From a virus, in the IMG/VR virus record IMGVR_UViG_3300030116_003772, positions 937 to 35,529 of that record: a DNA stretch of 34,593 nt; one strand, given 5' to 3'. The notes under the pieces were generated by a model, which was not told the origin of the DNA, ran no database searches, and saw nothing but the letters and a program-made list of their open reading frames with translations. Positions within the stretch are counted from its first letter, which is position 1; every line of letters starts with the position of its first letter. A program made the translations under genes and the position numbers. Shown here piece by piece: positions 1 through 34,593 of the stretch.

Positions 1-1
1 T

Positions 2-493
2 GACAATCCTCTTGGCTTACAGGAAGAAGAGTACCCTCTTCTATCGTTTGCTACTCTCAAACTTGGTAGTCACTACCGACACCCAAAGGGTAAGTATGGT
101 CAGGCACACTACACTGATACATTCATCCCATGTGGTGTTGCATTCTGTAGCCATTGTACTGAACACAAAGAGAACATGCAAGCGAAGGTGATGAAGAAAA
201 TGACCAATAAAGTTACACTACCTGTACCTGAACCACAGTATGACATGTCATTACCTGATGCTAAGTCACCACCAACTACCCAAGAACACATCATCAATAC
301 ACTGAACACACTTCATGATGCTATCAAGGATGGTAAGGATGTTCACCACAGATTCTCAAAGTATCTCAAGTCATTGGTTGATGATGGAATAGATATGAGT
401 GACAAGGCATACCAAATAGGTGCTAACATACTTACACTACTCAACACTGAACAGATGATTCAGCACTACAAGATTCTAAATGGAGAGGAATGA
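2..493 (+). CDS. Unknown protein, 5' end outside window
   Basis: The reading frame is open from base 2 to the TGA at 491-493 with no in-frame ATG before base 176, so the gene almost certainly begins upstream. The visible part is about 163 residues. Near residue 45 it has a Cys/His cluster (CGVAFCSHC followed by TEH) that could bind a metal. The C-terminal half is helical and polar. No family recognised. The last codons carry the GGAGAGG ribosome-binding site of the next gene. Confidence 0.7.
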   Translation, partial: DNPLGLQEEEYPLLSFATLKLGSHYRHPKGKYGQAHYTDTFIPCGVAFCSHCTEHKENMQAKVMKKMTNKVTLPVPEPQYDMSLPDAKSPPTTQEHIINTLNTLHDAIKDGKDVHHRFSKYLKSLVDDGIDMSDKAYQIGANILTLLNTEQMIQHYKILNGEE

Positions 494-494
494 T

Positions 495-1757
495 ATGGGT
501 AAGAGAAAAAAATTGACGAGAAAACAAAAGAGAGAGGCGAGAAAGATGACAAACAAAAAGACGGACAAGAAGAGTAACCACAACCCAAGTAACTTCACAG
601 TTACCAAGAGCAAACCGAAGTGGCAGTACACACCTAAGCCACCTTGCCACACAGGACAGTTGCTTGTGTTCACTACGGACACAGGCATCAATGTCTATGG
701 TGGTGGCAAGAATCGTGCGGGTGGTTGGCACAAGTTAGACTTCATACCTGACCTTGCGATGGGGCCGGATGAAACCCTTGTGTATTCAGTCAAGGCTAAT
801 GACAACACAGTTGTACCGGAGGGTTGGTTGTGTGGTCAATTCGTAGGCAAGGCTGATGCACCACCACCTATCATCGCTCTTGACTTCCCTGACTTTGGCA
901 TACCTAAAGTTGGGCCGGAGTTTTGGTACGCACTTGCACAAGACATTCTTGAAAAGCAACTCAAGACTGTATCAACACAGTGTGCTGGTGGTCATGGTCG
1001 CACAGGTGTACAGTTGTGTATTCTCTATGACTTACTCAACACACATGCTACCGGCAAACCCTATGACAATGTTGGTGACTTGATACTTATGATTCGTGAC
1101 CTGTACTGTAGTCACATTGTTGAAACCAAAGCACAGCAAGAATACATTGCTGAAGTTATTGGTATGCCTGTCGGTAAGAATGTTATCGAAGATAGATACG
1201 GTGGCTACTACTCCGGTGGTGGTCAGGGAAAAGTGGATGGCCTCACGGCTTCTGATATTTTTAGTGATGATGTAGCGTGGGGAGATTTACTTGAGGATGA
1301 TTACAAAGTCATCAATGCGTATGAGATATGTGGGCACTGTGGTCAGAAGTCTTTCTTCCATGACACAGAATCATACTGTGAAGTTTGCTTGGAACCATAC
1401 AAGAAAGATGGTGACGATGAACCTACCGAAGCATGCCCTTCGTGTGGAAGTGACAGCCCTACCATGACTCACATTGACAAGGATGGTAGTGTCATCTCAT
1501 GCGATGACTGTGGTTGGCACAAGCCCGACAAGAATGCTAAAGGTAAGTTGTGTTACACATGTGGTACAGAGTTTGCACCACATCACTTCACATTCCATGA
1601 CCCTGATACTTGTATGCAGTGCTTGGCTACCGAGAAGAGAATCAAACATGATGCTCATGGTGTGCAGTGCGCTGTGTGTAACAAGGTCAAAGACAATGAG
1701 TACATCTATGACTTCATTGAAAGTGAGAAAGGATTTGTATGCAGGAGTTGTTACTGA
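495..1757 (+). CDS. Protein tyrosine/dual-specificity phosphatase fused to zinc ribbons
   Basis: 420 residues. The N-terminus is a short Lys/Arg-rich tail. The middle is a cysteine-dependent phosphatase domain: CAGGHGRTG is a CX5R P-loop with nucleophile Cys163 and Arg169, DFPDFGIP (130-137) matches the WPD-type acid loop with Asp133 as likely general acid, and ETKAQQEYI resembles the Q-loop. From about residue 270 to the end there are at least four CxxC knuckle pairs (CGHC/CEVC, CPSC/CDDC, CYTC/CMQC, CAVC/CRSC), so a string of zinc ribbons. The phosphatase plus zinc-ribbon architecture is unusual. Phosphatase activity is inferred from motifs; the substrate is unknown. The start at 495 is chosen over the ATG at 480 because GGAGAGG lies six bases upstream. 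Confidence 0.8.
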   Translation: MGKRKKLTRKQKREARKMTNKKTDKKSNHNPSNFTVTKSKPKWQYTPKPPCHTGQLLVFTTDTGINVYGGGKNRAGGWHKLDFIPDLAMGPDETLVYSVKANDNTVVPEGWLCGQFVGKADAPPPIIALDFPDFGIPKVGPEFWYALAQDILEKQLKTVSTQCAGGHGRTGVQLCILYDLLNTHATGKPYDNVGDLILMIRDLYCSHIVETKAQQEYIAEVIGMPVGKNVIEDRYGGYYSGGGQGKVDGLTASDIFSDDVAWGDLLEDDYKVINAYEICGHCGQKSFFHDTESYCEVCLEPYKKDGDDEPTEACPSCGSDSPTMTHIDKDGSVISCDDCGWHKPDKNAKGKLCYTCGTEFAPHHFTFHDPDTCMQCLATEKRIKHDAHGVQCAVCNKVKDNEYIYDFIESEKGFVCRSCY

Positions 1758-2083
1758 TGAAGTATGAAGAAGCATTAGCATTGATGAAGAAAGCAAAGAA
1801 CCCAAGCAAGGGTAAGCCGATAGCAAACAACACAAGACTGTATGTAGGTCTTGATGGTTCGTTTGAGATTAAGTTGCATGGTAGTACCATCATTACCATT
1901 TATCCTAACCACATCGTGCTTGACTCATGTGGGTACAGGACAAGGACTACTAAGGAAAGGATGAATACCTTCACACCTTTCTATGTATCTCAAAGGAATT
2001 ACAAATGGTATGTTAATTTAGCACCACCATACGGTAAGGAAGAACCCTTCCATGATGGAATAAAATTAGAGGTGAAAGAATGA
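1757..2083 (+). CDS. Conserved phage-type protein of unknown function
   Basis: 108 residues, starting at the ATG that shares one base with the upstream stop (TGATG). The pattern of a short beta strand 'LHGSTIITIYPNHIVLDSCG', then 'RTRTTKERMN', then a 'VSQRNYKWYV' strand resembles small phage proteins that carry a 'GW.T.TTK.RIN' motif and have no assigned function. That resemblance is from memory, not a search. The upstream ATG at 1739 would overlap the phosphatase gene by 19 bases and is less likely. Confidence 0.65.
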   Translation: MKYEEALALMKKAKNPSKGKPIANNTRLYVGLDGSFEIKLHGSTIITIYPNHIVLDSCGYRTRTTKERMNTFTPFYVSQRNYKWYVNLAPPYGKEEPFHDGIKLEVKE

Positions 2084-2250
2084 AGTGCGACCACTGTTCT
2101 TCAGACTTCGATGATGACCTTATCGAAGTGAGCATAGTAAAACCTAATGGTAACGATGATGAAAACGAATTGCTTAACTACGATTTGAAAACTATCTCAG
2201 TGTGCTGCGTATGCGTAGCAACTCAAAGATACAAGGGGGAATTAAAATGA
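2080..2250 (+). CDS. Small Cys-rich, putative zinc-binding protein
   Basis: 56 residues. It starts in an ATGA overlap with the upstream gene and ends in an ATGA overlap with the SNF2 gene. It has CDHC at residues 3-6 and a CCVC cluster near residue 43, consistent with a single zinc knuckle. The AAGGGGG tract near its end is the ribosome-binding site of the helicase gene, so the two are probably translationally coupled. Confidence 0.7.
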   Translation: MKCDHCSSDFDDDLIEVSIVKPNGNDDENELLNYDLKTISVCCVCVATQRYKGELK

Positions 2251-4814
2251 ATCAACACACACTACACAAGATGATTAGAGTATTCGTAGGCTACGGTGAA
2301 CCTATCGAAGAGGATGGGCAGGGTGCTAACAAACCTGATTGGCCTTTCTTCTCACAGGTTGCACAGCAAGATACTATCCATGCGCTACAGTTTGAAGAGG
2401 CTGCTGATAGATTCCACAAGTACAGGAACACACAGTTGCCACGCCTACTGATTGATGCTGGTCTTGTCAAACACGCTGACCAAATCGAGGACTTCCTTGA
2501 TGACATGCGTGAGCGTGGTCGTATCGCTAAGGAACAGAAGGCCAAGCGAGATAAGAGGCAAGCAGCAGTTGATAATGTCGTGGGTGACATATGGTTTGAT
2601 TTAGTTGATAGGCAAACCGTTGATGTTGATGAGTACACAAAGAGATTCATTGACTTGGACTACGATGAGGCCGAGGCTAAACAGTTGGTGGAGATGACCG
2701 TGAGTACATGGAGGCCACCGACTCACCTACAGGTTCACTTCTCATTCGTGGATGACTCATGGACTAACCGATGGGGAAAAACTTTCACGACTAAAAGAAT
2801 CGTAATCAACTGTGGTTACTTACCTGAACTAAACAATGCACTCAAGCAACAGTTAGGTTTCCCTGCTGTCAAGTATCATGGTGACTTGAAGAAGTGGTCG
2901 CTCAAGAATGAGGCTGATACTATTACTAAGGCTGTGGACATTATGATTGAGCAAGGCTTGTGGCCTGATGATACTACACTCAATGTAGTATTACAACAGG
3001 CGAGCAGTGAAGTAAGTAAGCCACCACCTACTAAGCAGGACATCACTGTTGAGTTGATTGGTAACTCAGCATTGAGATTGTCTTGGCCCTACATCGCTGA
3101 CCCCATCATGCGTGGAGATGTGATGGGTGAAGTCAAGAGATGTCAAGGTCGCAAGTACGACCCCAACTCTAAGACATGGAGTATCAGTATCACTGAGGCT
3201 GTGCCTCTTGTCGAAAGGCTACGCAAGTATGAGGATAATGAATGGTGTGGTAAGTTGGCTGATGAGATTCAGAAGATACCTGACATTCATACCTACATGG
3301 AAGAGAGAGCCAAGAGAGTTGCCATCAGTGGTGCAGCATCACTGTCTGATACTAACACAGTTGAAGAGATGCAAGAAGCATTGGCTGAAGTATTCCCCGA
3401 AGGTTATGAGTTGTACCCATTCCAATATGTCGGTGTGCAGTTTGCACAGTTAGCAGGTGGCCGTTGTTTGATTGGTGATGACATGGGTATCGGCAAGACC
3501 ATCCAAGCCATCGCACACATAGGATTGAACCAAGACAAACTACCTGCATTGATTGTAGTACCTGCAAGTGTGAAGTACAATTGGTTGAAGGAATGCAAGA
3601 CATGGCTACCATCATTGAACACTGTGGTACTTGAGGGAAGGAAGGGTGACATACCTGATGCTGACATCGTGGTGTGTAACTATGACATCATGAGTTACCG
3701 AGAGGATGCACTGATTGACTACGGCTTCAACATCGTAGTGTGTGATGAGTCACACTATCTCAAGAACAGTAAGGCCAAGCGTACACAGGCTACACTATCT
3801 GTAGCACAGGAGTCTGAGTCTGTCATCTGTCTGTCCGGTACAGCAATTACTAACAGACCTAATGAGTTCTTTACTACACTCAATCTCCTACGACCTAATG
3901 AGTTCCCATCCTTCTTCAACTATGGACTGTCCTATTGTGATGGACATGAAACAAGATTCGGTTGGGACTTCAGTGGTGCGAGTAACACTGATGAGTTACA
4001 CAGTAGGACAAGGGACTTCTGTATTCGCAGACTCAAGAGTGAAGTGCTGACTGAATTACCTGACAAGGTTCGTACCATACATGACATTCAACCATCGAAG
4101 GCTGATGTCAAGAGATACAAAGACTTGCATCGTACATGGATGGATGAGTATGAGATGTATGTAAATGGTGAAGGACTACCACAGGGCTTCGTGCTTAACA
4201 TGCTTACAGCACTACGACATGAGTGTGGTCTTATCAAAGTACCATCCACTGTTCAGTACATCAAGGATTACAATGAGATTACAGGCAAGCCTTTGGTTGT
4301 CTTTGCTCACCACAGAGATGTACTGATACACATATACAAGGGACTCAAAGATGACAAGGATAAGACTTGGAGAGTTGCAGGTATCAGTGGTGACATGCCC
4401 GCTAACAAGAGGCAACAAAATGTCGAAGCATTCCAAGATGGCAAACTTGATGTCATCCTATGTAGTACAGTAGCAGCGAAGGAAGGTATCACACTGACCG
4501 CAGCAGACACAGTAGTATTCGTTGAGCGTGAGTGGGTGCCGGGATGGGAAGAGCAAGCAGAGGATAGAGTCAATCGTATTGGACAGGACAGTAACTCAGT
4601 ACACGCTGTGTACCTATCCGTTGCTGATACTATTGATGAGAGATTCAACATGGTTGTCGAAGCCAAGCGTCAAGTCGTCAAGGCTGTGCTTGATGGAGGC
4701 GACATGGAAAAGAGAGAAGGTATCGCTAACATGCTGATACAATCTATGATTGAAGCGGGTGACTTACCGGCTGACTTCTTAGAGAACATGAAAAAGAAAG
4801 GTGAAAAGAAATGA
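2247..4814 (+). CDS. SNF2-family ATPase, SMARCAL1/HARP-like
   Basis: 855 residues. The N-terminal third has two repeats of the form 'K(Y/W)...LKKW.L' (near residue 209) and 'R.YDP.SKTWSI' (near residue 303), resembling the HARP domain of SMARCAL1-type annealing helicases. The core is a complete SF2/SNF2 motor: Q-motif region, Walker A with GIGKT at 414-418, DESH at 500-503, LSGT motif III and RVNRIGQ (motif VI, 774-780). Such proteins use ATP to reanneal or remodel branched DNA, for example at stalled forks. The start at 2247 is favoured over 2202 because AAGGGGGA lies six to seven bases upstream. Confidence 0.9.
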   Translation: MNQHTLHKMIRVFVGYGEPIEEDGQGANKPDWPFFSQVAQQDTIHALQFEEAADRFHKYRNTQLPRLLIDAGLVKHADQIEDFLDDMRERGRIAKEQKAKRDKRQAAVDNVVGDIWFDLVDRQTVDVDEYTKRFIDLDYDEAEAKQLVEMTVSTWRPPTHLQVHFSFVDDSWTNRWGKTFTTKRIVINCGYLPELNNALKQQLGFPAVKYHGDLKKWSLKNEADTITKAVDIMIEQGLWPDDTTLNVVLQQASSEVSKPPPTKQDITVELIGNSALRLSWPYIADPIMRGDVMGEVKRCQGRKYDPNSKTWSISITEAVPLVERLRKYEDNEWCGKLADEIQKIPDIHTYMEERAKRVAISGAASLSDTNTVEEMQEALAEVFPEGYELYPFQYVGVQFAQLAGGRCLIGDDMGIGKTIQAIAHIGLNQDKLPALIVVPASVKYNWLKECKTWLPSLNTVVLEGRKGDIPDADIVVCNYDIMSYREDALIDYGFNIVVCDESHYLKNSKAKRTQATLSVAQESESVICLSGTAITNRPNEFFTTLNLLRPNEFPSFFNYGLSYCDGHETRFGWDFSGASNTDELHSRTRDFCIRRLKSEVLTELPDKVRTIHDIQPSKADVKRYKDLHRTWMDEYEMYVNGEGLPQGFVLNMLTALRHECGLIKVPSTVQYIKDYNEITGKPLVVFAHHRDVLIHIYKGLKDDKDKTWRVAGISGDMPANKRQQNVEAFQDGKLDVILCSTVAAKEGITLTAADTVVFVEREWVPGWEEQAEDRVNRIGQDSNSVHAVYLSVADTIDERFNMVVEAKRQVVKAVLDGGDMEKREGIANMLIQSMIEAGDLPADFLENMKKKGEKK

Positions 4815-4963
4815 CATACGAAGGAACGAAGGCAGTAGTAGATGTCTTAGTGGATAACGATAGACAAGCAGAAGCAATAGAACACTTGCTCAAAGAAGTA
4901 CAAAGGTTACATTGGGTGTGTATGTTTTGGCAACAAGTAGCAGAAGATAAGGTGATTGAATGA
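4811..4963 (+). CDS. Small unknown protein
   Basis: 50 residues, starting in an ATGA overlap with the SNF2 gene. Predicted mostly helical, with an acidic first half and an aromatic patch (HWVCMFW) near residues 34-40. No family recognised. Supported by its position in an unbroken chain of overlapping genes and by the GGTGAAAAGAA purine tract before the start. Confidence 0.6.
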   Translation: MTYEGTKAVVDVLVDNDRQAEAIEHLLKEVQRLHWVCMFWQQVAEDKVIE

Positions 4964-5082
4964 GCCATTATAGAAAAGCGATAGAATGTATAGAATGCGT
5001 ACAACAAAATATGAGTGATGAAAGTTTCATTGATTGGTTGTATAGAACATTAGGATTAGACATAGAGGAAGTGAAGAAATGA
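4960..5082 (+). CDS. Small unknown protein
   Basis: 40 residues, ATGA overlap at both ends. It contains CIEC near residue 10 and a helical second half (SFIDWLYRTLGLDIEEV). Too short to assign. GTGAAGAAATGA at its end is both its C-terminal VKK* and the leader of the next ORF. Confidence 0.5.
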   Translation: MSHYRKAIECIECVQQNMSDESFIDWLYRTLGLDIEEVKK

Positions 5083-5183
5083 TACAGACAAGACACGGAC
5101 TTGCACAGTTAGTGCTGGTAGCGACAGACGAGAACGGACAGAAGGAAATACTATTGGAATTAATTGAAGAGTATATAAACTGA
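5079..5183 (+). CDS. Tiny ORF ending inside a promoter
   Basis: 34 residues, ATGA overlap with the upstream ORF. The last codons read ELIEEYIN* and are the same DNA as the TATA promoter at 5160-5194. The first half (RHGLAQLVLVATDENGQKE) has a hydrophobic core. It may be a genuine mini-protein or only a coupling ORF. Confidence 0.45.
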   Translation: MIQTRHGLAQLVLVATDENGQKEILLELIEEYIN

Positions 5184-5194
5184 AATAGAGATAG
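5160..5194 (+). promoter_or_regulatory. Archaeal TATA promoter, copy 1
   Basis: TTAATTGAAGAG, then TATATAAAC at 5172-5180, then TGAAATAGAGATAG. All 35 bases are identical to copy 3 at 11531-11565. The expected transcription start, about 25 bases past the TATA box, falls just before the ribosome-binding site and start of the gene at 5219. The element overlaps the end of the upstream ORF. Confidence 0.8.
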
Positions 5195-5218
5195 AAGATG
5201 AAAACAGGAGATGATGAA

Positions 5219-6496
5219 ATGGGAAGATATGGTGGAAGCATGTACTTTACGGGGTACAGAAGCGCAGCAACATGGGCAGACATGGGACTGATTGGTGACA
5301 GGTTATCCTTCACAGATGATGAAGTGATAACTAAGTTAGGACTTGGTTACATACAAGACCCTAACGCTGAGTGTGCGATGGACACAGCGATTAGGTATGA
5401 GTTACTTAACGCAGGACAAGACGGAGAGATTAGTGCGAAGCAGATGCTTAATCATCGCACGAAGTTGGCGGCATTGATTGAGGCTGGCATCGTGGCTGAT
5501 GGTTGGTACAAAAATGATGAAGGTGATTTACAAAGAGCATGGGTATTCGATGAGAGATTTGTACGCCTACACTACAATCGTATTGAGAGTAGTTACAGTT
5601 ACAGTGGTACACACTTTGCTGCGGGCTTACTCAGTATGGAAAAGGAATTGAAACTATACACGAAGTATGGTTTGAGAGAGGGTGACTATTGGTACTATGG
5701 TGATACTATTGAAACAATACAAGGCCCACTGCAAACGAAACCTGTTAAGGGTAATGAGCGTATGCTATCTCATGTGATGGATGATAAGGAAACATTACGA
5801 TACATCAACAAGGCTCTCAACCGCATGGTCAAGAGCGAGAAGGCAGTGCAAGTTACTAAGGGTCGTGGTCGTACATTCAGATGGGATGCTTGGGAGTGGC
5901 TTGACAATATTCGTAACAAACACTTGGTTAGTGAATCAAAGAAGCGTAAGGTTGGTGACACAGTGAACGGTTGGATATACACTCAAGGTAAAACTACTAT
6001 GCACTACGGAGTACCTGTTCATCAGCATTGGTGGCAACCTGTTGAGAAACCTAAGTTATACTTCATCAAACTTAAATCAAAGTATGTTGGTTCAAGTTAC
6101 AGTTACAACACATATAGTTATCAACCTTGTGTGAAAGATGAAAGCATTAAGTTACCATACTTCTTCACGAGTAAGTCTGATGCGTATGAGTTGTGTAACC
6201 GTTTGAATGAACAGATGAGTCTAAGGGTAGACCCATCTAACTTTGTAATCAAATATATTGATGATGATTTCAATGTCACCACTGATGAACCACAGTTCGC
6301 TGTGTACTCGACAGAGTATGATTACAGGGTTGATATGAATGCAGTGGTTGAAGATTATGATGAGCCACTTACTGCTCACCTTACACTTATGACAAAGGGA
6401 AATGCTAACTACAAACTTCTTAGTAAGTTGTACATAGATTGTCCCACGCATGATATGTATATGGAGAAAGTAACAAACAAAGGAGATGATGAATGA
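5219..6496 (+). CDS. Unknown 425-residue protein
   Basis: First gene after promoter copy 1. The ATG at 5219 is chosen because GGAG lies eight bases upstream; the ATG at 5198 would leave no leader or ribosome-binding site. The protein is rich in Tyr and Trp, with two Ser/Tyr-rich stretches (SYSYSG near residue 115, SSYSYNTYSY near residue 297). The stretch 'GEISAKQMLNHRTKLAALIEAGIV' near residue 70 looks like a winged-helix segment. No catalytic motif seen. Function unknown. Confidence 0.75.
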   Translation: MGRYGGSMYFTGYRSAATWADMGLIGDRLSFTDDEVITKLGLGYIQDPNAECAMDTAIRYELLNAGQDGEISAKQMLNHRTKLAALIEAGIVADGWYKNDEGDLQRAWVFDERFVRLHYNRIESSYSYSGTHFAAGLLSMEKELKLYTKYGLREGDYWYYGDTIETIQGPLQTKPVKGNERMLSHVMDDKETLRYINKALNRMVKSEKAVQVTKGRGRTFRWDAWEWLDNIRNKHLVSESKKRKVGDTVNGWIYTQGKTTMHYGVPVHQHWWQPVEKPKLYFIKLKSKYVGSSYSYNTYSYQPCVKDESIKLPYFFTSKSDAYELCNRLNEQMSLRVDPSNFVIKYIDDDFNVTTDEPQFAVYSTEYDYRVDMNAVVEDYDEPLTAHLTLMTKGNANYKLLSKLYIDCPTHDMYMEKVTNKGDDE

Positions 6497-6936
6497 TGAC
6501 AAACATTACAGATGACTATATGAAAAACAAAGAAGTAAAGACCGGAACACCTATGTTGCAACTACGCAACACTACAGGTACTAACCAACTACACATACAG
6601 GGTTGGGGTTCGGAGGGTAACAGAGAGTACGGGTATGCCCGTAAGTTTACTGTACCACCTGAAGTAACTGACTCGCTTGCGAAGTACGATGCGAAGATGT
6701 TTTACTCTCTTGCTTCACCTGAAAAGATATACTACCGCAATGTGATTAGAGTAGTTGAGTACAGTGACGGTTATCAAATCCATTTAGAACTTAATGATTC
6801 TAACGCTAACAATGGTAAGGTATGGATTCTTGACATCAATCAACCGCAGTGTAATGATTGGATTAAATGGTTGGATGCTAACAACTTGATTTTTACAGAT
6901 GATACACAGACTAAGTTTACAGGTGATGCTCAGTGA
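6493..6936 (+). CDS. Unknown 147-residue protein
   Basis: Starts in an ATGA overlap with the previous gene, seven bases after AGGAG. The composition (PMLQLRNTTGTNQLHIQGWG..., IHLELND) suggests a beta-rich fold. No recognisable family or motif. Confidence 0.65.
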   Translation: MMTNITDDYMKNKEVKTGTPMLQLRNTTGTNQLHIQGWGSEGNREYGYARKFTVPPEVTDSLAKYDAKMFYSLASPEKIYYRNVIRVVEYSDGYQIHLELNDSNANNGKVWILDINQPQCNDWIKWLDANNLIFTDDTQTKFTGDAQ

Positions 6937-7547
6937 AGAAGAGTTTCATGGAACAGATACAGGAGTTCCACCTTGACATGCAGATGGCAGACAAGAATGG
7001 TTCACTGTATATTCCCGAAGAGGTACTGCTACCTATCCAAGCAATCAAAGATTCCTTTGAGGACATATTGAAGAATGCTAAAGACACAGCACACATACAT
7101 GGTTTTTGGTGTGGTGACTTCTTCATGGACACACCCATGAGTAAGGGAGTCATGTCACACATGGTGTTCACTTACTTTGCCAAGTTGTTTGAGAAACCTA
7201 TCACTTGGTTCTATATGATTCCACATAAGATAGTGATTGACCCTGCCTATCAGAAGGTAGTGATTGGTAAAAACCCTGATTGGTTTAACGAAGATGGGTC
7301 GGCTACTACTGTAATGAGAGCAGCGTTTGAGGATGCCAAGAATGCAGGACTGATAGACAAGGATGAGCCGTGGGTATTCGATGAGTCTGATGATGCGAAG
7401 GACTTCGTTAACATGACCAATGAATACATTGAACACTTTGCAAGTGCTAAGGATATATCATTTGATGAAGCGGTGGATATACTGACAGGTTCACAGGAGG
7501 ACTTCTCATTCCCGCACGAGTCTGATGAGAATGATGATAGTCCCTGA
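6933..7547 (+). CDS. Unknown acidic protein with GTG start
   Basis: 204 residues. Starts at GTG 6933 in a GTGA overlap, with AGGTGAT five bases upstream, so the GTG is better supported than the ATG at 6948. The core is aromatic (HGFWCGDFFMDTPM, PITWFYMIPHKIVI) and the C-terminus very acidic (ESDENDDSP). No family recognised. Confidence 0.65.
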   Translation: MKKSFMEQIQEFHLDMQMADKNGSLYIPEEVLLPIQAIKDSFEDILKNAKDTAHIHGFWCGDFFMDTPMSKGVMSHMVFTYFAKLFEKPITWFYMIPHKIVIDPAYQKVVIGKNPDWFNEDGSATTVMRAAFEDAKNAGLIDKDEPWVFDESDDAKDFVNMTNEYIEHFASAKDISFDEAVDILTGSQEDFSFPHESDENDDSP

Positions 7548-7560
7548 TGAGGTGATACAG

Positions 7561-7737
7561 ATGAGTTACAATGTACCGAAGGATGGTGAATGGCATATTA
7601 CATGGGACATTATTTCTAACGGGGAAATAGCAGGTGCCTATCAACTGAGAGTAATGTGGGATGGTAAGATGTGGATTGAGGATAAAGAGTTCGCAGGTAA
7701 GTATGTAGGATATAACTACGGGAATAATATGTGGTGA
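7561..7737 (+). CDS. Small unknown beta-rich protein
   Basis: 58 residues. Start set at ATG 7561 because GAGGTGAT (7549-7556) lies four bases upstream; the ATG at 7525 lies inside the preceding gene and lacks such a site. Aromatic strands (EWHITWDI, YQLRVMWDGKMWIEDKEF) suggest a small beta sheet. No family recognised. Confidence 0.6.
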   Translation: MSYNVPKDGEWHITWDIISNGEIAGAYQLRVMWDGKMWIEDKEFAGKYVGYNYGNNMW

Positions 7738-7741
7738 TTGA

Positions 7742-7951
7742 ATGATTGAATTACTATGTGGATTAGGAATGATTGGATTTTTATATTGGTTGGGTGGGGT
7801 ATGGTTGCCCGAACATAAACAGATTGAACAGGAAGTAATTAAGATAGAAGTAAAAAAGGATTCTCTTGGTTATGAGATGTGGTGTTCACCTGAAGGTTAT
7901 GAAGCAATAAAAGAATATGTAAAAACTATTGAAGGAGAGGAAGAGGAATGA
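7742..7951 (+). CDS. Small single-pass membrane protein
   Basis: 69 residues. Residues 3-22 (ELLCGLGMIGFLYWLGGVWL) form one hydrophobic segment, so a signal anchor. The rest is charged, with an acidic EGEEEE tail that overlaps the next gene's ribosome-binding site. It could be a small viral membrane protein, but nothing identifies it as a holin or spanin. GGTGAT lies three bases before the ATG. Confidence 0.65.
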   Translation: MIELLCGLGMIGFLYWLGGVWLPEHKQIEQEVIKIEVKKDSLGYEMWCSPEGYEAIKEYVKTIEGEEEE

Positions 7952-8364
7952 GTCAAACAACTAATTGTAAGAAGTGCGGGAAGGTATTCCTCAAGGTATC
8001 AATGAAGTCCACTGAATCTGTATGCCATGAATGTAAGACAGTGAAGCGTAATGCACACAACTTTGTAGCATACGATGAGATGTCTAAGGTTGAATTGCTT
8101 CGTGCGATACAAGACATGGCCGCTAAGAATGACAAGATGGAGGACACCATCAAGAGGATGACTGTGAGGCTTGATGTCATGCACCAAGAGATGAGCAAGT
8201 TTCTTACGGCTGAAAGGGTAAGAGAAGCCAACATCATTGGTGGGGCCGCATACAAGATGGATGCTGAGATGAAGAAGTTATACATCAAGCACAACAATCG
8301 TTTGCTTAAATTAGAGAAGAAAGTATTCAATGGCAGCGAGGCTAATACGATAAGTAAAAAGTAG
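7948..8364 (+). CDS. Zinc-ribbon plus coiled-coil protein
   Basis: 138 residues, ATGA overlap upstream. The N-terminus has CKKC...CHEC (residues 7-29), a zinc ribbon. Residues 45-130 are charged and helical with heptad-like spacing, so probably a coiled coil. No enzyme motif. Last gene before the non-coding gap that carries promoter copy 2. Confidence 0.7.
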   Translation: MSQTTNCKKCGKVFLKVSMKSTESVCHECKTVKRNAHNFVAYDEMSKVELLRAIQDMAAKNDKMEDTIKRMTVRLDVMHQEMSKFLTAERVREANIIGGAAYKMDAEMKKLYIKHNNRLLKLEKKVFNGSEANTISKK

Positions 8365-8380
8365 GATTCACATATAAAGG

Positions 8381-8400
8381 CAGGAAAAAATACCTGTTTT
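8381..8400 (+). terminator. Weak hairpin followed by T-run
   Basis: CAGG at 8381-8384 can pair with CCTG at 8393-8396 around an A-rich loop, followed directly by TTTT (8397-8400). It lies just after a stop and before promoter copy 2. Archaeal termination depends mainly on the U-run, so this may be a weak terminator. The stem is only four base pairs. Confidence 0.25.
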
Positions 8401-8433
8401 AATTGAGGATTATATAAACTGATAAAGAGATAG
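8399..8433 (+). promoter_or_regulatory. Archaeal TATA promoter, copy 2
   Basis: TTAATTGAGGAT, TATATAAAC at 8411-8419, then TGATAAAGAGATAG. This is the only copy that is wholly intergenic (gap 8365-8448). It would drive the run of tiny genes from 8449 onward. Confidence 0.8.
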
Positions 8434-8448
8434 AGGATAGTGAAAACG

Positions 8449-8619
8449 ATGATAATAATGCAGAAATGGCAAAAGATATTAGCAATAGTAAGAGAAAGTA
8501 TGGTTTTTCAACACCCAATGGTTGAGCCACAGGTTAGAGTTGCTACTCAGTGTATAGTAGCAGCACTATTTACGATTGCAGAAGTAATACATGAGCGTGA
8601 TTCAGATGCCAATGAGTGA
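8449..8619 (+). CDS. Small unknown protein
   Basis: 56 residues, first ORF after promoter copy 2. A second ATG at 8458 is possible and neither has a strong ribosome-binding site. Helical and fairly hydrophobic (KILAIVRESMVF, CIVAALFTIAEVI). It overlaps the next ORF by 29 bases if that one starts at 8591, or by eight if it starts at 8612. Confidence 0.5.
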   Translation: MIIMQKWQKILAIVRESMVFQHPMVEPQVRVATQCIVAALFTIAEVIHERDSDANE

Positions 8620-8860
8620 CCACCAAGACAGCGAGAACTTCTCCTATCAAAGAACATGGAAGGAGATTCACGACATGCTGAAAGCATGTGAAACAAGACA
8701 AAACTTTCACCTTACAAAGATTAAATCGGGTAAGTTGAATAAGAAGCAGATGGTTCAACACATGAGGGATTACAAAGGATTGCAGGGTGCTATCTATGGA
8801 TTGCGGTTTGCACTTGGTGACTTACACATGAGTAGGGCGATGGTATTAGGAGATGAGTAA
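8591..8860 (+). CDS. Small unknown helical protein
   Basis: Up to 89 residues; in-frame ATGs at 8606 and 8612 are alternative starts. Charged helical sequence (TWKEIHDMLKACETRQNFHLTKIKSGKLNKKQMVQHM) without known motifs. Its end carries GGAG for the next gene. Confidence 0.6.
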   Translation: MSVIQMPMSDHQDSENFSYQRTWKEIHDMLKACETRQNFHLTKIKSGKLNKKQMVQHMRDYKGLQGAIYGLRFALGDLHMSRAMVLGDE

Positions 8861-9040
8861 ATGGGTGTAGTAATTGAGCAGAAGTATTTTGATAATTTGA
8901 AAGTGTTGAGGAATCTATTGAAAGCATCAATTCGGGAATATGAAAAGCAAGACGGCTCGCCTCTTATTATTGATGAGATAAAAGAAGCAGTGCATCATAT
9001 TACAAAAGCGATAGACATATTGGAGTGGGATGACCTATGA
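8861..9040 (+). CDS. Small unknown helical protein
   Basis: 59 residues. GGAG lies eight bases before the ATG, and the start directly abuts the upstream TAA. Predicted as two helices (FDNLKVLRNLLKASIREYEKQ and IDEIKEAVHHITKAIDILEW). No family recognised. Confidence 0.6.
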   Translation: MGVVIEQKYFDNLKVLRNLLKASIREYEKQDGSPLIIDEIKEAVHHITKAIDILEWDDL

Positions 9041-9210
9041 TTGACACAGACAAACACGAAATACAAAAGATGATTTTAGAACACTGCGAATTAATATTGC
9101 AGCAAGCGCAAGAGTTTGTTTGGTCGAGTAAGCGTTACACTGATACTCGCATCAGTAACTTACAGAAGCGTGTAAGATATTTAGAGAAGGAGTTGGAATT
9201 GAATGATTGA
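9037..9210 (+). CDS. Small unknown helical protein (MIDTD start)
   Basis: 57 residues, ATGA overlap upstream. Helical throughout, with Leu/Arg-rich heptads at the C-terminus. Its first 13 bases, ATGATTGACACAG, recur at the starts of the genes at 9203 and 10261. Confidence 0.55.
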   Translation: MIDTDKHEIQKMILEHCELILQQAQEFVWSSKRYTDTRISNLQKRVRYLEKELELND

Positions 9211-9367
9211 CACAGATATGATAATAATATCACAGGATGAAATAGACTACATTCTTAGTTGTATGAGATATTTAGATTCTTATACAGTAAATAGAGAAGA
9301 ATTAGCGAAGAGAATCATGAGCCTACCTGCCGGTAGAAAGAGGCTACAAAAATGGGGAGATGATTGA
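9203..9367 (+). CDS. Small unknown protein (MIDTD start)
   Basis: 54 residues, overlapping the upstream gene by eight bases. It shares the opening MIDTD with its neighbour but diverges afterwards. Helical, ending RKRLQKWGDD. No family recognised. Confidence 0.55.
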   Translation: MIDTDMIIISQDEIDYILSCMRYLDSYTVNREELAKRIMSLPAGRKRLQKWGDD

Positions 9368-9619
9368 ATGAAGAAAGGTAATACAGTGAAGAAGTTAGTA
9401 ACTGAAATGATATTAGATGTAACCGAGATAGGTGAGAGTTACAGTACGAGTCAAATTAAATCACGATTATTTGATTGGAAGGGACAGTACAGAGGCATGA
9501 GGATAAAGTACATTCCACATGCAAGTGCGCTATCCACTCTGATTAAGAAGAGTAAAGCGTTTGACAGACAGATGACACACAACGGAATAGTATGGACAAG
9601 AAAGGAAGTGGAAGTATGA
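9368..9619 (+). CDS. Small basic protein, possible winged helix
   Basis: 83 residues, starting at the base after the upstream stop. 'SYSTSQIKSRLFDW' followed by 'PHASALSTLIKKSKAFDRQMTHNGIVWTR' has the helix-turn-helix-wing pattern of a winged-helix DNA-binding protein. This is a judgement from secondary-structure pattern only. Confidence 0.6.
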   Translation: MKKGNTVKKLVTEMILDVTEIGESYSTSQIKSRLFDWKGQYRGMRIKYIPHASALSTLIKKSKAFDRQMTHNGIVWTRKEVEV

Positions 9620-9918
9620 CAGAAGAAGAATTGAAAGAATTAAACCATGAAGAAGCGCAAATGGCAGAAGAATTAGATGACCTAATGGATATGTGGTCTT
9701 TCAGCCATGCAATGAAAATAATGGATGAAGTAGTATCAACATTAGAAAAAGCAGGCTTCGTTAATGAAGAGAATAAAACTGATGTAAAGGAAGTCCTGTA
9801 TCAATTCGGTAATCGAATTAGGGATTTCACATTAGACAGTAATTACATTTACACTATGAGGTCGCAATACCAATGGTATTTTGACAACGATAGGAAAAGA
9901 TTGGAGGGTAAAGAATGA
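9616..9918 (+). CDS. Small acidic helical protein
   Basis: 100 residues. Start at 9616 (ATGA overlap) is preferred to the ATG at 9592 inside the upstream gene. Glu-rich N-terminus (TEEELKELNHEEAQMAEEL), then a helix-rich body ending in a basic patch. No family recognised. Confidence 0.6.
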   Translation: MTEEELKELNHEEAQMAEELDDLMDMWSFSHAMKIMDEVVSTLEKAGFVNEENKTDVKEVLYQFGNRIRDFTLDSNYIYTMRSQYQWYFDNDRKRLEGKE

Positions 9919-10151
9919 GAGGAAGAATAGATGTAGGCCAAAACAAATGGCTTGATTTAGAATGGGTAGTAGGTGCATGGTGGCAGATTGTAGTAGCACA
10001 CAGATGTACTGAAGTGGAAGTAGGTGACATGGTAAGGACTGACTTACCTAACAGGGGTTTGACAGTGTACAAATCTATAGACACACCTACTCCGAGGCAT
10101 GTATTTCCATCAAGCGTGAAGTTAATTGATGATGGAGATGAAGAAGAATGA
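9915..10151 (+). CDS. Small unknown beta-rich protein
   Basis: 78 residues, ATGA overlap. Many Val, Trp and Thr residues (WLDLEWVVGAWWQIVVAHRC) point to a small barrel-like fold, possibly SH3-like, but there is no diagnostic motif. Ends in the acidic tail that encodes the next ribosome-binding site. Confidence 0.55.
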   Translation: MRGRIDVGQNKWLDLEWVVGAWWQIVVAHRCTEVEVGDMVRTDLPNRGLTVYKSIDTPTPRHVFPSSVKLIDDGDEEE

Positions 10152-10264
10152 TTGAATGTAGAATATGTAAGTTGTTAGTTGCTACTTGTAAAGAAGAAAT
10201 GGCACAACCCGAAGATATGTGTTGGGAGTGTTACGCTAAGATACATGGAGGCGAAGAAGAATGA
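10148..10264 (+). CDS. Mini zinc-ribbon protein
   Basis: 38 residues, ATGA overlaps at both ends. CRIC (4-7), C14 and CWEC (25-28) could form one zinc site. Ends GGEEE*. Confidence 0.6.
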   Translation: MIECRICKLLVATCKEEMAQPEDMCWECYAKIHGGEEE

Positions 10265-10623
10265 TTGACACAGGCAAATACGAGGGACATGACCTTGCTA
10301 AAGGTAGGGTCGGTAGTGACTACAACATATACGACAGAAAAGGTAACATTATCTTTGATGTTGATGATGTGGGTAGTAACATGGCTACACTAAACTTGTT
10401 GGCAGACGCACCACTACTACTTGAGGAAGTCAAGAGATTGCGTGAGGAAAATAAGGAGTTAGAAGAGTTTCTAAATAAATCTCATGCTGCCAACAAGATA
10501 CGCCATGAGCAATTGGTTAGAGCGCAAAAGTGGGCTTACAAACAAGTTTGCCACAATGATTCAGCGATGATGGACTATGATGATTATGTATGGGGTGAAG
10601 AAGATGTGGATATATCTAACTGA
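10261..10623 (+). CDS. Unknown coiled-coil protein
   Basis: 120 residues. The N-terminal part is beta-rich with Gly and Asp (GSDYNIYDRKGNIIFDVDDVG). Residues 50-90 (LLLEEVKRLREENKELEEFL...) form a clear coiled coil. Several phage accessory proteins share this layout of a short N-terminal domain before a coiled coil. Function unknown. Confidence 0.65.
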   Translation: MIDTGKYEGHDLAKGRVGSDYNIYDRKGNIIFDVDDVGSNMATLNLLADAPLLLEEVKRLREENKELEEFLNKSHAANKIRHEQLVRAQKWAYKQVCHNDSAMMDYDDYVWGEEDVDISN

Positions 10624-10930
10624 AGGTGCATTGAGTATTGTAGCACATAGAGATAAGCCTAACCACTTGTTAGTTAGGTCAAGGCATCCCGATGCTATTG
10701 AAAGGACTTTCCGTGATGCTGAAATGTATTTCATTCAAGATGCTGACTATCCGTACAGGGCAGACATACTCAGAGAGGATATGATTGATTTCCTAACCTT
10801 GAGATTGAAAGTTATGAATTATCATAATTTCAAGAACACTGTTGATGATGAAGATTACAGTCGCCTATTGACGGATGTATGGTTCACACATTTCCAATGG
10901 GGTAAAGAGTACAGGGAGTGGTTTCGATGA
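10604..10930 (+). CDS. Conserved protein of the 'MWI..T.G..S' type
   Basis: 108 residues. The opening MWIYLTEGALSIVAHRD, the internal DYPYR and the YHNFK segment match, as I remember it, a widespread small bacterial/phage family starting MW(I/L)FT..G..S.V, which has no known biochemical function. Start at 10604 is chosen because GGGGTGA lies six bases upstream. The frame is open further back to 10577, inside the previous gene. Confidence 0.7.
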   Translation: MWIYLTEGALSIVAHRDKPNHLLVRSRHPDAIERTFRDAEMYFIQDADYPYRADILREDMIDFLTLRLKVMNYHNFKNTVDDEDYSRLLTDVWFTHFQWGKEYREWFR

Positions 10931-11538
10931 GAAAGATATGGCCGTCATCATATGGTACATTCCCAATGGGGTTGTACAAGGATGATAATAATGAACTGTG
11001 GGTAAGGAAGCAAGGTGCTAATCTTGCTCACATCAAAAACGAATATGAGTTTATGAAGTACCTTGATTTCATTGGTGTTAATGTTCCCGAATGTTTCATG
11101 GATGATAGATACCTATACACTAAGTTCATTGATGGTGAAGTCATGGGTACAAACCCTTCAGAAGATGTCATTCAAGAATTAGCGAGTGACTATGTAGCGC
11201 ACTGCCTCATAGCAAATTGGGATATGATAGGTGTGCATGGTGACAATGTAATTGTTACATCTGATGGTGAAGTGTATTATGTGGACTTGGGTGGGGCTGG
11301 CCCTTACCGAGCATTAGGTGAAATGAAAGGTGATTCATTTGGCCCTGTAGTGGGAGAGATAGAATCCATGAAGGAAAATAATCGTGGTTACTTTTGGTTT
11401 GATAAGATAGTAGCATTACATTCACGCAACTTTGACCTGTGGGAAGAGGGGCTGAAAGTATTCTCAAATGATACGGTAAGGGACATCATGTATCAACGGG
11501 TAGAGTACCTACGAAAACGATTCGATAAAATTAATTGA
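10927..11538 (+). CDS. Kinase-fold protein (HipA/FAM20-like)
   Basis: 203 residues, ATGA overlap, with GGGAG eight bases upstream. Visible kinase-type residues: Lys28 in a beta strand (LWVRKQG), Glu39 or Glu41 on the following helix, the loop ANWDMIGVHGDN (Asn97, Asp99, Asn107) and D120 in DLGGAG. This order matches protein-kinase-like folds of the HipA/FAM20 kind. It is short for a kinase, so it could be a pseudokinase or act on a small molecule. Neighbouring phosphatase genes make a phosphorylation role plausible. Its stop lies inside promoter copy 3. Confidence 0.6.
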   Translation: MRKIWPSSYGTFPMGLYKDDNNELWVRKQGANLAHIKNEYEFMKYLDFIGVNVPECFMDDRYLYTKFIDGEVMGTNPSEDVIQELASDYVAHCLIANWDMIGVHGDNVIVTSDGEVYYVDLGGAGPYRALGEMKGDSFGPVVGEIESMKENNRGYFWFDKIVALHSRNFDLWEEGLKVFSNDTVRDIMYQRVEYLRKRFDKIN

Positions 11539-11565
11539 AGAGTATATAAACTGAAATAGAGATAG
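11531..11565 (+). promoter_or_regulatory. Archaeal TATA promoter, copy 3
   Basis: TATATAAAC at 11543-11551 within a 35-base stretch identical to copy 1. It lies across the stop codon of the kinase-fold gene and precedes the ORF at 11594. Confidence 0.8.
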
Positions 11566-11593
11566 GGTTTAGTGAAAGCAAGGAGATGAGTAA

Positions 11594-11710
11594 ATGAATA
11601 GACAGAAGAAGAAAGCGAAGATGTATAGACAGAAGAGCAAGTACAAGCGAGCAGTATTGAAAGGCGCAAGACCTACAATCATGCAGAAGGTATGGGGTGA
11701 AGAAGAATGA
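11594..11710 (+). CDS. Very basic mini-protein
   Basis: 38 residues, first ORF after promoter copy 3, with GGAG eight bases upstream. The first 26 residues are almost half Lys/Arg (NRQKKKAKMYRQKSKYKR), so nucleic-acid binding is likely. Ends GEEE*. Confidence 0.6.
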   Translation: MNRQKKKAKMYRQKSKYKRAVLKGARPTIMQKVWGEEE

Positions 11711-11856
11711 AAGAATATGAGATAACAAAAACTGTGATACTCAAGTTTGTAGTTGAGGCTGAAACAGAAGAAGAAGCAAAAGAAATGGGTTGGACTGTTG
11801 ATGATAGGAATGCAGTTTGGTATGATGTTTACGATATAGAAGTAGAGGATGCGTGA
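11707..11856 (+). CDS. Small protein resembling DpnD/PcfM-type proteins
   Basis: 49 residues, ATGA overlap. 'KEYEITKTVILKFVVEAETEEEAKEMG' has the strand-then-helix pattern of small phage/plasmid proteins with 'V.AET.EEA...', ending in a short strand (YDVYDIEVEDA). Weak resemblance only. Confidence 0.5.
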   Translation: MKEYEITKTVILKFVVEAETEEEAKEMGWTVDDRNAVWYDVYDIEVEDA

Positions 11857-12059
11857 TTAAGATGTTAGCATATGAAACAAAAGCATGGATAGAAAAAATG
11901 CACCAAACAGTGCAAGGATTACAGCAAGAGGCTTTGGGTATGTTTGAGATACAAAGTATTAACGAGATAATACAAATCCGAACCATCAATAGATTTTTAC
12001 AAAAACTTGATGATGCCTTTTGGGATTTGAAAGATGAGTTACCGGAGGTTGGAGAATGA
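11853..12059 (+). CDS. Small unknown helical protein
   Basis: 68 residues if it starts at GTG 11853 (GTGA overlap), 65 if at ATG 11862. GAGG lies four bases before the GTG, which favours it. All-helical (ETKAWIEKMHQTVQGLQQEAL). No family recognised. Confidence 0.55.
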   Translation: MIKMLAYETKAWIEKMHQTVQGLQQEALGMFEIQSINEIIQIRTINRFLQKLDDAFWDLKDELPEVGE

Positions 12060-12325
12060 TACAGTGGATAATCAGAAAACTAATCGGACTGATGGGCAGG
12101 GTGTATGTATTCCTTGACAGGTTCTTGACACATGAGGATGGGCCTATCTTGGGTATAGAGATTGACGATGACTTTCAGAAGATGAACAGGCATCAGTTGT
12201 GTAGGTACATTGAACATAAGTTTGGATGGGAAGATGATGACTTTTGGAATCTTGAATCCACACAGAAGATTAGAGTGTGCTGCCAAATCGCAAGGAAGAA
12301 TAAGTTCAAGGGAGTGAAGAAATGA
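12056..12325 (+). CDS. Small unknown protein
   Basis: 89 residues, ATGA overlap. Amphipathic N-terminus (QWIIRKLIGLMGRVYVFLDRFL) that could touch a membrane, then an acidic middle (EIDDDF) and a basic end. No family recognised. Confidence 0.6.
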   Translation: MIQWIIRKLIGLMGRVYVFLDRFLTHEDGPILGIEIDDDFQKMNRHQLCRYIEHKFGWEDDDFWNLESTQKIRVCCQIARKNKFKGVKK

Positions 12326-12660
12326 AAGTAAAGCAAGAAGGAACTGAAGATGAGTGGTGCATAAGAAAACCTGTAGTTTGTGCTGATGGATTTAGAATAT
12401 CCATACAAGCATCATCGGCACACTACTCAGTACCAAGAGCCAAGGCGAGAGCGTACAAGGCTTGCGAGTTAGGTTATCCAAGTGAGCCTGATGACCTAAT
12501 CAAAGAGTATGCAGACTTGCGGTTGGGAGAAAATAATTACACTGATACAGTGTACGGTTATGTTCCCGCTAAAGTAATACAAGCATTACTTGAGAAGCAT
12601 GGTGGTATTGTTAGTGGTGAATGTCCACAGTTAGACTTAACGGAGAGTGAAGAAGAATGA
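12322..12660 (+). CDS. Unknown protein
   Basis: 112 residues, ATGA overlap. The start (EDEWCIRKPVVCADGFRISIQASSAHYSVPR) is beta-rich and followed by a helix with Tyr and Pro. It resembles small phage accessory proteins that open with a 'DGF..S.Q.....YS.PR' stretch, without assigned function; this is from memory. Confidence 0.6.
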   Translation: MKVKQEGTEDEWCIRKPVVCADGFRISIQASSAHYSVPRAKARAYKACELGYPSEPDDLIKEYADLRLGENNYTDTVYGYVPAKVIQALLEKHGGIVSGECPQLDLTESEEE

Positions 12661-13190
12661 AAGAAATATGGAAAATAATTGAAGATGAATTAACAGGCGA
12701 GTTCGCAAGAGGCTATGCTCTTGCACAATTTTTACACTCAAAGCAAGATGTGAAAAGAACATTTGGTATGTCTAAAGATGCCTCTTGTTATGAGTGGGAG
12801 GACTTTGAGGACTATGGTGGCTCATCCTTTGATGATTTTAGAGATAGCACAGGCCACATCATATGCACTGAATCTGAAGCAGATGAGTTAGCATACGAAT
12901 ACATCGTGGAAACCCTTTGGGCTTTCACACCTTCATTCCTTGCAGGTGAAACAGGAATAGACATTGAAGTGTTTGAAGCATTGGCTGCTAATGGTAAGTG
13001 TGAATCAAACAATGATGCAATCGCATCTCTCATTGGTGCATCACAACCGCCAAATCATCACCCACTACAGAAGTTTGTTGATGCAGCCATTGGTGCTGAT
13101 GGGCGAGGACATTTCATCAACAGTTATGACGGTAGTGAACACGAAGTCAAGGTTGGTGACAAGACCTTCTACATATACAGGATGGATTAA
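12657..13190 (+). CDS. Unknown protein with C-terminal 'GRGHFINSYDG' motif
   Basis: 177 residues, ATGA overlap. The last 40 residues (AIGADGRGHFINSYDGSEHE... ending TFYIYRMD) resemble a motif common in uncharacterised phage proteins ('RGHFLSSYDG.E.E....YYIYR.N'). The N-terminal 130 residues are acidic and partly helical. Function unknown. Confidence 0.65.
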   Translation: MKEIWKIIEDELTGEFARGYALAQFLHSKQDVKRTFGMSKDASCYEWEDFEDYGGSSFDDFRDSTGHIICTESEADELAYEYIVETLWAFTPSFLAGETGIDIEVFEALAANGKCESNNDAIASLIGASQPPNHHPLQKFVDAAIGADGRGHFINSYDGSEHEVKVGDKTFYIYRMD

Positions 13191-13191
13191 G

Positions 13192-13500
13192 ATGAAGAAA
13201 GAATGTGAACATGAGTGGCGATACAAAGTACCGTACAGACCGTGTGACAGTGATGGTATAGTCCATGTGCAAGTTGAGGCTTACTGTTTGAATTGCGGTG
13301 AAGTAAGAAGCAGTGACTATTCTTGGGACATAGATGAATACCACAGTGTAGACGAAGAGGGCGAGTACGATAAGTATGAATGTGATTGGTGTACGACAGA
13401 GATGGAAGATGAGGGTGGCTTTAGAGAAGAGATAGATGATGATGATATACACATCTGTTCAGAGGAATGTTACAAAGCAATGTATGGTGAGGAAGAATGA
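13192..13500 (+). CDS. Zinc-binding acidic protein
   Basis: 102 residues from ATG 13192; the frame extends upstream into the previous gene but that part is not coding in this frame. Cys/His sites: CEHEW (5-9) with CLNC near residue 35, and CDWC with CSEEC near the end, so probably two zinc ribbons. Highly acidic middle. Confidence 0.65.
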   Translation: MKKECEHEWRYKVPYRPCDSDGIVHVQVEAYCLNCGEVRSSDYSWDIDEYHSVDEEGEYDKYECDWCTTEMEDEGGFREEIDDDDIHICSEECYKAMYGEEE

Positions 13501-13796
13501 GAGATAAAGAAATTGAGGATGAAATAAAACAGGAGATGATTGCACTACAGCAGAGGATGGATAGGCTGAAGGCTTGGCGTGAAACTAATTTCGCTGACCC
13601 ATGTGTGGTTCATCAGTGGGTGGTGGAACACATTATCCCAAGTGATGTATCAGATAGTTATACTATCAAAGCCAAGTGTTACGCCTGTGGTATGGAGAAG
13701 GAAGAAGAGGTTGATGTAAAGGCTCAGACTTTGTATGACCCTTGGCTTGAGTTCAGACCAAACGGCAACAACCAAGTGGAGGATGAGGAACAATGA
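13497..13796 (+). CDS. Zinc-binding protein with N-terminal coiled coil
   Basis: 99 residues, ATGA overlap. Residues 2-28 are helical and charged; C36, H39 and H45 followed by CYAC near residue 61 form a likely metal site. Similar in layout to the previous gene (Cys/His, acidic loops), so the two may be distant relatives. Confidence 0.6.
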   Translation: MRDKEIEDEIKQEMIALQQRMDRLKAWRETNFADPCVVHQWVVEHIIPSDVSDSYTIKAKCYACGMEKEEEVDVKAQTLYDPWLEFRPNGNNQVEDEEQ

Positions 13797-13972
13797 GAAT
13801 GACAAAAAGATTGAGAGCGTTGGTAGGGTATGTTGTGTACGAAGGAATATGGAAGGTGTATGAAGGTGGTCATAATACATTCAACGGTTACGAGGCGTAC
13901 AATTACAATGACTACACTGAAGATGAGTGGGACTTTGTAAGAGAGTGGATTGATAGGAGGTTGGGATTATGA
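13793..13972 (+). CDS. Small unknown protein
   Basis: 59 residues, ATGA overlaps at both ends. Basic N-terminus, a Tyr/Asn-rich middle (FNGYEAYNYNDY) and a helical end (EWDFVREWIDRRLGL). Start may also be the ATG at 13799. No family recognised. Confidence 0.55.
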   Translation: MRMTKRLRALVGYVVYEGIWKVYEGGHNTFNGYEAYNYNDYTEDEWDFVREWIDRRLGL

Positions 13973-14421
13973 ACACACCAATTGAGTTCCCTAAAGGTTC
14001 TATCACCATGTGTGGTATAGATGACTTCCGTGACACCATGAAGCCACATCATACAGTGGTTACATTGTGTAGGTACAAACCCGTATGGCATCACTCTGAC
14101 AAGAATGAACGGCACCACTATTATTTCAGAGCGCATTCTAATGATGCTGCTATTTGGTGCCACGCACTAAACTTAGTTACTGACTTGTTAGAGGAAGATA
14201 AAGATGTACTCATACACTGTGTACATGGCCGGGACAGGACAGGCGGTGTAGTGTACATGTTACTCAAGATGTTGGGTATGACACACAAAGAGATTTACAA
14301 AGTAATGAGTGAGGCTCGCCCCTCTCAAGCAGAGGAATGGGTATCACGATTGAATAGGCGGGAAATGAAATACGACAAAATAATTGAAGAGTATATAAAC
14401 CAAGAAAGAGAATGGAGATGA
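13969..14421 (+). CDS. Dual-specificity phosphatase-like protein
   Basis: 150 residues, typical length for a minimal DUSP. HCVHGRDRTGG gives a canonical CX5RT P-loop with nucleophile Cys84 and Arg90. HHYYFRAHSND upstream is in the position of the acid-loop region, although the general acid is not obvious. The following helix (VYMLLKMLGMTHKEIYKVMSEARPSQAEEW) matches DUSP structure. Second phosphatase of the window, different in sequence from the one at 495-1757. Its C-terminal KIIEEYINQ is encoded by promoter copy 4. Confidence 0.8.
   Translation: MNTPIEFPKGSITMCGIDDFRDTMKPHHTVVTLCRYKPVWHHSDKNERHHYYFRAHSNDAAIWCHALNLVTDLLEEDKDVLIHCVHGRDRTGGVVYMLLKMLGMTHKEIYKVMSEARPSQAEEWVSRLNRREMKYDKIIEEYINQEREWR
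14380..14414 (+). promoter_or_regulatory. Archaeal TATA promoter, copy 4
   Basis: ATAATTGAAGAG, TATATAAAC at 14392-14400, then CAAGAAAGAG. It lies fully inside the last 14 codons of the phosphatase gene. The downstream tract is less conserved than in the other copies. Confidence 0.7.
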
Positions 14422-14426
14422 GAAAG

Positions 14427-14597
14427 ATGAAGAAAGAAATGAGAGAAATGTTACAACATATTTGGGAAGTGTTTGGCTACTTAGATACTGAAGTTGAGTA
14501 TTATGCAGAAAAGTATGAAATTACATTAGAAGAAGTTCATGAGTTGTATAACGAGTTAGGTATATACATTGGTGAGAAATACAAATTGGAGGAATAA
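14427..14597 (+). CDS. Small helical protein
   Basis: 56 residues from ATG 14427, which has GGAG nine bases upstream and suits a transcript from promoter copy 4. ATGs at 14412 and 14418 are alternatives. Entirely helical and acidic (YLDTEVEYYAEKYEITLEEVHELYNELG). No family recognised. Confidence 0.55.
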   Translation: MKKEMREMLQHIWEVFGYLDTEVEYYAEKYEITLEEVHELYNELGIYIGEKYKLEE

Positions 14598-14599
14598 AA

Positions 14600-14701
14600 A
14601 TGGCAAGCAACATAATGAGTTTTGCAGAATGGATGATGCACAACTACCCGCAAATATACTTCACCCTATGGGATGAATACGAAACACAAAAGGAGGAATA
14701 A
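14600..14701 (+). CDS. Tiny ORF
   Basis: 33 residues with GGAGG six bases upstream, ending in AAGGAGGAATAA, which is the ribosome-binding site of the next gene. Aromatic sequence (FAEWMMHNYPQIYFTLW). Either a mini-protein or a leader coupling the DUF932-like gene. Confidence 0.5.
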   Translation: MASNIMSFAEWMMHNYPQIYFTLWDEYETQKEE

Positions 14702-14703
14702 AT

Positions 14704-15747
14704 ATGGGACACAATATAGCACAAACGAAGAATGGAAAATGGATGACAGCATGGGCTGGCGACACACCTTGGCATGGGTTGGGGCAACAGTCTGAGGGTC
14801 TGATGACAGCGACAGAAGCGTTGGCAGCAGCACACTTAGATTGGGAGGTAACGAAGTTACCACTTGAATACAAAGGCAAGGATGACTTGTACGATGTAAT
14901 ACCTGATACATACGGTGTGTTTAGAATAGACGAAGATGGTGAGTATATACCACTCACAAGAAGTACAGCAGTAGGCAGGGTATGGAAGCCGTTTCAGAAT
15001 GTTGAAGCGTTCTCCTTCCTTGACGACCTAACCAATACACTTGAAGCCAAGATTGAGGTGTGTGGTGCGTTAGGTAACGGAGAGAAGGTATGGGTATTGG
15101 CTAAGTTACCTGAGAGTATTGTCATTGACAATGCTGATGTCATTGACCAATACATACTGATTGTAAACTCGCACGATGGTTCAGGTTCAGTCAAGATATT
15201 CTTGACCCCTATTCGTGTAGTATGTAACAACACACTAACTCTTGCACTAAGCAAGCGCAGTGGTGGCTACAACATCAGACACACAGGCAAGTTACATGGC
15301 AGAGTTGATGAGGCAAGAGAGGCACTTGGTATGATTAACAAGGACTTCTATGAGTGGGGCGAGCAAGCAGCATCACTGCTTGACATTGAACTAACTGAGC
15401 ATCAGATGGAGATGTACTTCATTGATGCACTTGACCTTACACATAACAAAGAGGGTAACTTGACAACACGCTCACAGAACCTTTTGAATACTGTTAAAAG
15501 TAATTTGAATAACACTACCAACAAAGTTGGGTCTATGGCTGGCACAGCATGGGCTGCGTACAATGCACTGACTGAGGCTATTGACCATCAGTTCACTAAG
15601 TTGGCTAACGGTGAGAAGAGTCAGAAGCGTATGGAGTCAGCATTGTTTGGAACCTTTGCTCGTAAGAAGGGTAAGGCGTTTGAGTTGGCGTTGAATAGTT
15701 ACGACTATCCTATGCTGTTAGAAGAGTTACTTGATGTAGGTGAGTGA
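14704..15747 (+). CDS. DUF932-like phage/plasmid protein
   Basis: 347 residues. The N-terminal pattern 'TPWHGLG', then 'LDWEV...PL', the segment 'STAVGRVWKPFQN.EAFSFLD' and 'CNNTLTLAL' around residue 180 match the DUF932 family (phage/plasmid-like TIGR03299 type) in order and length. Members are common on phages and plasmids; the biochemical role is unsettled. Strong AAGGAGGA site before ATG 14704. Family assignment is from remembered motifs. Confidence 0.8.
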   Translation: MGHNIAQTKNGKWMTAWAGDTPWHGLGQQSEGLMTATEALAAAHLDWEVTKLPLEYKGKDDLYDVIPDTYGVFRIDEDGEYIPLTRSTAVGRVWKPFQNVEAFSFLDDLTNTLEAKIEVCGALGNGEKVWVLAKLPESIVIDNADVIDQYILIVNSHDGSGSVKIFLTPIRVVCNNTLTLALSKRSGGYNIRHTGKLHGRVDEAREALGMINKDFYEWGEQAASLLDIELTEHQMEMYFIDALDLTHNKEGNLTTRSQNLLNTVKSNLNNTTNKVGSMAGTAWAAYNALTEAIDHQFTKLANGEKSQKRMESALFGTFARKKGKAFELALNSYDYPMLLEELLDVGE

Positions 15748-15749
15748 AC

Positions 15750-15884
15750 ATGAAATGTCCGGCTTGTAAGAAGGGTACACTAAAGATTGGTGTATATCAA
15801 TCTAAGACAGGTGCATACCGAGGTGCAATCAGTAAGGGCACACTTGTATGTGACAAGTGTGGACACAAGGAGGTATTTGGATGA
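15750..15884 (+). CDS. Mini zinc-ribbon protein
   Basis: 44 residues: CPAC at 3-6 and CDKC at 34-37 are a textbook zinc ribbon with a basic loop between. Its end carries AAGGAGGT for the next gene. Confidence 0.65.
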   Translation: MKCPACKKGTLKIGVYQSKTGAYRGAISKGTLVCDKCGHKEVFG

Positions 15885-16357
15885 AGTATGTATTTGGAAA
15901 ACATCAAAGTGATTGCATTGCACACAGACTTGAATTAGGAGATGTCTTTGAAGAGATTTACTTAGACTCTTATCGAGGTGAACCTGTGAGAGTATTTGGT
16001 AAAATGATTCTTGCGACACCGAACTTTTCATTGGAGGAATTGATTGAGGCTCACGACATATTGGAGAGAAAAGCATTCACATGGAGAACTAATAGAACAA
16101 CATTAGACACATCAGTTTTCACAACAAACAACCTTCGCAGGGCTGCTGAATGGATTATTGATGACTGTATTGATGGTTCAACTTGGTTTGACATTGCGGC
16201 CTACGAGGAAGATTCACCTTTCTTAGACCGTTACGGGCAACTGAGCGAGTCGGCACTATACAGATTCAGAGAAAACCTTGAGGACAAGGTTGCAGGTATT
16301 GATTGGGGAATAACAGATGGTTTAGAACCCGTCACAAAAACAGAGGTGACGGCATGA
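15881..16357 (+). CDS. Unknown protein ending EVTA
   Basis: 158 residues. Start at 15881 is fixed by AAGGAGGT (15867-15874) six bases upstream. Mixed alpha/beta, with a helical N-terminal half and an acidic C-terminal half. No family recognised. The EVTA* tail is encoded by the next gene's ribosome-binding site. Confidence 0.65.
   Translation: MKYVFGKHQSDCIAHRLELGDVFEEIYLDSYRGEPVRVFGKMILATPNFSLEELIEAHDILERKAFTWRTNRTTLDTSVFTTNNLRRAAEWIIDDCIDGSTWFDIAAYEEDSPFLDRYGQLSESALYRFRENLEDKVAGIDWGITDGLEPVTKTEVTA
16343..16353 (+). promoter_or_regulatory. Ribosome-binding site GAGGTGACGGC, copy 1
   Basis: This 11-base sequence directly precedes ATG 16354 and rules out the ATG-like start further upstream at 16303. 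Identical copies sit before the starts at 17063 and 17218. Confidence 0.7.
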
Positions 16358-16563
16358 AGCGATTTCCTAAGTCGAAAGCAAAGATACAGGCATTGAACAT
16401 AGCCATTATGCAATATACGGCTCTTGAGGGTAACGGTGCTGATTCATACAAATGGTTACTTTGTGGTACAGATACATTCGGTGCCCCTCTCATTTGTACG
16501 GTAGAAGATATTGAATGGGCTATGGATTACCTATGGGAAAGATGTCAGAAGGTGGAAGTATGA
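16354..16563 (+). CDS. Small unknown protein
   Basis: 69 residues, ATGA overlap. Basic N-terminus, then a helical body with two short strands (SYKWLLCGTD, APLICTVEDIEWAMDYLW). No family recognised. Confidence 0.6.
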   Translation: MKRFPKSKAKIQALNIAIMQYTALEGNGADSYKWLLCGTDTFGAPLICTVEDIEWAMDYLWERCQKVEV

Positions 16564-17066
16564 ACATATTCGTATTAGATGAAAGCCCAACAATAGCGGC
16601 ACGAATGATGGACTGTGTAAGAGTGCCCAAGATGGTGACAGAATCAGCACAGATGATGGCATCAGCCCTGCGTAGACACGGTGCTACTGATGAGCAGATG
16701 CCACTGACCAAGAGTGGTACACCCTACAAAGGTGGCTACAAGCATCATCCTTGTACAGTATGGGCTGGTGACAGTCGGGACAATTTTCAGTGGCTTGCTC
16801 AACATGCTTGTATATTATTCTTAGAATATGAAAGAAGGTTTGGTAAAGAACATGCTTGTGAATTGCCGATTAAGACCATGTGTACAATGTGGGATATGAT
16901 ACCCGAAGGTGGTTTGACTCCATTTGCACAGGCTATGCCTGACGAGTACAAAGATGAGGATGCGGTCAAAGCATACAGGGCTTACTACAAATCAAAGGTA
17001 GACAGTCCGGGTGGTGTGCATTACAGACACACAAGCCCGCCTGATTGGTGGGAGGTGACGGCATGA
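16560..17066 (+). CDS. Conserved phage protein of the 'MNIFVLD' type
   Basis: 168 residues, starting in an ATGA overlap. MNIFVLDESP, 'VPKMVTESAQMM', 'HHPCTVWAGDSRDNFQWL', 'GLTPFAQAMPDEYK' and 'AVKAYRAYY' match, in order and length, a family common in phages that opens 'MNIF.LD.DP...A....D.HVVKM..E.AQ' and is sometimes labelled pyrimidine-dimer glycosylase-like. I am not confident of that label. The usual CDKHVVK appears here as CVRVPKMV, so the conserved His is absent. Confidence 0.7.
   Translation: MNIFVLDESPTIAARMMDCVRVPKMVTESAQMMASALRRHGATDEQMPLTKSGTPYKGGYKHHPCTVWAGDSRDNFQWLAQHACILFLEYERRFGKEHACELPIKTMCTMWDMIPEGGLTPFAQAMPDEYKDEDAVKAYRAYYKSKVDSPGGVHYRHTSPPDWWEVTA
17052..17062 (+). promoter_or_regulatory. 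Ribosome-binding site GAGGTGACGGC, copy 2
   Basis: Directly precedes ATG 17063 and encodes the EVTA* tail of the upstream gene. Identical to the copies at 16343 and 17207. Confidence 0.7.
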
Positions 17067-17221
17067 GTGAAGAAAATCTTACAACTATTTGCACAGAAGC
17101 GATGAAGAAAATGACGGATAAACAATTAGCGTGGATAATCAAATATGGCACAAGTAAATTGCATGACCGCTTGTATTATCTCAAAAAGAAAATAGAAGAT
17201 GGCGTGGAGGTGACGGCGTGA
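17063..17221 (+). CDS. Small unknown helical protein ending EVTA
   Basis: 52 residues, ATGA overlap. Helical, Lys-rich (EAMKKMTDKQLAWIIKYGTSKLHDRLYYLKKKIEDG). 'MTDKQLAWI...G....HDRL' resembles small phage helical proteins of unknown role. Confidence 0.55.
   Translation: MSEENLTTICTEAMKKMTDKQLAWIIKYGTSKLHDRLYYLKKKIEDGVEVTA
17207..17217 (+). promoter_or_regulatory. Ribosome-binding site GAGGTGACGGC, copy 3
   Basis: Directly precedes GTG 17218 and supports that non-ATG start. Confidence 0.7.
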
Positions 17222-17502
17222 GTGATGATAACTACCATAAATATCAATCTATAACGATGAAAGATTTTGATGATGAGTTCATCAATGATACGATTTTAAT
17301 TGAGGATGAAGAAAGAAAGTTCGTAAGTGAACACTATGCTTCTGAGTTTGGATTTGATTGCCCGGTATGTGGTGCTGACCCTTCAGTTGGTAATAAGATT
17401 CTACAAATGGATGATGGTCGCTATCTTTACATAGCCCTTTGCTGTGGGGAGTTTGCGATATGCGAGGTAACAGGTGAGGACAATGGATTGGCAACCGAGT
17501 GA
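17218..17502 (+). CDS. Zinc-ribbon protein with GTG start
   Basis: 94 residues, GTGA overlap. CPVC near residue 50 and CC...C near residues 75-81 form a zinc-ribbon-like site. Acidic N-terminal half. The GTG start is supported by the directly preceding GAGGTGACGGC. Confidence 0.6.
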   Translation: MSDDNYHKYQSITMKDFDDEFINDTILIEDEERKFVSEHYASEFGFDCPVCGADPSVGNKILQMDDGRYLYIALCCGEFAICEVTGEDNGLATE

Positions 17503-18199
17503 AGATTTGATTAAGTGGGGAGAAGAACACTTTGCAAGTATGGCTGTAGATAGTATATGGTCACCTGATGATAGCGGTGTTACTTTCAGAAAGACTGATG
17601 ACAAGACTTACGCATTAGTTTACAGGATGAATCACCCTGTATCTGAGCAGCACTATGAAAGGCTGACCATTCTTTTGAAAGAGTGTGGTTATACAGTAGA
17701 GGAACCTGACGATGTGCAGGTAGTTACTCCACCACTAAACCCACAGGCTCAAGCACACATGGAGTTTGAAAGACGACAGGAGATAGCAAAAGCATGGGTG
17801 TGTGAATGTGGTTACCCACTTGCTAATTGTGACTTAGAAGGTGCCACTGCTGAATATGTAGAAACAGTGGATGCACAAACTGATACAAATGAAACTGTGC
17901 CTATTGACCTATGGAGATATATGCTGAAGTGTAGTAACTGTGGTAAGGTGAACTCTGTAGACCCCGATGATTTCCACCTATTAGCAGGAGATGAATTGTT
18001 TATGCAATGGACTTCAAGTGATAAACAGTACATTGCTTTGACAAGAGCGCAACTCAAGGACTTCGCTGATGCTGGTCTATTTGATGAGGGGTATGGAGAT
18101 AACATTACAGTGTTAGGTCAAGAGCGAAACGGAGAGCGTGTACCACCGTGGCTATGGGGCTTATCTGTTATCCATTCACCATTAGATGAAGAAGAGTGA
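17483..18199 (+). CDS. Unknown protein with central zinc ribbon
   Basis: 238 residues from ATG 17483, which has AGGTGAGG four bases upstream; GTG 17474 is an alternative. It overlaps the previous gene by 20 bases. Residues 100-160 hold CECG...C and CSNC, a zinc ribbon split by an acidic loop. The C-terminal part has a Trp/Pro-rich end (PPWLWGLSVIHSP). No family recognised. Confidence 0.65.
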   Translation: MDWQPSEDLIKWGEEHFASMAVDSIWSPDDSGVTFRKTDDKTYALVYRMNHPVSEQHYERLTILLKECGYTVEEPDDVQVVTPPLNPQAQAHMEFERRQEIAKAWVCECGYPLANCDLEGATAEYVETVDAQTDTNETVPIDLWRYMLKCSNCGKVNSVDPDDFHLLAGDELFMQWTSSDKQYIALTRAQLKDFADAGLFDEGYGDNITVLGQERNGERVPPWLWGLSVIHSPLDEEE

Positions 18200-18203
18200 T
18201 ACT

Positions 18204-19454
18204 ATGGTCACGCTCGCAAGAGTGACGGAGTTAATTTCTCTGATGCCAAATAAATTACTCCTGAAAGATATTTCAGAAAAAGAGTGTCGTATTATTTGGG
18301 ACTTCCTTAACTCACATCGTAGGCTGTCAATATCTAATCACATGCTGAAGATAAACTTCGCTAAGGAGTTAGGTGTATTCGTTAATGACATTGATGATGT
18401 GGCCGGAGGTAGGCCACTGTGTGAGGTACTTACATGGGAGGCTGAGATAGAAGATGGAACGACTATCATCACTTTGAAAGAGGCTGTTAGTGTAATACAA
18501 AACGCTTACAACAATGAGAATTGGATTTTACCGTTTTGTCATTCTTTAAGTGTAAAGGAAGCAGAGTTAATATGGAGATGGGCGTTAGACTACAGATGGA
18601 GTTCAATAAGGAATAGAATGCTCAAATGGTTGAAGAAACACAGTCAGTTAGAACACGGCAAATATACCTTTGAAGAATACATGAATGTAATTTTTTACAA
18701 CATATCACCTGCTAAGATAGTCAAATCATCTAATGTTAAATTACAAACATGGGATAACACAGTGACTCCTTCTAAGTGGTGGTTCATTACAGACTGTTCA
18801 AAGATGATTCATGTATGTGAAGGGGTGGCAAGGAATAGAAATGGTACACTCAATGCGAAGTATATGCCGTTATTGAATGGCGATGAAGATTGTTGGGTAT
18901 GGGAGAATCCATTGGGTACAGGTATGTGGCATAATGAGGATATTGAATTATCATTTTCTAATTACAAGGAACCAATTACACATGAATGGCATGAATCACA
19001 GATGTTACTTCAGTCATATGCGAAGGGTGGTTTTTTAATTACTGATGAAAATAATTATTATTTATTGACTAATGGTACTAATACACTATACGGACAGTTA
19101 CTTAGTGTGAGGAATGTAGGGCATGTAAGAGTGCATAAAGCGTTTAGGGGAGGTTATGAGTTTGTTATCGGCTTTAGTGATGGCGGTGAAATTGTGGATG
19201 CAGCGACAATCATAATGGAGAAGTTACCATTTGATTTAGATGTTGCATTGAAAAGAAAGGGATTGAATGTTAAATCAAGACTTGCCTTTCACAACATAGA
19301 AGATTGTTTAGTGGTGAAATTAAATCATACATGGTCGCCTACTGATGGTTGGCATTTGTGTTTTGTAGACATTGAGAATGATATGGGTATAGATGACATA
19401 GATGACATAACAGATTACTATGCAATAGTGGGTGATGATGGTGAATCCGACTGA
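18204..19454 (+). CDS. Unknown protein with internal N-terminal duplication
   Basis: 416 residues from ATG 18204 (GAGTGAT four bases upstream); ATG 18186 is an alternative. Two related segments lie in tandem in the first 160 residues: 'ECRIIWDFLNSHRRLSISNHMLK' type near residue 30 and 'EAELIWRWALDYRWSSIRNRMLK' type near residue 120, each after 'L.DIS' or 'SLSV'. The C-terminal 250 residues are beta-rich. No family recognised. Confidence 0.65.
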   Translation: MVTLARVTELISLMPNKLLLKDISEKECRIIWDFLNSHRRLSISNHMLKINFAKELGVFVNDIDDVAGGRPLCEVLTWEAEIEDGTTIITLKEAVSVIQNAYNNENWILPFCHSLSVKEAELIWRWALDYRWSSIRNRMLKWLKKHSQLEHGKYTFEEYMNVIFYNISPAKIVKSSNVKLQTWDNTVTPSKWWFITDCSKMIHVCEGVARNRNGTLNAKYMPLLNGDEDCWVWENPLGTGMWHNEDIELSFSNYKEPITHEWHESQMLLQSYAKGGFLITDENNYYLLTNGTNTLYGQLLSVRNVGHVRVHKAFRGGYEFVIGFSDGGEIVDAATIIMEKLPFDLDVALKRKGLNVKSRLAFHNIEDCLVVKLNHTWSPTDGWHLCFVDIENDMGIDDIDDITDYYAIVGDDGESD

Positions 19455-19866
19455 GTACATTGGGTTGGGGCTGGCAGTTAATCACTTGTCATTCAGGGTA
19501 GCCGTAGACAAAACACCTTTCGCCTATGGATTGAAGGTGAGGAAGTTCATTACACTCAAACCTAATACTACTGAAGAGCAGAAAAAGTGTATCGAAGTGT
19601 GGGCTAATTCCCACGGTTTAAGTGTAATGAAAACTCGGAGAATACAGTGCGTGGAAAGATTGGGAAGGTGGATGAAGGTGTTAGATGCGTTTGAGTTTTT
19701 GATGTCACCTACTGATAGGGTCAAGTATCATATGTTGAAGTGGGTGCTTGAGAATCCTATGCCCAAAATCCCAAGGAATAAGCACAGGAATTGGAAGAGA
19801 TTCATGTCTTGGGTAGAGCAGCACGATGAAAAATATGACGAATTGAAGTCAGAGTATATAAACTGA
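19435..19866 (+). CDS. Unknown protein ending in promoter copy 5
   Basis: About 143 residues; the start is uncertain among GTG 19432, ATG 19435, ATG 19438 and GTG 19441. Helical and basic. 'SHGLSVMKTRR' and 'DRVKYHMLKWVLENP' are reminiscent of the duplicated segment in the gene just upstream, so it may be a diverged relative. The C-terminal SEYIN* is TATA-box sequence. Confidence 0.6.
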   Translation: MMVNPTEYIGLGLAVNHLSFRVAVDKTPFAYGLKVRKFITLKPNTTEEQKKCIEVWANSHGLSVMKTRRIQCVERLGRWMKVLDAFEFLMSPTDRVKYHMLKWVLENPMPKIPRNKHRNWKRFMSWVEQHDEKYDELKSEYIN

Positions 19867-19877
19867 AAAAGAGATAG
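19841..19877 (+). promoter_or_regulatory. Archaeal TATA promoter, copy 5 (replication module)
   Basis: AATTGAAGTCAGAG, TATATAAAC at 19855-19863, then TGAAAAAGAGATAG. It carries three extra bases upstream of the TATA box compared with copies 1-4. It precedes the clamp-loader gene and probably drives the whole replication block. Confidence 0.8.
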
Positions 19878-19889
19878 GGGTTGAGGAAT

Positions 19890-20828
19890 ATGGCAGTTAA
19901 TTGGAATGAGGTTCTACGACCTGTTAGAGTTACCCAAGTGGTAGGCAATGACAGATTCGTAGAAGATGCCCTTGAATGGGAGAGAACAGGTGAATATCCT
20001 GCGGCTCTTCTATTCGTAGGTGAACCCGGTACAGGTAAAACAAGTGCCGCCAATGCAATTGCTCGCACCCTGCTTGGTAATGCCTACAATGAAATGAATG
20101 TCATGTGGACTAATGCAAGTGATGACAGGGGTATTGGACACATTAGAGAGGAAGTGAAAAACTTCTCTCGTCTAAGTGGTATAGGTACAAAGCGCAAGGT
20201 GGTTGTGTTTGATGAGGCTGATGGTCTTACAAGCCAAGCGCAAGATGCAATGCGTGGTATCATGGAGAAGTATGCTGATAAGGTACTCTTCATTCTTACC
20301 GCTAACTATGGTGACAAGATACGCCCTGCTATCAAGAGCAGATGTACTACATACACTTTCAAGAGGGTATCAGCCAAGCAGGGTGCTTCCCACCTTACAA
20401 GGCTTACAGAGTCATGTGGTGTACCTGTAGAGTGGGAACCATTCTACGGTGATGTAGTGGAGTTCCACGGTGGAGATTTGCGAGCAGCAGTTAATTCACT
20501 TGAGCGTATTCCAAAGACAGCAGATTCAATTAAACAATTCACCATGAAACAAGAAGATGATGATTGGTGGGAGATGACCATATCTAACGAGTGGAATGAT
20601 TTGAGAAACAACTTGTTAGATTTATTACATTCATCGGGGGATAAGTTATCGTTTATGAGTAACTTCCATCGTGCAATTAGAAAGCACTTTGACAATGACC
20701 CTGACACTACATTTGCTATTATGGCAGTATGGGGTGACATGATGAAATATGTCTACGAATGGGCGGGGAGTGGTGAATCCTTCGTAGAGGTATTAGTAGC
20801 CCAATTGAAAAAGGAGATGAATAAATGA
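19890..20828 (+). CDS. rfcS: Replication factor C small subunit (clamp loader)
   Basis: 312 residues, typical for archaeal RFC small subunit. The start MAVNWNEVLRPVRVTQVVG matches the RFC box I region. Walker A GEPGTGKT at 44-51, Walker B DEAD at 108-111 and the SRC arginine-finger motif at 150-152 are all intact. RFC loads the PCNA clamp on primer-template junctions using ATP. No large subunit is seen here, so the virus may use a homopolymer or the host large subunit. ATG 19890 is preferred over TTG 19881 because it begins where RFC proteins usually begin. Confidence 0.92.
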   Translation: MAVNWNEVLRPVRVTQVVGNDRFVEDALEWERTGEYPAALLFVGEPGTGKTSAANAIARTLLGNAYNEMNVMWTNASDDRGIGHIREEVKNFSRLSGIGTKRKVVVFDEADGLTSQAQDAMRGIMEKYADKVLFILTANYGDKIRPAIKSRCTTYTFKRVSAKQGASHLTRLTESCGVPVEWEPFYGDVVEFHGGDLRAAVNSLERIPKTADSIKQFTMKQEDDDWWEMTISNEWNDLRNNLLDLLHSSGDKLSFMSNFHRAIRKHFDNDPDTTFAIMAVWGDMMKYVYEWAGSGESFVEVLVAQLKKEMNK

Positions 20829-21013
20829 GTGAAAAGACAGACGATTACAGTTGGGTAACAGATGAAATGTTTGATGAGGCTTTGTGCTATCTATTGGAAG
20901 ATATGGGTAGTATAGCACTCATCAAGTCCATACCGGGCGTGTATGAATTGGTAAAAGAAGAATACAACAATGATGTATTAGCAAAATTAGAAGAATGGAG
21001 GAATGAAGAATGA
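20825..21013 (+). CDS. Small acidic protein
   Basis: 62 residues, ATGA overlap with the clamp loader and with the next gene. Helical and acidic (EMFDEALCYLLEDMGS, YELVKEEYNNDVLAKLEEW). No family recognised; position suggests a replication accessory factor. Confidence 0.6.
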   Translation: MSEKTDDYSWVTDEMFDEALCYLLEDMGSIALIKSIPGVYELVKEEYNNDVLAKLEEWRNEE

Positions 21014-22341
21014 GTAACACATGGGACAAAGAAGATGAATACGAAGAAGAATACGGAGAGGCAAACGGGTTTGGTGCTGTTGCAGATAGTAACAGCACTG
21101 CTAACCTTCCTCAAGGGGTCACTGACCGTCTTGACAAATATGCTGAGAGAACTAACAAGAAACTTGCTGATGCAATAACTGAGTTCTTAGGTGACATTAA
21201 GGATAACTATGCTTGTGATGACCCATCCCAAGAGGATGATGATTTACTTGTAGATTGGGCCGAGCAATTTATCTTAGAAACACGCAAACAAAGCAGTGGT
21301 TCTAACAGCAAACTACAGACATGGGTTGGATGCTTCTTGGGTATGCACGACAAGAAGAGCGACAGGCTCGCTAACATTGTTCGTGCTAATCTCAAGTTGT
21401 ACAAGGATGACCCTAATGAGGCAGTGTCAAGCGGTAGGCTTGGTGTGTTTGAGAAGAAGGATGGTAAGTGGGCACTACATCACAAAGAGGGTATGACTGT
21501 CCTTGATGAGTCCACAGAAAACAAACCACCATTCGGTATCAAGGTAGACAATGATTGGGTATGTCTGACTACCTATGACAACCAACCTGCACCAAGTACA
21601 AAGATGGGTCGTTACGCCTACTTCTTGGGTGGAGAGGAACAGGACTTCGTGAAGAATGGTTCAATCAGTATGTGGAGAGTAGACCTAACGCAAGAGCATA
21701 TCTATCATAACCTTGACATTGGTAGGCCATGTAAGATACAGGTAGTACCACCAAGGGATAATTCAAGTGAAGCATTCAAAGATGTGCTTGGTATCTATTC
21801 TAACTTTGAAGTTGAATACACTGATGAGTTTGTTAGTGAAAACCTACGACCACTTCTACAACCTGCTAAGTATTGGACTAACTCAGAGTTCCATGACTTG
21901 TATGTGAGCATTGATTCACTTGAAGAAGCATACGAAGAGCGCAAGCAATTCTATACATCAGGTGGAGAGAAGAGGCAATTCGGGCCACTTGTTATCACAA
22001 GGGCCATCATATCTTCACTAAACACTGAGCCTCGTGATAGCGAGTATGATTCGGAGGGTGAGAATTACCTAATGGTACTCAACAGTCCAATAGCAGGTGA
22101 TGTCACTTGTTGGATTCCGGGTGCAGTAGGTAAGACCTGTAGCCCATTCAGAGCGCATTGGGGTGAAGAGTCATTCCCATACGCTGAGAAGTCCACAGTC
22201 TTTGTCTTTGGCCGTATTGGTATGGCTACAAGGGATGGACTTACATCACCTAAGATGACTGTCTATGGTATCTATGGTCACCCACGAAGATGCCGCCAAA
22301 GAGAAACAGGCGGAGATACAGGGGTTGGTCAGTTTGACTGA
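21010..22341 (+). CDS. Unknown protein, candidate ssDNA-binding (OB-fold) factor
   Basis: 443 residues, ATGA overlap. Acidic N-terminal 50 residues, a helical segment (DRLDKYAERTNKKLADAITEFLGD), then a long beta-rich body. The C-terminal 'STVFVFGRIGMATRDGLTSPKMTVYGIYG' looks like OB-fold strands. A replication module with clamp loader, clamp, polymerase and primase needs a single-strand binder and none is otherwise visible, so an RPA-like role is possible. This is inference from position and strand pattern only; there is no diagnostic zinc finger. Confidence 0.6.
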   Translation: MSNTWDKEDEYEEEYGEANGFGAVADSNSTANLPQGVTDRLDKYAERTNKKLADAITEFLGDIKDNYACDDPSQEDDDLLVDWAEQFILETRKQSSGSNSKLQTWVGCFLGMHDKKSDRLANIVRANLKLYKDDPNEAVSSGRLGVFEKKDGKWALHHKEGMTVLDESTENKPPFGIKVDNDWVCLTTYDNQPAPSTKMGRYAYFLGGEEQDFVKNGSISMWRVDLTQEHIYHNLDIGRPCKIQVVPPRDNSSEAFKDVLGIYSNFEVEYTDEFVSENLRPLLQPAKYWTNSEFHDLYVSIDSLEEAYEERKQFYTSGGEKRQFGPLVITRAIISSLNTEPRDSEYDSEGENYLMVLNSPIAGDVTCWIPGAVGKTCSPFRAHWGEESFPYAEKSTVFVFGRIGMATRDGLTSPKMTVYGIYGHPRRCRQRETGGDTGVGQFD

Positions 22342-22591
22342 ATCATATGTATATACTGTAGAAACATTTCATGTAGACGACCCGCACAGAGCAGTGACAA
22401 CTACAAGTCGTGTACAAACATTGAGGGAAGCAATTGATAATTACAATGAGCGTATTAGACACTTTTTAGATAGTGAAGATGAAGTCAATTTGCGTGTGAT
22501 GAAATATACCTATATTGATGACCGCTTTGAAAATGAAACTTGTATTGAATCTATGGAGATTAGAGGTAGATTTTGGAGTGAGGAAGAATGA
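22334..22591 (+). CDS. Tandem paralogue A, TTG start
   Basis: 85 residues. Aligns along its length with the next gene: TESYVYTVETFH against TDFRYYSVETFH, then 'TLREAIDNYNERIR' against 'TLEEAMEWYNDCIR', 'DEVNLRVMKYT' against 'DGVDIRVMEVT', and 'FWSEEE' against 'AWSDEE'. The alignment fixes the start at TTG 22334; the longer frame from 22265 lies inside the previous gene. Function unknown. Confidence 0.7.
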   Translation: MTESYVYTVETFHVDDPHRAVTTTSRVQTLREAIDNYNERIRHFLDSEDEVNLRVMKYTYIDDRFENETCIESMEIRGRFWSEEE

Positions 22592-22836
22592 CTGACTTTA
22601 GATATTATTCTGTAGAAACATTTCACTTGAAATATGGTAGAAAGTCATCTAACACAGATTTCCATACATTAGAAGAAGCGATGGAGTGGTATAATGATTG
22701 CATTAGAAGTGATTTAGATAGAGGGGATGGGGTTGACATAAGAGTGATGGAGGTTACTTTACATGATGGTTCATGGGAGGAAACTTGTGTTGCACAGATG
22801 ATAGATGAAGGTAAGGCTTGGAGTGATGAAGAATGA
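22588..22836 (+). CDS. Tandem paralogue B
   Basis: 82 residues, ATGA overlap at both ends. Homologous to paralogue A directly upstream, so the pair arose by tandem duplication. Strand-helix-strand pattern with a central 'LEEAMEWYNDCIRSDL' helix. No known family. Confidence 0.7.
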   Translation: MTDFRYYSVETFHLKYGRKSSNTDFHTLEEAMEWYNDCIRSDLDRGDGVDIRVMEVTLHDGSWEETCVAQMIDEGKAWSDEE

Positions 22837-23126
22837 ATGATTTCGCAGAACAGTTAGGCTACAAGAATGATTTAGACCTTGTATATGACTTAGGTGACTA
22901 CAATGACATACTAAGCGTTGTAGAGAACACAATCAAAATAGCCATTAAAAGGTCACCAAAGGATGCTGTGAATGCACAGAACATATTCAGAAATCACCTT
23001 TGTAAGATATTAGATGAGTTATTGAATGAAGTAAGTGCGACACATATTATTGATGATATTCTCAATGAGTTAGTAGAGGAAATTGTAGACAGTTGTTATT
23101 TGAAACATGATGTAAGGAGAGATTAA
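22833..23126 (+). CDS. Small acidic helical protein
   Basis: 97 residues, ATGA overlap. All-helical, Asp/Glu/Leu-rich. Its last bases before the TAA hold AAGGAGAG, the ribosome-binding site for the RecA-like ATPase. No family recognised. Confidence 0.6.
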   Translation: MNDFAEQLGYKNDLDLVYDLGDYNDILSVVENTIKIAIKRSPKDAVNAQNIFRNHLCKILDELLNEVSATHIIDDILNELVEEIVDSCYLKHDVRRD

Positions 23127-23127
23127 G

Positions 23128-24096
23128 ATGGCAGGATTTGGAGAAACAGTGGTAGCGCAAGCAGAAGAGAAGAAAGTACAGGCATCACCTAAGCCTCAAA
23201 AGGTTAAGGGTGGTAACGACCTATACGCTCATCTTCGTGCTGAAGAAAACAAGATGGGTGAGGAAAAGAAGATGACTCACCAATTCATAGGAATTGCAGG
23301 GCATGATGGTACTTGTAAATCGGGTATCGTAAAACATGCTTTTGAGAGTGATAAGTCTAAACCGGAAGATGCAGAATTACATGCGTTGGATTTCGACATG
23401 GGTGTTACAATGCTCAAGTCAGCATTGGGTGACAACCCTAACATCAAGTGTTGGAGTCCGTGGCAGATGGGTATTCAAGACCGTACTGCCTACGACTATC
23501 CGGGTACACATCAGCGTGTGATGGACATTATGAAGTTCATTCTACACAGGGTCACTAACGAAGGTGCGCCTGTTTGGGGTGTGCTTGTGAGTGGACTTGA
23601 CTCATGGTTGGAGGTATGTACTAACAACATGAGAATCATTGACTTAGGATTGGCTAAGGATGGTATTGAAGCGGCTGACAACCGTGGTGCAGGTGATGCA
23701 AAGCGTGTTGAGCGACAGTCTGATTGGGCTATTCGTAACACTCGTTTCCACCAATTGACAGCACTATCTCGCAATCTTGTGAGAGCAGGTGTGAGAGTCT
23801 TTTGGGAAACTCACCTACGCAATACTAACTTCTCATTCAGCAAAGATGCTGAAACATCTTGGCAACCGGAATGGGAAAAGAAAACTAACAACTACCTACC
23901 GACTATTATTTGGATGGAAACTGAAGAAGAATATGATGATGAGGGTGAGTTAGTAAAGACTGAATATAAGGCTCGCTTCCATAAGTGTAAGACAAACCCT
24001 GCGCTACAAGACCAAACTAAGACGGTCTTTGTAACGAAGCCTGATGGTGACTACCAATGGTTCGGTTTGCCTGAACTATATGATGGGAGTTTGTGA
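23128..24096 (+). CDS. RecA-fold ATPase (Sak4/AAA_24-like)
   Basis: 322 residues. After a 50-residue basic, flexible start, GHDGTCKS (58-65) is a Walker A of the GxxGxxKS type and 'VWGVLVSGLDSW' is the Walker B strand. 'ALDFDMG' and the 'WETHLRN' region follow the layout of small phage RecA-like ATPases (Sak4, AAA_24 type), which bind DNA or load recombinase. A RadA role is less likely because the N-terminal helix-hairpin-helix is absent and the protein is short of a full recombinase. Cys63 in the P-loop is unusual. Start ATG 23128 lies one base after the upstream stop. Confidence 0.8.
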   Translation: MAGFGETVVAQAEEKKVQASPKPQKVKGGNDLYAHLRAEENKMGEEKKMTHQFIGIAGHDGTCKSGIVKHAFESDKSKPEDAELHALDFDMGVTMLKSALGDNPNIKCWSPWQMGIQDRTAYDYPGTHQRVMDIMKFILHRVTNEGAPVWGVLVSGLDSWLEVCTNNMRIIDLGLAKDGIEAADNRGAGDAKRVERQSDWAIRNTRFHQLTALSRNLVRAGVRVFWETHLRNTNFSFSKDAETSWQPEWEKKTNNYLPTIIWMETEEEYDDEGELVKTEYKARFHKCKTNPALQDQTKTVFVTKPDGDYQWFGLPELYDGSL

Positions 24097-24108
24097 TACT
24101 CGACCATA

Positions 24109-24200
24109 CCGAGATAGGTTTTGAGCAGTAATAAGTGGTAAAGACGCTTCGGTACGCAAACGGGGAGAGTCGTTTCCTTCCCGCCACTTCCCTATCTCGT
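24109..24200 (+). ncRNA. Candidate structured RNA upstream of PCNA
   Basis: The 117-base gap 24097-24213 can fold as nested helices. Outer stem: 24110-24118 pairs perfectly with 24191-24199 (9 bp). Inner stem: 24133-24138 (AAGTGG) with 24184-24189 (CCACTT), 6 bp. Third stem: 24161-24167 (CGGGGAG) with 24177-24183 (CTTCCCG), 7 bp with one G-U. Base 24147-24152 is CTTCGG, a UUCG-type loop, but it lacks a stable stem. The structure ends four bases before the PCNA ribosome-binding site GAGGTGAT (24203-24210). It does not match tRNA. It could be a trans-acting RNA or a cis-acting leader element. Confidence 0.6.
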
Positions 24201-24213
24201 TTGAGGTGATATT

Positions 24214-24966
24214 ATGTGTAAAATAAATGTAGACAGAAAAGAATTACTTGCATTCCTTTCCTCCTTTGGGAAGGGTGTAACTGATGTGCGTATGAGTTGC
24301 GCTGGCAACCGCATTACAGTAGAGGTAGGATTTGCACACTACTACTTGCGTAAGCACATTACAGGTGTGAGTGTACTCGATGAGGGTTTCATTCACATTG
24401 CTATGCTTGAGAAGGCCATAGCCTTCTTGAAAGCGAGTAAGCAAGATGAGGTAACTCTTAGACAGACTACTCCTGTGAAGCCTCTTCATATTGAAGCAGG
24501 TGGTAACAAGTTGCAGATACCAAGCACTGATGATATTTTATCAGCAAGTAAAACTGTGGTTATCCGTAAGATGCTTGAGGCATGTTCGTCTGTAGGTTGG
24601 TCTGACTTTTCCGGTGCTACATTGAATGTTCACGCTAATGTGGAAACAAAGGATTTGATTTCATTAGCAGGTATGAAGGGGCTGGTTGCGGCTGATTCGC
24701 AATTCAAACTACGAATACACTGTGGGGAGAATGACTTGGGTATAGTGGCTGGCAAGGCTGCTACGGGTCGCCTGTTCACTACACTACCTGTTACTGATGC
24801 TGACGGCCCTAACGCTACAGTTGAAACATACTTTGGTGATTGGTTGCCTAAGTGTCTACAGTATCTCGATGAAGGAGATGCAAGGCTACACATGGGAGAT
24901 GGAGAGCCGGTTATCTTTGAGCAAGATAATACTTTACTCCTAATAATAAACGAGAGTGATGCTTGA
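24214..24966 (+). CDS. pcn: Sliding clamp (PCNA)
   Basis: 250 residues, the usual PCNA length. Two-domain repeat layout with 'LEKAIAFLKASKQDEVTL' around residue 70 (domain 1 helix and strand), an interdomain connector near 110-120 and a C-terminal strand 'PVIFEQDNTLLLIINE' in the position of the conserved PCNA end. The clamp tethers DNA polymerase and other factors to DNA. Sequence identity to cellular PCNA looks low; assignment rests on length, layout and position between RFC and PolB. GAGGTGAT three bases before ATG. Confidence 0.8.
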   Translation: MCKINVDRKELLAFLSSFGKGVTDVRMSCAGNRITVEVGFAHYYLRKHITGVSVLDEGFIHIAMLEKAIAFLKASKQDEVTLRQTTPVKPLHIEAGGNKLQIPSTDDILSASKTVVIRKMLEACSSVGWSDFSGATLNVHANVETKDLISLAGMKGLVAADSQFKLRIHCGENDLGIVAGKAATGRLFTTLPVTDADGPNATVETYFGDWLPKCLQYLDEGDARLHMGDGEPVIFEQDNTLLLIINESDA

Positions 24967-25160
24967 TGGAATTATTTTGGAACACGACTAATCATGGTTG
25001 TAGAAACTGTGGTGATGAAAAAGCAAACTATCTTATAATGACTCCAATAGGTGAATTAGGATTCTGTAGTGAAAATTGTTTTGCAATCTTTATGGACTTA
25101 CCTGTAAGAGAAGAAGGGTACTATGGACTACCAAAGGCAGAGCAATCAGATGTGGAGTGA
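24966..25160 (+). CDS. Small zinc-binding protein
   Basis: 64 residues, one-base overlap with the PCNA stop (TGATG). CRNC (12-15) and CSENC (near 37-41) form a likely zinc site of the treble-clef/TRASH kind. Lies between PCNA and polymerase, so perhaps a replication accessory factor. Its last bases hold the GGAG for polB. Confidence 0.6.
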   Translation: MELFWNTTNHGCRNCGDEKANYLIMTPIGELGFCSENCFAIFMDLPVREEGYYGLPKAEQSDVE

Positions 25161-25165
25161 TTAGA

Positions 25166-27562
25166 ATGATTATTGATTATATCTCTAATGACCCTTATGA
25201 GCCGCCTATAATTTATGAGCGTACTCGTGGGTCTGATGGGGTATTGCATGAGCGTTACATCACACATGAGGATGATGACTTCGTATATCCTTTCTGTTGG
25301 TTGAAACAGGGTGCGCCTACCTATGTACTCAATCGCCTTGAAAGAATGAATGTCAGAATAAATAAGGATGAAATATCTTATGCACTGAATGGTGGTAAGG
25401 TATGGAAGGTAGAAGTCAATCATCCTAACCAACTGTGGGAAATCAAAGACATGGTTGGTAAGTGGACATGTGAGGCTGACCTAAACTACCTTGACCAAAT
25501 CCTACTCACTAACTATCCCGATAAGTTACCGGAGTTCAAGCCTCGTAAGTGGTACTACGATATGGAGTGGCAGACAGATGGTGACGGTCTTATCACTGTG
25601 ATAGCCGTGGCTGACTCTGATGCTGACAGTCCTGTAGTGTTCGCTTGGAGTCAAGAGTCTATTCGTGACAATGTTACAAAGACAGAATGGATAGACCGCT
25701 ATGACGGATATGAATTACGCACATTCCCTGACGAACATATGATGCTTGAGGGATTCTTAGATTACCTAAGAGAGCGTGACCCTGACATGCTGATTGCTCA
25801 TGCAGGGGCATGGGCTGACCTGCCTAAACTGTATGATAGGCTTGGCCCACTTAGAGATGACATGTCACCTATTGGCACATTCCTTCCTCCCAAGAAGAAC
25901 GGTGAGGGTTACAAGACTACGGCCCAACCTATCAAGGGTAGGCTGGTATTTGATACTGCGGCACAGTGGACTGAAGGTAGTGGCTTTGAGGGTGTGTGGC
26001 AGAAGTCCGGTAAAGGAAAAGCACAACAAAGGAAACTTGCATGGTTTGCTGAAGCATTAGACTTAGGACACAAACTTACTGATGAGATAGAAGGCATGAC
26101 TGTATTCAACGGTTGGTCTGATTACTATGATGACTTCGTGGATTACTGTTTAGTTGATACTACATTACTGCGTGACATTGATGACAAGTTGAATTGTACA
26201 GCATACCACCTTGCAATGCAGCAAGTGTGTGGTGTACAGTTTGGTAGTACACACAATGTATCACGATACTTCAGAGGGTTGATTGGTAGGCACACTGAAT
26301 TGAAGGCACCTACATCATGGATAGAAGAGCGACCTGAATTACAAGCCGCATGGGTCATGCCTCCTGTAGCGGGTAGGCATGAGAATGTTGCTTTGGTAGA
26401 TTTCGCATCCCTATATCCAAATATCATTATCTCCGCTAATCTATGTCACACTACGCTGACTGATAAGCCGGGGCCAAATGTACTCACACTCAACATACCA
26501 CCAAAGGTAGACGAAGATGGTAACTTCATCAAAGGTAGCGGTGGCACATTCCATTGGCGACAAGACATAGAAGGTATTCTTCCATCTGTAGTCAAAGAGT
26601 TGTTGAAGTTGCGTAAGCACTACAAGGGGCTGATGAAAGAGGCTACCGATGAAGATGAGAAGTTGGGTTACAACATGCTACAGATGGCCGTTAAGGTCAG
26701 TGTGAATGCTATCTATGGAATGGTGGGAAGTAAGAAGGTCAGAGGACAGTGGAGTAGTTATGAGATTGCTCAGTCCATTACTTATCTTGGTCGTAAGTCT
26801 ATCTCTATGCTGGTAGACAAGAGTGAAGAGATGGGTTACCGTGGTCTTGCAGGTCACACTGACTCGTGTTACATACAGGTTCCATTTGATGAGGCTGAAG
26901 AAGTGGCTGGCAAACTAACAGAGATTGCTCAGAATGAAATGAACCTGAAATATCTTGATGTGGAGTTAGAAGCATTCTTCCCGTATTGGTTTACTGCTGA
27001 TGTGAAGAACCGTAACTTTGGTATCAAGTCATACCCACCTGAAGATGCAGGTGACATGAAGGTTACAGGCTTCTCAATCAAAGCGTCAAGTGCGCCACCG
27101 ATTACAAAAGAAATACTCGGTAAAGTATTCACTTTGATTTCTAATGGTAAAGATGAGGATGAGGTTTACGAAGAGATTAGACCTGACATCAAACATGCTT
27201 ACAAGGGTGGTATATCAATATCTGATGTATCGTCTTACGGTTCTCTATCGAAGGACTTAGATGAGTATGACAAGGTAGTTCCTAATGCTGCTAAGGCGGC
27301 AAGATATTCTAATCAATACAATGGTACAGACTTTGGTAAGCGTGATAGCGTGAAGTGGGTATTCATTGATGATGTACCCGAAGGGCAACCGTACTGTAAT
27401 GTCATAGCCTACGATAACGAAAGCGAGTTAGAAGGTTACAGTATTGATTGGGGCACTGTAGTAAACAAATGGGTACACAAGAAACTGAAGTCGGTGTATG
27501 AAACACTGAATTGGAATCTTGATGGACTAACGGCACGAAGAGTGCCCAAGAGGTTTTGGTGA
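25166..27562 (+). CDS. polB: Family B DNA polymerase with 3'-5' exonuclease
   Basis: 798 residues, normal for archaeal PolB. Exonuclease domain: YDMEW (Asp132, Glu134) is Exo I, 'LIAHAGAWADLPKL' is in the Exo II position and 'YCLVDTTLL' is Exo III. Polymerase: motif A DFASLYPN (Asp412), motif B 'KVSVNAIYG', motif C GHTDS (563-567). Motif C normally reads (Y)GDTDS or ADTD; the first Asp is His564 here while the catalytic Asp566 is kept. This is the viral replicase, working with PCNA and RFC. ATG 25166 has GGAG eight bases upstream; the frame before it overlaps the zinc gene. Confidence 0.95.
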   Translation: MIIDYISNDPYEPPIIYERTRGSDGVLHERYITHEDDDFVYPFCWLKQGAPTYVLNRLERMNVRINKDEISYALNGGKVWKVEVNHPNQLWEIKDMVGKWTCEADLNYLDQILLTNYPDKLPEFKPRKWYYDMEWQTDGDGLITVIAVADSDADSPVVFAWSQESIRDNVTKTEWIDRYDGYELRTFPDEHMMLEGFLDYLRERDPDMLIAHAGAWADLPKLYDRLGPLRDDMSPIGTFLPPKKNGEGYKTTAQPIKGRLVFDTAAQWTEGSGFEGVWQKSGKGKAQQRKLAWFAEALDLGHKLTDEIEGMTVFNGWSDYYDDFVDYCLVDTTLLRDIDDKLNCTAYHLAMQQVCGVQFGSTHNVSRYFRGLIGRHTELKAPTSWIEERPELQAAWVMPPVAGRHENVALVDFASLYPNIIISANLCHTTLTDKPGPNVLTLNIPPKVDEDGNFIKGSGGTFHWRQDIEGILPSVVKELLKLRKHYKGLMKEATDEDEKLGYNMLQMAVKVSVNAIYGMVGSKKVRGQWSSYEIAQSITYLGRKSISMLVDKSEEMGYRGLAGHTDSCYIQVPFDEAEEVAGKLTEIAQNEMNLKYLDVELEAFFPYWFTADVKNRNFGIKSYPPEDAGDMKVTGFSIKASSAPPITKEILGKVFTLISNGKDEDEVYEEIRPDIKHAYKGGISISDVSSYGSLSKDLDEYDKVVPNAAKAARYSNQYNGTDFGKRDSVKWVFIDDVPEGQPYCNVIAYDNESELEGYSIDWGTVVNKWVHKKLKSVYETLNWNLDGLTARRVPKRFW

Positions 27563-27566
27563 TAAT

Positions 27567-27791
27567 ATGAAAAAGGATTGGAGAAAATTGGACATAATGA
27601 AAGATAAGAAAATTATCAACAAGCACACTAACACACCGATGAAATGTGCAATGTGTGGTAAAGTAGGCTTACTTAATTTCCACGGAATACCGACCCCGGA
27701 CAGGGGAATAGTCAAATTGTGTGATGATTGTTTCCAATACATTGCAAGAAGAGCCGATGCAAATAGGACTTTTCAACTCAACAATAGGTGA
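27567..27791 (+). CDS. Small zinc-ribbon protein
   Basis: 74 residues. Basic start (KKDWRKLDIMKDKKIINKH), then CAMC (27-30) and CDDC (near 52-55) with 'LLNFHGIPTPDRGIVKL' between them. This resembles small phage zinc proteins of the HNH-adjacent or zinc-ribbon type, but the HNH catalytic residues are not present. An ATG at 27597 is an alternative start. Confidence 0.6.
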   Translation: MKKDWRKLDIMKDKKIINKHTNTPMKCAMCGKVGLLNFHGIPTPDRGIVKLCDDCFQYIARRADANRTFQLNNR

Positions 27792-27795
27792 TATT

Positions 27796-28293
27796 ATGAG
27801 CGCAATAGAAGATAATGTATGCAAGAAGATTAAGGCTCGGTCTGATGTAGGTAAGAAGAAGTACGGGGTGACTATGGAGGAAGAGATTCTATCCATCCAT
27901 GATTGGCTTGTACACCTACAGGAAGAGTTGATGGATGCGGCTGTATATGTAGAGAAGTTATTGGACTTGACAAAGGTAGACATCAAGGTAATGGTTACTA
28001 AACACGCTAAACAAAGGTATGAAGAAAGAGGTGCTGATTGGCCTGAAATATCTCACTTCGTTAGGTTAGTCAAACTGAAAAGTCGGCACATGGAAGTTGG
28101 TGAAGATACAATTCTAAAGGTGTGGATTGAAAGAGAAAATGCTACTTTCCCTATTCATGTAGTTTGTAAAAAGCATAAGAAAAGCATTCACATACTGACA
28201 TTTACACATATGGACACTAAAGGTTGTACTGACAAAACGAAGAAAGGTGACAAGTTAATCACTATACAGGTAGATGAGGTGACGGGGTTATGA
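27796..28293 (+). CDS. MazG-like domain fused to DUF4258-like domain
   Basis: 165 residues. GGTGAT three bases before ATG 27796 fixes the start. Residues 1-55 ('GKKKYGVTMEEEILSIHDWLVHLQEELMDAAVYVEKLL') match small phage all-alpha proteins with 'W..H..EE..DAA.Y', related to nucleotide pyrophosphohydrolases. Residues 68-140 ('TKHAKQRYEERG...HVVCKKHKKSIHILTFTHM') resemble DUF4258/BrnT-type domains, which open 'HA..R..ERG'. The combination may be a nucleotide-pool or toxin-like function. Both domain calls are from motif memory. Confidence 0.6.
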   Translation: MSAIEDNVCKKIKARSDVGKKKYGVTMEEEILSIHDWLVHLQEELMDAAVYVEKLLDLTKVDIKVMVTKHAKQRYEERGADWPEISHFVRLVKLKSRHMEVGEDTILKVWIERENATFPIHVVCKKHKKSIHILTFTHMDTKGCTDKTKKGDKLITIQVDEVTGL

Positions 28294-29345
28294 GATTCAA
28301 TCCTAACGCTGATGATAGTCGCCCGACTATAGAAGATTACCTTGAGGCAACAGGTAACCAAGAAGAGTACGACTCGTACAAAATGAGTACCTATGCTTGG
28401 AATCCAAATGAGGATGAAACAAAAAAGTTGAGAGTTACTAAATCAAGTCAAGGCACATTTAGTTGGTGTCCCGAACAGTATTACCTTGAGAAGTTCAAGG
28501 GCTTGCGTGGCGAGCAACAACCACATCATGTAAGAGGGCTGAATGTTCACGACATGATGGAATGGTTTTGGGCTAACTTTTCTGAAGAAATGGAAGAACA
28601 TGTTTTGACATTGTTAGCAGAAGCACACGCTGAATATAACGATGTGGCATACTCTCAAGCACGAGATGTATTTTTCAATTCTATTCCACAGCCACCGGAA
28701 CCGTATGAGTATGGTGAGGATGAGCAGATTGCTCAATGGTTAGAATGGCAGTTTCATAGACTCCAAGTAACAGGCGGTAAAGATTGGCGACCCGTAGGGG
28801 TGGAGGCTAACATACATGCTACTCGTACTGTTGTAGTTGATGGTGAGCCTATACCTATACACATGAATGGTTTCATTGATACACTATTTGCTGACGATGA
28901 TGGTTTTGCTCTTATGGAATTAAAGACGGGCAAATACAAGAAGCGTAGCAAAGTCGGTTCAATGCGTAAGGAGATGGGGTTCTATCGTATGATGCTTGAA
29001 CATAGTAAGCACCAAGAGTTTCTACCTATCACTCATTGGGGGTGGGAGTTTCCCGGTGGAGGAATGGCTGATGGTGAGGGTGCTACCATATACTACGAGC
29101 ATGTAAGTAAAGGAAGCAGGGTATCAAAGAGCGTTGAGAATGCTTTAGAGAAATTAGTTAGGGCACACATCAACATGGAGTTCCCGCCTGAGCCTTTCCT
29201 TGGTCGCTTGCGGGAAGGAGAAACTATGGAGGAAGCACTTGAGCGTAATGGATTGAAATGTTCATGGTGTGATTACAGAGAACACTGCTCACAATGGGCG
29301 GTAACAGATGATTTCTTAGATGAGATAATGGAGGAAGAAAAATGA
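28290..29345 (+). CDS. Cas4-like PD-(D/E)XK nuclease with Fe-S cysteines
   Basis: 351 residues. Cys60 (SWCPEQYYLEKFKG) and Cys324, Cys327, Cys333 (CSWCDYREHC) are arranged as in the Cas4/AddB/RecB iron-sulfur nuclease group. The catalytic core reads GFID (Asp197) and ELKTGK (Glu210, Lys212), followed by a helix with 'MRKEMGFYRMMLE', the QxxxY-like position. These enzymes make or process single-strand DNA ends. Viral copies lack nearby CRISPR genes, as here, and probably act in replication or recombination. ATGA overlap, with GAGGTGACGG upstream. Confidence 0.88.
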   Translation: MRFNPNADDSRPTIEDYLEATGNQEEYDSYKMSTYAWNPNEDETKKLRVTKSSQGTFSWCPEQYYLEKFKGLRGEQQPHHVRGLNVHDMMEWFWANFSEEMEEHVLTLLAEAHAEYNDVAYSQARDVFFNSIPQPPEPYEYGEDEQIAQWLEWQFHRLQVTGGKDWRPVGVEANIHATRTVVVDGEPIPIHMNGFIDTLFADDDGFALMELKTGKYKKRSKVGSMRKEMGFYRMMLEHSKHQEFLPITHWGWEFPGGGMADGEGATIYYEHVSKGSRVSKSVENALEKLVRAHINMEFPPEPFLGRLREGETMEEALERNGLKCSWCDYREHCSQWAVTDDFLDEIMEEEK

Positions 29346-29659
29346 AAGAAACAATATTGTTAATGGAATATGTGATAAATGAAAAAACGAAAGGAACAGG
29401 CTATAGAGTTAGAGTGAGGAAGTCTACAGGTGGTAACCTACCAAAGAGGGCACCGTTCATTAGACAAGTCCTGCGTCAAACATCGCTGTATGAGTTTATG
29501 CCTACAGCGATTGGTGATGTAGTACCTGAGCCTGAATACAAGCACGATAAAGATGTGATATACACTGTCCATCCTCGTGAGATGAAAGATGAAAAAGTTG
29601 TAAAGTTATACAATATGCTATTGCAAGACTTGGATGAGTACATTAGAAACCACAGGTGA
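29342..29659 (+). CDS. Unknown protein between Cas4-like and primase genes
   Basis: 105 residues, ATGA overlap. Begins with a beta strand-rich part (LLMEYVINEKTKGTGYRVRVRKSTGG), then a helical end. Not recognised. Transcriptionally linked to the nuclease and primase. Confidence 0.6.
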   Translation: MKETILLMEYVINEKTKGTGYRVRVRKSTGGNLPKRAPFIRQVLRQTSLYEFMPTAIGDVVPEPEYKHDKDVIYTVHPREMKDEKVVKLYNMLLQDLDEYIRNHR

Positions 29660-29663
29660 TTGA

Positions 29664-30752
29664 ATGTCATTTGTGCCGATTGACTTCCCTCGTGAAGTAT
29701 TGGAGATAGCCTCCAATGGTGAGCGTGGATGGAGGCGCATGGTAAAAGATGCTGCTGATTTAGAAAAGTATTGGCGTGGTAAAAACGGGTCGGGTAATGT
29801 TTACTTTACAGCGTATGGTTACAATGAAACCCAAGCACCTAAACATCACAGAGTGGATTACAATACTCCAAAGATACATCACTTCGTGATGGACTTTGAT
29901 TGTAAGGACTTCAAGAATAAGGGTGCAGAAGTAGCCTTTGAAGTCCCTCAAGAAGAGGTACGCAAATTGCACCGCTTTCTGATGAAGAAAAATACTCTTC
30001 ATTTTATTTGGTTTAGTGGTGGTGGTTTTCATGTATGGGTTCCATTGGATGAAACATTAGAGCCTAAGAGTGGTAGTGAACTGTCACGCATAAAGCATTC
30101 CGGTAGGGTGTTGATTAGTGGGTGGGAGAAGGAGATAGGGCAACTGAATTGTAATGACCCTACTGTAGCGTTTGATACTTCAGGTATGATACGCATACCC
30201 AATTCGTATAATGCGAAGCGTGGTACTTGGTGCATACCATTAACAAGTGAGGATATTCTAAATCTAACATTTGATGACTTGATGGAGAAGGGGATGAATC
30301 CACACTCAGGATATATCGCCCTCGGAGAAAATAAAACAAAGATGAAAGTAATTGAGAATAAGTTTTCTCAAAATTATAATTTGCAGCCTGTTGAATTACC
30401 AACGGTTGCATTCGATGACATTCACATTCTTCCCTGCTTGTCACAAGCAGCAATGGGTGGGGGCAACCCACCGCACAGGGCGAGGTATCACTTCGCATCC
30501 TATCTTGCTGATAGGCTACGCTTCTTCTTCCCCGCATGGCGTGTATCTGATGAAGAGAAGGAGTCGCACATCAAGAGTATAGTGGAGATTTGCAAGAGCC
30601 AACAGTGGGTGGACTACAGTTATGACCGTACAGAAGAACAGGTTAGAAGCATAGTGATGACAGGGTACTCTCATGCAACATGTGCAACTTTAATAACCGA
30701 GGGATTCTGCGTAGGGAAGTGCAAATATTTTGACAACACAGGAGGTATTTAA
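29664..30752 (+). CDS. priS: Archaeo-eukaryotic primase: PriS-like with PriL-like Fe-S end
   Basis: 362 residues. The AEP catalytic core has FVMDFDC (Asp77, Asp79) and SGGGFHVW (118-125, His123), the two signature motifs, with 'TVAFDTSGMIRIPNSYNAK' as the third region. The C-terminal 110 residues have four spaced cysteines (Cys258 in LPC, Cys340, Cys349, Cys353) with 'RARYHFASYLADRLR', which resembles the Fe-S domain of PriL. So one chain seems to combine the small-subunit catalytic part and the large-subunit Fe-S part. It makes primers for PolB. GGTGAT three bases before ATG. Confidence 0.88.
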   Translation: MSFVPIDFPREVLEIASNGERGWRRMVKDAADLEKYWRGKNGSGNVYFTAYGYNETQAPKHHRVDYNTPKIHHFVMDFDCKDFKNKGAEVAFEVPQEEVRKLHRFLMKKNTLHFIWFSGGGFHVWVPLDETLEPKSGSELSRIKHSGRVLISGWEKEIGQLNCNDPTVAFDTSGMIRIPNSYNAKRGTWCIPLTSEDILNLTFDDLMEKGMNPHSGYIALGENKTKMKVIENKFSQNYNLQPVELPTVAFDDIHILPCLSQAAMGGGNPPHRARYHFASYLADRLRFFFPAWRVSDEEKESHIKSIVEICKSQQWVDYSYDRTEEQVRSIVMTGYSHATCATLITEGFCVGKCKYFDNTGGI

Positions 30753-31018
30753 TGAAAGAAAATAAACTATACTACAACTATAAAGGTTACAACTGCAAAA
30801 GAATAATTCGTGCGCTTGGAGATGAAACTTTAACCGCTAAACAAGTCTTAGAAAGACTACTAAGTGAAAAAACTCGACAAGGCAAACCGTTTTCAAAACA
30901 GCCCACTATAGGAACTGTAACTCAGATATTATCAAAATATCCTATTTTTGAAAAGGTCGGAATGGCGAATGGTGGACACACAGTTTTGGTTAATACATAC
31001 AAGTACATAGGTGAGTAG
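30752..31018 (+). CDS. Small winged-helix protein
   Basis: 88 residues, one-base overlap (TAATG) with the primase stop and GGAGG upstream. 'TLTAKQVLERLLSEKTRQGKPFSKQPTIGTVTQILSKYPIFEKVGM' followed by a beta hairpin 'HTVLVNTYKYIG' is a winged helix-turn-helix. Probably DNA-binding; its position suggests a partner of primase or of the nuclease next door. Confidence 0.7.
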   Translation: MKENKLYYNYKGYNCKRIIRALGDETLTAKQVLERLLSEKTRQGKPFSKQPTIGTVTQILSKYPIFEKVGMANGGHTVLVNTYKYIGE

Positions 31019-31714
31019 ATGAAACCGCAATTGATAATTGACAGTAACGAAAGGGGAACCCTTTGTGAATCAGTAGAGCGTAAGGCGGCGAAGTCGGGGC
31101 TGACGGTGGCTCGCCAAGCGTTGGTAGTAGGTGACTACTTACTTGGTGGTGCCTGTGTAGAAGCCAAGAGTATATCCGATTTGTTTCAGTCAAGTCATAG
31201 CGGTCACTTATGGCGACAGTTAGACAACATGGATGCAAACTATGAGAGATTCTTCCTCGTAGTACACGGTTCTATAGATAAGTATGTTGCAATTGCTAAG
31301 AAGAATGGCAAGAAGGTATCTTATTCAAGAATACAAAATGAGTTGATTGGAACATTGGCCCGCTTGATGTCAGATTTTGAATGCCAAGTATTCTATTGTA
31401 ACAATGTCAGTGAGGCGGCATCATTCATTGTAAGACTCCATGATAAGTTGCACAAGCCAGCGAGTAAGCATGGGGCACAGTCAATTCGCAGGGTGGCTTC
31501 TAATGACCTTAGAGCAGACATGCTTGCTACTGTACCGGGTATTGGTATGGAAACAGCACAGAAGATGTTAGAGAAGTGTGGTAGCATCGAAGAGATGTGT
31601 TTCCCCGAATCACTAAAGGAAATCAAAGGGCTTGGTACAGTGAGAAGGAAGTTGGTGATTGACATTCTAACAAGTGAAGAACCTGTAAGACAAGAGAGAA
31701 AGGTTAGGCGTTAG
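31019..31714 (+). CDS. ERCC4-type (XPF/Mus81-like) nuclease
   Basis: 231 residues: ERCC4 nuclease domain with IDSNERG (Asp8, Glu11, Arg12), GDYLL (Asp39) and VEAKSISDL (Glu48, Lys50, where the family has ERK), then a C-terminal helix-hairpin-helix pair ('VPGIGMETAQKMLEKCGSIEEM', 'IKGLGTVRRKLVI'). This is the short helicase-less XPF architecture known from archaea. It cuts branched or flap DNA. The motif ERK is VEAK here, a small deviation. The stop lies at the edge of promoter copy 6. Confidence 0.9.
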   Translation: MKPQLIIDSNERGTLCESVERKAAKSGLTVARQALVVGDYLLGGACVEAKSISDLFQSSHSGHLWRQLDNMDANYERFFLVVHGSIDKYVAIAKKNGKKVSYSRIQNELIGTLARLMSDFECQVFYCNNVSEAASFIVRLHDKLHKPASKHGAQSIRRVASNDLRADMLATVPGIGMETAQKMLEKCGSIEEMCFPESLKEIKGLGTVRRKLVIDILTSEEPVRQERKVRR

Positions 31715-31740
31715 AGTATATAAACTGAAAAAGAGGATAT
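31711..31740 (+). promoter_or_regulatory. Archaeal TATA promoter, copy 6
   Basis: TTAGAG, TATATAAAC at 31717-31725, then TGAAAAAGAGGATAT. It overlaps the stop of the ERCC4 gene. The predicted transcription start, near 31742, is at or just before the helicase gene, so this transcript may be almost leaderless. Confidence 0.75.
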
Positions 31741-31751
31741 GTGTGGTAGTT

Positions 31752-33149
31752 ATGGCGATTAAAAATTACAAAGCGTTAGAGAAGTTTCCGATATTAGATG
31801 CGTACTTGAGTCACTTCTCAAAGACATCAATGAAGAATGAAGTACCGGGGTTATTGTCATTCTTTTTCATTCAGGGTCAAACAACTTTACCGTATGTCAG
31901 ACTACCAACTTGGGACACACACCTTGATTTGAGAGTGCATGTGTTTTGGATTCAACCTTCAAGAACGGGCAAGTCAATTGCTTGGAACTTCATCAGTGAC
32001 ATTATGGAAGAAGCAGAAATACCATTTGAGTTATTCGCTTCCGGTACAGATGCAGGATTGATTGGAAGTACCGAGCAGGAGTTTGATGAAAACGGCAAGC
32101 CTACAGGTGATGTAAAAATTGTTGAAGGATTGTTAAGTGGTCGCAAGGCTATCAATTTCGATGAAGGTTCCATTCTACTTACACCTAACAAGCACAGTCA
32201 AGAAACTGTACTGTATCTACAGACAGCATGTAACCCTGTGGGTAGTGGAAACAATACACTTGTGAAACACATGAAGGGTCAAAAGATTGAGTGTCCATCT
32301 CTCGTATCATTATGGATTACTACCTATCCACCGAAGGGGGTAAAGGAGTATGTTCTAACAAAAGGTATCTTCCAGCGTGTACTGCTTTACTATAGGCATT
32401 GGGACATGGATGAAAGGCAAGATGTCAGTAACAGAAGGCTTGGTACATTCATGGCAAAACCCTCTGAAGAAGAGTACACTAAGGAGGATTTGTATGATTA
32501 CTTCATAACAACCGACAAGCGTATTCGTGACAGACTATTGAACATGGAGGAAATAACTTTCACTCAATGGCAAGAAGCCTCCAATGATGAGAAGGAAGAG
32601 ATAGTCCAAAGACACATGTGGGATATGTTCACTCCATCTCCTGATTATCAAACCGCTTTGTATCAAGCGTCTGATGACATCTATGAATTGTTGAGAGATA
32701 TGAGTCCATCAATGTCAGAGATTGTAGCATCATTCGTACCAGCGATTGAGAATTACTTAGGTATCTTCTCTGTGCATATGGCTATCCTTGATGAGAAGTG
32801 GGTAGTGAATGCAGAACATGTAGACTTGGCTCACGAGATTCTATTTGATATGTTCCAAAATCTAATTTCTTGGCTTGAAGATTCGGTTGAGGTTGGGGGT
32901 AACAAACAGAAGGAGGCTAAGATTCACGATGGTTTGCTTGTTGCATACGGTGAGTGTACCCCTCACGATTTGGATAACTTTGGTGATGGGTGGAGATTAC
33001 AGTCTATCATGCAATCCGTTTACATGGAAAAGTCAAAGGTTTCTAAGTCCACAGCAGAAAGACATTTCAAAGACTTTGGCGGTGACCTGTTCAATAGGAA
33101 GAAGTCGAATGGCCGAGTCTACCTAAGAAAGAAAGGTGAAAATCAATGA
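31752..33149 (+). CDS. P-loop ATPase with winged-helix end, candidate helicase
   Basis: 465 residues from ATG 31752; GTG 31743 has GAGGA upstream and is an alternative. Walker A-like SRTGKS with Lys74, Walker B FDEGS (Asp137, Glu138), a sensor-like 'SLWITTYPP' and 'KGIFQRVLLYYR' with a possible arginine finger. The last 70 residues (SIMQSVYMEKSKVSKSTAERHFKDFGGDLFNRKKSNGRVYLRKKG) form a winged helix like the MCM C-terminus. A replicative helicase is missing from the rest of the window, which makes this the best candidate, but MCM signature motifs are not clear. Confidence 0.72.
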   Translation: MAIKNYKALEKFPILDAYLSHFSKTSMKNEVPGLLSFFFIQGQTTLPYVRLPTWDTHLDLRVHVFWIQPSRTGKSIAWNFISDIMEEAEIPFELFASGTDAGLIGSTEQEFDENGKPTGDVKIVEGLLSGRKAINFDEGSILLTPNKHSQETVLYLQTACNPVGSGNNTLVKHMKGQKIECPSLVSLWITTYPPKGVKEYVLTKGIFQRVLLYYRHWDMDERQDVSNRRLGTFMAKPSEEEYTKEDLYDYFITTDKRIRDRLLNMEEITFTQWQEASNDEKEEIVQRHMWDMFTPSPDYQTALYQASDDIYELLRDMSPSMSEIVASFVPAIENYLGIFSVHMAILDEKWVVNAEHVDLAHEILFDMFQNLISWLEDSVEVGGNKQKEAKIHDGLLVAYGECTPHDLDNFGDGWRLQSIMQSVYMEKSKVSKSTAERHFKDFGGDLFNRKKSNGRVYLRKKGENQ

Positions 33150-33751
33150 GTGACCTATTAGCATTGGACATAGAAACAGCAAACTTCTCACATGAAATAG
33201 GGGGGTGGCATAACACATCTATGTTTGAGCCATCAGTGGTTGCTACATGGGATGGTGACAAGGGCACTATCTATTGTAACAAGTCTTTGGGTGTAGATGA
33301 TACAGTCAAGGCACTACACCCTCGTACACTTGGTGATGACCTTGCAGACCATATAGCAAAGGGCGGTAAGATTCTCGGTCATAATCTTCGCTCATTCGAT
33401 TTACCTGTATTGCGTGATGCGTTAGATTGTTGGACAGCCGGTGATATACTTGGCAAAGAAGATGCTGTGATTGATACTAAGTTGTTAGTAAACAAAGCGG
33501 CACTTGCATTTGGTAAAGTAGATACTTCACTTGGAATGCTCGTTAAACAAACTTTTGCAGACAGCAAGTTAATGAATAGCAGTGATGCCCCTGTAGCGTG
33601 GAGAGCAGGGAAGTATGATGAGGTTGCGAAGTATTGTCTAAGCGATGCTAAACTAACCTTCGACTTGTATCAGTTTGGTAAGAGTGAGGGTTATATCTCA
33701 TCTCGTAGTTTAGAAACAGGTGAAAAAATAGATTTGGAAGTTGAGTGGTAA
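33146..33751 (+). CDS. DEDD-family 3'-5' exonuclease
   Basis: 201 residues, ATGA overlap. LDIET gives Exo I (Asp8, Glu10), GHNLRSFD gives Exo II (Asn80, Asp85) and YCLSD gives Exo III (Tyr163, Asp167, the DEDDy pattern). Similar to the RNase H-like exonuclease domain of PolB but free-standing. Probable role in proofreading, end trimming or nucleic-acid salvage. Confidence 0.85.
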   Translation: MSDLLALDIETANFSHEIGGWHNTSMFEPSVVATWDGDKGTIYCNKSLGVDDTVKALHPRTLGDDLADHIAKGGKILGHNLRSFDLPVLRDALDCWTAGDILGKEDAVIDTKLLVNKAALAFGKVDTSLGMLVKQTFADSKLMNSSDAPVAWRAGKYDEVAKYCLSDAKLTFDLYQFGKSEGYISSRSLETGEKIDLEVEW

Positions 33752-34593
33752 TGACAGAAACAGGAAATGTAAAACAAGACAAAGCGCAAATACACAACAT
33801 AAGGGCGGCTAAGACTGTAGCAGAAACAGTTAGGTCTACGCTTGGCCCTATGGGTATGGATAAGATGATGGTGGATGGACACGGCAATGTCATCGTAACT
33901 AATGACGGTGCCACCATACTTCGTGAGTTAGATGTATCACACCCCGGAGGTAAAATGATAGCAGAGGTGGCTCGTACACAAGAGTCACTATGTTACGATG
34001 GTACAACGAGTACAGTAGTGCTATCGGGTCAGTTGCTTGGTAACAGTGAGATGTTGTTTGAGAAGGGGCTACACCCGAATGTGATATGCCGTGGGTATCA
34101 CGAAGCAGCACATATGGCTACACAGTACCTATCTACAGAAATCGCCAATGTTAGTGATGAAAGAGATGTACTCGTGAACATTGCTAAAACTGCTATTACA
34201 GGTAAGACTCTTGAGAATGCCTTAGATGCAGTTTCAGAACTATGTGTATCAGCAGTAGAGAAAGCCGGTGATGCTGAAAGCGTCAAGGTGGTATCATTCC
34301 CCGGTGGTTCAATAGAAGATTCATACTTATTCGATGGTGTAATAGTAAACAAGGACTATGTACTTGAGGGTGAAGATAAATACAAAAAATTACTCCTGAT
34401 AAATACAGGACTTGAAACTGAGAAGAGCGATGATAATGTACAGGTATCTGTAGATGCACAATCCTATCAGACATACAAGAGTGCAGGTAAGGCTGACTTG
34501 CTTGCTAACGCTAAACATATTGTAAACGCATTACCTGACGGTGGTGTTGTATTCGTGCGTGATGGTGTGCATGACACTATCGTGCAATACCTA
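33751..34593 (+). CDS. ths: Group II chaperonin (thermosome) subunit, 3' end outside window
   Basis: 281 residues visible, roughly half of a thermosome subunit, running off the window in frame. TLGPMGMDKMMVD (30-42), NDGATIL (51-57), 'KMIAEVARTQ' and DGTTSTVVL (83-91) are the ATP-binding signatures. The Gly usually before DGTTS is Tyr82. Cellular thermosomes form hexadecameric folding chambers; a viral copy may fold capsid or replication proteins. It shares one base with the upstream stop (TAATG) and belongs to the helicase-exonuclease unit. Confidence 0.95.
   Translation, partial: MTETGNVKQDKAQIHNIRAAKTVAETVRSTLGPMGMDKMMVDGHGNVIVTNDGATILRELDVSHPGGKMIAEVARTQESLCYDGTTSTVVLSGQLLGNSEMLFEKGLHPNVICRGYHEAAHMATQYLSTEIANVSDERDVLVNIAKTAITGKTLENALDAVSELCVSAVEKAGDAESVKVVSFPGGSIEDSYLFDGVIVNKDYVLEGEDKYKKLLLINTGLETEKSDDNVQVSVDAQSYQTYKSAGKADLLANAKHIVNALPDGGVVFVRDGVHDTIVQYL

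Follow-up and report, generated by a model that had tools for sequence, protein, structure and literature searches.

What occupies the 117-base gap (24097-24213) between the stop codon of a RecA-like gene and the start of a sliding clamp gene is the question raised by this locus of an IMG/VR virus record, of which a stretch of 34,593 nucleotides (the window) was analysed. Gaps of more than 100 bases were defined by the gene chain of ORFs of at least 60 aa. The preliminary description had singled out this gap, and it was the only one of that size without a plausible ORF: its largest ORF (24 aa) was the smallest among these gaps, except for gap 2084-2201, where a 57-codon ORF overlaps the following gene, and the remaining gaps carry longer small ORFs. 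A coding function of the gap was ruled out, as no sizeable ORF was present and lengths varied among relatives; a conserved ORF, named beforehand as evidence against an RNA element, was not found.

Three stems had been claimed in the gap, and a check of the sequence placed all of them at exactly those positions and found them mutually compatible. The layout of the element is P1, a one-sided loop (UUU...RUAAU), P2, a variable part, P3, and P2' abutting P1'. The features of the locus are as follows, with the alignments (A3 and A4) and covariance models (R1 and R2) described below.

23128..24096, + strand: upstream gene, labelled RecA-like ATPase in the preliminary description
24110..24199, + strand: whole RNA element, P1 to P1' (R1, E=1.2e-12; R2, E=7.8e-6)
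24110..24118, + strand: P1 5' strand, CGAGATAGG, partner 24191-24199 with all bases matched; 7/9 P1 pairs double-changed in A3 and in A4
24119..24132, + strand: one-sided loop L1, UUUUGAGCAGUAAU; UUU...RUAAU near-invariant in A3 and A4
24120..24123, + strand: pseudoknot 5' strand, UUUG (position-constrained permutation test, 0/5000)
24133..24138, + strand: P2 5' strand, AAGTGG, partner 24184-24189; covariation in A3 and A4
24139..24156, + strand: variable region, in which relatives differ freely in sequence and length
24157..24160, + strand: pseudoknot 3' strand, CAAA, abutting P3 on its 5' side (position-constrained permutation test)
24161..24167, + strand: P3 5' strand, CGGGGAG, partner 24177-24183 with one G-U included; paired 97.5% in A4 and 67% in A3
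24177..24183, + strand: P3 3' strand, CTTCCCG (A4 pairing)
24184..24189, + strand: P2 3' strand, CCACTT (A4 pairing)
24191..24199, + strand: P1 3' strand, CCTATCTCG, last base 24199 (A4 pairing)
24203..24209, + strand: Shine-Dalgarno (SD) sequence of the clamp gene, GAGGTGA, read from the sequence; position shared with relatives
24214..24966, + strand: downstream gene, predicted sliding clamp (PCNA) (Foldseek)

The predicted product of 24214..24966 is supported as a sliding clamp by a Foldseek search with a low-confidence model, in which the top 50 matches listed were all sliding clamps (best E 2e-5). The earlier PCNA label was supported by this fold search alone; the RecA-like label was not confirmed, as the window protein had no sequence match in Pfam, PHROG, or PDB, and its AlphaFold model was poor. 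Pfam confirmed PolB and an RFC-like AAA ATPase in the window virus. The presence of PolB beside a sliding clamp, an RFC-like AAA ATPase, and a thermosome fits Magrovirales. We describe the virus as a marine archaeal virus resembling magroviruses, a tentative affiliation drawn from gene content. Magroviruses infect Poseidoniales (PMC12999244). Thermosome (Cpn60/TCP1) homology was spread over two overlapping frames (G000:C1:34753-36197; window about 33817 to past its end), as a frameshift or a split gene. Tandem small genes sharing a MIDTDKYEGH-like N-terminus, with otherwise different bodies, were seen in the window (10261-10623), in L155 (866-2859, reverse-complement coordinates), and in L154.

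Folding energy, proposed at the outset as a check, was better than that of shuffled controls, but only modestly (z = -1.48 for 24090-24215), and single-sequence energy was rejected as proof of an element, being weak evidence. For the exact element (24110-24199), the z value was -2.47 (5/200 shuffles), and the MFE model of the window sequence lacked P2. The decisive case for an element beyond chance is the comparison with relatives, not the energy. When the window and 18 relatives were scanned against Rfam 15, no family was retrieved at or above the gathering cut-off, and permissive scans yielded only chance matches, off the element or far under the cut-off; membership of an Rfam family was accordingly dropped. 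Neither ARAGORN nor Rfam found a tRNA in the window, in agreement with the earlier view that the gap does not fit one.

IMG/VR loci of relatives were gathered by using the clamp and the RecA-like protein as queries. A gap in this position, with a single shared architecture, was present in near relatives and also in many remote ones, whose RecA-like proteins were 36-55% identical. In other relatives, the RecA-like and clamp genes adjoin with neither gap nor element, and the element is therefore optional. In alignment A3 (27 sequences, MAFFT), 90 double-change cells were counted, compared with 34 in shuffles and 16-45 in slid-partner controls, which retain the relatedness of the sequences. RNAalifold, unaided on A3, proposed P1 and P2; the low pairing of P3 there coincided with MAFFT misalignment. 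Alignment A4 covers a tight subclass with the consensus GGUUUAUCCARUAAUAA-P2-AAAA-variable-GGAGAUAGU-P3-AUGAA-P2'-UUUCC. Of all A4 cells, 86.9% were paired, compared with 44-51% with the partner slid, and there were 116 double-change cells, where shuffles had 43 and slid controls 11-26. P2 (98% paired) and P3 showed many compensatory changes in A4. The outer P1 pairs past the inner four were about 40-47% paired, indicating that P1 length varies. At one P3 pair, G-U was the most frequent pair type, which suits RNA rather than DNA. The compensatory changes sought in homologous gaps were abundant in both alignments, and these comparisons argue that an evolutionarily conserved folded RNA in the RecA-like/clamp gap is real.

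A fourth helix, missed in the preliminary description, pairs the centre of loop L1 with the strand immediately 5' of P3 (UUUG/CAAA in the window); its partners in relatives were UUAGC/GCUAA, UUGAUGG/CCGUCAA, UUUGCA/UGCAAA, and CUGAC/GUCGG. An unconstrained pseudoknot search was not significant and no better than shuffles, and it was uninformative because any loop finds a partner among 50-80 free bases. In the position-fixed test, matched pairs had a score of 291, and permutations gave a mean of 222 and a maximum of 266; none of 5000 was as good, a result that overstates independence because the sequences are related. In A4, the pseudoknot was 99% paired with few compensatory changes. Compensation was seen from UCC/GGA to CCC/GGG (L156) and to UCA/UGG (L089). 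Near-invariant unpaired UUU, RUAAUAA, AAAA, AGU, and AUGAA surround the pseudoknotted junction in A4.

R1 matched the window element and also found L038 and L039, on which it had not been trained (E=2.5e-7). R2 was built from A4 alone, with the window virus left out, and its match in the window was exactly 24110-24199; because it recovered the window element with identical ends, this element and the A4 subclass form one family. Compensatory changes, recovery by an independent model, and zero Rfam matches together uphold the original proposal of a structured, apparently undescribed RNA. R1 applied to whole virus records located more copies elsewhere, tandem pairs among them (G016, G020, and G069). 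The pattern GGTTTDTCCARTAATAA brought further virus records, with about 36 matches of acceptable score from 80 stretches, and these matches make up the tight subclass of A4. At E of 1e-3 or less, R1 and R2 located about 70 places, spread over about 57 virus records; as some of these records are near duplicates, distinct elements are fewer than about 70. The covariance search on related viruses suggested beforehand thus recovered the family upstream of the clamp and beyond. PolB identities in element-bearing records fell to 40-41% in one group and 29-35% in others, most of the latter having PolB in two ORFs, indicating that the family spans deep divergence.

In most of G059, G061, G062, and G067-G072, PolB homology lay in two ORFs (about 560 and 280-310 aa), as a split family B polymerase. 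The first motif descriptors were discarded as too loose, since their matches were mostly chance; among the 29 contigs from the first pattern, those beyond this virus group had no model match. DNA matches of GenBank phages to a consensus-like element were no better than chance. Genome contigs scanned for PCNA and the thermosome yielded no Poseidoniales genome. R2 found no match in 148 genomes from the phylum of one methanogen genome, a sample that says nothing about Poseidoniales.

Wherever flanks were read, copies shared the sense of the following gene, and none was seen in the opposite orientation. The P1' end usually lay 1-12 bases 5' of the SD of the next gene; behind the G032 and G033 copies, no obvious SD or gene start followed directly. 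The genes behind the copies encode the sliding clamp (most), a UvrD-like helicase, AAA_24/RecA-like, zinc-finger, and kinase-like proteins (the last unmatched in Pfam and named by our own reading of the sequence), and other small proteins. The genes upstream of the copies included those for the RecA-like ATPase, a DUF932 protein, and, again by our own reading, an SSB-like protein whose tail is acidic and aromatic. The small zinc-finger protein behind the element starts M(L/K)KW. A small protein whose N-terminus is MKW-like, and which mostly has CxxC motifs, immediately followed the element in a number of virus groups (L078-L085, L112, L281, L284, L212, and L229), and it is a candidate regulator. 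tRNA genes lay 5' of the element in L275 (1675-1759) and L277 (1322-1405). A small hairpin with an AUCCC-like loop was present between the RecA-like stop codon and P1 in L003, L013, L019, L055, and L001 and was not evident in the window.

Between L001/L014 and the window (24110-24199), the element was swapped wholesale, and the flanking genes were nearly identical. For L001 and the window virus, the RecA-like proteins were 98% identical (95.8% at the nucleotide level), the clamp genes 94.5% (nucleotide), and the clamp proteins 97%, and the elements were 49% identical, compared with an average of 52% for unrelated pairs. The L001 element was 85% identical to that of L105, although the L105 RecA-like protein was only 37% identical, and L106, in another clade, had the same variant. 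Near-identical flanks, unrelated elements, and one variant in distant clades together indicate that replacement or exchange affects the element as a whole and leaves its structure intact. Why an RNA should be replaced wholesale while its flanking genes remain 95-98% identical is a puzzle.

A pseudoknotted leader RNA of roughly 90 nt that acts in cis on the following gene is probably encoded in the gap, as argued by its position, sense, tandem copies, and conserved unpaired core. We favour reading the element as a new class of leader RNA with a cis action, either like that of a riboswitch or as a protein operator. The preliminary description had offered either a viral ncRNA or a cis-acting switch of PCNA and PolB translation. 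Cis action fits better than a free ncRNA because the copies have the sense of the downstream gene, lie nearly always close to its SD, and precede several unrelated genes; limiting the target to PCNA and PolB was too narrow a view, because genes for helicase, RecA-like, zinc-finger, and kinase-like proteins likewise follow the element. The element is a conserved, covarying, structured domain in a 5' leader, as is expected of a riboswitch.

The leader RNA would remain in the mRNA and control the expression of the sliding clamp and, further downstream, PolB. P1, P2, and P3 would make one continuous 3' strand adjoining the ribosome-binding site, and the UUU...RUAAU loop would fold back and pair beside P3 to give a compact core. 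A protein or small molecule on the conserved unpaired core might alter P1 stability and thereby how readily ribosomes reach the SD beside it; the viral replication genes would in this way be coordinated. In predicted ensembles, the SD had a mean accessibility of 0.64 when the entire element was included and of 0.46 when only the 3' strand was, a difference that may simply reflect the tying up of a pyrimidine-rich strand. A specific anti-SD in P1' was rejected because it was no better than its own shuffles (p=0.54), and no specific SD-sequestering alternative fold emerged. We suggest, tentatively, that a ligand-responsive pseudoknotted RNA class, common to deeply diverged groups and exchanged as a cassette, runs an archaeal-virus replication regulon.

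The best explanation has two forms. In one, which is possible but which we hold with some doubt, translation of the replication regulon would be repressed or activated by an RNA-binding protein of the virus or its host, in the manner of T4 gp32, gp43, and RegA; the clamp, RecA-like ATPase, and helicase among the downstream genes are consistent with such an operator, as is the regulation of T4 gene 32 by its product, which binds a pseudoknot in the mRNA (PMC3014915). However, the element sequence is wholly replaceable between viruses with 98% RecA-like and 97% clamp protein identity, so that protein recognition would rest on the small conserved core. The other form, a doubtful one, is a metabolite riboswitch, in which the unpaired core at the pseudoknot would control the SD by binding a small molecule such as a nucleotide or signal. 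Aptamers typically show what is seen here, namely a near-invariant unpaired core, arrangement in tandem, and a single RNA serving unrelated genes, but the P1'-SD pairing, examined as a mutually exclusive expression platform, was not above its shuffled control, and the targets include no common metabolic gene.

Many copies lie between co-directional genes of a dense operon, with the RecA-like stop codon a short way upstream, as might be expected if the fold blocked or guided an RNase and set the relative mRNA amounts on either side; this is unlikely, since a plain barrier would need neither tandem copies nor so conserved an unpaired core. A small RNA excised from the mRNA and acting in trans would explain the discrete folded domain with clear ends and is improbable to a greater degree, given the fixed sense, the proximity to the SD of the next gene, and the copies before different genes. 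A self-cleaving ribozyme and a DNA-level element are both unlikely. The former, to which we give very little credence, would be HDV-like inside an extra outer stem, by analogy of strand order: pseudoknot, P2, variable hairpin, pseudoknot', P3, P2' corresponds to the HDV-like P1-P2-P3-P1'-P4-P2'. The HDV catalytic cytosine is located in the joining segment corresponding to the P3'-P2' junction; in the window, P3' meets P2' without joining nucleotides, and no Rfam ribozyme family or HDV-like covariance model matched. Least probable is an origin, recombination site, or mobile element, for which the multiple copies and the apparent exchange of one variant between distant viruses could speak, but G-U pairs are kept, sense is fixed relative to the genes, the pseudoknot is conserved, and no end repeats were seen.

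Structured cis-regulatory RNAs of archaeal viruses appear to be little described. A literature search, with subscription papers outside its scope, found none for magroviruses, and a 2023 magrovirus survey makes no mention of such an RNA (PMC10160649). With this family, an abundant uncultured group of marine viruses acquires a regulatory system open to testing, and its regulon can be sought by motif. HDV-like ribozymes have the identical strand order of pseudoknotted helices, whereas the present RNA has an extra enclosing stem and no Rfam match. Orphan riboswitch candidates of bacteria and archaea resemble it in the unpaired conserved core, pseudoknot, tandem arrangement, and pre-SD position; unlike them, the element was found here in viral records alone. 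The manA and wcaG RNA motifs of marine cyanophages are likewise structured RNAs from comparative analysis of marine viral sequences (PMC2864571), but belong to another virus group and other genes, and neither the window nor its relatives matched Rfam. The T4 gene 32 operator, with its gp43 and RegA control, is also a viral mRNA pseudoknot upstream of the ribosome-binding site of a replication gene, and a 2010 review considered that it may be the sole viral pseudoknot in translational autoregulation (PMC3014915). The present element differs from it in having four helices including an outer stem, many genes, and tandem copies, in archaeal-type tailed viruses.
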